Assembly (NCBI GenBank): GCA_009777735.1
Contig: WRLF01000007.1
Coordinates: forward strand, 62,001 to 126,000
DNA length: 64,000 bases
Source of the DNA: Treponema sp.
Lineage (GTDB): Bacteria > Spirochaetota > Spirochaetia > Treponematales > Breznakiellaceae
Direction of reading: 5' to 3'
Shown here: positions 1 to 64,000 of the stretch, piece by piece
Position numbering within the stretch: position 1 is the stretch's first letter
Layout: each line of letters opens with the position of its first letter
Program-made: the position numbers and the translations under genes
The notes under the pieces: model-generated
The model's input: the letters and a program-made list of their open reading frames with translations, nothing else
The model's database searches: none
What the model was told of the DNA's origin: nothing

Positions 1-1314
1 GGCTGAATCAAACGCGGTAAGCCTGATGAGTTCTCCAGCCTGGCCGGACTCAGTAACAAATACCGGCGGCGGCGGCGGTTCGTAGAGAGCATAGTTCACA
101 TGGGGGTCAGGAGTATCATGCCAGCGGCGAGTCAGCGCAAACCGGAGCCTTCCATCTGCATTCCCCTCGATAATATTCCCCAAAATCGTTTTATTGCCTG
201 CAATGGATGTATTGCCGATACTCTGTTTTGGGCCTTGAACATCATCACCTACATAAGTATTTGCCAGTATTGTTGCCGCTGGTATATCTTTTCTGTCTAT
301 TTCTTCATGCAGGGCTGCGTATGCATCAATCCATGATATATCCAGCGTATAGTTATCTCCGACAGTCATTCCATCGGCTGATCCGGCGACGGTATACTCG
401 CCTTCTGCAGCTATTGTATTTCCGGCTTTAGCGGCATCGCTGTTAAATACCATGAAAGTGCCGTCATTATAATAATACATCCAAAACAAATCAGTTACGT
501 TAGGGACGGGGTTCGCATCATTACCGTCACCGCCCCTGCGCCATGAAGAAACAACATCAGGTTCGGGAATGGGGGCAAATGTTACTGATACGCTTGCAGA
601 ATTTCCCGATGCCGAATTGACCGTTACCAAAGACGCGCCGGTAAAGGTAAAGTTTCCGCTTAAGCTGGAAAAATGGTAACTTCCGTTTGCGCTGAGGGTA
701 AGGTCTGCGCGTATGCTGCTCCCGGTATCACTGGAAAAAATTTCTTTTTCGTCAATGAGCAAGTTAATGCCGCCGGCAACCCGGTACCATGCAATTGTCC
801 CGTTGTATTGCGAAGAGTTAAATGCACGCTCCGGCACCCTGCGGTTTAACGGGGAGGCAAATTTGCCGCTCAGGTTAAAGTCGGTTAACCCCGGAGGCGC
901 CGCCGTTGGAAACGCCAGGAATACGGTACTGCTTAAAGGATCATAGTTGATGTTTTGTGCGTAGGTGTGGGAAAAACTATTCGCGGTAAGGCCTGTCAGT
1001 GTAAACCCGGTTTTAACGGTTATTACAGCGGCGGCGCTGTATACGGTGCCCAGCACGAAGGGGCCTGTGTGGAGATTCCCGCCTGCCGTCCAGGTTATTG
1101 CCAGTGAATATTGCTCGTTTTCGTGAACAGTCAGCGGGGTAATGCCTTCTGCCGGCACAGGAATCCGGTGGGTAAGGTTAGTATGGCTTACCACGGTTGG
1201 CCCTTCAGGCGGCGGAGATGGGGGAGGTGTACTGCCTGTATTGCAAGCTGTAAAATAAACAATTCCCAGGAGCGCTGCCATAGCTACGGTACGGCCAATC
1301 CATTTCTTTTTCAT
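1..1314 (-). CDS. Secreted lipoprotein, C-terminus beyond window (probable fifth discoidin-type paralogue)
   Basis: An open frame of 438 codons runs from an ATG at 1312-1314 to base 1 without a stop, so the 3' end lies outside the window. The first 24 residues are a lipoprotein signal (lipobox FTAC, Cys24) followed by a Pro-rich linker. Next come two extracellular beta-sandwich-like stretches with the pattern 'FTLTGLTANSFSH'. Near residues 418-430 there is a second poly-Pro linker and then 'AGELIRLTAFDSA', which resembles the start of the discoidin region in the four downstream-strand paralogues. It therefore looks like a longer member of that family. An AAGGA ribosome site lies 11 nt before the ATG. 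The gene is the last visible one of the operon, 14 bp after the next gene's stop. Function is not known; a surface glycan-binding role is inferred. Confidence 0.75.
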   Translation of the reverse strand, partial: MKKKWIGRTVAMAALLGIVYFTACNTGSTPPPSPPPEGPTVVSHTNLTHRIPVPAEGITPLTVHENEQYSLAITWTAGGNLHTGPFVLGTVYSAAAVITVKTGFTLTGLTANSFSHTYAQNINYDPLSSTVFLAFPTAAPPGLTDFNLSGKFASPLNRRVPERAFNSSQYNGTIAWYRVAGGINLLIDEKEIFSSDTGSSIRADLTLSANGSYHFSSLSGNFTFTGASLVTVNSASGNSASVSVTFAPIPEPDVVSSWRRGGDGNDANPVPNVTDLFWMYYYNDGTFMVFNSDAAKAGNTIAAEGEYTVAGSADGMTVGDNYTLDISWIDAYAALHEEIDRKDIPAATILANTYVGDDVQGPKQSIGNTSIAGNKTILGNIIEGNADGRLRFALTRRWHDTPDPHVNYALYEPPPPPVFVTESGQAGELIRLTAFDSA

Positions 1315-1328
1315 CTTTTTCACCATCC

Positions 1329-3659
1329 TTAATTATTTTGCGGCGACAGAGGCACTTGCGCATAACGGATGAAACGCGGGCGGTATATGTCCGCGTTACC
1401 GCCGCCCTGGAATCCTCCAATTGAATCACCGCCCTGACCTCCGTTTACATTATACGTTATTACCAGTTCACCATCGGTCGAAATTGCCGGATGCGCTTTA
1501 CCGTTGTAGGAATACATGCCAAGACCGCCGTCTTTCTGGTCTTCTACCGGAATCGTCAGGAACGGACTTGTAGCAAAGTAAACCTGCCTCATGTTGGTAA
1601 AATCACCATAAGGGGAATCGGCAACCCTGATACGGACCCACCGGTTAAAAAATTGGGTGTCCATATAGACCTGGTAGTATTTGCCTGCATCCGGCCCGCT
1701 TCTCACTTCGTGTATGCTGCATTCACCGGCGAACTCGGTTTGATTACTTGGGTTTAAAAATTTTTGGTTGGATACAGATTTACCCCAGGGTTGATTTTGC
1801 CATTGGTTATTGTTATAGAGGTACTCAATTTTGGTGAAATCTTCCACATCTTCGGGTTTTACCCGCGCGACAATCAGCCTGCGTGCGCCCCATTGGCCGA
1901 CGGGAACATTGGCAACACCGTAAATATATATATACCCGTCGGGGTTAAGTGCCCCGGCGGCTGCGGTATTTTCAAATATAGCGCTGCCTAAAGACCAGCC
2001 TCCTTGATCATTGCCTACCTCATCATAGAAATGGCTGCCTGTGTTTAAACGGGTAATGTCCGATTGAACATTACCGCCTGAAATTTCAAACCGGACGAAA
2101 TCGGTGGCTACATGCCTAAATCCCCAGTCCCCGCCGCCGACATTTTGTACTCTGCTGCAAAAAATATATAGTCTGCTGTTCGTAACAAATATGTCGCCTA
2201 TCCAGTAATACCCGCTTTGCCCCTGCGGTACTATTGCAGAATTGTCATTAGTAGCAGTAGAAAAAACTATGTTAGAGGCATGGGGAAGGCCGTTCAGGGT
2301 TGCCGTAGTATTGTTGGGCATATGCCAGCCAATTCTTCTGCCGGTAACCGGATCGACTCTGGAGGAAATGGTATCCTGAAAAGTGAAGTATGTTCTTCTG
2401 TTCTGGGGCGGTCTTGCCGGATCAAAGTCTTTTCCGTCAAAGTTTACCGAATAGATGCCGTCTGCGCCGGCCCACTGTCTGTTGTTACCAACGGGGTAGA
2501 CGTTGAATACCCCGTTCCAGTCGGAAAGGTAGTCGGCAAACCAGCCGTCTCCTGCATAAACCCGGATTGCGCTTAGTCCGGTACTATTGCCGCTGCGGGC
2601 GCTGCCGCTGATTTTGATAAATCTGGCCGGTTGATTGTTCATGGAGATAGTCGCAGATGGTCCCATCCCGTTTTGGCCGGTTCCTGCGGAAATAGCTTGA
2701 TTTGATACTCTTGTAGTATAACTACTGTTCCATCTGTCATCCCAATTATTCACAAATACATCACCTTCCGGGCCGTCTGATGTGCTTATGGTGACAGTAT
2801 TCATCCCCCTGTTTGTATTGCCTGCGGCATTATAATTCCAGATTACTATTTTTTGAATCGGATACCTGCCGTACAGGTCGATTTCAAATTCAGCCGATGA
2901 ACTGTTGACAAAATACATGTGGTTAGGGTTGTTGTTATGCAGGGCTTCATCGCTGGTAGGATGCGATAGGCCCGCACCGTTTGTCAGGTTATAATAAGCG
3001 GGTGCAGTCTGTGATCTTCTTACATCAGAAATGGGCGAGGCGGCAATGTAGGCGCCCTGATATACGGTGTTTCGGTAACGGTAGAATTTAACTTCACTTA
3101 AGCCGAATTGACCGCCGCCCCAACTGCCATCGGTGGCATGGGGAGAAATTTTGATAAACTGGGCGCTTATTCCGTTGAACCGGATCGGCGAGCCGTCCGA
3201 CAGATTTGTTGCCGGCAGTCCTGCCGCCCCATTTGCCTGTTTCAGGGTAAAATCACCCAGATTAGTGTATGTTACATTATCGTTGGAATATGAGACAGTA
3301 ACATTTCTCAGGCCGTTTGCTCCGTTACCGAAATTATGGTTCCAGACATGCATTTCGCCAATCTGGTCTATATGGCCTATGTTAAAAATAAAATCCTGCC
3401 TGACACCCGCATACATATCAGCGGGAATATTTGTGTGCAGATTGACGCGCTCTCCCGGCCCCATCATTCCCGAATTGTTGGATATTGCAGCGTAAACCGG
3501 ATTATGCGGGGTAACTCTTAGTAATGCCCCGGTGTGTACAGAATTATTTACCGTAAATGGCGGCGGCGGCGGCGGAATATTAGTATTGTCGTCTAAATCA
3601 CATGCAACAGCTATAAATACTAAATTTAGGGATACTATCCAATAGAGCGATTTTTTCAC
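1329..3659 (-). CDS. Discoidin/propeller lipoprotein paralogue 1
   Basis: A 776-residue secreted lipoprotein. I chose the GTG at 3657-3659 because AGGAG lies 6 nt upstream and it opens a good signal peptide (lipobox AVAC, Cys20); an ATG 11 codons upstream lacks a ribosome site. A poly-Pro linker precedes two F5/8-type-C (discoidin-like) domains, roughly residues 38-190 and 195-365, each ending in a 'GLSxIxxY/F' strand. The last 400 residues form a domain with 'GADGIYSVNFDGKDFDP', 'NPDGYIYIYG', 'RRLIVARV', 'YNGKAHPAIS' and 'YRPRFIRYAQVP', which recalls the uncharacterised DUF4185/DUF5005-like beta-propellers. Discoidin domains usually bind carbohydrate; whether the C-terminal domain is an enzyme is unknown. 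The gene has its own good promoter (3681-3709). Confidence 0.85.
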   Translation of the reverse strand: MKKSLYWIVSLNLVFIAVACDLDDNTNIPPPPPPFTVNNSVHTGALLRVTPHNPVYAAISNNSGMMGPGERVNLHTNIPADMYAGVRQDFIFNIGHIDQIGEMHVWNHNFGNGANGLRNVTVSYSNDNVTYTNLGDFTLKQANGAAGLPATNLSDGSPIRFNGISAQFIKISPHATDGSWGGGQFGLSEVKFYRYRNTVYQGAYIAASPISDVRRSQTAPAYYNLTNGAGLSHPTSDEALHNNNPNHMYFVNSSSAEFEIDLYGRYPIQKIVIWNYNAAGNTNRGMNTVTISTSDGPEGDVFVNNWDDRWNSSYTTRVSNQAISAGTGQNGMGPSATISMNNQPARFIKISGSARSGNSTGLSAIRVYAGDGWFADYLSDWNGVFNVYPVGNNRQWAGADGIYSVNFDGKDFDPARPPQNRRTYFTFQDTISSRVDPVTGRRIGWHMPNNTTATLNGLPHASNIVFSTATNDNSAIVPQGQSGYYWIGDIFVTNSRLYIFCSRVQNVGGGDWGFRHVATDFVRFEISGGNVQSDITRLNTGSHFYDEVGNDQGGWSLGSAIFENTAAAGALNPDGYIYIYGVANVPVGQWGARRLIVARVKPEDVEDFTKIEYLYNNNQWQNQPWGKSVSNQKFLNPSNQTEFAGECSIHEVRSGPDAGKYYQVYMDTQFFNRWVRIRVADSPYGDFTNMRQVYFATSPFLTIPVEDQKDGGLGMYSYNGKAHPAISTDGELVITYNVNGGQGGDSIGGFQGGGNADIYRPRFIRYAQVPLSPQNN

Positions 3660-3680
3660 ATGTTTCTCCTTTTTATTGGT

Positions 3681-3709
3681 ACTATACCACACTTTTATTA
3701 AAATATCAA
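3681..3709 (-). promoter_or_regulatory. Sigma-70-type promoter before discoidin paralogue 1
   Basis: Reading the minus strand, TTGATA (3704-3709) is followed after a 17-bp spacer by TATAGT (3681-3686), each one mismatch from consensus. It sits between the stop of the upstream gene at 3713 and the GTG start at 3659, so paralogue 1 and the lipoprotein after it could be transcribed separately from the rest of the operon. Confidence 0.6.
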
Positions 3710-3712
3710 ATG

Positions 3713-5929
3713 TTAATTACCTGCCTTAAAAGGTACCTGTGCATAACGGATAAAACGGGGCCGGCCTATATCCATGTATTTAATTTCGCTGTCACCCCCG
3801 TTAACATTATACGTTATATACAGCTCGTTGTCAGGTGATACTGCCGTATGCGCTTTTCCGTTGTAGACATACAAGCTGCCGTCATCCGGAAGTGTAAAGA
3901 ATGGATCGGTAATAAAGAAAATCTGCTGCATGCCGGAAAAATCACCGTAAGGCGAATTAGCAGTTCTAATCCTGACCCATTTGTCAAAAAACCTCGTATC
4001 CATGTAAACTTGCATAAATTTACCCGCATCGGGTCCTGATTTTATCTCATGTATGCTGAATTCAAAAGCGAGATTGAGTTGATTTGACGGGGTTAAAAAT
4101 TTTGGATCAGAAAGATTAAGCCCCCAGGCCTGAAGTTTCCAGGAATTATCGCTCCATAAGTATTCATATTTGCTGAAATCCTGGACATTTTCAGCCTTCA
4201 CCCGTGCGACAACCAGCCTGCGGTCACTGCCCCAGCCGGGAATGGGAACAGTGAAAACACCATACACATAAATATATCCATCCGGTTTAAGTGCGCCGGC
4301 TCCTGCGGTGTTATTTAACACTGCGCAGCCCAACGTATAATAATATTCCGTTGCCGCATCTGTTTGATAGAGTCTGTTACCGGCAGTGTCATTATATCTT
4401 TGCAATGATGATTCATTTACCATGTTGTTCGTTATGGTAAACCTTGCCAAATCAGTGCCGGTTTGAGAAAAGCCCCAGGTTCCGCCGGTTCTTATTCTTA
4501 TTGTGTATATATACAGATAATTATTAACAATAAAAGTGTCACCCAGCCAGTAAATCGTGTTACTTACCGGCGGGTTAATCGTTATTGGGTTAATATTAAA
4601 ATGTATATTGACGGAACGGGGAAGGCCGCCTATCAGGGTTGCGCGGGTGTTGTTGGGCATTCCCCAGTTTCCGTCTCTTTCCCCGTTCAGCGGATTGACC
4701 GTTGTGGTTAATGTATCAGAAAAGATGAATAATGTATTTTTATTTTCCGGATTTCTTAATGGATCGTAATCTTTTCCGTCAAGGTTTACCGAATATATAC
4801 CGTCAGCATTGGTCCACCCCCGGATACCTTGATTATAAACGGAAAATAATGCGGTAAAGTCAGGGACATTGTCGGCATACCAGCCCTCACCGATATAGCA
4901 GCGGATTGCGCTTAACCCGGAATGCGTTCCGCCCAGGCTGGTGCCGCTTATCCGTATATACCTGGCAGTAAAATTAAGTGAAATGATCGCAGAAGGCTCC
5001 AGCCCGTTTTCGCCGGTACCCTCGGCAATATCATGCGTTCCCGCCGGTACCCAGTTCACTGTATCATCCGATGTGCTTATTGCAATACTTTTCATGCCGC
5101 GCCCTGTTCTGCCGGGCTCATTGTAATTCCAGACAACTATTTTTTCGACCGGATACCTTCCCTGCAAGTCTATTTCAAATGTACCTGACGAACCGGAGAC
5201 GGAATACATGTGATCGGGGTTATTGTCATGTACGGCATCCGGGGCGGAAGGATCCGATAATCCGGCGCCGTTTGTCAGATTGTAATACTCCGCTGCCGGA
5301 TCAGAATTCAATCTGTAAATGGGCGACGCAGCAATATATGCTCCCCTGTAAACGTCGTTTCTGTAACGGTAAAATTTTATTTCGCTTAACCCGTATTGCC
5401 CGCCGCCGTAATTGTCTATTGGTGATATTTTTATATACCGTACACTTTTTCCTTTGAAATTAATAATGGAATCATCGGCAAGATTTGTTACCGGTATACG
5501 CGCCGCCCCGTTTGCCTGCCTTAGCGTAAATGTACCCAGTTCCATGTAATCTGTGTTATTGCCGGAATATGAAACAGTTACATTTTTAATACCGTTTGCT
5601 CCGCTGCCGGAATTGTGGTTCCATATATGCACTTCGCCCAATTGCTCAATGCGGCCCAGGTCAAAAATATAATCCTGTTTTGGGCCCGCGTACATATCAA
5701 CCGGATTGTTGTTATGCGAATGGATACGTTCTCCGTTACCGCTCATTCCCGAATTGTTGCAAAGGGCTGCGTAGGCGGAATTAAGCGGTGTAACTTTAAG
5801 TAAAATCCCCGTGTGTGCAACCGGAATTGAATTGAATTCCGGCGGCGGTTCGTAGAAGCCGGATTGACCGCCTGTATCGCAGGCAGTCAGCCTGAAAAGA
5901 AAAAATACCAGGAGAATCAAATATTTCAT
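3713..5929 (-). CDS. Discoidin/propeller lipoprotein paralogue 2
   Basis: A 738-residue lipoprotein with the same plan as its neighbours: signal peptide with lipobox LTAC (Cys17), a short Pro-rich spacer, two discoidin-like domains (about 35-185 and 190-360) and the conserved C-terminal propeller-like domain with 'NADGIYSVNLDGKDYDP', 'FSDTL', 'KPDGYIYVYG', 'RRLVVARV' and 'IGRPRFIRYAQVP'. GGAGG lies 7 nt before the ATG and the beta-mannosidase stop is 16 bp upstream, so the two are probably co-transcribed. It lacks the Trp/Asp-rich insertion in the second domain of paralogue 1. It is predicted to be anchored to the outer or inner membrane by its lipid; the ligand is unknown, with mannose-containing glycan suggested only by the neighbouring enzyme. 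Confidence 0.87.
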   Translation of the reverse strand: MKYLILLVFFLFRLTACDTGGQSGFYEPPPEFNSIPVAHTGILLKVTPLNSAYAALCNNSGMSGNGERIHSHNNNPVDMYAGPKQDYIFDLGRIEQLGEVHIWNHNSGSGANGIKNVTVSYSGNNTDYMELGTFTLRQANGAARIPVTNLADDSIINFKGKSVRYIKISPIDNYGGGQYGLSEIKFYRYRNDVYRGAYIAASPIYRLNSDPAAEYYNLTNGAGLSDPSAPDAVHDNNPDHMYSVSGSSGTFEIDLQGRYPVEKIVVWNYNEPGRTGRGMKSIAISTSDDTVNWVPAGTHDIAEGTGENGLEPSAIISLNFTARYIRISGTSLGGTHSGLSAIRCYIGEGWYADNVPDFTALFSVYNQGIRGWTNADGIYSVNLDGKDYDPLRNPENKNTLFIFSDTLTTTVNPLNGERDGNWGMPNNTRATLIGGLPRSVNIHFNINPITINPPVSNTIYWLGDTFIVNNYLYIYTIRIRTGGTWGFSQTGTDLARFTITNNMVNESSLQRYNDTAGNRLYQTDAATEYYYTLGCAVLNNTAGAGALKPDGYIYVYGVFTVPIPGWGSDRRLVVARVKAENVQDFSKYEYLWSDNSWKLQAWGLNLSDPKFLTPSNQLNLAFEFSIHEIKSGPDAGKFMQVYMDTRFFDKWVRIRTANSPYGDFSGMQQIFFITDPFFTLPDDGSLYVYNGKAHTAVSPDNELYITYNVNGGDSEIKYMDIGRPRFIRYAQVPFKAGN

Positions 5930-5945
5930 ATAGTTTCCTCCGTAT

Positions 5946-8414
5946 CTATTTTATGTCCCAAACACTCCGCAGGCGGAGTTTACCGCCGGTTTTGCCGGAT
6001 ATAACAGTAACTTTTTTTTCTCCGGCATTCATGTCAAAATAATTGTCAGATAGGACAAGGTCCTGATTGCGGTTTTGAATCTCGACGCATTTTGCGTAAG
6101 AACCAGCTTTAACCGTAATTGTATCGCCGTTAATTTTATAGCTTAATCTGGGATCAACCCAATGAAAAAATTTGGGAAGCGAAAAGATCACCGTCCCTTC
6201 TGATATGATGTTTTTATTATCGCAGAGGCTGTAACTTAAATACTCTTCATTGACGGCTATATCGGGAACCATAACTTTTTCCAGCCAGCGTGAAGATAAT
6301 GCCGCCGCATTAACAGGAATAGTTTTTTCTTTAAGAATTTTTGCATTTTTATTTCTTAATTCCCATTTTACGGTAAGTTTTCTGTTTTCCGTGGTTTCGT
6401 TGGTAACGCAGAGCCGGAAACTTTTTTCGATGGCGGCTTTTGTGTCGGGCGGCAGGTTTACATCGGTATTTTGGGTATACAGTCCTTCTTCATGGCAGGA
6501 AATCATAAGAGGCTGAAAAAACCGTCTGGCGTAACAGTGCAGGGCTTTCCAACGGAAAAAATAATCAATTGACGACCATGAAGCCACCGGCCAGCAATCA
6601 TTGAGCTGCCAGTACAAAGCTCCCATGCAGCGGCCCCTGTTGCGCCGCAGATGTTCGACGGCGTATTTTATGGCCTCGGCCTGTAATAGCTGCGATGCGT
6701 AGAGTAAGGTGTCGAAACTGCCCGGATACAGAAAAGTTCTGTTCATATAATCCATTATTTTGCCATTCGCCCTGTTATTCCGCTGATGTTTTTCCATGAT
6801 ATACGAAAAGATATTCCGGTCTTCCGGCAGGGTAAATTGTTCTACGGTTTTGAGCGAAGGGAATGACTGGAATCCGAATTCGGATAAATACCTGAAAAAA
6901 TGTTTTCTGTACCCGCTGACAGACTGGCCGCCGTGCCATACATCCCAATAATGCACGTCCCCCCTGTTGTCATCGCTTGGTTTATCAAAACCTCCGCCGG
7001 AGGAAGGGCTGGAAGGCCAATAGAATGTATTCGGATCATGTTCATCCAGAATCCGGGGAATAATGTATTCAAACATTTTTATATAGTCCGCTTTTTCTTT
7101 GCTGGTATACGCCTGGGGCCAGTTATCTACGCACATTTCTATTTCGTTATTACCGCACCACAGTCCAAGGCAGGCATGATGCCGTATCCTTTTAATGTTT
7201 TCTGTAATTTCTGCCCGTATGTTTTGTTCGAATTGTGCGGTTAGGTTATAGAGGGTACAGGCAAACATAAAGTCCTGCCAGACAATCAGCCCCAGTTCGT
7301 CGCAAATATCATAAAACCAGTCATCCGGATAATAACCGCCGCCCCAAACCCGTATGGTATTGTAGTTGGCTAAAATACATTGTTCCAGGAGTTTTCTCGT
7401 TCGCTTTTCGGTGATTCGGGGCAATACATTGTCTTGAGGAATGTAATTCGCCCCCATGGAAAAAATTTGCACGCCGTTAACGTGTATGGCAAAACTTTCG
7501 CCCCATTTGTCTTTTTTCTGCGCAACGCCTATCGTCCGCAGCCCTATGCGGCGTTCCCAGGAGTCCAGCGGTTTTCCCTGGGGGCTTAGCAAAACCACCT
7601 TAACCGTGTACAAAGGCTGTGCATTTCCCGTAGGGCCGTAACCGTTTGGCCACCAGAGACGGGGGTTTTTAATAATGATTTTAGTTGAAGGTTTGTCAAA
7701 TAATACAGATTTTCCGTCCGGATCGGTAATAAGAAGCATCCAGGAATAACTGCGGTTAATGCCGGTTTCAGTTTCTACGGCTACATCAAGTTCCACCTGG
7801 TTTTTTGAATGTTTTTGGGTGATATATACATTATTTATTCGTGCAGAACGATACCCGGCAAGACTGATTGTGCGCCATATCCCCGCATCGGGAAGACGGG
7901 GCCCCCAGTCCCAACCAAACATGGAATGCGCTTTTCGTATTCGATGTTTTTCGGATAAACTGTCTTTCTTGCTGCCGGTATCTGTTCTGGTTTTTCGCAG
8001 GTAGTCAATAGGAGAACGGAAAATAATGCTCAAAGTATTTTTATTTTTTTTCAGCGCCGGTTTTACTTCAAATTCCCAGGTTCTGTGCATATTGTCTGTT
8101 TTCGCAATTACCCTGCCGTTCAGGGTGATTTCCGCCAGGGTATCCAGGCCTTCACAGCGCAGCAGCACAGAATCCATGTTCAAGAGTTTGTGCGATACCG
8201 AAAATTCTGTTTTATATTCAAAGTCGTTTTCCAGCAGGGCAAAGGCTGTATCTTCATTATCACGCCGGAAGGGATCCTCCATTTGCCCGTTTTGTAACAT
8301 ATCGTTGTATACCGATCCGGGAACTACAGCGGGAAACCAGTTTTTTTCCGGAAGCTTGCGCATCCGCCAGCCTTTATTGAGATTTTGCGTTACAGCGCTC
8401 ATATTTATCATCAT
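5946..8414 (-). CDS. Beta-mannosidase, glycoside hydrolase family 2
   Basis: An 822-residue GH2 enzyme expected to release mannose from the non-reducing end of beta-mannosides. Layout is as in the family: sugar-binding jelly roll (about 10-190, with 'FGWDWGPRLPDAGIWR'), immunoglobulin-like sandwich (to about 300) and TIM barrel. The acid/base Glu is E424 in 'LWCGNNEIEM' and the nucleophile is E512 in 'YLSEFGFQSF'; 'RVWGGGYYPDDWFYDICDE' is another family signature. Length is normal. There is no signal peptide, so it should act in the cytosol on imported oligosaccharides, in contrast with the lipoproteins on both sides. The first ATG is only 2 nt from the upstream stop; a later Met (residue 5) is better spaced from AGGA, so the start could be 4 codons further in. 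Confidence 0.93.
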   Translation of the reverse strand: MMINMSAVTQNLNKGWRMRKLPEKNWFPAVVPGSVYNDMLQNGQMEDPFRRDNEDTAFALLENDFEYKTEFSVSHKLLNMDSVLLRCEGLDTLAEITLNGRVIAKTDNMHRTWEFEVKPALKKNKNTLSIIFRSPIDYLRKTRTDTGSKKDSLSEKHRIRKAHSMFGWDWGPRLPDAGIWRTISLAGYRSARINNVYITQKHSKNQVELDVAVETETGINRSYSWMLLITDPDGKSVLFDKPSTKIIIKNPRLWWPNGYGPTGNAQPLYTVKVVLLSPQGKPLDSWERRIGLRTIGVAQKKDKWGESFAIHVNGVQIFSMGANYIPQDNVLPRITEKRTRKLLEQCILANYNTIRVWGGGYYPDDWFYDICDELGLIVWQDFMFACTLYNLTAQFEQNIRAEITENIKRIRHHACLGLWCGNNEIEMCVDNWPQAYTSKEKADYIKMFEYIIPRILDEHDPNTFYWPSSPSSGGGFDKPSDDNRGDVHYWDVWHGGQSVSGYRKHFFRYLSEFGFQSFPSLKTVEQFTLPEDRNIFSYIMEKHQRNNRANGKIMDYMNRTFLYPGSFDTLLYASQLLQAEAIKYAVEHLRRNRGRCMGALYWQLNDCWPVASWSSIDYFFRWKALHCYARRFFQPLMISCHEEGLYTQNTDVNLPPDTKAAIEKSFRLCVTNETTENRKLTVKWELRNKNAKILKEKTIPVNAAALSSRWLEKVMVPDIAVNEEYLSYSLCDNKNIISEGTVIFSLPKFFHWVDPRLSYKINGDTITVKAGSYAKCVEIQNRNQDLVLSDNYFDMNAGEKKVTVISGKTGGKLRLRSVWDIK

Positions 8415-8416
8415 TC

Positions 8417-10663
8417 CTACTGTATGACAGGAACACGGGCAAAACGAATATAACGCGGCCTGTAAATATCTCCGTAGGTCCAGTTTTCGTCTCCGTTGAC
8501 ATTGTATGCGATATATAATTCCCTGTCATTTGACATTGCAGCATGTACTTTCGCATTGGAAGAAAAAGCGCCTCTGTTATACGGCCATGACTGGGGAACA
8601 TCGGTATGGTATATTACCTGTGAATTGGTAAATTCCTCCGTTAAGGATGAAGCAATCGAAATTTGAATGGTTTGGCCTATCGTGCCGGGCGTGCTTACAA
8701 AAAGAAATTTTCCCCTGTCCGGACCGGTTTTTATTTCAGTTACACTTACCTCCGTGGCGCCAAATCTTGATAAAATTTTTGGGTTAGTCATTTCCCTTCC
8801 CCATGTATTATTTTCCAGCAAATATTCCCATGAATGTAAATTTTCAATTTCATCAGCTTTTACACGGGCTGCAATAAGGCTGCGGAATCTGTTGAATCTT
8901 CTGTCCATGTACCCGTATATATAGATATATCCGTCGGGGTTTAGCGCTCCTGCCTGTTCGGTGTTTTCAAATACACCGGCAGTCAGCATCCAGTTACCCT
9001 GATTATTTTCATTGGAAAGCCTGTTTGCGGTGTCTTTGATAATTACCAGCGAGGAAAAATCCACTTCGTTGTCCGTTATGTCAAACCTGGCAAGGTCAGC
9101 CCCTTCTCCCCAAAAGCCCCAGGCACCTTCGGTGATAAAGTCAATTTTGGCGGCAGTTACATAGAGTTTTTCACCTATCACAAATGATGGGCCCAGCCAG
9201 TAAAATTTTAAGCGGTCAGAGCCTGCCAGCGTTACTCTTTCCGGCGGGTCAGGCATAATGATCCCTGTCCCGGCCTGGTTTCTTTCCGGCCAGGTAAATG
9301 TTATTTTTGTGGAATCCGGGAAACGTCCATGTAATGCTGCCGCTGTATTGTAGGGCATATAGGTGTGGCGTCTAAAGTCGGTGCGGGGATTAACTACGGA
9401 AATTTTTGTATCCCCAAAGTGAAAGTGAATAAAATGATCGGCAGGGTCACGATCCGGCGCATAAATTCTTCCGTCAAGGCTTGTCGCAAAAAAGCCGTCC
9501 GATCCGCTCCATCCGACATAATTTGAAAACAAAGCAGTCCAGTCCGGCAGGTCGTCAGCGAACCAGCCCTCGCCTATGTAACAGCGAATGGCGCTTAAGC
9601 CCGCCCTGCTGCCGCCGTGATTGCCAAGATTGTCAACCCGCAGATACCGGGCATATAAATGTTTTTCAATAACAAGAGACGGCGTAAGATTATTTTCACC
9701 GCCCGCACGGGGGAGTTCGTATACTTCGGGCGTCCGTATCCAGTTTTTTCCGTCTTCCGAGTAACTTATTCTTATCTTGCGCAAACCCCAATCGGTGTTC
9801 CCGGCGCCGTTGTAATTCCAAATAACAATTTTTTCAACGGGATATTTTCCCTTGAGATCTATCGGAAACCCCGCAATTTTGCGGTTTCTGTCGGCAAACA
9901 TATGAGCCGGATTATTATCGTGTACAGCGTCCGCGCTGAACGGATCCGATAAACCTGCGCCGTTGAACAGATTGTAGTTGGCTGAAGAAGATATAAACCT
10001 TCCGTTTAAATATCTTTCCAGGGGCGAAGCGGATATATACGCTCCTTTAAACACATCCTGTTTATAACGGTACAGCCGTATCTCGCTTAAACCGAATTCT
10101 TCCCCCCCATAATTGTCTACCGGTGAGAGTTTGATGTAACGGGCGCTTTTTCCTGCAAGATCAATGGAGGTTCCGCCGGTTAAATTGGTAGCCAGCAGCT
10201 TCTCCGCTCCACTGGCCTGCGCCAATTCAAACGTACCGGCTTCGGTATAGGTAATATTGTCATTTGATAATGATATTGTTATATTTCTAATGCCGTTTTC
10301 TGTTTTTCCTTCTTCGTTGTAATTCCAAATGTGCAATTCTCCCAGTTGTTCAATGCGGAAACTGATATCAAACACAAAGTCCTGTTTTTCACCCACATAC
10401 ATTGTTTTTGGGTCATTATTATGCCAATGATTACGGCCATGCCTGCCGCTCATACCAAAACCGTCACTGATTCCTGTGTATTTCTCTTCAAGCGGGTGGA
10501 TACGCAGGAATTCCCCTACCTGGCGCGGAAGCAATTCGGTTTCAAATACAGGTGACAGAGGGAAAACGCCGGGATCAACCGGCCTGCCTGATGTTGCACA
10601 GGTACTGACGGTAATCAATGAGAAAAATAAAACAGTAACGGCAATCCAATATTGTTTTCTCAT
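8417..10663 (-). CDS. Discoidin/propeller lipoprotein paralogue 3
   Basis: A 748-residue lipoprotein (lipobox VSTC, Cys22) with two discoidin-like domains (about 45-200 and 205-375) and the shared C-terminal domain ('GSDGFFATSLDGRIYAP', 'NPDGYIYIYG', 'RSLIAARV', 'IYRPRYIRFARVP'). It is the most divergent complete copy: the first motif reads 'RHGRNHWHNNDPKTMYV' rather than the cysteine/asparagine version of the others, and the 'YNGKAHPA' motif is replaced by 'SNAKVHAAMS'. The ATG is 2 nt after the stop of the preceding lipoprotein gene, with GAGGGG as ribosome site, and its own stop is 2 nt before the beta-mannosidase ATG, so translation of the three is probably coupled. Confidence 0.86.
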   Translation of the reverse strand: MRKQYWIAVTVLFFSLITVSTCATSGRPVDPGVFPLSPVFETELLPRQVGEFLRIHPLEEKYTGISDGFGMSGRHGRNHWHNNDPKTMYVGEKQDFVFDISFRIEQLGELHIWNYNEEGKTENGIRNITISLSNDNITYTEAGTFELAQASGAEKLLATNLTGGTSIDLAGKSARYIKLSPVDNYGGEEFGLSEIRLYRYKQDVFKGAYISASPLERYLNGRFISSSANYNLFNGAGLSDPFSADAVHDNNPAHMFADRNRKIAGFPIDLKGKYPVEKIVIWNYNGAGNTDWGLRKIRISYSEDGKNWIRTPEVYELPRAGGENNLTPSLVIEKHLYARYLRVDNLGNHGGSRAGLSAIRCYIGEGWFADDLPDWTALFSNYVGWSGSDGFFATSLDGRIYAPDRDPADHFIHFHFGDTKISVVNPRTDFRRHTYMPYNTAAALHGRFPDSTKITFTWPERNQAGTGIIMPDPPERVTLAGSDRLKFYWLGPSFVIGEKLYVTAAKIDFITEGAWGFWGEGADLARFDITDNEVDFSSLVIIKDTANRLSNENNQGNWMLTAGVFENTEQAGALNPDGYIYIYGYMDRRFNRFRSLIAARVKADEIENLHSWEYLLENNTWGREMTNPKILSRFGATEVSVTEIKTGPDRGKFLFVSTPGTIGQTIQISIASSLTEEFTNSQVIYHTDVPQSWPYNRGAFSSNAKVHAAMSNDRELYIAYNVNGDENWTYGDIYRPRYIRFARVPVIQ

Positions 10664-10665
10664 GA

Positions 10666-11355
10666 TTACCCCTCTTCTTTTGGAAATAATTCGTCTATAT
10701 CTGTTCCGGATAAAAAAAGCAGAGGGGGATTGGTACCCAATACTGCCTTAAACTCGACTGCTTCCATAATTAACATACCCATTAATGCATTTTTATCATT
10801 TTCCCTGTTCCGCCCTCCGCTGGTAATGTCAAAAATGGCCGGATCATCCATAATCGCCAGGAAAAGAGGCCGTACAGCCCAATAGGTGGTATTTGCCGGT
10901 TCTGTGTACCGCCATTGATTGTTGGGAGCATTTCTCAGACTTGGAGTCCTGAATTCCGATCCAATGGGTAAAGAATTGCGGCCAAAGCTTGCAAGGCGCC
11001 TCATTTTATTTGCATAATCGTCAAAACTGAAAAAATCAAAAGACAGCGTGACAATCTCTGTGTTCCACATAGCGCCAAATCCGCGGGTAACCGTAACGGT
11101 TAACCAGGATGTATCGGTTAGGGCTGTCTTTAGTTTATCCTCGACAGCAGTCTTGAGTTCATCGCCATGCACCCTTAAATAATGGTAGGCATTCCCACCG
11201 CCGCCAAATTGGTCATCATCATCATAGATGTACATGGCGATTTTCCGGCTGCCTGAACCGTCCGCTCCCAGAACAATTTCACCGCCGATATGAATCGGTG
11301 TACATGCGGTGAAAATTGTAATCAACCCTGTAATTATCGTTAATATAATTTTCAT
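10666..11355 (-). CDS. Small lipoprotein of unknown function
   Basis: A 229-residue protein starting at the ATG at 11353-11355, which gives a clean lipoprotein signal (lipobox FTAC, Cys18); the frame continues 22 codons upstream into the previous gene but that extension has no signal character. After the Cys it reads 'ADGSGSRKIAMYIYDDDDQF', a pattern common in LppM/DUF3153-like lipoproteins, then an alpha/beta body of about 190 residues. I recognise no enzyme motif. Its tight linkage (7 bp after the previous stop, 2 nt before the next start) places it in the discoidin/beta-mannosidase operon, perhaps as an envelope accessory. The ribosome site is weak, suggesting coupling to the upstream gene. 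Confidence 0.7.
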   Translation of the reverse strand: MKIILTIITGLITIFTACTPIHIGGEIVLGADGSGSRKIAMYIYDDDDQFGGGGNAYHYLRVHGDELKTAVEDKLKTALTDTSWLTVTVTRGFGAMWNTEIVTLSFDFFSFDDYANKMRRLASFGRNSLPIGSEFRTPSLRNAPNNQWRYTEPANTTYWAVRPLFLAIMDDPAIFDITSGGRNRENDKNALMGMLIMEAVEFKAVLGTNPPLLFLSGTDIDELFPKEEG

Positions 11356-11362
11356 ACAAATA

Positions 11363-13489
11363 TCATGGATTATCCGGCACTTGCGCGTAACGGATAAAAC
11401 GGGGCCGGAATATATCCGCATTTTTACCGCCCTGGCCGCCGTTTACGTTATATGAAATAACCAGTTCCCTTTCACTGGAAAGCGCCGGGTGTGCTTTTGG
11501 GTTGTATGCATACATATAATTTGTGTCTTTTTGGTCTTTGAGTGGAATCGTATTAAAGGGAGTAACAAGCTGGAAAACCTGCCTGCTGTCAGAAAAATTA
11601 CCTGCGGGGCCGTCGGCGGACGCAATTCTTATCCAGTCATCCTCAAAAGTTTTCCTCGAATATACCATCGTGAATTTCCCTTTATCAGTTCCCGATCTAA
11701 CTTCCTGTATGCTGAATTCCGTAGAGGTGTTTTCGTCGGGCGGAGATAAAAACTTCATGTTGTCAGAAGATGACCCCCAGGCTTGATTCTTCCATGTATT
11801 ATCATGCCATAAATACTCGTATTTCGTAAAGTCTTCTGCGTCTGCAGGCCTTACACGTGCGGCAATCAGCCTTCGGCAACCGGTACCGTCATGATAACCG
11901 TACACATATATAAAGCCGTCGGGGTTAAGTGCACCGGCTTCTGCGGTATTTTCAAATAACGCAGAGCCCAAATACCACCTGGGGCTGTCGCCGCTTGTAC
12001 CGGCTGAGGTATCGGCAAGATTTTTGTCCGTATCTTTAATTATTTCCGCCGATGATTTATCAACTTCACCGTTTTTTATGGTGAATTTTAGTAAATCGAC
12101 ACCAATCTGCTTAAAACCCCACGGCCCCCCGACTTTATTATTTACCCAAATTGTAAAAATATTCACTTTGCCGCCCCAAACAAAACCGTCAGCCATCCAG
12201 TAAAATTCTTTCTCTACCTCCGGAAACGGTTTAATTCTTTCAATGTCGTAAGTAATGTTGGCGGATGCAGGTATACCGCCGGCCAGGGTCGCATACGTAT
12301 TGTTCTGCATCCCCCAGGGGCCAAACCTTCGCCCGGTTACCGGATTCACCGGCTGGGTAAGAGTATCGGAAAATATGAAAAATGTTTTTTTATCTTCCGG
12401 CTTTCTGTTTGAATCGTAATCTTTTCCGTCAAGGTTTACCGCATAAATACCGTCCGCGCCCGACCATCCCGGTTCCGGTGTATAGTTAAATAATAACGCT
12501 GTTAAGTCGGGAAGATAATCGGCAAACATGCCGCTGCCAATATAACAGCGGATTGCGCTTAACCCCGATTGTGCCCCGCTGATGCACGGGCCGCTTATTC
12601 TGATAAACCGGGCAGTAAAATCTACCGGGATAACCGCAGACGGCTCAAGCCCGTTTTGACCGGTCCCCGGATTAATACCGGCGGATGTTACCCTTGTTGT
12701 CCAGGAACCGATGTTGTTATCCGCCGATTGTACGGTGATATTTTTAAGGCCGTATCTGGTTTTACCTGCGCCGTTGTAATTCCAAATAACTATTTTTTCT
12801 ACCGGATACCTTCCATGCAGGTCTATTTCAAACACGCCGGTGTTACCTTTGACAAAAAACATATGGGCGCTGTTGTTATCATGCACGGCAGCAGGGCTGA
12901 CCGGATCCGATAATCCCGCGCCGTTTGTAAGGTTATAATACGCGGATTTTGGTAATGTTGTTCTGATGTTATACAACGGCGAAGCTGCGATATACGCGCC
13001 CTTGTATACGGCATGACGGTAACGGAACAGTTTTATTTCGCTTAAGCCATAACGCCCTCCGCCGTAGTTGTCAATGGGCGTAATTTTAATATACCGCGCA
13101 TTTAATCCGTTAAAATTGATAAACGAACCGTCCGTACAATTTGTCGCCGGTAATTTCGCCGATCCATCCGCCCGTTTCAGCGTAAAAACCCCCAAGTCTG
13201 TGTAATTTTTGTTATTTTCCGAGTAAGAAACGGTTATATTTTTCAGGCCGTTTGAACCGTCTCCCGAATTATGGTTCCAGATATGCAATTGCCCCAACTG
13301 GTCTATTCGCCCTGCATCAAAAATAAAGCATTTCTTTTTGCCGGTACACATATCTTTTGCATCATTGGAATGACAATGGACACGTCCCGCAGCAGCGCCG
13401 TTCATTCCCGAATTGTTACAAAGGGCAGCATAAGATCGCCTGAGCGGCTTAAGTCGGATAAATTCACCCGGGTGAGAGTCATTTTTCAT
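11363..13489 (-). CDS. Discoidin/propeller paralogue 4, no signal peptide
   Basis: About 708 residues. Three ATGs lie close together; the one at 13487-13489 is best spaced from AGAGG (9 nt), and the frame could open at 13498. The protein starts directly with 'MKNDSHPGEFIRLKPL', the first strand of the discoidin region, so it lacks the lipoprotein signal and Pro linker of all its paralogues. Otherwise it is complete: two discoidin-like domains and the C-terminal domain with 'GADGIYAVNLDGKDYD', 'NPDGFIYVYG', 'RRLIAARV', 'YNPKAHPALS' and 'IFRPRFIRYAQVP'. It is the first gene of the operon. Either it is cytosolic, or it lost its leader by recombination at the junction just upstream; only 39 bp separate it from an LRR fragment. 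Confidence 0.8.
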   Translation of the reverse strand: MKNDSHPGEFIRLKPLRRSYAALCNNSGMNGAAAGRVHCHSNDAKDMCTGKKKCFIFDAGRIDQLGQLHIWNHNSGDGSNGLKNITVSYSENNKNYTDLGVFTLKRADGSAKLPATNCTDGSFINFNGLNARYIKITPIDNYGGGRYGLSEIKLFRYRHAVYKGAYIAASPLYNIRTTLPKSAYYNLTNGAGLSDPVSPAAVHDNNSAHMFFVKGNTGVFEIDLHGRYPVEKIVIWNYNGAGKTRYGLKNITVQSADNNIGSWTTRVTSAGINPGTGQNGLEPSAVIPVDFTARFIRISGPCISGAQSGLSAIRCYIGSGMFADYLPDLTALLFNYTPEPGWSGADGIYAVNLDGKDYDSNRKPEDKKTFFIFSDTLTQPVNPVTGRRFGPWGMQNNTYATLAGGIPASANITYDIERIKPFPEVEKEFYWMADGFVWGGKVNIFTIWVNNKVGGPWGFKQIGVDLLKFTIKNGEVDKSSAEIIKDTDKNLADTSAGTSGDSPRWYLGSALFENTAEAGALNPDGFIYVYGYHDGTGCRRLIAARVRPADAEDFTKYEYLWHDNTWKNQAWGSSSDNMKFLSPPDENTSTEFSIQEVRSGTDKGKFTMVYSRKTFEDDWIRIASADGPAGNFSDSRQVFQLVTPFNTIPLKDQKDTNYMYAYNPKAHPALSSERELVISYNVNGGQGGKNADIFRPRFIRYAQVPDNP

Positions 13490-13537
13490 AAACATCATCC
13501 TCTTTCTAAGTTAATTTTCGGACATATCCAGTATAAA

Positions 13538-13924
13538 CTAAAAATTAACAAATGTAAGGTTGATGTTGGGGTTTACCGTGCCGGACATGTAGTTTCCATT
13601 CCATCCCCTGCCCCTAAAGGCGTTCCCCCAGTTGTTCGTAACAGTGTCCATGTTATTAAAAGGTATTAAACCGTAACCGGCGGCGCCAGTGGGAATCCTG
13701 ACGGTGACATTTTTTGGGGAATGTATATTGCTGAATATTGCTGTCAATACAAAAGGAGCTGAATTATTCAAAGTAATGGTAAGCGCTTGTGTACCTGTAC
13801 CTGAAAAAGCATCAGACCCAATGTCTAATATTTTTGGTAAATTCACACTGCTTAAGTTTATACAATTGCTGAATGCATTCATGTTAATTACGGTTGCTTC
13901 AGGCAAATCCACAATCGTTTGTTA
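13538..13924 (-). pseudogene. BspA-type leucine-rich-repeat protein, 3' remnant
   Basis: The readable frame (GTG at 13910-13912, in-frame TAA four codons upstream) encodes about 124 residues. It begins with a single LRR_5-type unit, 'NAFSNCINLSSVNLPKI', followed by the C-terminal region typical of treponemal LRR_5 proteins, with 'WGNAFRGRGWNGNYMSGTVN'. Full proteins of this type have a signal peptide and many repeats; here everything 5' of one repeat is missing and the frame is closed by a stop right at the edge. I read it as the 3' end of a surface LRR gene left by deletion or recombination. It has no recognisable promoter or ribosome site. Confidence 0.65.
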
Positions 13925-13973
13925 TGTGCCGTATTGATTAACGATTTAATTTTAAAGTTGGGAATTCAAACTA

Positions 13974-14579
13974 TTACCCTTGTGGAACAATATCATTCTT
14001 ACCCACAAATATTTTTAAGGTGTTTGTTTTGAATAAATTGTTTGCCTTTAAATATATAATAAGCGAATTTATCTCTTTTTCGTTTTCTAAGCAAACAAAA
14101 ACTTTATTGCAAATCTCATCAATACTTACTTGCCAAATAGTATGCTCATCCATTTTTTCAACTATTCTATCAGAAATTATTTCTAAAAAATTGTATGAGT
14201 TGCTAACTTGCTTGTATATTAAATTGTCTGATTTTACTGGCATATTGTTTCCAGCTACGAGTATATTGACAATTCCGCTACTATCAATAAAGACGCCTCC
14301 GAAATCATCAGTCCATTTTTGTCTCGTATAGGAAACTCCAGAAGAATTTGTAAATTCATAAAATTCAATGAAAAAATATTCTCTTGCTTCCTCCCAATCG
14401 GCCCAACTTTTAAAAAAATTATCATCATACAAGCCAGTAATTTTATCCATTGTGCAAATTTCACTGGTAGCTGATCTAGCAAAATTTCCTTCGGTTGTCT
14501 CAATATCATTTTGGCAAGACATAATAAATAATCCCGTCAAAAGCAGAATTGATAATCCTAAAACAAATGTGTTTTTCAT
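13974..14579 (-). CDS. AT-rich lipoprotein of unknown function
   Basis: A 201-residue lipoprotein (lipobox IMSC, Cys22) with AGGAG 6 nt upstream of the ATG and its own strong promoter. It is visibly richer in A+T than the genes on both sides, which hints at separate origin. The C-terminal half ('WQVSIDEICNKVFVCLENEK' and following) has the alternating pattern of pro-regions of secreted serine proteases, but no protease domain follows; this resemblance is weak and only by eye. No enzyme motif was recognised. It stands alone between an LRR remnant and the tRNA-Gln region. Confidence 0.6.
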   Translation of the reverse strand: MKNTFVLGLSILLLTGLFIMSCQNDIETTEGNFARSATSEICTMDKITGLYDDNFFKSWADWEEAREYFFIEFYEFTNSSGVSYTRQKWTDDFGGVFIDSSGIVNILVAGNNMPVKSDNLIYKQVSNSYNFLEIISDRIVEKMDEHTIWQVSIDEICNKVFVCLENEKEINSLIIYLKANNLFKTNTLKIFVGKNDIVPQG

Positions 14580-14610
14580 AACTATCTCCTAAATTTATTA
14601 TAATATGGTA

Positions 14611-14639
14611 AATATATCACATATTGATTTATTTGACAA
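14611..14639 (-). promoter_or_regulatory. Promoter of the AT-rich lipoprotein
   Basis: On the minus strand TTGTCA (14634-14639), a 17-bp spacer and TATATT (14611-14616) each miss the sigma-70 consensus by one base. The lipoprotein ATG follows about 32 bp later, leaving a short AT-rich leader with an AGGAG ribosome site. Confidence 0.65.
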
Positions 14640-14730
14640 CCATATTTGACGAATTTTCTCAATTTTAGGAAATTCTTATGTTTACCAAGCAAAATTCATT
14701 GCATTATTGCAAGATGAAAAGGCGGCAGTG

Positions 14731-14865
14731 GAGGATTGACCTTCCAGCCCTCAGCGTCCTGCTTCGGGCTTCCAGGCCACCTCTGTGCCTTTCGGCGCAT
14801 CCATGCGCCTCACCCCATCAAAGGCGATTCCTTCTCGGGGGACGGCACTACGGGTTCAAATCCTC
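14731..14865. ncRNA. Structured non-coding element next to tRNA-Gln
   Basis: No coding frame is convincing between 14640 and 14878. In it, GAGGATT (14731-14737) pairs exactly with AATCCTC (14859-14865). Inside, GCCTTT (14787-14792) pairs with AAAGGC (14820-14825) and encloses a six-pair hairpin GGCGCA-TCCA-TGCGCC (14794-14809). The nested pairing suggests a folded RNA or a mobile palindromic repeat of about 135 bp; the strand is not known. The right end carries GGGTTCAAATCCTC, an inverted copy of the T-arm of the adjacent tRNA. I see no SRP RNA or tmRNA signature. Confidence 0.35.
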
Positions 14866-14878
14866 TTTGCTTTGTTTT

Positions 14879-14949
14879 TTCCCCAGGGAGGATTTGAACC
14901 CCCACAAGCTGATCCAGAGTCAGCTGTGCTACCATTACACAACCGGGGA
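14879..14949 (-). tRNA. tRNA-Gln (anticodon CUG)
   Basis: The minus strand folds into a 71-nt cloverleaf. The seven-pair acceptor stem (14943-14949 with 14880-14886) contains one G-U. The D-arm is GTGT/GCAC with loop AATGGTA. The anticodon stem GCTGA/TCAGC carries loop CTCTGGA, with CUG at 14915-14917. The T-arm is GGGGG/CCTCC around TTCAAAT. The 3' CCA is not encoded. The variable loop is short (4 nt). The 5' end matches the usual bacterial tRNA-Gln pattern, with TGG loops and weak first acceptor pair. Confidence 0.9.
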
Positions 14950-15008
14950 TAGCGTTTCTTTTACTGAAATTAAATCTTACAAAAATCAGTCGAATGTGTC
15001 AAGCAGCG

Positions 15009-16697
15009 TCAGTTCCGTCTTACCGCCCTGTACAGGGCTTCTCGGGTGATTTCGGTCCATATCGGGCGGCCATGAGGACAGCGCGGGTTTGGCAGGGCAA
15101 GGGCTTCTTTTGCAAGGTTGAGTGCGGCCTTGTCGTCAAGATAATCGCCGTCACGTACTGCCTGATGGCAGCAAAGGGTTGCAGCCCACCGTTCACCGAT
15201 GTTCTCGCCTGCGTTACGTAAATCAAGGATTTCCTTCACTGTCTCTGTGTCGCCAAGCCGCCAGCCTGCGGGCAGGGCATCAATGCGCCAGCTGTTTCCA
15301 TCCCGTGCAATGACTATTGCAAGAGATGCCAGCTCTTCACGTTTCCTTTCAAGGAAGCTGTCATCTTCGGGGCTGCCGGTTGTAAACACAATGGGAATGA
15401 TAAGTTCCTGTTTGGGGATTGGTTCATTAAGGAAGCGGTTATAGAGGATTCGTTCATGGGCAGCGTGCTGATCGATGAGATAAAGAACATTGTCCCGTTC
15501 GGCGAGGATGAATAAACCAAACGCCCTGCCTGCGTACCGTATTTCATCATACGGCGGCGGAGCATCGGCAGCAAAGTGTAATGCCGCTTCTGCTGCAATG
15601 GGTGAGGGATCGGGGAACAGGGAGCAGGGAGTAGGGGACAACTCCGCAATATCCTCCATTCCCCGGTCTTTAAGTAAGTGTATTGGCAGCTGCACAGCTT
15701 GCAGACTGTGTTGGCGGCAGAAACTACGCAGGCCATCGGTGATTGCGTGATGGATGGCGCCTGAATCTCTGAAACGGGCTTCCCGTTTGGCGGGGTGAAT
15801 GTTAAAATCGGCAAGCGCAGGGTCTATGTCCAGATAGACAGCTCCGATGGGGTGTGTACTATTGGGAAACCATCCTTGCGTGCCGTGTTCCAGGGCATGC
15901 ATGAGCGAATAGTCCTGAATCCGCCTGCCATTGGCAAACACAAACAACATCCGCCTGTCGTTGTGGAAAAGCTCCGGCCCGCCGAAAACAACGTCCGCCG
16001 AAAAGCCGCTGCCGGAAATGTGAATCTCGTGGAGGAAATTCCCTTCTCCCGCATCAAGCAAAGCGGCGGCAAAACGTTCCTTTTTTGAAGCGGCGGTGGT
16101 GAGAACATCCTTTGGGCGGCCATCACTGGTAAAGCGGAAAGTGATCCACGGGAAGGCAAGGGCTTTTTCGATAAACATCTGGCGGCATTGCACCGCTTCA
16201 CTTCCTTCACGCTTGAGAAAACGTTTGCGGGCAGGAATGGTCTCGTACAGGTTGCAGGCGCGGACGGTGCTGCCCTTTGTCCTGCTGCATGCGGTTAACT
16301 GCGGGGGGTTCGCATCGCCGGGGCCTACCTCAAGCCGCCATGCTTCACCGGTTCCGGTACTGCTGATTATTTCAAGCCGGGCAACAGCGGCGGCAGCGGC
16401 CAGCGCTTCTCCCCGGAAGCCCAGTGTTTCAGCGTTGGCAAGGTCATCCAGAGAACGGATTTTGCTGGTCGCATGGGTTAGCCAGCATTTTTCCAGATCG
16501 TTATATGCCATACCGCTGCCGTCATCGCTGACTTCGGCTTTTTTGACGCCGCCGTTCTCGATGGAAACTTCAATAACAGAAGCACCCGCGTCAATGGCAT
16601 TGTCAAGGAATTCCCGGATCAGCGCGGCAGGACGGTCAATTACCTCTCCGGCAGCTATGCGGCGGGCTTCTTCCGGCGGTAAAATTTGAATGTTCAC
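15009..16697 (-). CDS. mutL: DNA mismatch repair protein MutL
   Basis: A 562-residue MutL, the ATP-driven matchmaker of mismatch repair. The N-terminal GHKL ATPase is clear: 'IAAGEVIDRPAALIREFLDNAIDAGA' region (about 14-39) and 'DDGSGMA'. The C-terminal dimerisation domain has 'DQHAAHERILYNRF' and a 'CPHGRPIW' motif, both typical of endonuclease-type MutL; the second Glu of the DQHA(x)2E(x)4E motif is Asn here. The linker (about residues 352-366) is partly encoded by heptanucleotide repeats. The start is GTG at 16695-16697, 3 nt after the xseB stop, so mutL is translated with the exonuclease VII genes. Confidence 0.97.
   Translation of the reverse strand: MNIQILPPEEARRIAAGEVIDRPAALIREFLDNAIDAGASVIEVSIENGGVKKAEVSDDGSGMAYNDLEKCWLTHATSKIRSLDDLANAETLGFRGEALAAAAAVARLEIISSTGTGEAWRLEVGPGDANPPQLTACSRTKGSTVRACNLYETIPARKRFLKREGSEAVQCRQMFIEKALAFPWITFRFTSDGRPKDVLTTAASKKERFAAALLDAGEGNFLHEIHISGSGFSADVVFGGPELFHNDRRMLFVFANGRRIQDYSLMHALEHGTQGWFPNSTHPIGAVYLDIDPALADFNIHPAKREARFRDSGAIHHAITDGLRSFCRQHSLQAVQLPIHLLKDRGMEDIAELSPTPCSLFPDPSPIAAEAALHFAADAPPPYDEIRYAGRAFGLFILAERDNVLYLIDQHAAHERILYNRFLNEPIPKQELIIPIVFTTGSPEDDSFLERKREELASLAIVIARDGNSWRIDALPAGWRLGDTETVKEILDLRNAGENIGERWAATLCCHQAVRDGDYLDDKAALNLAKEALALPNPRCPHGRPIWTEITREALYRAVRRN
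15604..15640. repeat. Heptanucleotide tandem repeat inside mutL
   Basis: Five imperfect 7-bp units of the type CAGGGAG run through 15604-15640 on the plus strand. They lie in frame in the inter-domain linker of mutL, where extra residues are likely to be tolerated. The unit resembles, on the opposite strand, the CTGTTCT/TTCCCTG units found in hrpA and leuS. Confidence 0.6.
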
Positions 16698-16700
16698 CCG

Positions 16701-16982
16701 TTACTCTTCCTGAAATAATTCCAATTCGGGAGCCTCGTCCGGCGGAGCATCTGCATTGTTCATCAATAATTCAATGCGGGAGTCAATTTTATCAAGGTCC
16801 GTTTCAAGCGTTTTTGCCAGCTTGATGCCTTCCTCGAAAGCACGGAGCGCTTCGTCCAAGGGGATATCGGTTTTGCGAATCTGCTCGCCGAGGAATTCCA
16901 GCCGCTCCAGCCGTTGTTCAAAATTTTTCACGGCATCAGCGCCGCTTGTTTTCGTTGTTGCTTTACTGCCTGTTTTTGCCAT
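16701..16982 (-). CDS. xseB: Exodeoxyribonuclease VII small subunit
   Basis: A 93-residue protein with the two-helix XseB core at about residues 18-75, including 'FEQRLERLEFLGEQIRKTDI' and 'LDEALRAFEEGIKLAK'. The N-terminus (first 15 residues) is a Lys/Thr/Ser-rich extension and the C-terminus is acidic. XseB packs on XseA to make the single-strand-specific exonuclease VII. The gene lies 9 bp after xseA and 3 bp before mutL, a repair operon. Confidence 0.95.
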   Translation of the reverse strand: MAKTGSKATTKTSGADAVKNFEQRLERLEFLGEQIRKTDIPLDEALRAFEEGIKLAKTLETDLDKIDSRIELLMNNADAPPDEAPELELFQEE

Positions 16983-16991
16983 TTTTACCCC

Positions 16992-18188
16992 TCACTCTGT
17001 TATTGCCGTAATCACGCCTCTGAGCGGGCGTATCTCAAGCCGGTCTCCCGGTGCGGCATCATCGGAGCTATGAATAATCTTTCCGGTGTTTTTATTCATC
17101 ACCATTGAGAACCCCCGTTCCATCACTGCATACGGGCTGCTTGCTCCGATAATCGCGTTCGCCAGTTCCAGCCGTTTGCGTAAATTTGCTGTTAACGCCG
17201 AAAGATTGGTGGTTAACGCTTCCTTGGCATCATCAAACCGGATAAGGCGCGGCTGGAGGATTGCCCGGAAACGGTACTCAAGGTCCTGCATACTGAACGG
17301 GCGTAACAGGAACCGTGCCCGTTCGATTCTACTGTGCATGACTGTGACAGAACTTTCAATCAGGTGATGAATAATATCCAGTGTTGCTGCCCGTTCTTCG
17401 CTGACCAGTTCCGCCGCCGCAGACGGGGTAGGTGCTCTGAGATCGGCGGCAAAGTCGCACAATGCCCAGTCAATTTCATGGCCCACTGCGCTGACCACCG
17501 GTATTTCTGAATTGGCGACTGCACGAACGACAATTTCTTCGGAGAAAGGCAGGAGGTCTTCCAGTGATCCGCCGCCCCTGCCGACGATGATCACATCGGC
17601 AAGCTGCCATCGATTTGCCTGTTCGATACGGCGGGCGATAATTCCGGCGGCGGTTGATCCTTGTACCGGAGCGGGCAGAATAATCACATTCACGCCTGCT
17701 GCGCGCCTGCCCAGTATGTTGAGAATGTCCTGTACAGCAGCCCCTGTCGGCGAGCTAACTACGCCGACTGTGCCGGGAAAACGGGGCAGGGGTTTTTTCA
17801 GGCTTTCATCGAACAAGCCTTCAGCGGCGAGTCTGCGCTTGCGCTCTTCGAGCATGGCAAGTATGTCCCCGCTGCCGGCAAGCTCCATCTCTTCACAGAC
17901 GATTGAATAACTGCCCCGCGGAGCATACACCGAAAGGCTGCCCCGTACCCGCAGCAGCATACCGTCTTTTGGTTCAAAATTCAGTGAGCGTAAGCGGTTT
18001 TTGAACATGACCGCGTCTATTTTTGCCCCGGCATCTTTCAGCGAAAAGTACAAATGCCCCGATGATGCCGGACGGCAATTTGACAACTCGCCCTCTACTG
18101 TTACGGTTGAAAAATGTTCTTCAAGGCGGCATCGAATGAGTTCGGTAAGTTCCGATACCGAAAGTTTTGGCGGGGGATTAGGGATCAT
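16992..18188 (-). CDS. xseA: Exodeoxyribonuclease VII large subunit
   Basis: A 398-residue catalytic subunit of exonuclease VII, which degrades single-stranded DNA to oligonucleotides from both ends. The N-terminal OB-fold (about 10-105, 'VEGELSNCRPASSGHLYFSL') is followed by the nuclease core with 'VGVVSSPTGAAVQDI', 'IIVGRGGGSLEDLLPF' and 'DLRAPTPSAAAELV', and a coiled-coil C-terminal region. Length is near the family norm. Its ATG overlaps the stop of the HD-GYP gene by one base (TGATG), so the regulator gene and the repair genes are co-translated. Confidence 0.96.
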   Translation of the reverse strand: MIPNPPPKLSVSELTELIRCRLEEHFSTVTVEGELSNCRPASSGHLYFSLKDAGAKIDAVMFKNRLRSLNFEPKDGMLLRVRGSLSVYAPRGSYSIVCEEMELAGSGDILAMLEERKRRLAAEGLFDESLKKPLPRFPGTVGVVSSPTGAAVQDILNILGRRAAGVNVIILPAPVQGSTAAGIIARRIEQANRWQLADVIIVGRGGGSLEDLLPFSEEIVVRAVANSEIPVVSAVGHEIDWALCDFAADLRAPTPSAAAELVSEERAATLDIIHHLIESSVTVMHSRIERARFLLRPFSMQDLEYRFRAILQPRLIRFDDAKEALTTNLSALTANLRKRLELANAIIGASSPYAVMERGFSMVMNKNTGKIIHSSDDAAPGDRLEIRPLRGVITAITE

Positions 18189-19237
18189 CAGTCCCTCACC
18201 GCTTCAAACTGATCTTTTATGGCATAAAAAACTTCCGTTATCTTGGGGTCAAAACTTTTTCCTGCTTTGTCCATGATAGCGGTAACCGCATCTTCGTTTG
18301 AAAATGCTGCTTTGTATGACCTCTGCGAAGTAAGCGCATCATATACATCGGCAATCGCCATGATACGTCCCTGAAGCGGAATATCCGTCCCCTTCAGTCC
18401 ATACGGATAACCGGTACCGTCCCAATGCTCGTGATGGTATCCGGCGAATAATTTCGCGTTATGCAGAAATTCTGTTTCGCCTGTCAGTTCGGCTATTCGA
18501 TCAATAACCTGTTGACCAACCATGGCGTGAGTTTGCATTTTCTGCAATTCATCCTGTGTAAGCGATTCGGGTTTATTTAAAATAATATCAGAGATTACTA
18601 TTTTTCCCACATCATGCATAAGAGCCGAGGAAACTATTGAATCTATATCCCAGTTATTTATTTCTTCAAAGTATACCCCGCGTTCCAGCATGGCCTTAAT
18701 GATTAATTTCATGTATAAGGCTGTGCGTGTAATATGCCCTCCGGTGTTTGTGTCACGGTTTTCAACAAGTTCCGCCAGGGTATAGACAATGCTGTCTTTC
18801 AGCCGCATAAGCTGTTCGCTGCGTTCACGGAGCTGTTCTGTACGCTCCCGGATGATGGAGTCTATATGCAGATGGTTTTTAATGCGGTTCAGCAGTACCG
18901 GCAGGGAAAACGGTTTAGTAATAAAATCGACAGCTCCCAGCTCAATACCAAGCGCTTCATTTTTGGGATCGGATAAACCGGTCAGAAATATTACCGGAAT
19001 TTCCGCATACGATTCACTGGCTTTCAGCCGCTTTAATGTTTCAAATCCGTTCATTTCCGGCATTTCAATATCAAGTAAAATCAGATCCGGCATGGACTTG
19101 AGTAAAGCAGCAAACATTTCCGCCGCAGAAGACAGGGGAATTACATTATATTGCTTTTTCAGTACCGCCTCTGCCATGACAAGGTACATAGAGGTATCAT
19201 CAACGACAAAAATGGTCTTTTTAATCTCACCGTCCAT
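18188..19237 (-). CDS. Response regulator with HD-GYP domain (c-di-GMP phosphodiesterase type)
   Basis: A 349-residue two-domain regulator. Residues about 8-125 are a receiver domain with acidic pair 'VVDDT', phospho-acceptor Asp in 'LILLDIEMPEMNG' and 'FITKP' Lys. A helical linker ('RERTEQLRERSEQLMRL') leads to an HD-GYP domain (about 155-345) with 'HDVGK' and 'HHEHWDGTGYP', the metal- and substrate-binding motifs of cyclic-di-GMP hydrolases. No output DNA-binding domain is present, so it probably works by lowering c-di-GMP, which in treponemes affects motility and surface attachment. No partner kinase is near. No ribosome site precedes the ATG. Confidence 0.93.
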   Translation of the reverse strand: MDGEIKKTIFVVDDTSMYLVMAEAVLKKQYNVIPLSSAAEMFAALLKSMPDLILLDIEMPEMNGFETLKRLKASESYAEIPVIFLTGLSDPKNEALGIELGAVDFITKPFSLPVLLNRIKNHLHIDSIIRERTEQLRERSEQLMRLKDSIVYTLAELVENRDTNTGGHITRTALYMKLIIKAMLERGVYFEEINNWDIDSIVSSALMHDVGKIVISDIILNKPESLTQDELQKMQTHAMVGQQVIDRIAELTGETEFLHNAKLFAGYHHEHWDGTGYPYGLKGTDIPLQGRIMAIADVYDALTSQRSYKAAFSNEDAVTAIMDKAGKSFDPKITEVFYAIKDQFEAVRD

Positions 19238-19244
19238 AATACAT

Positions 19245-19272
19245 TTGATACCATTGAATGGGGGAGAGTCAA
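19245..19272 (-). promoter_or_regulatory. Possible promoter for the HD-GYP/xseA/xseB/mutL operon
   Basis: TTGACT (19267-19272), 16 bp, then TATCAA (19245-19250) on the minus strand. The -10 match is only four of six. If real, transcription would begin at or next to the ATG of the regulator, giving a leaderless message, which fits the lack of a ribosome site. Confidence 0.3.
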
Positions 19273-19336
19273 GGAAGGTAAAAGTAAAGCGGTGTTGCGT
19301 TCCCGAACCATTTCGCCAATAATCCGGATGGACATT

Positions 19337-19774
19337 CTATAAGTCAAAAATCACTGTTTTTGTCAGAATATAATTGTCTGCCAGACTGCCGCTGATTGGT
19401 TTCCCGTCCAAATCCAGTTGGGTGAGTGTATTTGAACCTACATGGTACCACGGGGGATAGTTGTCAATGTCCAGAATTATTCTGTTTCCTGTTTCGTCCC
19501 AACTAAATGAGCCTTCCCTGCTTGTGTTACTGCCAATTTCTTCATCAATATAGTGATACTGCAGCCTGAATGTTTCATTGTAATACAGGTTGATTTGAAC
19601 ATAAATTCCGGGACCGCTTGCTGCAGGGATAATACCGGAATAAATACCTCCCCAACTGACGCTGTTTTGTGAATTGTGTATGTCTATATATTCCCAGACT
19701 TCCGTTGACCGGCAGCATATAGTTAAAACTCCAGGCGCCAGGATTACCATAAAAATTAATAAGTTTTTTTTCAT
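19337..19774 (-). CDS. NlpE-like lipoprotein
   Basis: A 145-residue lipoprotein with a double Cys at the lipobox (LTICC, Cys20/21) and GGAG 6 nt before the ATG. The mature part matches the NlpE N-terminal beta-barrel pattern: 'GGIYSGIIPAASGPGIYVQI', then a 'GSFSWDETGNRIIL' strand and 'LTQLDLDGKPISG'. The Cys-x-x-Cys that follows 'PaA' in copper-linked NlpE is absent ('ASGPG'), so a metal role is doubtful. NlpE proteins act in surface sensing and envelope stress in enterobacteria; the role here is unknown. It ends about 100 bp before the HD-GYP regulator on the same strand. Confidence 0.75.
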   Translation of the reverse strand: MKKNLLIFMVILAPGVLTICCRSTEVWEYIDIHNSQNSVSWGGIYSGIIPAASGPGIYVQINLYYNETFRLQYHYIDEEIGSNTSREGSFSWDETGNRIILDIDNYPPWYHVGSNTLTQLDLDGKPISGSLADNYILTKTVIFDL

Positions 19775-19952
19775 TTTTTTCTCCTGTTTTTTATCTTATA
19801 ATTAAAAATTAAGACATTTTTTCATGAATAGCAATATAGAATTCGGAGAATATATATGTATAGTGAATTTTATGTTGACAAGGCAATAAAAACCGGAAAA
19901 AATCACAATAAATACGGTATTTATGACAGAGTACAAAACATGACTGATATAC

Positions 19953-19981
19953 TTGCCACCACCCGCTTTTTCTGTTATTAT
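19953..19981 (+). promoter_or_regulatory. prfB promoter
   Basis: TTGCCA (19953-19958), a 17-bp spacer and TATTAT (19976-19981) form a good sigma-70-type promoter. Transcription would start near 19988, leaving a leader of about 16 nt with the GAGGAG ribosome site at 19991. The rest of the 19775-20003 gap is AT-rich with one unsupported 62-codon frame. Confidence 0.6.
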
Positions 19982-20003
19982 CAGCATATAGAGGAGTTTT
20001 GCC

Positions 20004-21126
20004 ATGCTGCTTATGGAATTAAACGCTCCCATCAGGGAACTTAAATCAAAAATCCACGAAACATGGAGGCGGCTTTGACTCTTTTGGGCAGTGGATAGCC
20101 GAACTGGAGGCAAAAACAGCAGAAACAGGATTCTGGAACGATTCGGCGGCGGCTGAGAAAACCATGTCTGAGCTGAAAGGGCTTAAAAGCCGCTACGAGC
20201 CATGGAAGGACTTGTGCGCTGAAATTGACGACCTGGAAGCCCTGCATGAGCTTGCAACAGAAGCGGGAGACGAAAGCGAAAGCTCAGGGATCGAAGACGG
20301 CCTTAAAAACCTTCTTGCCCGCTACGACAGACAAAACCTTTTTGAAATGATGAGCGGCGAAATGGATAAAAACGGCTGTTTCCTCACCGTACATTCGGGC
20401 GCCGGAGGAACCGAAGCATGCGACTGGACGCAGATGCTCTACCGGATGTACCTGCGCTGGGCGGAACGCAAGGGTTTTGCGATCGAAGAACTTGACCGGC
20501 TGGAAGCCGAAGGGGGCATAAAATCCGCAACATGCAAAATAGAAGGAGCTTTTGCTTTCGGTTATCTTAAAGGCGAGACCGGCGTTCACCGGCTCGTGCG
20601 TATTTCTCCTTTTGATTCGAATGCCCGCAGACATACTTCGTTTGCTTCTGTGTACCTGTTCCCGATTATTGACGATTCGATTGATGTTGAAATACGGCCG
20701 GAAGACCTGCGGGTGGATACGTACCGTTCCGGCGGCGCGGGCGGGCAGCATGTCAACAAGACAGACAGCGCCGTGAGGTTTACCCATCTGCCAACAGGCA
20801 TTGTAGTTGCCTGCCAGAACGAACGCAGTCAGATTAAAAACCGCGCCGTTGCAATGAGCATGCTCAAAGCGCGTCTGTATGAACACTACCGGCTGGAAAA
20901 AGAAAAAGAAAACGAACGGTTTCATCAGGAAAAAAAAGACATTGCCTGGGGCAGCCAGATCCGATCGTATGTTTTTCAGCCGTATACCATGGTTAAGGAT
21001 TACCGCACGAAAACCGAAGCCGGCAATATTCAGGCTGTAATGGACGGGGATATCGATCTGTTTATCGGAGAATTCCTGCGGTATTCATGGTCTCAAAATA
21101 CACAGGAGGCCCGCGCTGCCGGATAA
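20004..21126 (+). CDS. prfB: Peptide chain release factor 2 (programmed +1 frameshift)
   Basis: RF2, which ends translation at UGA and UAA. The ATG at 20004 follows GAGGAG by 7 nt. Codon 24 is CTT and codon 25 is an in-frame TGA (20076-20078). The classic shift site is present: internal Shine-Dalgarno GGAGG (20065-20069), three bases, CTT, TGA, C. A +1 slip to GAC at 20077 continues to 21126, giving about 373 residues. Further on are the anticodon-mimic 'SPF' ('LVRISPFDSNARR') and the hydrolytic 'GGQ' ('SGGAGGQHVNKTDSAV'). The shift gives autoregulation by RF2 level. It must be annotated as a joined CDS. Confidence 0.97.
20065..20079 (+). promoter_or_regulatory. prfB programmed frameshift signal
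   Basis: GGAGG at 20065-20069 pairs with the 16S anti-Shine-Dalgarno. CTT (20073-20075) and the slow stop TGA followed by C complete the slippery site; the spacing of three bases between them equals that of E. coli prfB. Confidence 0.95.
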
Positions 21127-21144
21127 AGACGAAGGTAAATTCCC

Positions 21145-22629
21145 ATGAAAAAAATAAAAATAATTTTAACTATATTTATCATTTTTCTATTTCATTATTC
21201 TCAGTTTCTTTTTGCTTCGGGAAGCAAGGAAGAAGAAGAAGAATTAATCTTAAACGACAAATGGGTTCTCTGCATTACCGCATTTGATTATTCCCATCTT
21301 CCGCCTTTACAGCGTATAACCGGAAATGTATTTACCAGGGATTTGGTTAACAGGCTTGATGACATAAGTTACCGTTTTCGTATTTCTCATGAATACGCAT
21401 ATTATGAAAGTTACGCATGGCAGCAATCAATAAGGACAATCGCTCTGCAAATATCCCAAAGGCAAAACGAACGCTCCAACCTGCTGTTTGAAGGTTTATC
21501 GGAAAGAAATTACCAGACAAGGTTAAAAACGCTTGATACTACAATAGCGAATCTTTACGAGAATTTGGAGGAAATTGAATCTAAAGCGCCGCTTATACAC
21601 GGTGAACCTTCGTTTGAACTAACTCAATCGAATATTAACGGTATATTTCCCGATCCGCCGCCGCCGGGAACAGAGTATCGTTTTGCCAGAAATCAGAATG
21701 CCGATGGATTTCTTACCGGCGAAATTCGGGAATTTCACGGACGGTATTATTTAAGGATTCGATTGTATACATTGCATACGAATTCTTTTGTTCACGAAGA
21801 CTACATTATTTTTTCACTGGATGACTCGGCAGGAGCAATTGATGAAATAGCATCACAGCTTGTTACGGTGCTTTCCGGCAATAAACCCGCAGCCGTTGCG
21901 ATACAAGTCGAACCCGAAGAATCCCAAATACTGATAAACCGCAATTTGGCCGGAAGGGGAACGGTTGAGATAAGAGAACGTCCGCCGGGGGATATTACCG
22001 TAGCTGTAGCTGCGGAAGGTTACAGCCCCATGATCGTTGAGACGGAACTTCTTCCCGATGTGTTAACTGAAATAACCATAGCTCTCGGACCGTTATTATA
22101 CAGTGATGTATTTATCGATGTACCGTCAGAAAATACCGTTAATATATACCATGGAGCTATGTACATAGGGCAGGCTCCGCTTAACCTGCGGGTCCCCATA
22201 AATGATCTTGCTTATTTTGTTGCTGAAACCTGGGACGGTGATGAGGCAAAAGCAGTCATTGCCGCACCCGATTATTTGGAAAGTGGATTTAATTTATCGC
22301 TTAATCTAAGGACTCCTCCACCGCAGGGAGTGCAGAGGGTAAACCGGGCAAGAAGGCGGTCTTATTGGGCATGGGGCGGTGTCTGGATTGCCGGTCTTAC
22401 GGCATGGATTACGAACGGGATATTTACCGGTCATACCGCTGTACTTGCGCAAAGTACCAGTGAGGAATTTTGGGCACAGGCCGAAACCCTCAATTACATA
22501 AGATTGGGTGCTTTAGGCTTAACGGGAGCAGCTTTGGTAAATTATTTTGCTTTCCAGATGCCCCGTTATCTGCGTACTGCGACGGAAGGATCCACACCCA
22601 TAGTCAGGCAGGAAAGGGCAAATCAATGA
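21145..22629 (+). CDS. PEGA-domain envelope protein, conserved treponemal hypothetical
   Basis: A 494-residue exported protein. Residues 1-26 are a signal peptide. The body (about 35-245) has a periplasmic alpha/beta character with a helical stretch rich in Gln/Arg/Glu. Residues about 250-335 hold a PEGA-like module: 'ILINRNLAGRGTVEIRERPPGDITVAV' region and a second one with 'VNIYHGAMYIGQAPLNL'. Two hydrophobic segments near 405-430 and 450-475 suggest a C-terminal membrane anchor. PEGA modules are linked to surface-layer or polysaccharide attachment. It lies 18 bp after prfB and overlaps ftsY (ATGA), so it is probably expressed with the secretion genes. Precise role unknown. Confidence 0.8.
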   Translation: MKKIKIILTIFIIFLFHYSQFLFASGSKEEEEELILNDKWVLCITAFDYSHLPPLQRITGNVFTRDLVNRLDDISYRFRISHEYAYYESYAWQQSIRTIALQISQRQNERSNLLFEGLSERNYQTRLKTLDTTIANLYENLEEIESKAPLIHGEPSFELTQSNINGIFPDPPPPGTEYRFARNQNADGFLTGEIREFHGRYYLRIRLYTLHTNSFVHEDYIIFSLDDSAGAIDEIASQLVTVLSGNKPAAVAIQVEPEESQILINRNLAGRGTVEIRERPPGDITVAVAAEGYSPMIVETELLPDVLTEITIALGPLLYSDVFIDVPSENTVNIYHGAMYIGQAPLNLRVPINDLAYFVAETWDGDEAKAVIAAPDYLESGFNLSLNLRTPPPQGVQRVNRARRRSYWAWGGVWIAGLTAWITNGIFTGHTAVLAQSTSEEFWAQAETLNYIRLGALGLTGAALVNYFAFQMPRYLRTATEGSTPIVRQERANQ

Positions 22630-23489
22630 AATTTGCAGAAAGGATAAAATCTTTTTTTTCCGGATCTACCGTACTTTCCGATGAATTTTTTGATGAACTT
22701 GCCGATCTGCTTGTTGAGGGAGACATTGGAGCAAAGGAAGCATTCGCCGCCGCAGAACTTTTACGGGAGAGATGCAGGATAGAAAAAATTGCATTGGCGG
22801 ATTTGGCAAGGGAAAAACTTGCAAAACTGCTTGAAGAAATGCTTCATGGCGTAAAGGCAGAACCATTGCCGCCGGCAGGATGCCAGACAGTTATCCTCAT
22901 GCTGGGGGTTAACGGCGTTGGAAAAACAACTACCGCAGCTAAAATTGCCGCATTGTATAAAGATTCGGTAAAACCAATTCTTGCGGCGGCGGACACATTC
23001 AGGGCAGCGGCGATAGATCAGCTCAGGATACATGGGCAAAGACTCGATCTACGGGTTGTTGCCCATCAGCATGGCGGAGATCCCGCCGCCGTGGTGTATG
23101 ACGCGATTGAAGCAGCAAGTTCCGCCGGGGTGGTAATTGCCGATACTGCGGGAAGAATGCATACAAAAACAGCTCTCGTGGAAGAGCTGCGGAAAATAGA
23201 CAGGGTTGTTGAATCAAAAGCAAAAGAAGCCAGGTATATTAAATATCTTGTTCTCGATTCAACAACCGGCAGAAACGCCCTGGCTCAGGCAGAAATATTT
23301 TGTGATGCGGTATCTCCAAATGCGGCAATTCTTACGAAATACGATTCTACGGCCAAAGGCGGAGTAGTTTTTTCTCTTGCCGGTGAATTACGCCTGCCTG
23401 TGGCGTATCTTTGTACAGGTGAAAAATACGGTGATATAAGGGGCTTTGACCCCGGCGTTTTTGCGAGGGAATTTGCGGGTATTGCCTAA
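22626..23489 (+). CDS. ftsY: Signal recognition particle receptor FtsY
   Basis: A 287-residue SRP receptor GTPase that docks ribosome-SRP complexes at the inner membrane. The ATG at 22626 overlaps the preceding stop (ATGA). The N domain (about 1-85) is short and the acidic A domain is nearly missing. The G domain has the P-loop 'GVNGVGKTTTAAKIA', 'AAADTFRAAAIDQL', 'IADTAGRMH' and 'TKYDSTAKGG', with the C-terminal 'YGDIRGFDP' typical of FtsY. The short form starts with the basic amphipathic 'MKFAERIKSFFSG', a likely membrane-targeting helix. Confidence 0.97.
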   Translation: MKFAERIKSFFSGSTVLSDEFFDELADLLVEGDIGAKEAFAAAELLRERCRIEKIALADLAREKLAKLLEEMLHGVKAEPLPPAGCQTVILMLGVNGVGKTTTAAKIAALYKDSVKPILAAADTFRAAAIDQLRIHGQRLDLRVVAHQHGGDPAAVVYDAIEAASSAGVVIADTAGRMHTKTALVEELRKIDRVVESKAKEARYIKYLVLDSTTGRNALAQAEIFCDAVSPNAAILTKYDSTAKGGVVFSLAGELRLPVAYLCTGEKYGDIRGFDPGVFAREFAGIA

Positions 23490-25008
23490 AATTACAGACT
23501 TTTTTCGGAAGTTTCAGGTACACATTCTCTTGTTAATAATTTTATCGATTCTAGTGTTTACTGATATTCTTGCAATTAACCCGCCGGATAATACAATTAT
23601 GCCGGATCAACGGGAATTCGTTTACGGTGAATATTTTCCGGAATTCTTTGATGATTTTGATGATGAATATTTCTATCCGTATTACCGGCATTTTGATGAT
23701 GAGGATGAAGGTGAACTCATGCCTGATTGGATGCTGCAGGATATTCCCTCATGGGTGCTGGATTCCGTCCCCCGCTGGTTCCGATCAAATGCCGGCGGTA
23801 TGGAGCTGGAAGAAGTTCCTTCACGCTTTATGGCCCTCAGGAATACCCACGCTCTCGTAATCGATTACATGATTCCCGGCGGACTTGAACCGTTATTACG
23901 GCCGTATTATAACAGTGATTTTTTAATTGAAATTCGAGTGTTATTTAAAGACAGGGAAGAGATACGCAGGCAGTGGCGGTTCCTGGATGAAAGCGGTCTT
24001 ACCAGACTCAATGCTGTTATCAGGTACAAAGATCCTGCGGAGGAACCTGAGGAAGAACCGGAAGAAGAATCGGAGGAGGAACCTGAAGAAGAATTGGAGG
24101 AAAGAGCAGAGGAAGTACCAATTACAGAACCTGTACATGACGAAGTAATTAATGGTATTGAAGAACAATCAGTTGAAAATGAAGATGAACCGGCAGAGAA
24201 CAACGGATCATCTGAAGAAAATGACGAATTACCGGAGGAAATTGAACAAACGCCCGCCCGAAGGCCTGCCGCTGCACCAAGAACAGGTCCCATCCCGGTA
24301 GGTTTTATTGAGATATTCAACGAGGAGACGCACCTTATTACCGAATATTTATTTCTTGATGACGGAGATGAAATGCAGACACACTATTTTTATAATGAAA
24401 ATATCCTTATCAGGGCTGAAACAAGCATAAAATACAATGAATATGCAAATGCGTTTTTTGAAAGAATACACACCGATATTTTCCGGTATAACCGTTCTTA
24501 TGCGCTGCGTAATGTGGAACGGATATTTCACGGAACTGCATCCATTGATCCGATCCGCCATTCTTTTCCGTACCGTGTGCTTGATACAGCCGTTACTGCA
24601 CAGTTCCTGATCGATAATACTCCTGTCATGTCGGATTTTTTCGGCGGGCATTCCGTTTTGGAAGGTTACCGGATAGTGTACGAAACCGATGCAAGAGGCA
24701 GAGTCCTTGTGCAGACCATGTTTGACGATGACGGAGAAGTTATTTGGGTTATTACCAATGTATGGTCAGACGACAGGATTACCGCCATCCACAGGGTTGA
24801 AGGGGATGATGAAAAAATAACTGAATATGAGTATGATAGTGATGGTGACCGGATAGTGCAGCGTGATATTAACAACGGAGAAATTGAACGGATAATCCGC
24901 ACTGACGGAAACAGGGAGGTTGAAGAATTATTTATGAACGGAAATGTTATTTTAAGGGCAACATGGGAAGACGGTATAAAAATCAGCGAAGAAATGGTAC
25001 GGCACTGA
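23473..25008 (+). CDS. Membrane-anchored protein with acidic repeat, unknown function
   Basis: About 511 residues. Starts are all TTG (23446, 23473, 23482); I prefer 23473, 5 nt after GAGGG, and the gene overlaps the end of ftsY. A hydrophobic segment near residues 15-35 is a signal or anchor. A 30-residue Glu/Pro tract ('EEPEEEPEEESEEEPEEELE', about 195-220) follows, then another acidic stretch. The last 190 residues contain YD/RHS-like repeats of the form 'ITEYEYDSDGDRIVQRDINN'. I do not recognise a family. Its position between ftsY and lolC suggests a role in envelope biogenesis. Confidence 0.65.
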   Translation: MRVLPKITDFFRKFQVHILLLIILSILVFTDILAINPPDNTIMPDQREFVYGEYFPEFFDDFDDEYFYPYYRHFDDEDEGELMPDWMLQDIPSWVLDSVPRWFRSNAGGMELEEVPSRFMALRNTHALVIDYMIPGGLEPLLRPYYNSDFLIEIRVLFKDREEIRRQWRFLDESGLTRLNAVIRYKDPAEEPEEEPEEESEEEPEEELEERAEEVPITEPVHDEVINGIEEQSVENEDEPAENNGSSEENDELPEEIEQTPARRPAAAPRTGPIPVGFIEIFNEETHLITEYLFLDDGDEMQTHYFYNENILIRAETSIKYNEYANAFFERIHTDIFRYNRSYALRNVERIFHGTASIDPIRHSFPYRVLDTAVTAQFLIDNTPVMSDFFGGHSVLEGYRIVYETDARGRVLVQTMFDDDGEVIWVITNVWSDDRITAIHRVEGDDEKITEYEYDSDGDRIVQRDINNGEIERIIRTDGNREVEELFMNGNVILRATWEDGIKISEEMVRH

Positions 25009-26333
25009 TGAATTTAAAATGGATATGGTTTATTGCCACACGGTATATATTCCGCAAACAAAAAAAATCCCATACCGCTGTTCTGTCCATTTTGGGAATT
25101 GCGACAGGAGTATTTGCGTTAATTGTTATAATAGCCGTAATGAACGGATTCCAGATGGGGTTTATCGAAAGTATCCTGGAAATTTCTTCATTTCATATAC
25201 GTATCGGATCTCTGCCCGCAGAAAAAATGGAAGAAGCGCGATCTGCCCTTTTAACCGTTCAGGGAATAGAATCGGCTGTACCGTTTAACGAATTCCAGGG
25301 ACTGGCAAGAGGCAGGCGTTCAGGGCAGCAGGGGGTATTGGTCAGGGGGCTTCCGCACAATACCCCCGAACTTGACGCTGCAATGGCGCAGCTTCTTGAC
25401 TTTGAAGACGGCTTTTTTGATCTTAATTTCCGGCAAGACGCACTTTTAGGCGCGGAATTGGCACGCTGGCTTGGCGTGAGGACCGGCGATGAAGTAACCC
25501 TGTTTTCCATCCCTGCCATTTTTTCCGCTCTTGAAAGTGAGGATGATTCAGAAGATACCCCCGGTTCGCAGGTTTTCACGGTAACCGGCATATTTAGAAC
25601 CGGATTTTATGAATACGACACAAGCTGGGTAATTATTGGAATTGATGATGTTGCTGCTTTTTCGGAAACCGGGCCGGTTATGGGGATAAAACTTAATAAT
25701 CGTTTCCATGACCGCCCCATGCTGGATCTTGCCCGTAAATCTCTTGAAGACAGGGAAGGGTTTCATGAGGCGGTATACTCCAGCTGGCGCGATTATAACC
25801 GGTCTTTTTTCGGCGCCCTTCGTACCGAAAAACTCTTTATGTTTATTTTGGTAGGGCTGATATTTATTGTTGTCGGCATGAACATCTATCAGACACAGCG
25901 GCGTTCTGTGCTGGAACACCGGGAAGAGATAGGGCTTTTACGGGCAATTGGCGGCGGGCAGAAAGCGGTACGGCTGATTTTTGTCTGTGACGGGGCAATC
26001 CTTGGTTTTACCGGCGCTGCGGCGGGGCTGATTTTAGGACTGGTTACCGCATCAAACATATCAGTTTTTTTTACCGCAATTGAAGCGGTTGTTAATTTTT
26101 TTATTCCTGCTGTAAATGTTGTTGCTGGCCTTTTCCGGGCAGGAGATGTCGGAGATTTTGCCATTTTTTCTCCGGCGGTTTTTTATCTTAAAGAAATACC
26201 GTCGCGGATTATTTCCGGCGAGGTACTGCTTATTTTTATGTTTGGATTCTTTTCGGCTCTTCTGGCGGCATGGTTTGCATCACGCAAAGTTTCCGGAATA
26301 CAGCCTGCGGAGGTTTTAAGGTATGACGCATAA
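25008..26333 (+). CDS. lolC: Lipoprotein-releasing ABC permease, LolC/E family
   Basis: A 441-residue permease starting at the ATG at 25008 (TGATG overlap with the gene before). One membrane helix lies near residues 25-47, a large periplasmic domain spans about 50-285 and three helices follow, the FtsX/MacB plan. 'HREEIGLLRAIGGGQKAV' is the coupling motif after the second helix. With lolD and lolE it would extract lipoproteins from the inner membrane for transport to the outer membrane, important for a genome so rich in lipoproteins. Confidence 0.88.
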   Translation: MNLKWIWFIATRYIFRKQKKSHTAVLSILGIATGVFALIVIIAVMNGFQMGFIESILEISSFHIRIGSLPAEKMEEARSALLTVQGIESAVPFNEFQGLARGRRSGQQGVLVRGLPHNTPELDAAMAQLLDFEDGFFDLNFRQDALLGAELARWLGVRTGDEVTLFSIPAIFSALESEDDSEDTPGSQVFTVTGIFRTGFYEYDTSWVIIGIDDVAAFSETGPVMGIKLNNRFHDRPMLDLARKSLEDREGFHEAVYSSWRDYNRSFFGALRTEKLFMFILVGLIFIVVGMNIYQTQRRSVLEHREEIGLLRAIGGGQKAVRLIFVCDGAILGFTGAAAGLILGLVTASNISVFFTAIEAVVNFFIPAVNVVAGLFRAGDVGDFAIFSPAVFYLKEIPSRIISGEVLLIFMFGFFSALLAAWFASRKVSGIQPAEVLRYDA

Positions 26334-27036
26334 AAACAATGTAAATGAAAATGTCATGGTTCATGTAAATAATTTATTAAAAAATTATATATCCGGTGAC
26401 GAGACTCTGCATATTCTGCGGGGGGTTAATTTTAGTATCCCCACCGGCCTTTCGGCGGCGATTAACGGCCAAAGCGGCAGCGGAAAAAGCACCATGCTCA
26501 ATATTATCGGAGGACTTGATCGCTGTGACGGCGGGACAGTATTTGTCGGAACCGATGAAATTACCGCCATGCACGAGAGAAACCTTGCGGTATTCCGCAG
26601 CAGGAAAGTCGGTTTTATTTTTCAGTTTCATTATTTGCTTAAGGATTTTACCGCTCTGGAAAATGTAATGCTTCCTGCCTATATCGCCGGAATGAAAAAA
26701 AAATCGGCTTTTGAACGGGCACATGAGCTGCTTGCCGATGTGAACCTTTCCGACCGTGCCGGGCATTTCCCTTCCCAGCTTTCCGGCGGTGAGCGCCAGC
26801 GGGTTGCGGTTGCCCGCTCAATAATGAACGATCCCGGTTTGATCCTTGCCGATGAACCGACAGGAAACCTTGATCCTGATAACAGCGCCATGGTAGCCGA
26901 ACTGCTTTATGCCAGTGCGGAAAAATGGGGAAAAACCCTGCTGGTGGTAACCCATGACGAAAAGCTCGCTTCTAGAGCTTCAGCCCGGTATACCCTGGAA
27001 AACGGTTTACTTACCGCATCGGGTGAAAACGCATGA
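26323..27036 (+). CDS. lolD: Lipoprotein-releasing ABC ATPase LolD
   Basis: A 237-residue ATPase that overlaps lolC by 11 bp and lolE by 4. Walker A 'GQSGSGKST' (about 50-58), Q-loop '[19 protein letters not shown]', signature '[13 protein letters not shown]', Walker B '[12 protein letters not shown]' and His-switch 'VVTHD' are all present. It belongs to the MacB/LolD family of energisers. The start at 26323 (MTHKNN) adds about 10 residues before the usual family start. Confidence 0.95.
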
Positions 27037-28298
27037 ATATCCGTACCTGTTTTTTTATAGCCATCCGCTATCTTTTGGGACGGGCGCGTGAAGGCGGACG
27101 ATACCTCAGAGGCGCCGCCGCCGGTATCGCGGTCAGCCTGGTCCCCATCATTGTTACTCTTATTGTCGCTGATGGCATGATACGGGGCATTATCGACCGT
27201 TACATTGAAATGGGAACCGGACATTTGCAAGTGTTCTATCATGTCAGTTCAGAATTGCCGGATGACATTCACGAACGGATACGGGAAACAGATGATGTCA
27301 GGGGCGCATGGCCGGAGCGCCGCGGTATGGGAGTGCTTGTTGGCAGAAACGGAAGAACCGGTGCAAGTGTCCGCGCCATGGATCCTTCATTTTGGGAAGA
27401 TCCGGGCAGTCTTGAGTATCTGGAAATTCTGGAAGGAACTGCCTTTCTTGAAACCGACAGGGATATGATGATCGGCAAAAACCTTGCAGATTCCATCGGC
27501 GCCGGGCTGGGAGATACGGTTCGATTAATGACAATTCGCGTAACGGCGGACGGCAGCAATATACCCCGTATTACTCCCTTTGTTGTTACAGGCATTGTAT
27601 CATCGGGTTACCATGAACTTGATGCCCTGTGGTGTATCATCACTCACGATATAGGGCAGCGTATTCTTGCGCCGGAACTGTCAACGTCAAGCGTTATTGT
27701 TAAAATTAACGATCCCTATAAAAATGCGGATGCTATGTCATGGTCGCTCTTTTCAATGTTTGATGCCGGGGTTGGCGTATATACATGGAAAGACCTGATG
27801 CGTTCCCAGTACAGCTCGTATGAATCTACCCGGCAGATGCTGCTTTTTATCATGGCGTTAATCGTCATTGTTGCCGCAGTAAATGTATCATCCGCCACGT
27901 CGATGCTGGCTCTCGAACGACAGCGGGACATTGCCATATTGAAAGTAACCGGAGCGGGCGTAAAGGGCATATCCGGAATTTTTCTGTGGGGAAGTTTTCT
28001 CACCGGGTTATGCGGCGCTGTTATCGGCCTTGCCATAGGCCTTTTGCTGGGCAGTAACATTAACACTATTATCCGCTCACTGGAAAAAGGCTTGAGTTTT
28101 TTCTCCGGCCTTGGCGGAGGCGGCGAGGTAACGATACTTGATCCCGGTTTTTACCTCCAGACAATCCCAATAATCATTGACTGGTTTGCCGTTTTCCTCA
28201 TCGGCTGTTTCACCGTTCTCTGTTCTGTTATTGCTTCATGGATTCCCGCCCGCCGCGCCGGAAAACTCAAACCAATGGAGCTGCTGCGGAAAAATTAG
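27033..28298 (+). CDS. lolE: Lipoprotein-releasing ABC permease, LolE/C family
   Basis: A 421-residue permease with the same plan as LolC: one N-terminal helix (about 28-50), a periplasmic domain and three C-terminal helices. 'ERQRDIAILKVTGAGVKGI' is the cytoplasmic coupling motif and 'IPARRAGKLKPMELLR' the typical end. It differs enough from LolC to suggest a heterodimer as in E. coli. The ATG overlaps the lolD stop (ATGA). The xylanase gene follows with a spacing of 11 nt. Confidence 0.88.
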   Translation: MNIRTCFFIAIRYLLGRAREGGRYLRGAAAGIAVSLVPIIVTLIVADGMIRGIIDRYIEMGTGHLQVFYHVSSELPDDIHERIRETDDVRGAWPERRGMGVLVGRNGRTGASVRAMDPSFWEDPGSLEYLEILEGTAFLETDRDMMIGKNLADSIGAGLGDTVRLMTIRVTADGSNIPRITPFVVTGIVSSGYHELDALWCIITHDIGQRILAPELSTSSVIVKINDPYKNADAMSWSLFSMFDAGVGVYTWKDLMRSQYSSYESTRQMLLFIMALIVIVAAVNVSSATSMLALERQRDIAILKVTGAGVKGISGIFLWGSFLTGLCGAVIGLAIGLLLGSNINTIIRSLEKGLSFFSGLGGGGEVTILDPGFYLQTIPIIIDWFAVFLIGCFTVLCSVIASWIPARRAGKLKPMELLRKN

Positions 28299-28309
28299 GG
28301 AGGTTTGGT

Positions 28310-29923
28310 ATGCGTATCATGAATTCGCTGTTTTTGGTAATATCCATGTTTTTTTCCGGTTTATTTTTTTCATCCTGTGCGTCAAATACAAATGAAAAAA
28401 AAATTCAAGATATTGTAAATTATGCAGAGGGACTGGCTTTGGAAAAAAATACTTTAACCCTGACCATAGGTGCCGTAGAAAAACTTAATATTATTCCTGC
28501 ACCCGTCAAAGCAAACAATGTTAACCTTATCTGGGAAACAAGCAACCCTGATCTGATAAACATATCACAGGATGGAGTCGTAAAAGCAATCAATTTCTCC
28601 TCCGGTGGTAACTCCGAATTCAGAGAAGGAGCGGCAACCGGTACAGCGATAATTATTGTCAGAACTGCGGACGGAAAATTTGAGGATTCAATCGAAGTAA
28701 CCGCCACTACAGCGGCATTAACAAGCATGGATACATTGCCTCCGCTCAAAGACCGGTTTGCGGACTTTTTTTTAACAGGCAATATCGCCGGCGCCGTTCC
28801 CGCAGGACCTGACAGTGAAATTACCGGAAACGGAGAATCGGTAATAATCGGTAATACAAGGCTGATTCGCCACTATAACACACTCACCGCAGAAAACCAC
28901 ATGAAACCGTCATATATTACCAATGGCAGGAATGCCGCTACCGGCGAAATTACCTGGACATGGACAAATGCAGACCGTTTTGTCAATGCAGCTGAAAATT
29001 CCGGCTTCAACATTATAGGCCACACGCTCCTTTGGCACAGTCAGATTCCTGCATGGCAGCATGAAATCGGCGGCAGAAGAGGTACAGCCGGTAACTACTC
29101 ATGGAATATTGCAAATGTCATGTCAAAGGATGAAGCTCTCATTATTATGAGAGAATTTGTCAATGCAGTAGTATCGCGTTATGCGGGGAGAATTCATACA
29201 TGGGATGTGTTGAATGAAATTTTCCCGGATAGCGTTACAGAAACAATGGACTGGAAAACCGCTATGCGTGGTATTGGCGACTCTCAAGGACCAAATCCCT
29301 GGTTTGTGGCAATCGGGGCAGATTTTGTGTATGAGGGATTCCTTGCCGCACGTCTTGCAGATCCCAACGCCAGACTTTATTATAACGATTACAATACTGA
29401 TGCTGCAGACAAGGCCGTCTTGATACGCAACATGATACGCGATGTAAATGAGCGGTACCGTTTAGAGCATGGCAATGCAGAACACAGTAACTTTGGCGCC
29501 CGCTCATTGATAGAAGGTATTGGGATGCAGGAACATCACAACACCGGCATTTCGGCAGACAGAATACGAAATTCCATTAATATATTCAGGGAATTGCCGG
29601 GAGTAACATTATCCGTTACTGAACTGGACTTACTTGGTCAGGGATGGAACGATTTCCGTTCAGCCGGCGGCGAAGGCGCTAACCAGCAAGGCAGCTCAAC
29701 CGTGACAAATGACGGAATTATGAACCAGGCCAGACTGTACGGTGAATACATGGCGTTGTACCTGGAAAATTCCGATATCATCGAACGTGTATCGTGGTGG
29801 GGAGTTAGAGACAGCCAAAGCTGGCGATCCAGGGGGCTGCCCCTCCTGTTTGACTCTGACTGGAATGCTAAACCTGCCTATTATAAGGTGATCGAAGCTC
29901 TTGAGAATCATCTAAGAGAGTAA
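28310..29923 (+). CDS. Lipoprotein endo-1,4-beta-xylanase, family GH10
   Basis: A 537-residue secreted enzyme. GGGAGG lies 6 nt before the ATG at 28310 and the signal ends at lipobox FSSC (Cys23). Residues about 40-130 are a bacterial Ig-like (Big_2) module with '[20 protein letters not shown]'. The GH10 barrel follows: '[11 protein letters not shown]', '[12 protein letters not shown]', acid/base E303 in 'WDVLNEIF', nucleophile E438 in 'SVTELDLLG' and '[10 protein letters not shown]'. It would cut xylan chains outside the cell while tethered by its lipid. It is the last gene of the lolCDE operon, the system predicted to sort it. Confidence 0.95.
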
Positions 29924-29936
29924 TTGGGCTCACTCT

Positions 29937-29964
29937 TCCTGCATTTTACCTCCTGCCTCTTACT
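29937..29964. repeat. Two-copy 14-mer repeat upstream of secA
   Basis: TCCTGCATTTTACC and TCCTGCCTCTTACT lie head to tail (29937-29950, 29951-29964), 11 of 14 identical. Each is itself two heptamers, so it fits the heptamer repeat family seen elsewhere in this window. It lies in the 71-bp gap before secA, in which I see no clear promoter. Confidence 0.45.
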
Positions 29965-29994
29965 TTTTTCTCCAATTTTCGCTACCATGTATGC

Positions 29995-32790
29995 ATGATA
30001 TTAGATAAATTTATTAAGGTCCTGTTTGGCTCTCAGCATGAACGGGATCTAAAGGCGTTACTGCCCATATTGCACTCGGTAAATGAAAAAGAGGTCTGGG
30101 CAGCCGGGCTTCCGGATGAAGAGTACCCCCGGCAGACTGAAAAACTCCGCGAGCGATATCACAACGGCGAAAGCCTCGATAAATTGCTGCCGGAAGCGTT
30201 TGCCCTGGCGCGTGAAGCGGCACGGCGGAAACTCGGTGAACGGCCCTACGATGTACAGGTACTCGGTTCCATTGTCCTGCATCAAGGTAAAATCGTTGAA
30301 ATGAAAACCGGCGAGGGCAAGACCCTGATGTCTGTTGCTGCCGCATACCTCAATGCCATACCGGGCAACGGTATACACATTGTCACGGTAAATGATTATC
30401 TAGCCAGCCGTGATGCCGAATGGATGCGCCCGATTTTCCGTTATTTGGGAATGACTGTCGGAACCATCCTTTCAGACATGGACAATGAGCGGCGCAAAGA
30501 GAATTATGCCTGTGACATTACGTACGGAACGAACAATGAATTCGGGTTTGATTATCTCCGCGACAACATGCACCGCACAATGGAAAGCAGGGTGCAGCGG
30601 GGACATCATTTTTGTATTGTTGACGAAATTGATTCCATCCTTATTGACGAGGCACGTACCCCGTTGATCATTTCCGGTGCGGCAGAAGACGATACATTTA
30701 AATTTGCCGAAGTTGACAAACTTTTAAGCAGCCTGAAAGAAGTGCAAAAAAAAGAAAACGGCGACTATCCCGATGAAGCCCAGGGTGAAGAAATAATCGG
30801 AGATTATAAAATCAATGAAAAAAATAAAAGTGTTTCTTTTTCCAATCAGGGCCTTGCTGCCATTGAGGGAATTCTGCAAAAGCGGAATCTGATTCAGGGC
30901 GCCATTGTTGATGAACAAAACTTTGAATTTATCCATTATTTTACCCAGGCATTAAAGGCCCACAAGCTCTTTCATATTGACGTTGATTATGTGGTGCAGG
31001 ACGGCCAGGTACAGATTGTTGATGAGTTTACCGGACGCATCTTGCACGGCAGGCGTTATTCGGACGGCCTGCACCAGGCAATCGAAGCAAAAGAACGTAT
31101 CAGGATTGCCCAGCGCAACCGCACGCTGGCAACCATTACCTTTCAGAATTATTTCAGGTTATACTCAAAAATTTCCGGCATGACCGGGACTGCTGATACG
31201 GAAGCTGCCGAGTTTGCCAAAATTTACAAACTTGAAGTTACCGTTATTCCCACAAACCTGCCCGTAGCCCGTCTTGACGAAAATGATGTGGTATACCTTA
31301 ACGAAGCGGATAAATACCAGGCATTGTGCAATGAAATTGCAGATGCGTATCAAAAAGGCCAACCCATGCTTGTCGGAACGGTCTCAATCGAAAAATCCGA
31401 AAAAATTTCATCGCTGCTTACCCGCAAAGGCGTTCGTCACGAAGTGCTGAACGCAAAAAACCATGCCCGTGAAGCAATTATCATCGCGGAGGCCGGTGCA
31501 AAAGGCTCTGTTACCATTGCGACTAACATGGCCGGACGCGGTACTGACATAAAACTCGGCGGAAACCCCGAACACCGCGCCCGCAGACGCGCCGGAACAG
31601 GAGCAAGCCCGGAGCAGTACGCCACGATTTACCGCGAAGAATACGAAAAGTGGAAAAAAGATTACGAGGAAGTTAAAAACATCGGCGGCCTGTACGTTAT
31701 CGGAACAGAACGCCATGAAAGCCGCCGTATAGACAACCAGCTTCGAGGCCGTTCGGGCAGGCAGGGCGATCCCGGCAAAAGTAAATTTTTTATCTCAATG
31801 GATGATGATCTTATGCGGCTTTTTGGCGGCGAAAAAATGAAAAATCTTATGTCAAGAATCGGTATGGAACAGGGGGAGCCCATTTATCATCCCTGGCTGA
31901 GTAAAAGCATAGAAAACGCCCAGAAAAAAGTTGAGGAACGGAACTTTGAAATTCGCAAGCATCTTTTGGAATACGACGATGTGCTTAACCAGCAGCGGAA
32001 ATTTATTTACGAACAGCGTGATGCCATTCTGCTTGACGAAGACCTGAAAAAAAGGGTAAACGACGCAAGCGCCGATATGGCAGGAAACTTAATCGACGAG
32101 TTCAACCGGGCGCAAAGGAATGACATTGCCGCCGCTATAAAAGATTTATCTGAGGAAATGCGGCAGAAGTTCGGGTATCAGTTAACGCTTGACCACAACA
32201 GCACCGAAGCAAAAAATACCGAACTGTTGGAAAAACGCATACTAGCCGATCTTGAAAAAGATATTAACGACAAGGAAGCTCTCATTGGCACTGCCTATCT
32301 AAATGCCATTATCAGGGATAATTATCTTCATGCCGTTGACCGCAAGTGGCTTGATCATCTTGAAAACATGGAAGCGCTGCGTGAAGCAGTTTATCTTCGC
32401 CACTATGCCCAAAAAAACCCCCTTACCGAATACAAGGTTGAGGGCTTTCAAATATTTGACCGGATGATTGACGACATTCGCCAGGAAATTGCTTCCCGTC
32501 TGCACCTTGTACGGATTCAGGTTGCACCGCCCGGCGAATCCCGCAGGCCAATGAACCGGTCAATCGCGACGGTTCAATCGGCAAGCCATTCCAGCATGGC
32601 CTCTTTTGGCGCAGCTGCGGCAGGAAACGCATCAGGTGCAGGAACTTCTTCCGGCGGAGGTTCACCATTGCAGGCTGCAAGCCAGCCCGAAGGCGCAACC
32701 GTTGTACGCAGCCAGCCAAAAGTCGGCCGCAATGACCCATGCCCCTGCGGCAGCGGCAGAAAGTTCAAACATTGTCACGGGAATAAATAG
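29995..32790 (+). CDS. secA: Preprotein translocase ATPase SecA
   Basis: A 931-residue motor of Sec-dependent export. Walker A '[11 protein letters not shown]' (about 103-113), '[13 protein letters not shown]', the DEAD-like '[20 protein letters not shown]', the '[10 protein letters not shown]' and '[14 protein letters not shown]' motifs and the IRA/HWD regions are all present. A Ser/Gly/Ala-rich linker (about 850-905) leads to the zinc-binding SEC-C tail '[17 protein letters not shown]', which binds SecB or lipids. The ATG at 29995 has no clear ribosome site. It is a single-gene unit that converges on the SPOR gene. Confidence 0.98.
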
Positions 32791-32832
32791 AGGCGCTTCG
32801 TCGAGGGTTGTATCAAGGCTGGCTGTTTTAGT

Positions 32833-32858
32833 TGCAAATGGTGACTGTCACCAATGCA
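32833..32858. repeat. Palindrome between secA and the SPOR gene
   Basis: TGGTGAC-T-GTCACCA (32839-32853) is a perfect seven-pair palindrome, extended by TGCA on both sides with an AA/A mismatch. It lies in the 76-bp convergent gap. It has no T-run, so it is not a plain terminator; a REP-like element or operator are options. Confidence 0.4.
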
Positions 32859-32866
32859 CTATATCA

Positions 32867-33952
32867 CTAATTCCGCCTAATAAACGCATCACAGTACCCA
32901 ATGCTCTTAACACGCTGCAGCATTGCGGCGCTTTCACCCCGGTTTAACGGACCAAGAAGAACGCGGTATGTGGGATTTGTGTTCGTTCCAATATTTTGAA
33001 TTACAATCGGATAATGCATTCCCATCCGGTTGATTTCATTCTCAACATTATCCGGTCTTGAATAAGCGCCAATTTGCACATACCACATATTCCGTTCAAG
33101 TTCGGTGATTAACGGAGCCCGGAACGGAGAAAAACCTGACTGGGTATTTCTCCCGGTAACAACAGAAGACGGATGTTCCGGCTGAACGGGAGGTACAAAA
33201 TATTCATCCGGGATAACATGCCCGGGGATTGGGGGGATCCTTTCTTCCGATGTTATAATGGATAATCTACTAACAGAGGGTTCCGTCACAATAGTTTCAA
33301 CTTCATATTCCGAATCGTCATCAAAAAAATATGAATCCGGTTCAGAGGCGGTTTCAGGTATAGATATCAGATCATCGATCGCGGAAATATAAATGGGAGC
33401 AGGAAAAACAGGCAATTCATCTTCGTCAAAAATATCTGTATCTAATTCATCAGAATCCGGTATAAAAGAATATGCAGAAAATGGCGGTTGTTCTGAAATG
33501 TCATAATCATCTGTTTCCGGCGGGATAACAACTGCTGGTAATGGTTCCGGTAATTCTATATCCGTTATTACCGGATCCGGCGAAGCAGGGAACGGGTCGT
33601 TATCGTGCTGTCTGAACAGGGAATAGGCAGTCTCATCCGTTGTTCTTCTGATAAAAATTCTACCGGGATAATTTTCATGAATGCCTAAGGACTGCGCAAC
33701 ACTGCCGGATACTGTTGCCAAAAGACCGGGAGAATCAAGATCAGAAACAACAATGACCCTGAGTGTTACATAATTCTCAAGGTTCGTAATATCAACTACG
33801 GTATTAACCGGAAAAGCATTTGTTGCTATGCTTAAACCGTCTTCCGGCAAATCTCCCGAAGGGGCAACGGCTGCATAGCCTTCCCATGCAAAAACAGCAG
33901 CGGATAAAAATGTATAAGCAATAATAATTATGGCTATTTTTATTGTTTTCAT
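32867..33952 (-). CDS. RlpA-like barrel plus SPOR domain protein
   Basis: A 361-residue exported protein. Signal peptide 1-22; residues about 24-95 look like an RlpA-type double-psi beta-barrel ('GLSIATNAFPVNTVVDITNL'). A long linker rich in Asp/Glu/Pro (about 110-270) leads to a C-terminal SPOR domain (about 285-361, 'NMWYVQIGAYSRPDNVENEI'), which binds denuded peptidoglycan at division sites. It is probably a periplasmic cell-wall or septal protein. The catalytic Asp/His of lytic RlpA could not be identified, so a binding role is more likely. The ATG overlaps the stop of the preceding gene (ATGA). Confidence 0.85.
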   Translation of the reverse strand: MKTIKIAIIIIAYTFLSAAVFAWEGYAAVAPSGDLPEDGLSIATNAFPVNTVVDITNLENYVTLRVIVVSDLDSPGLLATVSGSVAQSLGIHENYPGRIFIRRTTDETAYSLFRQHDNDPFPASPDPVITDIELPEPLPAVVIPPETDDYDISEQPPFSAYSFIPDSDELDTDIFDEDELPVFPAPIYISAIDDLISIPETASEPDSYFFDDDSEYEVETIVTEPSVSRLSIITSEERIPPIPGHVIPDEYFVPPVQPEHPSSVVTGRNTQSGFSPFRAPLITELERNMWYVQIGAYSRPDNVENEINRMGMHYPIVIQNIGTNTNPTYRVLLGPLNRGESAAMLQRVKSIGYCDAFIRRN

Positions 33953-34431
33953 TGGATAACCTGCCGTATTCCTGCGGCAAAAGACATGATATTTTCCTTT
34001 ATGCTTTCATATTCCGCTCTGTCTGATCTGTGTGTACTGTCTGTGTATGAATACTCAAGCAGCATTTCACTGGTTTCCGTGCTGAACAGGCGCAAAATAA
34101 CATTATGCGGTGAAGGATGAGATACTATGGCAACCAGAAAAAAATTCATCCCACCTTCTTTTGCTTCATCGAATTCTCTTTCCGTCAAATATGGAATTTC
34201 TTCTTCATCCGGTATATCCGGAAGCCGGGAAATGGAGGCGTTGGTAACTATATGTCCCGACTCAAAAAAAACATCCATAAGACCGTTTTCCCACATGGCG
34301 GATTTACTGCTGGCAGGACTTGAACTTGAGAGCCCGGCTTCAATAACCAGAATAGATATGGAAGCTGCGTTAAGAGGAATTATAAAAACAACACATAGCA
34401 GGAATATTTGAATCACTGTTTTTTTCAGCAT
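33949..34431 (-). CDS. Exported protein of unknown function
   Basis: A 160-residue protein. AGGAGG lies 6 nt before the ATG at 34429-34431; the six codons before it are discarded. The signal peptide spans about residues 1-22 ('AASISILVIEAGL' follows). The mature part resembles treponemal periplasmic proteins that sense or modify an outer-membrane component, with two strands 'FFLVAIVSHP' and 'VILRLFSTETSEMLLEYS' but no catalytic motif I know. Translationally coupled to the SPOR gene, so probably in the same cell-wall process. It starts about 63 bp from the divergent NusG-type gene. Confidence 0.7.
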   Translation of the reverse strand: MLKKTVIQIFLLCVVFIIPLNAASISILVIEAGLSSSSPASSKSAMWENGLMDVFFESGHIVTNASISRLPDIPDEEEIPYLTEREFDEAKEGGMNFFLVAIVSHPSPHNVILRLFSTETSEMLLEYSYTDSTHRSDRAEYESIKENIMSFAAGIRQVIQ

Positions 34432-34494
34432 ATAAACCTCCTTTTCCATTATCGGCAGTTTACCATTGATTAATTATGGATTAATCTGATATGA

Positions 34495-35016
34495 ATGCAT
34501 TATTACACCATACAGGTAAAAACCGGCGGAGAAGAAAAATTTATCCGGCGGTTCACAGCTCTGCATCCGGAAATCCGGCTTTCCCTGTATTTTCCCCGGC
34601 GGCGTGTTGACATACGGCGAAAAGGTTCGGTACATCAGTCAACAGCGGCTATATTTCCGGGCTATATTTTTATTGAATCAGAATCAGAAGAAATCCATGT
34701 TCACCAACGGACGTTCAGGCGCACAGACGGTTTTTACCGTTTCCTTACATCAAACCAGGATATAACCCCGCTTTCGGGCAAAGACCTTGAACTTGTGCTT
34801 CACTTTATAAAAAAAACTGGGCTTGTAGCAGGTGTTTCAAGGGTATTTTTTAATGAAGATTCACGTATTGTTGTTATAGAAGGTCCTCTTATGGGGCTTG
34901 AGGGAAGGATAATTAAAGTCGATAAAAGAAAGAAGAGGGCAAAAGTCAAACTGAACCTGTATGACGATTCTTTTGCCATTGATCTTGCCTTTGAGGTAAT
35001 GGGTTCGTTGAGATAA
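34495..35016 (+). CDS. NusG-family transcription antiterminator (LoaP/RfaH type)
   Basis: A 173-residue paralogue of NusG. The NGN domain (about 1-105) has 'YYTIQVKTGGEEKFIRRF' and 'AIFPGYIFIESES'. The C-terminal KOW domain (about 120-173) has 'GPLMGLEGRIIKVDKRKKRA'. Specialised NusG proteins of this kind (RfaH, UpxY, LoaP) are commonly the first gene of polysaccharide clusters, where they let RNA polymerase read through long transcripts. The two genes that follow are nucleotide-sugar enzymes, which supports that role; housekeeping NusG would be linked to ribosomal genes. The ribosome site is poor. Confidence 0.85.
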   Translation: MHYYTIQVKTGGEEKFIRRFTALHPEIRLSLYFPRRRVDIRRKGSVHQSTAAIFPGYIFIESESEEIHVHQRTFRRTDGFYRFLTSNQDITPLSGKDLELVLHFIKKTGLVAGVSRVFFNEDSRIVVIEGPLMGLEGRIIKVDKRKKRAKVKLNLYDDSFAIDLAFEVMGSLR

Positions 35017-35033
35017 TCCGGGGAGGGAAATAT

Positions 35034-36569
35034 ATGAAAACACAGAAATCCCGTCGTTTGTACATAATCGGGGCCGGTTTCGCAGGGCGATCCCTGGCAA
35101 TTGAGATCATGACAAAGGCCATATTTGGTGAAGTTGTCGCATTTCTTGACGATGACCCCGATAAAATAGGCCGCAGCATTGAAAGAATCCCCGTCCTTGG
35201 CCCCATTCGTGATGTAGCACGCCTTTTGCGGATGAATCCCGCTGACGAGGCGATAATTGCCATTCCGAGCGCCAGCCGGGAATATCTGAAAGAACTGTAC
35301 TCAATTCTGAAAAGGGCCGGTTTTGAAAAAATAAGTATATTACCGGGAATTTCCCAGATAATTGAAGGCGATGCCCACCTTATTCAAACCCGTTCCATAG
35401 ACCCGCAGGACCTGCTGGGCAGGACGCCTGTTGCAATCCAGCTTAAACAAAGCCTTGCCTACCTTCGCGGAAAGCGGGTTATGGTTACCGGCGCAGGCGG
35501 TTCCATCGGCAGCGAAATTTGCCGACAGTTACTTTCCGCCGGAGCATCGCGCCTGTACCTTTTCGGGCATGGAGAAAATTCCATTTACCAAATTGACCGC
35601 GAACTACGGCTGTTACAGGAAGAAGGCGTTGGAGAAAAAGCAAGTCTCGTTCAGGTAATCGGTGATCTTAAAGATGCTGATTACATGGATTACATTATGG
35701 GTCACCTCCGTGCCGACGTGGTGTTTCATACCGCTGCCTACAAACATGTTCCCATGATGGAAGAAAATCCCATTGCCGCTATCGAGAATAATGTCCTTGG
35801 CACGGAAAACCTGATAAACGCTGTTATACAACAAGGTGTAAAGCGTTTTGTTCATATTACCACTGACAAAGCGGTAGATCCCGTATCTGTTTACGGAGCT
35901 TCAAAGCTGATATGCGAACAACTGGTGATAGAAGCGGCGGCAGCTATAAGTAATGCAAACTTTATGGTTGTCCGTTTTGGCAATGTGCTGGGATCAAGAG
36001 GCTCTATAGTACCGCTTTTTCAAAAACAAATCGAAAAGGGCGGCCCGGTGACAGTTACCCATCCCGAAATGCGCCGCTGGTTTATGACCATTCCCGAAGC
36101 CTGCTCTCTTGTACTCAAGGCCGGGGGTGTCGGCGAAAACGGAAAGCTTTATCTTTTGGATATGGGTGAGCCGGTTCGTATACGCGACCTTGCCGAACAG
36201 ATGATTCGGTTTTACGGTTTTGAACCTGAAACCGATATAAAAATCGAGTATACCGGCCCGCGCCCGGGCGAGCGTATTGACGAAGAGCTTTGGTCAGAGG
36301 ACGAAGAACCGCAAGAAACCGAGTACAGCCGAATCCTCCGCCTGGACAGAAAACGTCCCGGTTCCATAAACCTTACCCGCCTCATGGCAGCAATTAAACC
36401 AATCTGCCGCTTCGATCCGCAGAAACCTAAAATGTACCGCAACAACGAATTGCTAAGAGCTGTTTTACAAAATGCCATACCTTCAATGGGGGATGTAGAT
36501 ATTATTCGCGAAGATCACACACAAAGGCACGAAGGCGCGAAGGAGAGAAAAAAGGAAATAGTTACATGA
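35034..36569 (+). CDS. Nucleotide-sugar epimerase/dehydratase, CapD/FlaA1 family, soluble form
   Basis: A 511-residue protein with GGGAGGG as ribosome site. Residues about 6-130 are an N-terminal Rossmann (CoA-binding-like) domain, 'LYIIGAGFAGRSLAIEI'. The membrane helices of typical WbpM/CapD are absent. The main domain is a short-chain dehydrogenase: 'VMVTGAGGSIGSEICRQLL', 'AYKHVPMMEENP', 'TTDKAVDPVSVYGASK' (Tyr/Lys). It should act as a UDP-GlcNAc 4,6-dehydratase or epimerase. The final 20 residues are encoded by a repeat arm and are not expected in the family. Confidence 0.9.
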   Translation: MKTQKSRRLYIIGAGFAGRSLAIEIMTKAIFGEVVAFLDDDPDKIGRSIERIPVLGPIRDVARLLRMNPADEAIIAIPSASREYLKELYSILKRAGFEKISILPGISQIIEGDAHLIQTRSIDPQDLLGRTPVAIQLKQSLAYLRGKRVMVTGAGGSIGSEICRQLLSAGASRLYLFGHGENSIYQIDRELRLLQEEGVGEKASLVQVIGDLKDADYMDYIMGHLRADVVFHTAAYKHVPMMEENPIAAIENNVLGTENLINAVIQQGVKRFVHITTDKAVDPVSVYGASKLICEQLVIEAAAAISNANFMVVRFGNVLGSRGSIVPLFQKQIEKGGPVTVTHPEMRRWFMTIPEACSLVLKAGGVGENGKLYLLDMGEPVRIRDLAEQMIRFYGFEPETDIKIEYTGPRPGERIDEELWSEDEEPQETEYSRILRLDRKRPGSINLTRLMAAIKPICRFDPQKPKMYRNNELLRAVLQNAIPSMGDVDIIREDHTQRHEGAKERKKEIVT

Positions 36570-36610
36570 CTTCCGTCTTCTCTTTCTTAGCTCTGTGTCC
36601 TCCGTGTGAT
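36514..36610. repeat. Imperfect inverted-repeat element at the 3' end of the dehydratase
   Basis: The arms (36514-36551 and 36577-36610) end in exact ATCACAC / GTGTGAT and share degenerate octamers such as CACGAAGG. The left arm is read as the last codons of the dehydratase ('EDHTQRHEGAKERKKEIVT'); the right arm lies just before the aminotransferase start. It looks like a small inserted repeat of the kind scattered in many genomes. Confidence 0.5.
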
Positions 36611-36624
36611 GCATTGAGGAAAAT

Positions 36625-37845
36625 GTGAAAGCTATTGTTGACATCCCTTTTGCACGGCCATTTATCGGCAGGGAGGAAGAAGAGGCGGCGCTTCGTGTTC
36701 TGCGCTCCGGCTGGCTGACTACTGGCGCAGAAACCATTGCCTTTGAAAAAGAATTCACCGACTTCCTGCAAAACCCAACCCTCGCTCCCCATTCTCAACT
36801 CTCAACTCTCAACCCTCAACTCTTCTGCATGGCAGTAAATTCTGCTACCAGCGGCCTGCACCTGGCACTGGAAGCCTGCGGGGTAGGGCGCGCCGCCCGG
36901 AGGCGGGGTGATTCGGTGCTTGTCCCTTCCTACACATTCACTGCTACAGCGGAAGCTGCATGTTACCTGGGCGCCGATCCGGTTTTTGTTGACGTATCCC
37001 CCGGTACTTTTCACATGGATCCGGCAGCACTGGAGCAAGCAATTAAACGGCTGCCGCCGGGAAAGGCAAAGGCAGTTATTCCCGTGCATTACGGCGGTCT
37101 CCCCTGCGACATGGCGGCAATCATGGATATTGCCCATCATTACGGTTTGAAAGTGATTGAAGATGCGGCACATGCGTTTCCATCATTGACAGGGAATGGG
37201 GTATTCGCCGGAACCATCGGTGACATTGGTGTTTTCTCATTCTATGCGACAAAGACCATCACAACCGGTGAAGGCGGCATGGTGGTGTGCCGTGACGAGG
37301 CACTTGCCGGAAGGATTTCAATTATGCGATCCCATGGCATTGACCGCACAGTCTGGAACCGCTATTCTGATACAAAAGCTTCCTGGTATTACGAGGTTGC
37401 TGAGGCAGGTTACAAGTACAACCTGCCGGATTTGCTTGCCGCTGTGGGCCGGGTTCAGCTTTCACGTGCATGGGAACTTCTGCGGATGCGTGAAGAAATA
37501 GCCGCCGCTTACGACAAAGCTTTTGCAGGGAAGCAGCAATTAGTCCTGCCGTTAACCGGCCCCGGCGATGCACGTCATCTGTACCCTCTGCGCCTAAACC
37601 CGCAGCAGGTAAAAATATCACGTGACGAGTTTATCAGCAGGCTAAAAAAACAGGGCATCGGCGTATCGGTGCATTTTATTCCCCTGCATATCATGCCCTA
37701 TTATAAAAAACGCTTTTCCCTGTCTGCAAACGATTTTCCCGAAACCATGAACAGTTTCCTGCATGAAATATCCCTGCCCATCTGGCCGGGAATGACAATG
37801 GAGCAGGTGGAGAGGGTAATTGACACAGTCCTCTGTTCATTGTGA
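36625..37845 (+). CDS. DegT/DnrJ/EryC1/StrS-family sugar aminotransferase
   Basis: A 406-residue PLP enzyme that transaminates a 3- or 4-keto nucleotide sugar, probably the product of the upstream dehydratase. GTG start at 36625, 5 nt after GAGGA. Family motifs include 'VNSATSGLHLALEACGVG', 'VPSYTFTATAEA', 'VIEDAAHAF', 'FSFYATKTITTGEGG' with the PLP Lys, and 'YKYNLPDLLAAVGRVQ'. Residues about 51-70 are unusual ('NPTLAPHSQLSTLNPQLF') and are encoded by a heptanucleotide repeat, an insertion just before the first conserved block. It lies in the NusG-led set. The exact sugar cannot be told. Confidence 0.92.
   Translation: MKAIVDIPFARPFIGREEEEAALRVLRSGWLTTGAETIAFEKEFTDFLQNPTLAPHSQLSTLNPQLFCMAVNSATSGLHLALEACGVGRAARRRGDSVLVPSYTFTATAEAACYLGADPVFVDVSPGTFHMDPAALEQAIKRLPPGKAKAVIPVHYGGLPCDMAAIMDIAHHYGLKVIEDAAHAFPSLTGNGVFAGTIGDIGVFSFYATKTITTGEGGMVVCRDEALAGRISIMRSHGIDRTVWNRYSDTKASWYYEVAEAGYKYNLPDLLAAVGRVQLSRAWELLRMREEIAAAYDKAFAGKQQLVLPLTGPGDARHLYPLRLNPQQVKISRDEFISRLKKQGIGVSVHFIPLHIMPYYKKRFSLSANDFPETMNSFLHEISLPIWPGMTMEQVERVIDTVLCSL
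36793..36823. repeat. Heptanucleotide repeat inside the aminotransferase
   Basis: Three perfect TCTCAAC units and one CCTCAAC (36793-36820) plus a partial unit lie in the coding frame. The unit length is not a multiple of three, so gain or loss of one copy would shift the frame, as in phase-variable genes. Whether copy number varies is unknown. Confidence 0.55.
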
Positions 37846-37905
37846 TAATATAATATCTGTGCCTGTTTGGGTATAGTAATCGATAAAATGCTTAAGGAGA
37901 GAAAA

Positions 37906-38268
37906 ATGAAAAAAATACTTGCAATTGGATTAATCAGTTTAATGGTAATTGGCGGTTTATCAATTATTGGCTGCGGAGGCGGCGGCAGAAACAGCCCGGA
38001 AAGTGTTGTAAGGCAATTCTGGACAGCTGTTGAAAAAGGAGACACCAGGGCATATAGTAATTACATGACCCCGGAAGCAGCGGCGATGATAGCTGCCTTT
38101 GGAGAAAAAGCAGAAGGAGGAGCTGCCGAAAAAGGCGGGCTTATCAGCACGAGTGAAACCATTGACGGAGATACTGCTGTTGTGGAAATGAATTTTGGTG
38201 ACGGTTCCACAGAAGAAATTCATCTGATAAGAGTTGACGGGAAATGGCTCATTACTTTTGAAAAATGA
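37906..38268 (+). CDS. Small lipoprotein with DUF4878/cystatin-like fold
   Basis: A 120-residue lipoprotein. GGAGA precedes the ATG at 37906, which I chose over an upstream GTG/ATG because it opens a clear signal (lipobox IIGC, Cys23). 'SPESVVRQFWTAVEKGDTRAYSNYM' and the C-terminal 'IHLIRVDGKWLITFEK' are the pattern of DUF4878-like lipoproteins. Function unknown. The next gene's probable original start overlaps its stop (ATGA). Confidence 0.75.
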   Translation: MKKILAIGLISLMVIGGLSIIGCGGGGRNSPESVVRQFWTAVEKGDTRAYSNYMTPEAAAMIAAFGEKAEGGAAEKGGLISTSETIDGDTAVVEMNFGDGSTEEIHLIRVDGKWLITFEK

Positions 38269-38899
38269 TTAATACATATTTAAAAAAAAACATTATGTGT
38301 TAGCCGGTATTGGTATTGGTACAATAGCGTTTATTACGCTGCTTGTATACGTACTTGCACCCAAAGGCCGTCCTGTTGCAGCAAAAGACACAGCAACACT
38401 TTTTTCACTTGTGCAGGACGGCGATATTATTTGCCGTCTTGGCGACAGGTTTTGGTCACATTTCTTCAAAGACATATCAGAAGATGATAAACGTTTTTCT
38501 CACATGGGCATTGTCCGAATTAATGAAGACAGGATCACTGTAATTCATTCAGAAGGAGATACAGGGCACGGGCGGGATTATGTACATGAAGTCCCCCTTG
38601 AAGAATTTGTTAAAATTGCACGGGCAATAGGGGTTTACCGGATATACAATATGGACGGAAGCACAATATCAGATTCAGCGGTTAATTTTATTGGTATACC
38701 GTTTGACTGGCAGTTTGATATGCATGACAGTTCCAGAATATACTGTACTGAGCTATTGCATGTAATACTGCAGCGTATACGTCCTGAACTGGAATTGCAA
38801 ACAATATATGTCAAAGAGTTACAGAAAGATATTATTCCCCTTGATGCAATTTCAAACTCGCCGTTTTTTGAAGAAATATATTATACCGGTACTTACTAG
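38265..38899 (+). pseudogene. YiiX-like permuted papain-fold hydrolase, frame broken in poly-A tract
   Basis: The frame 38297-38899 (GTG start) gives 200 residues: one membrane helix (about 2-20), then a permuted NlpC/P60 (YiiX-type) domain with catalytic His in 'RFSHMGIVRI' and Cys in 'RIYCTELLHVIL', likely a cell-wall or thioester hydrolase. But an ATG at 38265, overlapping the previous stop as ATGA, would continue naturally into this frame if the nine-A run at 38282-38290 had ten. As written it meets TAG after 12 codons. Options: GTG start, slippage, real frameshift or sequencing error. The protein itself looks intact, so it may be expressed. Confidence 0.6.
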
Positions 38900-38957
38900 T
38901 ACAAACCTGATTTTGCTCTCTTTTCTCTTTTTTTTTTACTGACTATACTTAATAATA

Positions 38958-41036
38958 ATGGAACAGCCAGGTTTTGTTTCTGACATCTCTTTTCCGCACA
39001 TGCTGTATGCCCTGACCATCAGATCACCGGTTGCGAAGGGAAAGCTGTCCTATATTGACTGTCCTAAGCTTCCCGGCGGATATACCTTGATCACCGCAGG
39101 GGATATTCCCGGAAAAAACTGTCTTGAAAACAGCCCAATGCCGGTACTTGCAGCCGATGTATTATCCTATATTGGAGAGCCTGTAGCGTTATTGCTGGGG
39201 CCGGATAAAGACATGCTTGAGAAAATCGCAGTGAACTGCAAAGTCATTGCCGAGGAAGAACCGCCGGTTTTTACCCACACCGATACAGATGATAACATGA
39301 TCCTGACGCAACAGGATATAAAAATAGGTGATTCCGAGGCGGCTTTTTTGGAAGCGCAATATATTGTGAACGGTGTGTATACAACAGGTATCCAATATCC
39401 ATGGTTTGCTGAGCCGTCCGGTGCGGTTGCATGGCTTAAAAAATCAGACGGGTCTGCTAAAGTACAGTCATATAAAAGAAATGCCGTCATTATGGTCAGC
39501 ACGGTAACACAATGGCCTTTCCATGTAAAACGTTCCGTAGCCCAGCTTCTTGATCTCACTTTACCTGCCGTATCGGTAAGACCTGCTGTTACCGGACATT
39601 ATTTAGACGGAAAACTGTGGTACCCATCCCTCATTTCATGTCATGCGGCATTGGGCGCATGGTTAACCGAAAGACCGGTGCAGTTAATGTTGAGCAGAAG
39701 GGAAGACTTTTGCTTCTCGCCAAAACGGTTTGCAACGGAAATAAGTATTGCAAGCGCACATGATGAAAAGAGCGATCTTATTGGACTTATAATTAAGGCA
39801 CGTGTTAACCTTGGCGCATACGAAGTTAACGTAAACAACCTGCTTGATTATGTATTCCGTGGTTGCATAGAAATGTATAAAACGAAAAATATTCATTTTA
39901 GTGGTACGGTATTTAAAACAAATATACCTCCACAGGGGTCGTATACCGGGTTAGGGTTAACAAAAAGTGTTTTTGCAATGGAACGGCACAGTTCCCGTAT
40001 TGCCGAACATTGCAAACAGGATCCCGCATTGCGTAGAATCGAATATTGTAAAGATGAAAAACTCGTCGAAACTGCGATGAAGATGAGCGATTACAGCCGA
40101 AAATGGGCTTCATATAATATGCTCAGGCAGAACAGGAAACAACGTATCTCGTATGATTCTTTCAAAGGTGAATGGATTGAATCGGGAGAAATTCTGCGGG
40201 GCATTGGCCTTGCGCTGGGATATCAAAACAATGAAACGGTATATCCTGGCAATATTGAAAATGGAAAATGCGGCATTGAATTGATACTTCAAAAAGACGA
40301 AGTGCTTGAAATAAGAACAAGCAGCGTCAGCCCCGACTGCAGTATTGCGGCAATATGGTCAGGCATGGCAGCGGAGATTTTGGGAATTGATACAGATAAG
40401 GTACGGATTATATATAGTGCTGATTACCTCGATTCCGGCCCGGCTACCATGTCACATAATATTGTCACTCTCACCCCCCTGGTTAAGCAAGCGTGTATTT
40501 CCATTCATGAACAACGCTTAAAAAAAAGCCTGCCAATAACAGTCCGAAAACTGATTAAACCCCAGGATAATCCTGACCGTGTCACTATGGGATGGGCGTC
40601 GGCAGTTGTTGAGATTGAAATAAACCCGGTTGAATTCATTCCCGTTATACGGGGCGTATGGATGTGTGTGAACGGCGGAAAAATTTTATCGGAAAATGAA
40701 GCGCGCAGAAGCCTTAAGTTATCGGTGATTCAGGCATTGGGCTGGGCTTATAAAGAGCAAATCAGCTATGTTAATGGTGTTATTCCGGAGGAACAGTATG
40801 AGAATTTCGATATGTTTGGTCCTCTTGATATCCCTGAAATAACCATAGATTTTATTGAAAACAATGCAGCGGAACCTTCGGCGCCTGCGGTGTCGCTGGG
40901 GATAGGCGGTCTTCCCTTTAGCTGTGTGCCTGCCGCTTTTTTGCAGGCGGTCTCGCAGGCATTGGATTACCAATTTCAATCTATACCGCTCAAATCACAG
41001 GACATTTGGTATACGTTTGTCAGGAAAAGAGCATGA
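38958..41036 (+). CDS. Molybdenum hydroxylase large subunit (xanthine dehydrogenase family)
   Basis: A 692-residue molybdopterin-binding subunit of the xanthine dehydrogenase/aldehyde oxidase family, somewhat short for the family (about 750). The N-terminal a/b hammerhead (about 1-110) has 'LYALTIRSPVAKGKLSYIDC'; the molybdopterin domains follow, with 'GSYTGLGLTKSVFAMERH' standing for the usual 'AFRGFG' region. The usual catalytic Glu near the end (GxGEP) is replaced by Gly651 ('LGIGGLP'). The next two genes give the FeS and FAD subunits, so the complex should be complete. It may be inactive, or act on another substrate. No ribosome site is clear before the ATG. Confidence 0.85.
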   Translation: MEQPGFVSDISFPHMLYALTIRSPVAKGKLSYIDCPKLPGGYTLITAGDIPGKNCLENSPMPVLAADVLSYIGEPVALLLGPDKDMLEKIAVNCKVIAEEEPPVFTHTDTDDNMILTQQDIKIGDSEAAFLEAQYIVNGVYTTGIQYPWFAEPSGAVAWLKKSDGSAKVQSYKRNAVIMVSTVTQWPFHVKRSVAQLLDLTLPAVSVRPAVTGHYLDGKLWYPSLISCHAALGAWLTERPVQLMLSRREDFCFSPKRFATEISIASAHDEKSDLIGLIIKARVNLGAYEVNVNNLLDYVFRGCIEMYKTKNIHFSGTVFKTNIPPQGSYTGLGLTKSVFAMERHSSRIAEHCKQDPALRRIEYCKDEKLVETAMKMSDYSRKWASYNMLRQNRKQRISYDSFKGEWIESGEILRGIGLALGYQNNETVYPGNIENGKCGIELILQKDEVLEIRTSSVSPDCSIAAIWSGMAAEILGIDTDKVRIIYSADYLDSGPATMSHNIVTLTPLVKQACISIHEQRLKKSLPITVRKLIKPQDNPDRVTMGWASAVVEIEINPVEFIPVIRGVWMCVNGGKILSENEARRSLKLSVIQALGWAYKEQISYVNGVIPEEQYENFDMFGPLDIPEITIDFIENNAAEPSAPAVSLGIGGLPFSCVPAAFLQAVSQALDYQFQSIPLKSQDIWYTFVRKRA

Positions 41037-41512
41037 ATATAAAATTTATTCTCAATGGTGAAGAGAAGGAATTCCGCAGTGAAGCAAATGTACGGCTCAT
41101 TGATATACTGCGCAGCGATTTTGGATTACTGGGTGCAAAAGCCGGATGTCTTGCAGGCAAATGCGGGTTATGCACGGTCTTGTTTAACGGCAATATCATC
41201 CATGCCTGTCTCATACCGGCATTTAAAATGCAAGGTAGTGAAATTATAACGATAGAAGGCTTTGCCGAAACGGTTGAATACCGGGACATTATTACCGGGT
41301 TTGCCGAAGCAAATCTTCATAATTGCGATTATTGCAAATCCAGTAAAATCCTCAACACAGGAGCCTTACTGGGTAAAAACAACCGCCCTTCAAAGCAGGA
41401 AATTCTTGCTGCTTTCAACGGGATTATGTGCCGCTGCACCGACCCGCATCAACTGGTTGAAGGTATTGAAAAAACAGCGGATATACGGCAGCGGAGGCTC
41501 TATGGCCGATAA
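41033..41512 (+). CDS. Molybdenum hydroxylase [2Fe-2S] subunit
   Basis: A 159-residue iron-sulphur subunit that passes electrons from the Mo centre to FAD. The ATG at 41033 overlaps the large-subunit stop (ATGA). The ferredoxin-like domain has 'AGCLAGKCGLCTVLF', with a further Cys in 'IIHACLIP'. The helical domain has 'CDYCKSS' and 'GIMCRCTDPHQLVEGI'. All eight cluster cysteines appear present, although the second motif lacks the usual Gly ('CxxCxxG'). Confidence 0.92.
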   Translation: MNIKFILNGEEKEFRSEANVRLIDILRSDFGLLGAKAGCLAGKCGLCTVLFNGNIIHACLIPAFKMQGSEIITIEGFAETVEYRDIITGFAEANLHNCDYCKSSKILNTGALLGKNNRPSKQEILAAFNGIMCRCTDPHQLVEGIEKTADIRQRRLYGR

Positions 41513-42332
41513 TCCCGGTATTATTTTCTCCCCGTTAAATTATTCCGAATTATTTTCCGAGTGGAACCGTTATCCCGAAGCAGTGCTATATGCAGGCGGT
41601 ACCGGCATATTGCAGTATCAGGACAGGAGGGTGTTTGATCTGCCGCCGGTGATACTATCGCTTGACAACATTGTTGAAATGCGGCGGATTAGCCGTACGA
41701 GGCTTTTCCTGGAAATCGGCGGTATGGTAAAGCTCAGCCAGATAATTGATCTGGGAAAAACTGTTCCCCTTGTCCTTCAGCGCTGCCTTGAAAACATAGC
41801 CGGGCCACAATTACGCAATATGGCCACAATAGGGGGGAATATCTGTTTCCCCGAACGGTGTCTGGATTGTTCTGCGGCGCTGAGCGCCCTGGATGCACAA
41901 TTTGAATTGCGGACAACGCAAACATCACGCTGGATTACTGCTCCGCGTTTTTTCTCCGGATCTGATACCATTGCTCTGAACCATCAGGAACTTCTCACCC
42001 GAATAAGAATACCTTTGGATAACTGGAACTACACAGCCTATAAAAAATTTGGTTCTTATACTAAACCGGGCAGGACAATTATTTTTCTTGTTAAGTCTCA
42101 AAAAAATATATTAAATGACATAAAAATTATTTGTAAAACAAACGCTCTCTGGAGGAACAAAGACAGCGAAGGAATTCTAATTGGTAAGCAGCTTCCCCTC
42201 ACCCGCCGTATTGCCGCAGATTTTGTCGCATCCTGGGAGGATTATCTAAAGGGGATTTATGGCATGGATGAACTATCCCGTCAGGAACTGATAAATTTCA
42301 TCGAGATGAACATTTTCAACTTGATTGAGTGA
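41502..42332 (+). CDS. Molybdenum hydroxylase FAD-binding subunit
   Basis: A 276-residue FAD subunit (CoxM type). I start it at the ATG at 41502, which follows GGAGG by 5 nt and overlaps the FeS gene by 11 bp; the frame continues upstream without support. FAD motifs: 'AVLYAGGTGILQYQ' (about 25-40) and 'QLRNMATIGGNICFPE'. The C-terminal (CO dehydrogenase flavoprotein) domain is present from about 170. Electrons would leave from FAD to NAD+ or another carrier. It converges on leuS 22 bp later. Confidence 0.9.
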   Translation: MADNPGIIFSPLNYSELFSEWNRYPEAVLYAGGTGILQYQDRRVFDLPPVILSLDNIVEMRRISRTRLFLEIGGMVKLSQIIDLGKTVPLVLQRCLENIAGPQLRNMATIGGNICFPERCLDCSAALSALDAQFELRTTQTSRWITAPRFFSGSDTIALNHQELLTRIRIPLDNWNYTAYKKFGSYTKPGRTIIFLVKSQKNILNDIKIICKTNALWRNKDSEGILIGKQLPLTRRIAADFVASWEDYLKGIYGMDELSRQELINFIEMNIFNLIE

Positions 42333-42354
42333 TTCGCTGCAGCCCGGCACCTGA

Positions 42355-44883
42355 TTACTGCTTTAAAACGATGTTCACCAGCTTGTCAGGCACGGTTATC
42401 ACTCTGGTTATTGATTTTCCTTCTGTCCATTTTACTGCGTCGGGCAGTGTAAGGGCGGTTTTTTCCAGATCTTCCTTTTCGGTTCCGGCGGCGGCAGTAA
42501 ACTTGCCGCGGATTTTTCCGTTTACCTGAACAACAACAGTTACTTCATCGTCAAGTGCCAACTGTTCATTGAACGCAGGCCATGCACACGCACTTACAGA
42601 CTTCGTGTTTCCCAATTTTTCCCAAAGCTCCTCGCCAAGATGCGGCGCATACACGCTGAGCATGATAACAAATGGTTCCCAAAGAGTACGGGGAACTTCA
42701 TTGAGTTTTACAAGCTCATTGGTATAGATCATCATGGCGCTGATGGCAGTGTTAAAATTGAGACTTTCCGTATCGGCGCTCACTTTTTTGATTGTCTTGT
42801 GTAGCAGTTTTGTTAGACGGGGATCTTTCGTACCACAATCCCTGGTCCCTATCTTACTCCCCACTGCCCATACTTTTTCCAGAAAGCGTGACACACCGAT
42901 AAGGCCTGCAGTACTCCAGGGTTTACTAACTTCAAGCGGGCCCATGAACATTTCATACAACCTCAGTGAATCCGCGCCGTATTCCCGGACAATTTCATCG
43001 GGGTTAATTACGTTTTTGAGACTCTTGCTCATCTTGGCAATTACTTCGGTTAATGCTTCGCCGGTAGCTGTTTCGATAATCGTACCATCGCTCTTTTTTT
43101 CAACCTGATCCGCAGGAACCAGTGTTTTATCTTTTCTCTGGTAAGCAAATGAAACGATCATCCCCTGATTCACCAGACGGGTAAATGGTTCTTTGCTGTT
43201 CACCAGACCGAAATCGTACAATACTTTATGCCAGAACCGAGCGTATAGAAGGTGCAGTACCGCATGTTCAACCCCGCCAACATAGAGATCAACCGGCATC
43301 CAGTAATCTATTTTTTCACGATCAGCAAATACGTTTTTATTGTGTGGATCAAGATAGCGAAGGTAATACCAGCAGGAACCAGCCCACTGTGGCATGGTAT
43401 TCGTTTCCCGGCGTGCCTCACTGCCGCAGCGGGGGCAGCTTGTTTGTATCCATTCCGCAATGGCTGCCAGCGGCGATTCGCCGGTACCGGTGGGCTTGTA
43501 TGACTGAACATCGGGAAGCCTCAACGGAAGATCTTCTTCCCTTAGCGGCACTATTGCCGCACAGTTATCGCAGTGAACAAGGGGAATGGGTTCTCCCCAA
43601 TAACGCTGTCTGCTGAATAGCCAGTCTCGCAGCTTGTAGTTCACCGTCTTTTTTCCAATACCTTGTTCTTCAAGCCATGAGGTAATTTTTTCTTTGGCTT
43701 CGGCAGTGGGAAGCCCGGTGATGATGCCGGAATTGATGGAAATGCCGTCTCCGGTGAAAACGGTTCCCTGTTCCCTGTTCTCTGCTATTGGTTCAACAAC
43801 CTGCACTATCGGCAGCCCAAACTGTGTAGCAAACTCCCAGTCACGTTCATCATGGGCCGGTACTGCCATAATTGCTCCGGTGCCGTATGAGATGAGAACA
43901 TAGTCAGCAATCCAGATGGGAATTTTTTCGTTATTCACCGGGTTAACGGCATACGTGCCGGAAAATACGCCGGTTTTGGTCTTTGCAAGGTCGGTACGTT
44001 CCAAATCACTCTTTTTTGCCGCTTCTTCAGTATACAAAAAAACTGCCGCTTTCTGTTCCGCAGTGGTTATTTTTTCGGTAAGCGGATGTTCCGGAGACAG
44101 AACCATGTACGTAGCGCCAAAGAGAGTATCAGGCCGGGTGGTGTAGATTTCAAGCGTTTCTGGGTGTCCGTCGATTTTGAATGTAACATTGGCACCTTCT
44201 GAACGTCCTATCCAGTTTCTCTGCATCTGTTTAACCGGTTCAGGCCAGTCAAGCCCGTCCAGGTCTTTAAGCAGTCGTTCGGCATAAGCGGTTATTTTCA
44301 AAACCCACTGGCGGATGCGTTTGCGTGTTACTTTTGCTTTGCACCGTTCACAGAGTCCGTCCACTACTTCTTCATTCGCAAGACCGGTTTTGCAGGAAGG
44401 GCACCAGTTGATGGGGCTTTCCGCTTCATAAGCAAGTCCCTTCTCAAAAAGTTTGAGAAAAATCCACTGAGTCCATTTGTAATATTCCTCATCAGAAGTA
44501 GACACTTCCCTGTCCCAGTCATACGAGAATCCCAGCGACTTTATCTGTTTTCTGAAATGATCAATGTTAGCATTGGTAGTTTTTGCCGGGTGAACACCCA
44601 TTTTAATGGCATAATTCTCCGCCGGAAGCCCGAATGAATCAAAGCCCATGGGGTGCAGTACATTGTAGCCGTTCATCCTAAGAAAACGGCAGTAAATATC
44701 AGTAGCGGTATAGCCTTCCGGATGACCCACATGCAGGCCTGCGTCCGAAGGGTAGGGGAACATGTCCAGCACATAACGCCGCTTATTTTTGGGAAAGGCC
44801 GGGTCTTCCGTTACCTTAAATGTCTTGTTATCTTCCCAGTATTTTTGCCACTTGGGTTCGATTGATTCGTGGTTCTTTGCCAT
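42355..44883 (-). CDS. leuS: Leucyl-tRNA synthetase
   Basis: An 842-residue class I synthetase. The HIGH motif is '[12 protein letters not shown]' (51-62) and KMSKS lies at 617-621; two zinc-ribbon Cys pairs are in '[22 protein letters not shown]' and the editing CP1 domain is complete. An unusual seven residues, 'ENREQGT' near residue 368, are encoded by heptanucleotide repeats. No ribosome site is clear upstream of the ATG. The gene is alone on this strand after mglC, 46 bp away, and could be read from the mgl transcript. Confidence 0.97.
43764..43784. repeat. Heptanucleotide repeat inside leuS
   Basis: TTCCCTG, TTCCCTG and TTCTCTG lie in tandem at 43764-43784. Three units add 21 bp, exactly seven codons, so the frame is kept. 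The peptide ENREQ is also made by the repeat in the helicase gene. Confidence 0.55.
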
Positions 44884-44929
44884 GATGCATGATACAAATA
44901 ACAGGCGGCCGTAAGCAAGTAGCGGCGGT

Positions 44930-46012
44930 CTACCGTTTTGCGAGGTACTTGCGGATATCCAATGCTACGGCGGCAATAATAATGGCGCCCTTGACAATCT
45001 GCTGCCAATAAGGCGACATGCCGACAAATGTAAGGCCGTAGTTAATTACCGAAAAAATAAGAACGCCAATCACTATGCCCGGTACAGTACCGATACCGCC
45101 GAGATTTGAAACGCCACCCACAACACAGGCGGCAATTGCATCCAGCTCATAACCGAAACCGTAGCTGTTCGTAGCGCCTCCCGAACGGGCCGCCTCAAGG
45201 CTGCCTCCCAAACCGTACAACAAGCCGGCGATGGTGTAAACCATTACCAGAGTGAGTGTTACATTTACACCGGAAACTCTGGCGGCCTCGGCATTGCCGC
45301 CTATTGCGTAGATGTTTTTTCCGTAAGTAGTCTTGTTAAAAAGCACCCATGTTATCAGCGAAACAACTGCAGCGATTATCACAATATAGGGAATCGAGTA
45401 CACGCCATCCAGGCCAATGAACCCTGTCCCAAGAGTGGTAAAACGTCGGTCCAAACCGCCGATTGGTTGGGCGCCGTAGGGCGGGCGATCAAAATACAGG
45501 GAATTAGCACCAAAAATAGCAACCATAGTGCCTAAAGTTGCAATGAATGCCGGCACTTTGAGCTTGGTAATGACCAGACCGTTTAATAACCCCCAGACAG
45601 CGCAAACAGCCATCGCGATGAGGATGGGAATAAATAGCGGGAGTGCAGGTAAATCCGGGTACATGCGCCGTGAAAATTCCACGGATTGCAGCAGCGAAGC
45701 CGATAGTACTGCCGCAAGCCCCACGCTGCGCCCTGCAGAAAGGTCCACGCCGCCGGTGATCAATACAGCGCCCATACCCATTGCAATAATAATCCGTGTT
45801 GCCGACATTGAAAGGATATTTCTGATATTTTGCAAAAAAAGCCTGAGAGAAAATTCATAATACCCTGTTTCCGTAGAATAAACGATACCAACGAATCGGG
45901 GTCTCAATATGGCAACTATCAGAATCAGAATAATGAGAACTAAATAAATGGCATTTTTCAGTGTAAATTCCTGTACTGTTTTAAGAGTTATATTAGGCTT
46001 TTTTACCGGCAT
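44930..46012 (-). CDS. mglC: Galactose/methyl-galactoside ABC transporter permease MglC
   Basis: A 360-residue permease of the CUT2 class with about ten membrane helices. '[19 protein letters not shown]' and '[15 protein letters not shown]' (EAA-like loop) are typical of MglC/RbsC, and the C-terminus '[17 protein letters not shown]' matches MglC. GGAG lies about 10 nt upstream. It pairs with MglA to import galactose, glucose or related sugars bound by MglB. Confidence 0.95.
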
Positions 46013-46038
46013 ACTCTTTTTCTCCTTCTCGTATCCTG

Positions 46039-47559
46039 TTAAGCAGAAACCTGCTGTTCAAACTGTGATGCCAGATGCATTATGGCTTCCTGTGTAGCGG
46101 TTTTTCTGTCCAAAAAGCCCGTTACCCTGCCTTCACACATCACCATGATTCGGTCGGAAATACCGAGTAATTCCGGCATCTCAGATGAAATCATGATAAT
46201 ACTTTTCCCTTCTTTTGCCAGGTTGATAATAATATTATAAATTTCGTACTTGGCGCCTACATCAATACCCCTGGTCGGCTCATCAAGGAGCAGGATATCC
46301 GGCTGGGTAAGCAGCCAGCGGGCAAACAATACCTTTTGCTGGTTACCACCGGAAAGGTCCCGGATAAGGGTTTTTCCGCCGGGAGTTTTAACATTTAATG
46401 CTTGAATCATACGAGCGGTGTCTTTTTCGCATTTAGTGTCATTTATAAGTCCCGCAGTACTAATGTAATGGCGGATATTTGCCAGCAGCATATTTTCCTT
46501 TACCGAACGCATGGGAATTATTCCCGATGCACGCCGTTCCTCGGTAACAAGGGCAAGTTTTTTCCGCTTTGCCTGCTGCGGATTTTTTATACGTACCTGC
46601 ATGCCGTTGATTGAAATCTTGCCGCTTTCAACAGGCCGCAGTCCGAAAAGTGATTCGATAAGTTCTGTTCTTTGGGCGCCCACAAGCCCCCCAATACCGA
46701 GAATTTCGCCCCTGCCCAGAGAGAAATTTACATCTCTGAAGGATCGGGGCCGTGTAGAGGTGAAGCCGCTGACAACCATTACTGTTTCGCCGGGAACATT
46801 GTCTTTGGGAGGAAAGCGGTGTGATAGTTCCCGCCCCACCATATATTTAATAATTTGATCGGTTGTCAATTCTTTTGCGTTATACGAACCAACATGTTTC
46901 CCGTCACGCAAAATCGATACTTCGTCAGAGATGGTAAGAATTTCCTCGATTTTATGGGAAATATATATTATGGCAACACCTTCATTGCGCAGCCGCCTTA
47001 TGATGTCAAACAGAAGATGCACCTCGTTTTCGGTAAGCGAGGAGGTGGGTTCGTCCATAATAATAACCTTGGCTCCATAAGACACAGCCTTGGCTATTTC
47101 CAGTGACTGGATTTTTGAAGCGGAAAGTTCTCTTACCCAGGTACGGGGGTCAATATCCATATTAAGGTCTTTGAACAGGGCAACCGAATCCCGGTACATT
47201 TTTTTATGATCGATGAACAACCCAAAACGCATGGGAAAACGTCCCAGCCAGAGGTTTTCCATGACAGGGCGCAGGGGGATTGGATGCAGTTCCTGGTGGA
47301 TCATGGAAATTTTTGCATCCAGGGCCTGCCGGGAATTTTGAAAACGCACCGGTATGCCATCAAGGATTATTTCACCTTCATCAGGGTCGTAAATCCCGAA
47401 AAGGCATTTCATCAGTGTTGATTTGCCGGCGCCGTTTTCACCCATCAGGGCGTGTACTGTTCCCGGCTTTATATCAATCGAAACATTATCCAAAGCATGG
47501 ACACCGGGGAAAGATTTTGAAATATTTTTTACCTGTAGAATGTATTTATCATTGCTCAT
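46039..47559 (-). CDS. mglA: Galactose/methyl-galactoside ABC transporter ATPase MglA
   Basis: A 506-residue ATPase with two fused cassettes. The first has Walker A 'GENGAGKSTLMK', signature 'LSASKIQSLEIAKAV' and 'IIMDEPTSSL'; the second has a degenerate Walker A ('GGLVGAQRTEL'), 'LSGGNQQKVLFARW' and 'LLLDEPTRGIDVG'. This asymmetry is normal for the CUT2 sugar family. No clear ribosome site; expression may depend on the mglB leader and the hairpin in between. Confidence 0.96.
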   Translation of the reverse strand: MSNDKYILQVKNISKSFPGVHALDNVSIDIKPGTVHALMGENGAGKSTLMKCLFGIYDPDEGEIILDGIPVRFQNSRQALDAKISMIHQELHPIPLRPVMENLWLGRFPMRFGLFIDHKKMYRDSVALFKDLNMDIDPRTWVRELSASKIQSLEIAKAVSYGAKVIIMDEPTSSLTENEVHLLFDIIRRLRNEGVAIIYISHKIEEILTISDEVSILRDGKHVGSYNAKELTTDQIIKYMVGRELSHRFPPKDNVPGETVMVVSGFTSTRPRSFRDVNFSLGRGEILGIGGLVGAQRTELIESLFGLRPVESGKISINGMQVRIKNPQQAKRKKLALVTEERRASGIIPMRSVKENMLLANIRHYISTAGLINDTKCEKDTARMIQALNVKTPGGKTLIRDLSGGNQQKVLFARWLLTQPDILLLDEPTRGIDVGAKYEIYNIIINLAKEGKSIIMISSEMPELLGISDRIMVMCEGRVTGFLDRKTATQEAIMHLASQFEQQVSA

Positions 47560-47586
47560 GAGTCATGCTTTGGATATTTTAAAGAA

Positions 47587-47619
47587 GAAGGCGGGGACAT
47601 ATATAATCCTTCCGCCTTC
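47587..47619 (-). terminator. Attenuator hairpin between mglB and mglA
   Basis: On the minus strand GAAGGCGG (47612-47619) pairs perfectly with CCGCCTTC (47587-47594) around a 17-nt loop, followed by TTCTTT. It fits a partial terminator or RNA-stability stem that makes more binding protein than transporter, as seen in other mgl operons. Confidence 0.5.
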
Positions 47620-47642
47620 ACTGAATTTATTCTGCCTGGAAT

Positions 47643-48662
47643 TTACTGGAAATCCCTGAAATTATCCAAAGTTACTTTCTGGTAGGGAACCCACACATAC
47701 TGACCGTTTTCGATGTTCCAGCCGGCTGCGGCAGGATTAGCGCCAGTAGCAAGCGCATAAGCCAGGTCAAATGTAGCTCTTCCCTGATTCAGAGCATCAT
47801 TCAGAGCCGAGCCAAGAAGGGTTCCTTCGGCCATAGCCTGAAGTGCGGGGGCAGTAGCGTCAACACCAACAATAGGTATGAAACTATCGCCGGAGAAGAT
47901 GCCGGCTTTTCTGAGAGATTCAATGGCGCCTAAAGCCATGTCATCGTTGTTACAAATAATCGCTTCAATCCGGTCGCCAAAGCTGGCCCAGAATGCGTCC
48001 ATTTTTTCTACCGCTATGGGTCTTTGCCAGTTTGCAAAATCTTCAGCAAGAATTTCCACTTCGATACCGGCATCCCGGATGGCTCTGACGGAGTATTCTG
48101 TTCTGGCTTCGGCATCCTGGTGTCCGGGTTCGCCTTTTAAAATAATGACCTGAAGGACTCCATCGCCGTTTCTGTCTGCAGAGGGATTGGCTCTCCAGTA
48201 ATCAACGATCATTTCACCCTGCATGGTGCCGGAATCGGCAGCCCTTGCGCCTACATAGTACACTTTATCCCAAAGCTGCATGTCTTCGGCAAAAGGCTCG
48301 CGGTTGAAAAACACAACCGGCACTTCTGCGGCCATTGCCTTCTCCAAAATAGTTCTTGCTGCGGTTCTGTCAACAGGGTTGATTGCTATTGCATTCATCC
48401 CCTGAGTGATGAACTGATCAACCTGATCGTTCTGTACCGGTTGCTGGTTCTGGGAATCCACCATACTTAACTGTGCTCTTCCTGCAGCGCTTTCCTGAAT
48501 GGTATTCCGGACATAAGACATAAATGTGTCGTCAAACCGGTAGATAGCCGCGCCAATGAGCGGTAATCCATCGGTTCCTGCTTGTCTTCGCTCGCAACCA
48601 ATTATTAATACTGCCGCACATAAGACAACGAGCATCAGAGTAATCCCGATAGTTTTTCTCAT
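47643..48662 (-). CDS. mglB: Galactose/glucose-binding lipoprotein MglB
   Basis: A 339-residue periplasmic binding protein, lipid-anchored (lipobox IIGC, Cys23), as in treponemes. Both lobes of the type I fold are present, with 'DQFITQGMNAIAINPVDRT' and 'EAIICNNDDMALGAIESL'. 'DRNGDGVLQ' resembles the EF-hand-like calcium loop of E. coli MglB. AGGAGG lies 5 nt before the ATG. It delivers sugar to MglAC. Confidence 0.95.
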   Translation of the reverse strand: MRKTIGITLMLVVLCAAVLIIGCERRQAGTDGLPLIGAAIYRFDDTFMSYVRNTIQESAAGRAQLSMVDSQNQQPVQNDQVDQFITQGMNAIAINPVDRTAARTILEKAMAAEVPVVFFNREPFAEDMQLWDKVYYVGARAADSGTMQGEMIVDYWRANPSADRNGDGVLQVIILKGEPGHQDAEARTEYSVRAIRDAGIEVEILAEDFANWQRPIAVEKMDAFWASFGDRIEAIICNNDDMALGAIESLRKAGIFSGDSFIPIVGVDATAPALQAMAEGTLLGSALNDALNQGRATFDLAYALATGANPAAAGWNIENGQYVWVPYQKVTLDNFRDFQ

Positions 48663-48690
48663 AATATCCTCCTAAAGATTTATTATCATT

Positions 48691-48719
48691 AGTTTAACAT
48701 TAAATGTTTCGTTTGTAAA
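48691..48719 (-). promoter_or_regulatory. mglBAC promoter
   Basis: On the minus strand TTTACA (48714-48719), 17 bp, TAAACT (48691-48696). The mglB ATG is about 29 bp downstream of the -10. No clear operator was found. Confidence 0.5.
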
Positions 48720-48761
48720 TATGTAGTAACCATGATTTTTTTGCGGATAAATCGACGTTTT

Positions 48762-51353
48762 CTACCTTAACACCTGCTCTGACAACCGCCGGTACGTTGT
48801 ATTAACAATATGTTTCATGCCAATACCGATATCGTCATCCAGTTCTTCTATCAGCATTTCCAGGCTGGCAAGGCTTTCGTTGAGGCTCGTGTAGTAGCCG
48901 CGTGAGCACCTGAACCAGTAATTCCCATCGCCATCGGTGAACAGGGCAAGGAAACCGATTTCCCTGGAGTTTTTTTTCCACAACGCCGGCTTCACCAGGC
49001 CGTCCATGTGTTCAAGCAGCGCCGCAAGATCGGAAGCGGCATGAAAATTCTGTTTGCGGGGCCAGTCGCGGACTAAGGCGTTGTCCATATCCAATACAGG
49101 TGCCAGCGAGAGTATTAATTCCAGTTTTTCCCCGGCAAGTATTGTATAAACATGATTGAAGACAATGGCGCCTTTTAATCCTTTGTAAATTATTTCGGAA
49201 GGAATATTGTCCCGAATGGCAGCAAGTTGATCCCACGGCATAATCACGGTCTTCTTGCCTTTTATGGTTTGTATTTCAAAAATTTCCGATGCGATCTTGA
49301 TGTTGTTTGTAAAGTCTCTGGCTTTTTTAAGTTTCTTTTCCCTGTGTTCAGTTTTCTCCCGACCACTCCTACCCGACCAATCATGAGTGAGTTGGCGGGA
49401 GTAGTGGGGCAACTCTCCCAAACCTAACCGGTCAAGCATTTCTCTCGTAAGCGGGGACACAGACATGGCGTACATCCTGCTGGTACGGACAATTTCTCCC
49501 GCAACAATAAACTGCGGGTCCATGCGGAACATCACCGAGCCGGGATGAATGGTGATCTTGTCGGCGGTGAGGCTACGGTAACTTGGATTTCTCCCGCGGC
49601 CTTCGCGTATGCAGACAAATTGAATCATCCCTCTGCCTATACAGCAAAGGTAATCATCGGTATGCCCGCCTGATAATACGGGGATTTTCATTGTGCCAAG
49701 AATTTCTTCAAGCTGGAAGGCCACGTTTACAATTTCCGCCATTGCCCGATCGTCAAGGTAGTTGCGATCGCAGAAGCCGGCCTTATTTGTCGTGTCGGTG
49801 TAGGCCTGAAAAAGTTTTAAGCAGGAAACAAAGTCCCCATAATCATCATGAAACCGGTGGTGGGCTTTGCGTGCATTCGTTTCTTCACCCGGCGGCAGGA
49901 TGTACGGACTTTGAGTGGAAAGAAACGCGACAGCGATAATCGTCTCACGAATCACGTGGGGATACTTCAATATCGCTTCCACAATTATTCTGGAATGACG
50001 GGGTGCGAGGGGAAATTCAGTCATCATTTTCCCTATGTTTGAAAGCGTGCGGTCTGGTTCAAGCGCTTCAAGGAGGTTGAGCGTCTCAATGCCCGAGATG
50101 AGGCCTTCTTTTTCCGGCATGGAAATAAAATCAAAGTTTTCAAAATCGGTTATTCCCAAGTCAGCCATGCGGAGAATAACTTCGGAAAGGTCGGTGCGGA
50201 AAATTTCTTCGGGAGTGTAGAGCGGGCGGGTTTCAAAATCACTGCGGTTGTACAGCCGGTAACACGTTCCTTCCTGGGTACGGCCCGCCCGTCCTTTACG
50301 CTGATTAGCCGATGATTTGGAAATCGGCGCTTCCACAAGGCTTGAAGTAAAGCTGTGGGGATTATACCAGTTGAGTTTTGACAATCCGGAATCAATGACA
50401 ACGGTAATTCCTTCTATCGTAACCGATGTTTCGGCTATGTTGGTAGATACAATGACTTTTGTCTTGCCTTTCGGCGCAGGTTCAAAGACCCGTTCCTGTT
50501 CTTCCTTACCCAGTCTGCCATACAGCGGAATCACATGCAGACAGCTTCCCATCTGACTGAAAACAAGCCTGCTCATACAATCTTTTATCATTTTCTCACC
50601 GGGAAGGAACACTAAAATATCCCCCGTGCGCTTCTCGGAAATAAAACGGGTAACAAGCTCCTCAATCTTCATGAGAATAGCCTCCGCCGCATCCGTACCC
50701 CCGCCACGCTCCTGTTTTCTGTACCCTGTTCTTTGTTCTCTGTACCCTGTTCTCTGTTCTCTGTTCTCTCCCATTGGCGGATCATACACAAGCGTTACCG
50801 GAAAATGTTGTGCTTCGATTTTTACTACCGGGCATTCATGGAAATACTCGGAAAAAATTTCCGCATTGATCGTTGCAGAGGATATTATCACTTTGAAATC
50901 ACGGCGGCTTTCCAGTACCCGTTTCAAAAGACCCAGTATAAAATCAATATTGAGACTGCGTTCATGAGCTTCGTCTACAATGAGGCAGCTGTATCTGGAA
51001 AGCCACGGGTCAAGCTTCATCTCCTGAAGCAGAATGCCGTCTGTCATGATTTTAATTTTTGTTTCATGGCTGGTACGATCTTCAAAGCGCATCTTGTATC
51101 CGATAAGACCGGGTATGGAACTTCCCATCTGACGGGCGATAAATTCACTCACCGACACTGCTGCGATCCGGCGCGGCTGTGTAACTCCTATGATCCCGTT
51201 TTGCGCATATCCGGCATCAAGCAATATCACCGGCATCTGTGTGGTTTTGCCGGATCCTGTCGGACTTTCAACAACAACCGCTTGATGATTCCCGGCAAGT
51301 GCAGATAAAATTTTCTGATGATTTTTGTAGACAGGAAGTTCAATATAGTTCAT
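48762..51353 (-). CDS. hrpA: DEAH-box ATP-dependent RNA helicase, HrpA type
   Basis: An 863-residue helicase. Walker A 'SPTGSGKTTQMP' (about 30-41), 'TQPRRIAAVSV', 'VDEAHERS', 'SSATIN', 'VSTNIAETSVTI' and 'QRKGRAGRTQEG' define the DEAH core; HA2 and OB-fold regions follow. It is shorter than E. coli HrpA (about 1300) and lacks its long C-terminal part. Residues about 196-215 are an insert of 'REQRTGY' repeats encoded by heptamers. A second odd region (about residues 655-672) is coded by an imperfect palindrome at 49357-49405. Likely role: mRNA or ribosome-associated RNA unwinding. Confidence 0.9.
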   Translation of the reverse strand: MNYIELPVYKNHQKILSALAGNHQAVVVESPTGSGKTTQMPVILLDAGYAQNGIIGVTQPRRIAAVSVSEFIARQMGSSIPGLIGYKMRFEDRTSHETKIKIMTDGILLQEMKLDPWLSRYSCLIVDEAHERSLNIDFILGLLKRVLESRRDFKVIISSATINAEIFSEYFHECPVVKIEAQHFPVTLVYDPPMGENREQRTGYREQRTGYRKQERGGGTDAAEAILMKIEELVTRFISEKRTGDILVFLPGEKMIKDCMSRLVFSQMGSCLHVIPLYGRLGKEEQERVFEPAPKGKTKVIVSTNIAETSVTIEGITVVIDSGLSKLNWYNPHSFTSSLVEAPISKSSANQRKGRAGRTQEGTCYRLYNRSDFETRPLYTPEEIFRTDLSEVILRMADLGITDFENFDFISMPEKEGLISGIETLNLLEALEPDRTLSNIGKMMTEFPLAPRHSRIIVEAILKYPHVIRETIIAVAFLSTQSPYILPPGEETNARKAHHRFHDDYGDFVSCLKLFQAYTDTTNKAGFCDRNYLDDRAMAEIVNVAFQLEEILGTMKIPVLSGGHTDDYLCCIGRGMIQFVCIREGRGRNPSYRSLTADKITIHPGSVMFRMDPQFIVAGEIVRTSRMYAMSVSPLTREMLDRLGLGELPHYSRQLTHDWSGRSGREKTEHREKKLKKARDFTNNIKIASEIFEIQTIKGKKTVIMPWDQLAAIRDNIPSEIIYKGLKGAIVFNHVYTILAGEKLELILSLAPVLDMDNALVRDWPRKQNFHAASDLAALLEHMDGLVKPALWKKNSREIGFLALFTDGDGNYWFRCSRGYYTSLNESLASLEMLIEELDDDIGIGMKHIVNTTYRRLSEQVLR
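50712..50767. repeat. Eight-copy heptanucleotide repeat inside hrpA
   Basis: Eight units of CTGTNCY type (CTGTTTT, CTGTACC, CTGTTCT, TTGTTCT, CTGTACC, CTGTTCT three times) run from 50712 to 50767. On the coding strand three units make a seven-residue period, giving ENREQRT, GYREQRT and GYRKQER. 56 bp is not a multiple of three, so the insert required compensation nearby to keep the frame. Confidence 0.65.
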
Positions 51354-51372
51354 AGTATTACAATACAGGTAC

Positions 51373-51400
51373 TTTACTTTTTTGTCGATAATGGTATGAT
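51373..51400 (+). promoter_or_regulatory. ppdK promoter
   Basis: TTTACT (51373-51378), 16 bp and TATGAT (51395-51400). The ppdK start is 60 bp downstream of the -10. The divergent helicase gene begins at 51353. Confidence 0.45.
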
Positions 51401-51459
51401 AAGAGAATGGAATAATACAGGATGACTGTACAATGAAATATTCAGGAGGAAGCAGGAAT

Positions 51460-54400
51460 ATGGCAAAACAAAAAAACGTTTATTTTTTTGGCGAAGGAAA
51501 AGCCGAAGGCAATACGAGAATGAAAGATCTGCTTGGCGGTAAGGGAGCTAATCTTGCAGAGATGACGAATTTGGGAATTCCGGTTCCTCCGGGTTTTACA
51601 ATCTCAACCCGGGTATGTGCGGCTTATTACGATAACAACAAGAAATACCCTGCGGAAGTAAAAGTAGAAGTCGAAGCAGTCCTAAAAAAACTTGAGAAGG
51701 TGATGAATAAAAAATTCGGCGATCCGGCTAACCCACTTTTGATTTCTGTCCGTTCCGGTTCGGCAGCCTCCATGCCCGGCATGATGGACACCATTCTCAA
51801 TATTGGTTTGAATGATGATGTTGTACAGGGGCTTGCAAATAAAATCGGCAATACCCGCTTCCCCTGGGATGCATACAGGCGTTTGATTCAAATGTACGGC
51901 GGCGTAGTAATGGGTGTCGATCGCGATCACTTTGAAGAAGCAATCAGTTCAATAAAAAAAACACAGGGAATAGAGCTTGATACCCAGCTTTCTGCCAAAG
52001 ACCTTGAAAATCTTGTCGGCGAATATAAAAAAATCGTGAAAAAGGATACGGGCAGGGAATTTCCGCAAAACCCGATGGAGCAATTGTGGGGTGCAATTAA
52101 TGCGGTGTTTGGATCATGGATGAATGAACGCGCCGTAAAATACCGGGAAATTTACAACCTTCGCGGCCTTCTGGGAACAGCGGTCAATGTTCAGGCAATG
52201 GTCTTTGGCAATTTGGGTGATGATTCCGGTACCGGCGTATGTTTCAGCCGCGACCCTTCTACCGGCGCCAATATATTTTACGGAGAATATCTGATGAATG
52301 CCCAGGGCGAAGATGTAGTAGCCGGCATCAGGACACCCGAAAAAATTTCGACTCTGCAGCAGCAAATCCCCGCTTTGTACAAAGAGCTTGTTAATATAAA
52401 AAACAAGCTGGAAAAGCACTTTTCTGATATGCAGGATATGGAATTTACCATTGAAAAGAAAAAACTCTACCTGCTTCAAACCAGAAACGGTAAACGTGCC
52501 GGAACTGCCGCCGTAAAATTAGCCGTAGACATGGTTGCTGAAGGTCTTATTGATATTAAAACCGCAATTTCACGGGTAACACCCGAGCATCTTGATCAGC
52601 TCCTCCACCCGATGCTTGACCGGGAGGCTGTTAAAAATACATCGGCAATTACCAAAGGTTTGAATGCTTCTCCGGGCGCTGCCTGCGGTAAAATTGTATT
52701 TTCCGCCAAGGATGCGGAAGATGCATGGGAAGCGAAAGGCGAAAAAGTATTGCTGGTTCGTAAAGAAACAAGCCCCGAAGATATTGGCGGTATGGTAGCG
52801 GCCCAGGGTATACTTACTTCTACGGGCGGGATGACCAGTCATGCAGCGGTCGTAGCACGCGGCATGGGTAAACCCTGTGTTGTCGGTGCGAAAGGAGTCA
52901 TTGTAATGGGTAATACCGCAGTTATCAACGGTAAAACCTATAATGAAGGTGAATGGATTACCATAGACGGATCAACGGGCAATGTATATGAAGGACAACT
53001 TCCGCTGGTCGCTCCCGCAATTTCAAAAGATATGGATATTTTCCTTCGCTGGTGTGATGAAGTCCGTGCAAAATCCGTTCGGGGAAAAATCAAGGGCTTT
53101 GAAATCTGGACGAATGCCGATCAGCCGGAAGATGCAAAACGCGCGTTTGATTTCGGAGCGCAGGGTGTTGGGTTATGCAGGACAGAACATATGTTTTTCG
53201 AAAAAGATAAATTAACGCATTTCCGCGCCATGATTGTTGCGGAAAACGAAGAAGGACGCAAACAGCGGCTGCAGGAAATCCTTCCGCTTCAACAAAAAGA
53301 TTTCTTCGGCATTTTCAAGGCAATGGAAGGCCGCCCGGTAGTTATCCGGCTGCTTGATCCTCCTCTGCATGAATTTGTCCCTCATACAAAAGAGGAAATA
53401 GAAGAGCTTGCTTCCTATCTCCGCATCAGTGTGGAGGCATTGCAGGTAAAAATAGACCAGTTAAAGGAATTTAACCCCATGTTGGGACACAGAGGCTGCC
53501 GTCTTGCGATTACCTATCCGGAAATATATGACATGCAGGTTGAAGCTATAACACGCGCTGCCGTTGATTGCATCAGGGAAAATATTCCCGTATACCCCGA
53601 AATAATGATCCCCATTGTTTTAACCGCCCGTGAATTAAAATATCTGCGTCCCAATGCACAAAAAATTATTGACAGGGTTCTATCTGAAGCAAAGGTAAAA
53701 ATCCCCATAAAAATCGGCACAATGATCGAAGTTCCCCGCGCCGCTATCCGTGCCGGACATATTGCACGGTACGCCGACTTCTTCAGCTTTGGGACAAACG
53801 ATCTTACCCAAATGACATTTGGGTTCAGCCGTGACGATGTTGCTTCATTCCTTCCTGTATATCTTGAAAAAAAAGTGCTTGATGTGGATCCGTTCAATAC
53901 CATAGACGAAGACGGAGTAGGCTGTTTGATGGAAATTGCGATTAGCCAGGGACGCGCCGTAAAACCGGATTTCATGATTGGTATTTGCGGAGAACACGGC
54001 GGCGATCCAGCGACTATTGACTTTTGCTACCGATCGGGGTTAAGCTATGTTTCATGTTCACCATTCCGGGTGCCGTTGGCTCGTCTTGCCGGCGCGCAAG
54101 CGGTTATAAATAATTCCGGAAATAAATTAAAGGGAGGGGAATTAGCGAAGTCTCGCATACCCACCACTGTCAAGGTGAAGGGCAGTAACAACCATCCTGT
54201 AAAGGGGGACAAAAAAATGGCAGAAGCCAAAACCGCCGCGAAAAAACCTGCGGCAAAGAAACCGGCAGCGAAGAAACCCGCCGCGAAGAAACCCGCCGCG
54301 AAGAAACCCGCTGCAAAGAAACCCGCTGCAAAGAAACCCGCAGTAAAGAAACCCGCAGTAAAGAAACCCGCAGCGAAGAAACCCGCAGCAAAAAAACCGG

Positions 54401-54483
54401 CTGCGAAGAAACCCGCAGCAAAAAAACCGGCTGCGAAGAAACCCGCAGCAAAAAAACCGGCTGCAAAAAAAACGGTTTTATGA
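51460..54483 (+). CDS. ppdK: Pyruvate phosphate dikinase with lysine/alanine/proline-rich C-terminal tail
   Basis: A 1007-residue protein. The ATG at 51460 follows AGGAGG by 10 nt; an upstream ATG at 51433 adds nine residues. The dikinase part (about 1-905) is complete: ATP-grasp region, phospho-His461 in 'TGGMTSHAAVVARGMGKP' and C843 in 'GICGEHGGDP' of the PEP barrel. It interconverts pyruvate and PEP using ATP/PPi, central to glycolysis in such anaerobes. Family proteins end near 'ARLAGAQAVI'. Here a further 90 residues follow, including fifteen KKPAA/KKPAV units (residues 928-1002), as in bacterial histone-H1-like proteins. An in-frame ATG at 54217 with GGGG 7 nt upstream could give the tail as a separate 88-residue basic protein. 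Confidence 0.93.
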   Translation: MAKQKNVYFFGEGKAEGNTRMKDLLGGKGANLAEMTNLGIPVPPGFTISTRVCAAYYDNNKKYPAEVKVEVEAVLKKLEKVMNKKFGDPANPLLISVRSGSAASMPGMMDTILNIGLNDDVVQGLANKIGNTRFPWDAYRRLIQMYGGVVMGVDRDHFEEAISSIKKTQGIELDTQLSAKDLENLVGEYKKIVKKDTGREFPQNPMEQLWGAINAVFGSWMNERAVKYREIYNLRGLLGTAVNVQAMVFGNLGDDSGTGVCFSRDPSTGANIFYGEYLMNAQGEDVVAGIRTPEKISTLQQQIPALYKELVNIKNKLEKHFSDMQDMEFTIEKKKLYLLQTRNGKRAGTAAVKLAVDMVAEGLIDIKTAISRVTPEHLDQLLHPMLDREAVKNTSAITKGLNASPGAACGKIVFSAKDAEDAWEAKGEKVLLVRKETSPEDIGGMVAAQGILTSTGGMTSHAAVVARGMGKPCVVGAKGVIVMGNTAVINGKTYNEGEWITIDGSTGNVYEGQLPLVAPAISKDMDIFLRWCDEVRAKSVRGKIKGFEIWTNADQPEDAKRAFDFGAQGVGLCRTEHMFFEKDKLTHFRAMIVAENEEGRKQRLQEILPLQQKDFFGIFKAMEGRPVVIRLLDPPLHEFVPHTKEEIEELASYLRISVEALQVKIDQLKEFNPMLGHRGCRLAITYPEIYDMQVEAITRAAVDCIRENIPVYPEIMIPIVLTARELKYLRPNAQKIIDRVLSEAKVKIPIKIGTMIEVPRAAIRAGHIARYADFFSFGTNDLTQMTFGFSRDDVASFLPVYLEKKVLDVDPFNTIDEDGVGCLMEIAISQGRAVKPDFMIGICGEHGGDPATIDFCYRSGLSYVSCSPFRVPLARLAGAQAVINNSGNKLKGGELAKSRIPTTVKVKGSNNHPVKGDKKMAEAKTAAKKPAAKKPAAKKPAAKKPAAKKPAAKKPAAKKPAVKKPAVKKPAAKKPAAKKPAAKKPAAKKPAAKKPAAKKPAAKKTVL
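54241..54465. repeat. Fifteen-copy 15-bp repeat encoding KKPAA
   Basis: Fifteen units of 15 bp (consensus AAGAAACCCGCAGCA) lie perfectly in tandem; units 7 and 8 encode KKPAV. The last units alternate two sequence variants with a 30-bp period, a sign of recent expansion. The length is a multiple of three, so copy changes only lengthen or shorten the tail. Confidence 0.95.
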
Positions 54484-54484
54484 G

Positions 54485-54505
54485 AACAGGAAGGTAATTT
54501 TCCTG
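54485..54505 (+). terminator. Hairpin after ppdK
   Basis: ACAGGAA (54485-54491) pairs with TTCCTGT (54499-54505) around a 7-nt loop. It starts directly after the ppdK stop; an A-run, not T-run, follows, so it may stabilise the mRNA rather than end transcription. Confidence 0.35.
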
Positions 54506-54529
54506 TGCAATTAAAAAAAAGTTAAATGA

Positions 54530-54571
54530 AAGGGGCTGTCCGGGAAGTAGTTTTCGGACAGCCCTTTTTTT
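54530..54571 (+). terminator. Rho-independent terminator of ppdK
   Basis: GGGCTGTCCG (54533-54542) pairs perfectly with CGGACAGCCC (54555-54564) around a 12-nt loop, followed by seven T. A strong intrinsic terminator. Its T-run lies 10 nt before the next ATG. Confidence 0.92.
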
Positions 54572-54580
54572 GGAGAAAAT

Positions 54581-55798
54581 ATGCATAGATATATTTTAAT
54601 TACCGTTTTTTCACTGTGCCATATATTACTTGGTGCGGATGATTTTCAATATATACATCGTGAAGGTGATATGTACCGTATACTCTCAACCGTCTATCAG
54701 GATGTTTATTATAATAACAGATTACATCATAGGGCAGAAACACTTAACCGGATAGCAGTTGAAATTACCGGTATATCAGGCACGAATGCGATGCATCAGG
54801 CTGTTTTCCAGACTTCAGAACGCGGCTTAACCGTTGATACCATAGGGCAAATATCAGGAATGAGCTCTAACTATCAATGGTCAAGAGAATATGAATCGGA
54901 ATTTGAAAGGGATCATCTTGGACGTATGAACATTGACAGCAGATTTTTCATGCCGGTTGTGCGAGATGTCCCCGTTTTCCCCGGCAGGTCAATTGAACCC
55001 GGCGAGCAATGGAGTTATGACGGACATGAAATGCATGATTTCCGCAGCAGTTTTGGCATACCTGAGCCTTACCGGATACCATTCACCGCTAATTATGAAT
55101 ACCTGGGAATACGATCATGGAAAGACAATGACTATCCTGCTTTTTCGGTAAGTTACAGCATTAATTGGGAACCTCCGGCTGTTCACGGAAGTGTATGGCC
55201 GGGAAAAATACTTGGCCAGTCGAATCAGATCGTATATTGGGATATAACATTGGGACAGGCAGTAGCATACCATGAAGAATTCCGGTATATTTTTGAACTA
55301 TCCGACGGCAGAAGGATTGAATATCGGGGGATAGCTGACGCTGAGATAATTGAATCGTCCAGAATGAACAGAGAAGAAATTGCAGAAGAGATTACGAGAG
55401 AAATTCAACGCCTTGGAATTGAAGATGTATCCGTACGGACGGTTGATGAAGGAATAACAATAAGTCTGGACAATATACATTTCCGGCCCGATACGGCAAT
55501 CATGCTTCCGGGTGAAACGGATAAACTTGACAGGATTGCGGAAATATTGCTGCGATATCAAGAACGTGATATTTTGGTAGGCGGTCATACTGCTCTTGCC
55601 GGAACCGAAGAAGGCCGGATGCGGCTTTCGCAGGAACGGGCCGGTGTTGTTGCAGATTATCTTATTTCCCGGAATACACGCAGCCCGGAACGTGTGGTAG
55701 TGCGGGGATACGGCGCAGAAAGGCCGATCGCCGACAACAGCACCGAAGAAGGAAGGCAGCGGAACAGGCGGGTCGAAATAACGCTCCTTGAGAATTAA
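54581..55798 (+). CDS. OmpA-family outer-membrane/periplasmic protein
   Basis: A 405-residue exported protein. Signal peptide about 1-18; the ATG has GGAG upstream. Residues about 20-265 are a beta-rich domain without a clear family ('GRSIEPGEQWSYDGHEMHDF'). Residues about 295-405 are an OmpA C-terminal domain: 'ISLDNIHFRPDTAIMLPGET', 'ILVGGHTALAGTEEGRMRLS', 'ERAGVVADYLI' and 'GYGAERPIADNSTEEGRQRN', which binds peptidoglycan. It probably links outer envelope to cell wall. Between the ppdK terminator and uvrA, it has room for only a very short promoter region. Confidence 0.9.
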   Translation: MHRYILITVFSLCHILLGADDFQYIHREGDMYRILSTVYQDVYYNNRLHHRAETLNRIAVEITGISGTNAMHQAVFQTSERGLTVDTIGQISGMSSNYQWSREYESEFERDHLGRMNIDSRFFMPVVRDVPVFPGRSIEPGEQWSYDGHEMHDFRSSFGIPEPYRIPFTANYEYLGIRSWKDNDYPAFSVSYSINWEPPAVHGSVWPGKILGQSNQIVYWDITLGQAVAYHEEFRYIFELSDGRRIEYRGIADAEIIESSRMNREEIAEEITREIQRLGIEDVSVRTVDEGITISLDNIHFRPDTAIMLPGETDKLDRIAEILLRYQERDILVGGHTALAGTEEGRMRLSQERAGVVADYLISRNTRSPERVVVRGYGAERPIADNSTEEGRQRNRRVEITLLEN

Positions 55799-55825
55799 TA
55801 TAATATCCGTTATCCTGAAACCAAT

Positions 55826-58681
55826 ATGGATAAACTGATCCTCAGGGGCGCACGCGAGCATAATCTCAAAAATATCGATCTGGAGCTGCCCAGAGACAGA
55901 TTAATTGTCATTTCAGGTTTATCCGGATCGGGAAAAAGTTCCCTGGCATTTGATACAATTTTTGCCGAGGGGCAGCGCCGCTATGTTGAGAGCCTTTCCG
56001 CTTATGCCCGACAGTTCCTTGGTCGTATGGATAAGCCGGATTTGGACTATATCGAAGGGCTTTCTCCGGCAATATCCATAGAACAGAAAACCACCCACCG
56101 TAATCCCCGTTCTACCGTTGGAACGGTGACGGAAATATATGATTATTACCGACTGCTCTTCGCACGGGTCGGAATTCCCCACTGCCCAATCTGTGAAAGG
56201 GAAATACGAGAACAGCCGGTGGATTCCATCATAGAAAGCATATTGCAATTTGGCGAAGAAACCCGGGTGCAGCTTCTTGCACCGGTAGTCCGGGGGAAAA
56301 AAGGCGAACACCAGAAAATTCTTGACGATGCCCGTAAGGCCGGTTTTGCCAGAGCAAGAATCGACGGTGTTCCGGTAAGCCTGGATGAAACCATCAAGCT
56401 GGATAAGCAGAAAAAACATACCATTGAAATTATCGTAGACCGTCTCGTTATTGGCCCCGGCATCCGTACTCGTCTTGCAGAATCCGTAGAAACCGCCCTG
56501 CAAACTTCAGATGGAATAGTGCTGGTTTTAAGCCAAAGTTCCGGTCATAAAGAAACCGAAAGTTTTTTTTCGCAAAAGAATTCCTGCCCGGACTGCGGCG
56601 TGTCCATTCCCGAATTGCAGCCGAGGCTGTTTTCGTTTAATAACCCTTTCGGCGCCTGCCCAAGCTGTTCCGGCCTTGGCGCAAAACTGGAATTCGATCC
56701 CGATTTGGTAATCCCCGATCGTGACCTTTCATTTAATGAAAACGGAGTAGTGCCGTATAATCCGGACAGCGCCTGGCACCGTAGCCGTTTTGAAAGCCTT
56801 GCCAAACATTATAAATTCAGCCTTGATACGCCTCTGAAAAATCTGCCCAAAAAAATAATGGATGCCATTCTCTTTGGCAGCAGGGATGAGATCAAAGTCC
56901 GCTATGTAAACCGTGATGGAACCGGTCATTTTCAATATCAGTCAAAATTTCCCGGTGTGCTGGAGGACCTCAAACGCCGTTATCTGGAAACGCAATCAAC
57001 CGGAGTTAAAGAGTGGCTTGAAAAATTTATGAGCCAAAAACCATGTGATGACTGCGGCGGCAGGAGGCTTAAACCGGAAGTACTGGGTGTAACAGTCGCC
57101 GGAAAAAATATCTGGGAGCTTTCCCGGCTTTCCGTGACAGATACCCTGCGTTTTTTTGAAACTGCCAAATTTACCAAAACCGAAAAAAAAATCGCCCGTC
57201 AAATTTTTAAAGAAATTGTCTCGCGGCTGGGTTTTATGCAGAATGTCGGCCTTGATTACCTTAGCCTTGAACGGAAAGCCTCAACTCTTTCCGGCGGCGA
57301 GGCGCAGAGAATCAGGCTGGCCACACAGATTGGTTCAAGCCTTGTTGGAGTGCTGTACATACTTGACGAACCGTCCATTGGGCTGCATCAACGGGATAAC
57401 CAACGGTTGATAGACACCCTGTTGTACCTCCGCGATCTGGGCAATACCCTTATAGTTGTTGAACATGACGAGCAGACTCTTCGAACAGCCGATCATATCG
57501 TTGATCTTGGACCGGGAGCGGGAGTGCATGGCGGCAGGGTAGTTGCACAGGGCAGCCCGGAAGATATTATGCAGGCGGAAGAAAGCCTTACCGGACAGTA
57601 TCTTGCGGGAAAATTGTCCATCGCCATTCCCAAACAACGGCGGCAGGGGAACGGTAACAGTATTGTAATGAAAGGGGTAAGCCAGCATAACCTGAAAAAC
57701 ATCAGCGTGGAAATTCCTCTGGGAGTATTTACCTGCATTACCGGCGTTTCAGGATCGGGAAAGTCCACACTTCTTTCCGATGTACTGTATCCGGCGTTGG
57801 CGAATCGGGTTTACAGTTCAAACCGCACAGAAGGCGCGTACAAAAAAATCACCGGCGATGAATTTATTGACAAGGTTATCGACATTGACCAGAGTCCCAT
57901 AGGCAGGACCCCCCGCTCAAATCCCGTCACATACGTCGGCGGTTTTACGGCTGTCCGGGATCTTTTTGCGAGCCTGCCCGATTCGAAAGTACGCGGCTAC
58001 AAACCGGGGCGTTTTTCGTTCAATGTTCGCGGCGGCAGATGCGAAAACTGTGAAGGCGCCGGGACAATTAAAATTGAGATGAATTTCCTTCCCGATGTAT
58101 ATATTACCTGTGATGTATGTCACGGACAGCGATTCAACCGTGAAACCCTTGATATACGCTACAAGGGAAAAAACATTGCAGATGTTCTTAACATGACCAT
58201 TGAAGAAGCCGCTGATTTTTTCGCACCCATTCCCCATATTGCCCGTAAGTTATTCACGCTTCTTTCGGTCGGTCTCGGTTATGTAAAACTAGGGCAATCC
58301 GCACTGACTCTTTCCGGCGGTGAGGCACAGCGGGTTAAACTGGCACTGGAGCTTTCAAAACGCTCTACCGGCAGCACCGTCTATCTCCTTGACGAACCGA
58401 CAACCGGCCTGCATTTTGCCGATGTAAAACAACTTATGAGTGTCATACAACGGCTGGCAGATCAGGGAAATACAATAATCATGATTGAACATAATCTTGA
58501 TGTGCTTTTGCAGGCGGATCATATAATTGATCTGGGCCCGGAAGGCGGTGACAAGGGCGGTCAGGTTGTGGCAACAGGCACACCGGAACAGATTGCTTCC
58601 TGTGAAGGTTCTTACACGGGCATGTATATCGGAAAAATGCTTGAACGAAACAAAAAAGAGAGAAAAAGAACCAAAAAATGA
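55826..58681 (+). CDS. uvrA: Excinuclease ABC subunit A
   Basis: A 951-residue UvrA, the damage sensor of nucleotide-excision repair. Two ABC modules: Walker A '[14 protein letters not shown]' (about 31-44) and '[14 protein letters not shown]'; signatures '[16 protein letters not shown]' and '[16 protein letters not shown]'; zinc fingers 'CPDCG...CPSC' and 'CENCEGAG...CDVCHG'. Length is normal. No clear ribosome site. The stop overlaps the lptD start (ATGA), an order I recall from T. pallidum (TP0514-TP0515). Confidence 0.98.
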
Positions 58682-61600
58682 AAAATATTAAACTTGTTTG
58701 CTTATTTTCTTTCCTCTTTTCAATTCTTTTGACTTATTTAAATGCCCAGGAGGAAATTCCCTCCCTTGAACATACACAGGAAGAATATACCGGCCCGGAG
58801 TATTCTCTTGAAGATTTACCGGATTCCGAATTTGAATTTGAACTTGAAGATATTCCCGAACCGGTGAGAGTTCAGGTATTAACTCCGGAGCAAAACCGTA
58901 TTCAAATGGAAATCAGGACATCTTCACTTACCGAACTTGCCGATTGGGCACGCCGCCTTGGTTTACCGGAAAGCGGAACCAGCACGGACCTTGCGGGGAG
59001 AATAAGGAATTACTATGAAATAATGGAACAGCCGGTGTATGAGGATGAAGACGGAAGGAAAATTATCACGATTGAATCGGCACGAAAAACCGAATATTTC
59101 AAGATTGAAACGGTTGATGAAGAATACGCACGGCTGAGCGGAGATGTTATTATCACTCTGAAAGACGGAGAAGCGACACACCGTATTCAGGCATGGGATA
59201 TTCTTTTTAACCGTACAAGGAATATTATTACCGCTTCAGGCGGCGTTGTGTATATCAAGGAAGAAGGAGACACAATCGAAACATTTCGGGGTGACTCAAT
59301 TACTGTAAATATTGATAACTGGTCAAGCATTTTTCTTGGAGGCATATCCGAACGATCGCTTCAAAATGAAGATACCACATATATGTTTGCAGGTACGGTT
59401 ATCTCCCGTGATGACGAAGATGTTACCATATTGAACAAGGCAATAATAAGCAGCGGCGATAATGAAGAATCGTATTGGTCGATTCATGCCTCAAGGGTAT
59501 GGCTGCTGCCCGGTTCTGATTTTGCCATTCTTAATGCGGTACTAAAAGTCGGTGAAATTCCTGTACTGTATATTCCCTTCTTTTATTATCCTGCAGATGA
59601 AATTATATTCCATCCTGTATTTGGGTTTCGTACCAGAGAGGGAAATTATATTCAGACAACAACTTATATCCTTGGAAGGCCAAGAGCAAGTTCAAGTACA
59701 CAAAGCTCGCTGACAAGAATTCTGGGCAGTTCGCAGGATATGGAAAGAGTACGGGAAGGAATGTTTCTTCGAAGTACGGGAAAGAAAGAAACGAACCCGA
59801 GTGAAACAAGCCTGGTTGCAATGCTTGATTATTATTCCAACCTTGGTACTTATATTGGAGCAGATCTTGACCTGCCGGCAAGGGGAATATTCGGCGCACT
59901 CAAATTCAGTCTTGGTATTGGCTTAACAAGGACTATTGTCCCTGTTGGCAATACTTACACTGCTTTTTTCCCCGATTATGACGGTACTACCGACTGGAAT
60001 TCATCCAATTTATTTTCCATGAATGTCCCGTTCCGTTACCGGTTAATTAATACCGGTTCTATCAGCGGAAGATTCGGCAGTTTCAGGTGGAATATGCCGA
60101 TGTACTCCGATCCTTTTGTTGACAGTGATTTTCTGAACAGAGCAACGGAAATGGACTGGGTCAACATGATCCAGCAGGGGGCCGGCGCATTTGAAGCCGA
60201 GCAAACATTCCAAAACGCAAGCAGAAACTATCAATGGGATTTTTCCGGTACAGTTAATTTTAATTTTCCTACTGTTGAGCCGTTCATAAGCAATATTTCC
60301 ATCGGAAGCATTTCATCTGTCATTAATTTTCACAGCAGTGATATTATTATTACCGATAGAAATGATATTGGGTTTTATTCGCCGTCAAATGAATATTTTC
60401 GCCCCATTAGCGCTACCCTGTATTCGGTAAGCGGTACCATATCGGGAACGCCTCTGACTCTTGGAAGAAATACGGTCAGCGATCAGAGTATAAGCACGGA
60501 AGAAACAGAATTACCGGAATCAATAAGAAATATTGGTACTCCTCGTTCCCCTTTTCCTCAAGCAGAACAGAGTGAACCCCCGCAAAGAAGACCTTCCGAT
60601 GAACTTGTTCCGCCGGTACTAACCCAGACATTCAGGCTGCCTCAGGATAACAGAGGTGTCAATCTCAGTGTAGGATACAGTATAACGCCTTCAAGCCTGG
60701 CAAGACTTAATTTTGACACCTCAAAATGGCCTACATACAGCGATGTAGACTGGGGTGATATCAGTTTTGTTCTGTCAAATTATGCCGCAGATGCAGGCAC
60801 TACGGTAAATTTTAATCATAATGAAGGTTTATTTAGTTCCAGTTTTACTTATTCCGGCAGGGGGATCTGGTGGCAATACAACTATCTGGACGAAGATACC
60901 GGAGGGAGAGACGGATATGATCTGAATGGAGATCCCGACCCTGCAAGAATTTCCAATGTTATACAACAGGAGTACAATAATTCCAATTTTTCCACAAACT
61001 ACAGCTTCAGTACGAATCTGTCTCCTTTATACCAAAATGAAATTTTTCGCGGTACAGGTTTAACGTACTCTTTGGCAGGGCATGCCATTTCATCACATTT
61101 TATAGGAACTGCAAGTGACCCTGAATGGGAAATAATTTATGGAGACTGGAGTAAAGACGGCCGGAAAGGAATAAGCACCCACTCATTATCTGCAAATTTA
61201 GCTGCTTCCATATTGGGCAAAACCCAGTCATTTACCGTTACTTCCACGCTCCCCCCCCGTGATCCGGATCTTTCCCTGAGTTCTTCCATAAATATATGGA
61301 TTACCACAACAACCGCCAGAATGGGAATTCAATTTCCCGGTGATCCGGAAAAACAAAAATTGGGCGATGTATCTATCAGCAATAATGTTAATTTTAATCC
61401 GTTTGGCAGTTTAAGCAATAATTTGACAATAAAAACAGAAGAGGGCGTAGTTAGTAATCTGAGTTCTTCATTAAACCTGACAAAATGGGGGTTTAGAGCT
61501 TCTTATACTGCCATTAGGAGAAGAGATGTTTTATTTAATCCCAACACCGGAAGCTGGTTTACCGACATGGACAGCGAGGAAACGCTTCAATCCGAAAATT

Positions 61601-62151
61601 TAAGAATGGATTACAGTATATCCAGGAGATGGGATGGTTTGCTGAGAAACCGCCTTAACTTTGGAATTACATCCTCATCCAACCTGACATTTAATCTTAG
61701 AGAGTATACACAATCAAGCTTTAATTTTTCTTTGAGTTTTGATATAGGTGTCTCAAATTTTCTAAGCTTGTCACTAAGAACAAATTCAAAAAACCAGCGT
61801 ATATACCAGTACTTCCGTAATTTTCCGTTTTTTAATGATGTGGATATTGATTTGCCTCCGGGAAGTCAGACAAACATTTTCCTCGATCTTGTTAATTCTT
61901 TCCGTTTTGATAATGAGGCGCTCAGGAGAAGTTCCGGTTTTAAAACAGACGGGTTCTCCCTTACTGCAACTCATTATCTCGGTGACTGGAATGCAATACT
62001 GACATGGAACATGGCAACAAGTAACCGCTATGGCCGGCCCGAAATGAACAGCACTATGGATTTCCTGGTACAATGGAACCCCATTAGTGAAATTAAAACT
62101 AACATTGGTTATAACAAACTTGATGAGCCAACATGGAGAATTCGCGATTAA
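58678..62151 (+). CDS. lptD: LptD-like outer-membrane assembly protein
   Basis: A 1157-residue exported protein. Signal peptide about 1-23, an acidic stretch, then at about 80-112 a short helical motif '[15 protein letters not shown]' that resembles SAP/HeH DNA-binding motifs. Residues about 140-290 are OstA/LptA-like jelly roll ('[20 protein letters not shown]', '[20 protein letters not shown]'), and the rest is a long beta-barrel rich in aromatic, Ser and Asn strands. LptD inserts lipopolysaccharide-like lipids into the outer membrane; spirochaetes of this group often lack true LPS, so the cargo is uncertain. It overlaps uvrA by 4 bp and meets thrH tail to tail with no gap. Confidence 0.85.
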
Positions 62152-62757
62152 TTAGCTGCGGATAAAACAGTTTATTTTTTCTAACAGATCGTCAAATGTG
62201 TCAACACAGGGGATATCCGCATATTCGGTTCTTATCGCTTCAGGAGCGCGAAACAAGCAGCCCGAGTCGGCTTCGCGGATCATAGCCAGGTCGTTAAATG
62301 AATCGCCTGCGGTAAAAACAGTCATGTTTAATGATTTGAATGCCCTAACCGCTTCACGCTTGCCGTCGGGCTGCCGCAGCCGGTAACCGGTAACCAATCC
62401 GTCCTGTCTGGTTATCAGATTATTGCATAGCAAGGAAGGCCAACCGAGTTTTGCCATTAACGGTTTGGCAAACTGTTCAAAAGTATCTGATAGAATAATG
62501 AGCTGAACTCTTTCTCTTACGGCATTGACAAAATCAACTGCTCCCGGCAGAGGTTCCATTGTGGAGATGACATTTTGTATATCGGCAAGTTTCAGATTGT
62601 TTTTCTTAAGCAGTTCCAGTCGAAATTGCATCAATTTATTATAATCAGGCTCATCCCTTGTTGTCCGCTGCAATTCAGGTATTCCTGTTGCTTCTGAAAA
62701 AGTAATCCATATTTCGGGAACCAAAACTCCCTCCAGATCAAGACACACTAAATGCAT
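62152..62757 (-). CDS. thrH: ThrH-type phosphoserine phosphatase/homoserine phosphotransferase
   Basis: A 201-residue HAD-family enzyme. 'CLDLEGVLVPEIWITFSEATGI' covers the catalytic loop (DxE variant typical of ThrH); 'IILSDTF' is motif II and 'TAGDSFNDLAMI' motif IV. ThrH moves phosphate from phosphoserine to homoserine and also has phosphatase activity. It is the normal family length. It converges on lptD with zero spacing. Confidence 0.93.
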   Translation of the reverse strand: MHLVCLDLEGVLVPEIWITFSEATGIPELQRTTRDEPDYNKLMQFRLELLKKNNLKLADIQNVISTMEPLPGAVDFVNAVRERVQLIILSDTFEQFAKPLMAKLGWPSLLCNNLITRQDGLVTGYRLRQPDGKREAVRAFKSLNMTVFTAGDSFNDLAMIREADSGCLFRAPEAIRTEYADIPCVDTFDDLLEKINCFIRS

Positions 62758-62774
62758 AAATACATTATAGCAGT

Positions 62775-62823
62775 GGTTAGGGATTAGGGGCTAGGGGTTA
62801 ACGATTAGTATCTAGTATACTAT
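62775..62823. repeat. Degenerate heptanucleotide repeat upstream of birA
   Basis: Seven 7-bp units (GGTTAGG, GATTAGG, GGCTAGG, GGTTAAC, GATTAGT, ATCTAGT, ATACTAT) fill most of the 71-bp gap between the divergent thrH and birA. Any promoters of both genes must lie in or overlap this repeat. Confidence 0.55.
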
Positions 62824-62828
62824 AGATT

Positions 62829-63635
62829 GTGAAACAGCTTGCAATAGTTAACCCGTTTAATGCGCCGGTTTACCATAAAGAACATGTATCCAGCACAATG
62901 GATATTTCGCGTGATCTTGCATCGAACGGAGAGCCGCATGGTACGGTTATTACCGTCGATTATCAGGAAACCGGCAGGGGCCGGACTAAAGGGCGCTTAT
63001 GGGAAATGGAAAAGGGAAGCAATCTGCCTTTTACGATTTTGCTGCGTTATCCATGCCTAGAAAGCATTCCAGCAGCATTGACCCTGCGTACAGGACTTGC
63101 TGTTGCTCTTGCCGTTGAAGATTTTATCCCGTTTCTTGCCGGAAGGATAGTAATAAAATGGCCAAATGACATCTTAATAAAATGTAAGGGAAATGATGAA
63201 ATGGCACATTCAGCCCTTAAGGCAGCAGGAATCCTTGTTGAAGCGGAAGACGGTAATGTACATATCGGTGTGGGGATAAACATTTCTCAAAATCATTTTC
63301 CCCCGCATTTACGCGATAAAGCAACAAGCATCAGCATGGCTGCCGGTACTGCCGGAATTACCGGCAGCGAACGTTTTTCCCTGCTGGAAATAATTCTTTT
63401 CCGTTTACATAACGAATTTGGCAAAACTGACAGTTCCGGCAGTGACTGGAAAAAAAATATTGAAAAGCGGCTGTATAAAAACGGAGAGCAGGTATATTTT
63501 TCCGATGGCATGGCAGATTCGGGAACATTAGTAACAGGAATCATTGCCGGAATAGGGGAGAGCGGCGAATTATTAATTGTTCCAAACGGTGAATCTAAAG
63601 TACGTTCTTTTATAACCGGCGAATTGTATCTATAA
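62829..63635 (+). CDS. birA: Biotin-protein ligase
   Basis: A 268-residue BirA without the N-terminal DNA-binding domain, so it is a ligase and not a repressor. GTG start at 62829. Motifs: 'DYQETGRGRTKGRLWEMEKG' (biotin/ATP loop), 'IKWPNDILI' and 'GILVEAEDGNVHIGVGINIS'. It biotinylates carboxylase carriers. A C-terminal SH3-like domain is present. No ribosome site is apparent. Confidence 0.95.
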   Translation: MKQLAIVNPFNAPVYHKEHVSSTMDISRDLASNGEPHGTVITVDYQETGRGRTKGRLWEMEKGSNLPFTILLRYPCLESIPAALTLRTGLAVALAVEDFIPFLAGRIVIKWPNDILIKCKGNDEMAHSALKAAGILVEAEDGNVHIGVGINISQNHFPPHLRDKATSISMAAGTAGITGSERFSLLEIILFRLHNEFGKTDSSGSDWKKNIEKRLYKNGEQVYFSDGMADSGTLVTGIIAGIGESGELLIVPNGESKVRSFITGELYL

Positions 63636-63644
63636 ACTTACGTA

Positions 63645-63673
63645 TTGACTTGATTTAACTAAAACTGTATGTT
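63645..63673 (+). promoter_or_regulatory. Promoter of the TrpB2-type gene
   Basis: TTGACT (63645-63650), 17 bp, TATGTT (63668-63673). It lies 10 bp after the birA stop and 71 bp before the trpB2 start. Confidence 0.6.
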
Positions 63674-63687
63674 GTTCTGAACAAAAG

Positions 63688-63705
63688 CGTTTCTGTATAG
63701 AAACG
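63688..63705 (+). promoter_or_regulatory. Hairpin or operator in the trpB2 leader
   Basis: CGTTTCT-GTAT-AGAAACG is a perfect seven-pair inverted repeat, starting 15 bp after the -10 box. It is close to the expected transcription start, so it could be a repressor site or a 5' stabilising stem. Confidence 0.4.
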
Positions 63706-63743
63706 AATATTATTCTGGGGCATAGCCTACGAAAGGAGTTATT

Positions 63744-64000
63744 ATGACAAAGAAAATCCCAACCCGCATCTACCTAAACGAGGAAGAAATGCCCAAAAAC
63801 TGGTACAACTTAAGGGCTGATATGCAGGAAAAACCGGATCCCTTGCTGCATCCGGGTACTTTGCAGCCGGTAACCGCCGCAGATTTAGCGCCGGTGTTCT
63901 GTAAAGGGGTAATCGAACAGGAATTGGATGATACTACCTGCCTTATCCCCATCCCTGAAGGTGTTCTGGATTTCTACCATGCGTACCGGCCTTCACCGCT
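63744..64000 (+). CDS. trpB: TrpB2-type tryptophan synthase beta chain, N-terminus only
   Basis: An open frame from the ATG at 63744 to the window edge (85 codons), with AGGAG 6 nt upstream. 'IYLNEEEMPKNWYNLRADM' and 'LHPGTLQPVTAADLAPVF' match the N-terminus of TrpB2, the second family of PLP-dependent tryptophan synthase beta subunits; the '…EGVLDFYHAYRPSP' end leads to the usual PTPL. It would condense indole with serine. The PLP lysine lies beyond the window. Confidence 0.88.
   Translation, partial: MTKKIPTRIYLNEEEMPKNWYNLRADMQEKPDPLLHPGTLQPVTAADLAPVFCKGVIEQELDDTTCLIPIPEGVLDFYHAYRPSP

What the first reader, a model, noticed from the sequence alone, without database searches (positions are those of the whole stretch)
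14731..14901. Structured element carrying an inverted copy of the tRNA-Gln T-arm
A 135-bp non-coding piece has nested exact pairings. Its right end, GGGTTCAAATCCTC (14852-14865), is an exact 14-bp inverted repeat of the tRNA T-arm (14888-14901) across a 22-bp spacer. A chance match of 14 bases with this tRNA feature is unlikely. It could be a tRNA-derived mobile element, an integration scar or an RNA that interacts with the tRNA precursor 3' trailer.
Basis: partly seen in the sequence, partly recalled or inferred. Interest (0 to 1): 0.5.

Follow-up and report, generated by a model that had tools for sequence, protein, structure and literature searches.

The report
Repeats that copy their neighbouring tRNA
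Next to a tRNA gene in this treponeme-like bacterium lies a small folded DNA element of a large family; each copy's two arms match the end of its own neighbouring tRNA, which suggests an undescribed mobile element that is re-aimed at each new tRNA gene.

Summary
On the minus strand, 14865-14730 is one of 10 copies in this genome. A covariance model finds relatives in 37 of 39 genomes of the genus and 72 of 392 genomes sampled from the phylum. Of 140 distinct fetched copies, 134 lie downstream of a same-strand tRNA or tmRNA gene in the locus.

Each copy has (i) an inverted copy of ITS OWN tRNA's T-arm (positions 52-64/65), (ii) a folded core with strong covariation, and (iii) a direct copy of that tRNA's positions 56-73 with sharp edges. 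Cores at least 85% identical occur at different tRNAs, and both arms then follow the local tRNA (34 of 37 and 105 of 109 differing positions). Pairing is almost purely Watson-Crick (G-U 1.8% against 7.5% in tRNA stems), which hints at folded DNA rather than RNA.

Best reading: a small non-autonomous mobile element specific to tRNA T-loops, with arms rewritten at each new tRNA. Mobility and DNA-level action are inferred. No enzyme was found. No Rfam match.

The parts
14879..14949 (-). tRNA-Gln(CTG) gene; T55|C56 at 14897|14896, N73 at 14879
   Evidence: ARAGORN and Rfam RF00005, 58.9 bits
14866..14878 (-). 13-nt A-rich trailer between tRNA and element (59-67 nt in most copies of the genus)
14852..14865 (-). 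left arm ('anti'): inverted copy of tRNA-Gln T-arm positions 51-64; 5' side of stem P1
   Evidence: exact 14-nt inverted repeat; family profile
14785..14848 (-). core domain P2: closing stem GTGCC/GGCAC with two inner hairpins, one with loop AUGGAU
   Evidence: covariance model R1 and pair counts
14739..14778 (-). core domain P3: hairpin with GGA/GGA and GA/GA internal loops and loop AGGAC
14730..14738 (-). right arm: decayed direct copy of tRNA-Gln 3' end from C56 (9 of 18 nt, one A missing); 3' side of P1
   Evidence: intact in other copies
14730..14865 (-). whole element (family member; R1 118.1 bits, E 7.0e-28 in the own genome)
   Evidence: G000:C7:76731-76865, the same place

Best explanation
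The window holds one copy of an undescribed family of small (about 120-150 bp) non-coding, non-autonomous mobile elements of Spirochaetota that are specific to tRNA (and tmRNA) genes. The element folds as a single strand: a closing stem P1 made of its two arms, and two hairpin domains P2 and P3. Both arms carry the letters of the local tRNA: the left arm is complementary to positions 52-65 across the universal T55|C56 bond, and the right arm is a direct copy of C56-N73. SHOWN by sequence: the family, the arms, their sharp edges, the structure, tandem units of unlike sequence, and closely similar cores at different tRNAs with arms re-matched. INFERRED: that it moves; that insertion is at T55|C56 with the tRNA 3' end restored or duplicated, so the tRNA stays intact; that it acts as folded single-stranded DNA handled by a recombinase, as integron attC sites are; and that arms are rewritten at a move, for instance by copying the target strand onto both ends of the core. 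The enzyme is unknown.
For: Multi-copy family: blastn 24 of 59 genomes searched; model R1 37 of 39 in genus, 72 of 392 in phylum sample. Position: 134 of 140 distinct copies downstream of a same-strand tRNA/tmRNA in the locus, 96 within 80 nt, 17 gene types among those. Arms: variable T-arm positions matched by the left arm 98/99/96/92% (57, 59, 63, 64) against 57/42/50/36% for tRNAs of another type; right arm >=92% at each of 56-73, 5% at 55 and 58% at 74. Retargeting: 28 pairs of cores >=85% identical with different T-arms: left arm follows own tRNA 34 of 37, right arm 105 of 109. Structure: 94.1% of cells paired against 70.3% shuffled, 32 of 35 pairs with double changes. DNA hint: G-U 80 of 4476 cells and G-U:A-C 80:36, against 209 of 2771 and 209:8 in tRNA stems. 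Terminators in the trailer 23 of 96, on both sides 11. Orthologous mutL-tRNA-Gln locus without element in another species (L222).
Against: No occupied/empty pair within one species and no excised form was seen; the L222 comparison is between species at 72% MutL identity. No required enzyme: Y1 transposase in 17 of 39 genomes, RT in 11 of 39, IS110 in 11 of 39; an XerA/IntI-like recombinase that looked promising does not co-occur with the element in the phylum sample. Similar cores at different tRNAs could also come from gene conversion between resident copies. The G-U control is imperfect (related rows; ARAGORN favours paired tRNAs; best offset taken). The window's own right arm is decayed, and its trailer (13 nt) is unlike the usual 59-67.
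Confidence: 0.5

Rival explanations
1. A structured RNA made downstream of each tRNA, which pairs through its left arm with the tRNA precursor's T-arm and controls maturation or degradation of that tRNA; inherited vertically and duplicated with tRNA genes.
For: Strong secondary-structure covariation; left arm complementary to positions 52-65 of its own tRNA, including 54-55 which the right arm lacks; sense strand folds better than the other as RNA; some excess of G-U over A-C on the sense strand (80:36); in several copies of the own genome trailers are only 9-25 nt, so read-through is likely.
Against: G-U pairs four times rarer than in tRNA stems; intrinsic terminators between tRNA and element in 23 of 96 copies and on both sides in 11; presence differs between species at an orthologous tRNA; truncated copies and tandem arrays of unlike units; the acceptor part 66-73 of the right arm has no role in such pairing. 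Promoters were not analysed.
Confidence: 0.25
2. A retroelement-like small RNA copied into DNA by a reverse transcriptase at nicked tRNA genes, arms produced by target-primed synthesis.
For: The right arm ends exactly at N73, the mature tRNA end without CCA, and begins at C56; truncated follow-on units within P2 in L068, L074-L076 resemble incomplete copying.
Against: No RVT_1 match in 28 of 39 genomes, among them the best-populated ones G031, G029, G008; no CCA after N73 in the copies that I looked at.
Confidence: 0.1
3. Old resident repeats at tRNA genes whose cores are homogenised by gene conversion while the arms stay locus-specific; mobility is past and rare.
For: Cores are on average more alike at the same tRNA type in different genomes (0.718) than at different types in the same genome (0.658); Ser-tRNA clusters carry copies at the same places in several genomes.
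Against: Cores 0.82-0.89 identical at Leu, Arg and Tyr tRNAs of three different genomes; unlike units stacked at one tRNA; arms still exact although flanks have diverged.
Confidence: 0.15

Closest known systems
Integron attC sites recombined as folded single strands by integron integrases
   Same: Folded imperfect hairpin DNA with unpaired key bases, tandem arrays, recognition by structure (PMC2727003, PMC3053210: abstract starts in the search listing; details recalled)
   Different: No gene cassettes and no integron integrase over the curated cut-off (0 of 39); two hairpin domains; arms match tRNA genes and vary with them
Integrative elements and prophages that use the tRNA 3' end as attachment site (recalled)
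   Same: tRNA left intact; copy of the tRNA 3' end flanks the insert
   Different: No integrase gene or any gene; about 0.2 kb units; an additional INVERTED copy of the T-arm; one family serves many tRNA types
REP elements and RAYT (Y1) transposases (recalled)
   Same: Short dispersed hairpin repeats without genes
   Different: tRNA-linked with target-matched arms; Y1_Tnp in only 17 of 39 genomes and absent from well-populated ones
Double-hairpin elements of mitochondria
   Same: Small mobile DNA with two hairpins (titles and abstract starts seen; details recalled)
   Different: Other genomes; no tRNA-matched arms known to me
IS110-type bridge RNA and other guide RNAs (recalled)
   Same: A programmable stretch complementary to the target
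   Different: No linked transposase; IS110 family in 11 of 39 genomes; the guide has the letters of the target's neighbourhood itself

Membership tests
Any Rfam 15 family | score above the curated threshold | tested here: not met
   only tRNA and tmRNA found in the window and in 8 of the loci; nothing relevant at E up to 10 in 14600-15000
Integron attC | integron integrase in the genome | tested here: not met
   0 of 39 genomes over the cut-off of TIGR02249; 21 of 39 with weaker partial matches
Integron attC | pairing conserved as DNA, structure rather than sequence | tested here: inconclusive
   covariation met; few G-U pairs
Integron attC | gene cassettes between sites | tested here: not met
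   genes between sites in L065-L067 lie next to separate tRNA genes; L068 holds an AbiE island
REP/RAYT | Y1 transposase | tested here: not met
   17 of 39 genomes
Retroelement | reverse transcriptase | tested here: not met
   11 of 39 genomes
tRNA-specific integrative element | copy of the tRNA 3' end at the far junction, tRNA intact | tested here: met
   positions 56-73; decayed in the window's own copy
tRNA-specific integrative element | own integrase gene | tested here: not met
   the units are about 170-220 bp without room for a gene
Structured small RNA | transcription | not testable with these tools
   no expression data

The most novel reading that the evidence does not exclude
A self-retargeting DNA element: a folded single strand whose arm acts as a guide spanning the T55|C56 bond of tRNA genes, inserted by a host recombinase, with both arms rewritten from the new target at each move, so that one gene-less element can colonise almost every tRNA gene without breaking any.
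Probability: 0.3. Interest if true: 0.92.

Novelty: categorically new. Interest (0 to 1): 0.8.

Why it matters
tRNA genes are the classic landing sites of bacterial mobile DNA, each integrase being tied to one or a few of them. A gene-less element that matches its arms to whichever tRNA it sits by would be a new way of target choice, a natural example of a rewritable guide, and a possible tool. If it proves to be an RNA instead, it would be a tRNA-specific antisense partner attached to many tRNA genes of a phylum, equally unreported in what I could search. Either answer is directly testable in cultured spirochaetes.

Tried and rejected
Rejected: chance inverted repeat; known Rfam RNA; gene cassettes of an integron (the genes between copies lie next to separate tRNA genes); dependence on Y1 transposase, reverse transcriptase or IS110. 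An XerA/IntI-like recombinase with a new N-terminal domain looked promising: 21 of 39 genomes and 10 of 11 high-quality ones, the one without it (G018) also lacking elements, and in L190 its gene lies just before what reads as a tRNA-Asp followed by an element. But across 392 phylum genomes the N-terminal domain is in 9, all of family f1, of which 5 have no element at E<=1e-4, while 68 of the 72 element-bearing genomes lack it; rejected as a required partner. That search used only the divergent N-terminal part, so distant relatives may be missed. Other collections gave nothing: plasmids, phages. The pattern scan of genome contigs gave 48 stretches; R1 did not confirm 5 from other phyla at E<=0.01 (Microbacterium x2, a Clostridiales MAG, a Bacteroidales MAG at E 0.66, Dyadobacter); one labelled Tannerella (L134) is confirmed but lies at a short contig end and may be misbinned. 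A CsrA-sponge idea (AUGGAY/AGGA loops; recalled motif) was considered and not pursued.

Papers: searches (titles and abstract starts only) and passages of PMC12306157 showed nothing like this; most subscription papers are not in that library.

Full report
The window's only tRNA is tRNA-Gln(CTG) at 14879-14949 on the minus strand. The pair 14852-14865 / 14888-14901 is a perfect 14-bp inverted repeat with a 22-nt gap, and the right-hand member is the T-arm. Read in the sense of the tRNA, the order is: tRNA, 13-nt trailer, inverted T-arm, a strongly folding stretch, and a short piece resembling the T-arm in direct orientation.

It is a family. Blastn finds a second copy in the own genome behind tRNA-Ala and matches in 24 of 59 genomes searched at E<=0.001 (own genome included), nearly all next to tRNA genes of many kinds and also tmRNA. 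A covariance model built from 15 of them finds matches in 37 of 39 genomes of the genus at E<=0.01, among them 10 matches in the own genome, and in 72 of 392 genomes sampled over the phylum at E<=1e-4, 34 of 166 genera. A degenerate pattern over the named genome collection gave 48 stretches, most of them from Treponema or other spirochaete metagenome genomes; 5 from other phyla were not confirmed by the model, and one labelled Tannerella was confirmed but is probably misbinned. So the family looks confined to Spirochaetota at this sensitivity.

Position. I took the best-scoring copies in 92 loci (149 matches, 140 distinct). Of the 140, 134 have a same-strand tRNA or tmRNA upstream in the locus; 96 lie within 80 nt, with a sharp peak at 59-67 nt; most of the rest are second or later units of tandem arrays, many at about 275 nt. 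The six without a called tRNA include L010, where a tRNA-Gln-like sequence lacking part of its 5' half precedes the element, L023, where only a tRNA 3' end is left, and copies in L019 (two), L081 and L100. Seventeen kinds of tRNA/tmRNA gene are represented within 80 nt.

Arms. I anchored 96 copies on the conserved T55-C56 (two more, L002 and L103, could not be anchored) and compared every position with the own tRNA and with a randomly chosen tRNA of another type. The left arm matches, as a complement, positions 52-64 and partly 65 (position 53 only in 58%); at the variable positions 57, 59, 63 and 64 it fits the own tRNA in 98, 99, 96 and 92% against 57, 42, 50 and 36% for another type. The right arm, scored in 88 copies (8 lacked an anchor), matches C56 to N73 at 92-100% per position; position 55 matches in 5% and position 74 in 58%. 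The edges are therefore the T55|C56 bond and the mature tRNA 3' end. The window's own right arm is decayed to nine letters. In a few copies the left arm complements nearly the whole 3' end up to N73 (L021, L026, L027, L029).

Retargeting. Cores were compared without the arms. There are 28 pairs, involving 26 of 88 distinct copies, with at least 85% core identity but different T-arm letters. At the positions where the two tRNAs differ, the left arms each follow their own tRNA in 34 of 37 cases and the right arms in 105 of 109. At a looser 75% threshold the left-arm figure is 488 of 623 and the right-arm figure 1676 of 1788. Examples are L016 (Leu), L032 (Arg) and L033 (Tyr) from three genomes. 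Against free movement: on average cores are more alike at the same tRNA type in different genomes (0.718, 565 pairs) than at different types in the same genome (0.658, 48 pairs), so jumps between tRNA types are probably rarer than inheritance or transfer at one type. Gene conversion between resident copies could also produce similar cores at different tRNAs.

Arrays. Several tRNAs carry two to four units, some nearly identical, some clearly unlike each other yet with the same arms (L027, L089, L095, L105). In the own genome, copies L074, L075, L076 and L068 are followed by another direct copy, trailer and left arm that break off inside P2.

Structure. On 140 distinct rows, 94.1% of 4476 cells are standard pairs (70.3% after shuffling), 32 of 35 pairs show changes on both sides, and sliding the partners by one to three columns destroys the signal. 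The rows were fitted to the model, which leans towards it, but the margins are large. P2 is a three-way junction; P3 holds GGA/GGA and GA/GA internal loops; one hairpin loop is AUGGAY or AGGAY and another AGGAN.

DNA or RNA. G-U pairs are 80 of 4476 cells (1.8%) and A-C 36. In acceptor, anticodon and T stems of tRNAs in the same loci (164 distinct sequences examined) they are 209 and 8 of 2771 (7.5% and 0.3%). The control favours paired tRNAs and rows are related, so the p-values printed there are not to be taken literally. By hand from the table, without the eight P1 pairs, the core has 55 G-U and 21 A-C. Intrinsic terminators lie between tRNA and element in 23 of 96 copies, 18 of these in other genera, and in 11 a second one follows. 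These facts fit a structure used as single-stranded DNA better than one used as RNA. They do not prove it, and the excess of G-U over A-C on the tRNA-sense strand is also what an RNA would show.

Enzyme. None was identified. Y1 transposase is in 17, reverse transcriptase in 11 and IS110 transposase in 11 of 39 genomes; several genomes with many copies lack each. Phage-integrase-type recombinases, XerC/XerD-like ones among them, are in all 39, so they are possible but untested. An XerA/integron-integrase-like protein with a new N-terminal domain failed a phylum-wide co-occurrence test.

Empty site. The orthologous mutL-tRNA-Gln locus of another species (L222) has no element in the 110 bases available after the tRNA. 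Only 2 of the 30 mutL loci fetched have tRNA-Gln next to mutL, so this is a single comparison between species. An island and a prophage integrated at some of the same tRNA/tmRNA genes lie beside element copies (L068, L112); the element belongs to the tRNA neighbourhood and not to those insertions, as far as these two cases show.

Conclusion. Shown: a large, structured, tRNA-linked family with target-matched arms and sharp, universal edges. Inferred: mobility, insertion at T55|C56, DNA-level folding, rewriting of the arms. I put 0.5 on the mobile-DNA reading, 0.25 on an RNA acting on the tRNA, the rest on other rivals. I found no description of it in Rfam 15 or in the paper searches named under Tried and rejected.

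Noticed in passing
L068:2792-4314 (own genome, G000:C13): An AbiEi/AbiEii toxin-antitoxin pair in a 3.5-kb island between two element copies at tRNA-Ala(CGC); the second copy is preceded by a 30-nt copy of the tRNA 3' end.
   Followed up: partly
L191:2145-3347, L190:532-1716, L193:756-1943 and 17 further loci: A tyrosine recombinase of about 400 aa, nearest to XerA/integron integrase models, with an N-terminal stretch of about 120 aa that matches no Pfam family; orthologues in all 20 loci fetched.
   Followed up: partly
L222:3399-3421; also in L033, L068, L080, L190 near the elements: Another short dispersed palindrome of the type TAATTCCTTA...TAAGGAATTA in intergenic DNA of the same genomes.
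   Followed up: no
L112:4280-4490 (virus record of 44 kb): Prophage record that carries what looks like a tmRNA 3' end followed by a family member; an integrase gene lies near the start of the record.
   Followed up: partly
L010:1240-1500: A tRNA-Gln-like sequence that seems to lack its D-arm, directly upstream of an element; ARAGORN does not call it.
   Followed up: no
window 8417-10663 and 11363-13498: Two neighbouring genes for related proteins of about 700 aa; a leucine-rich-repeat-like ORF follows at 13538-13912 (label by eye).
   Followed up: no
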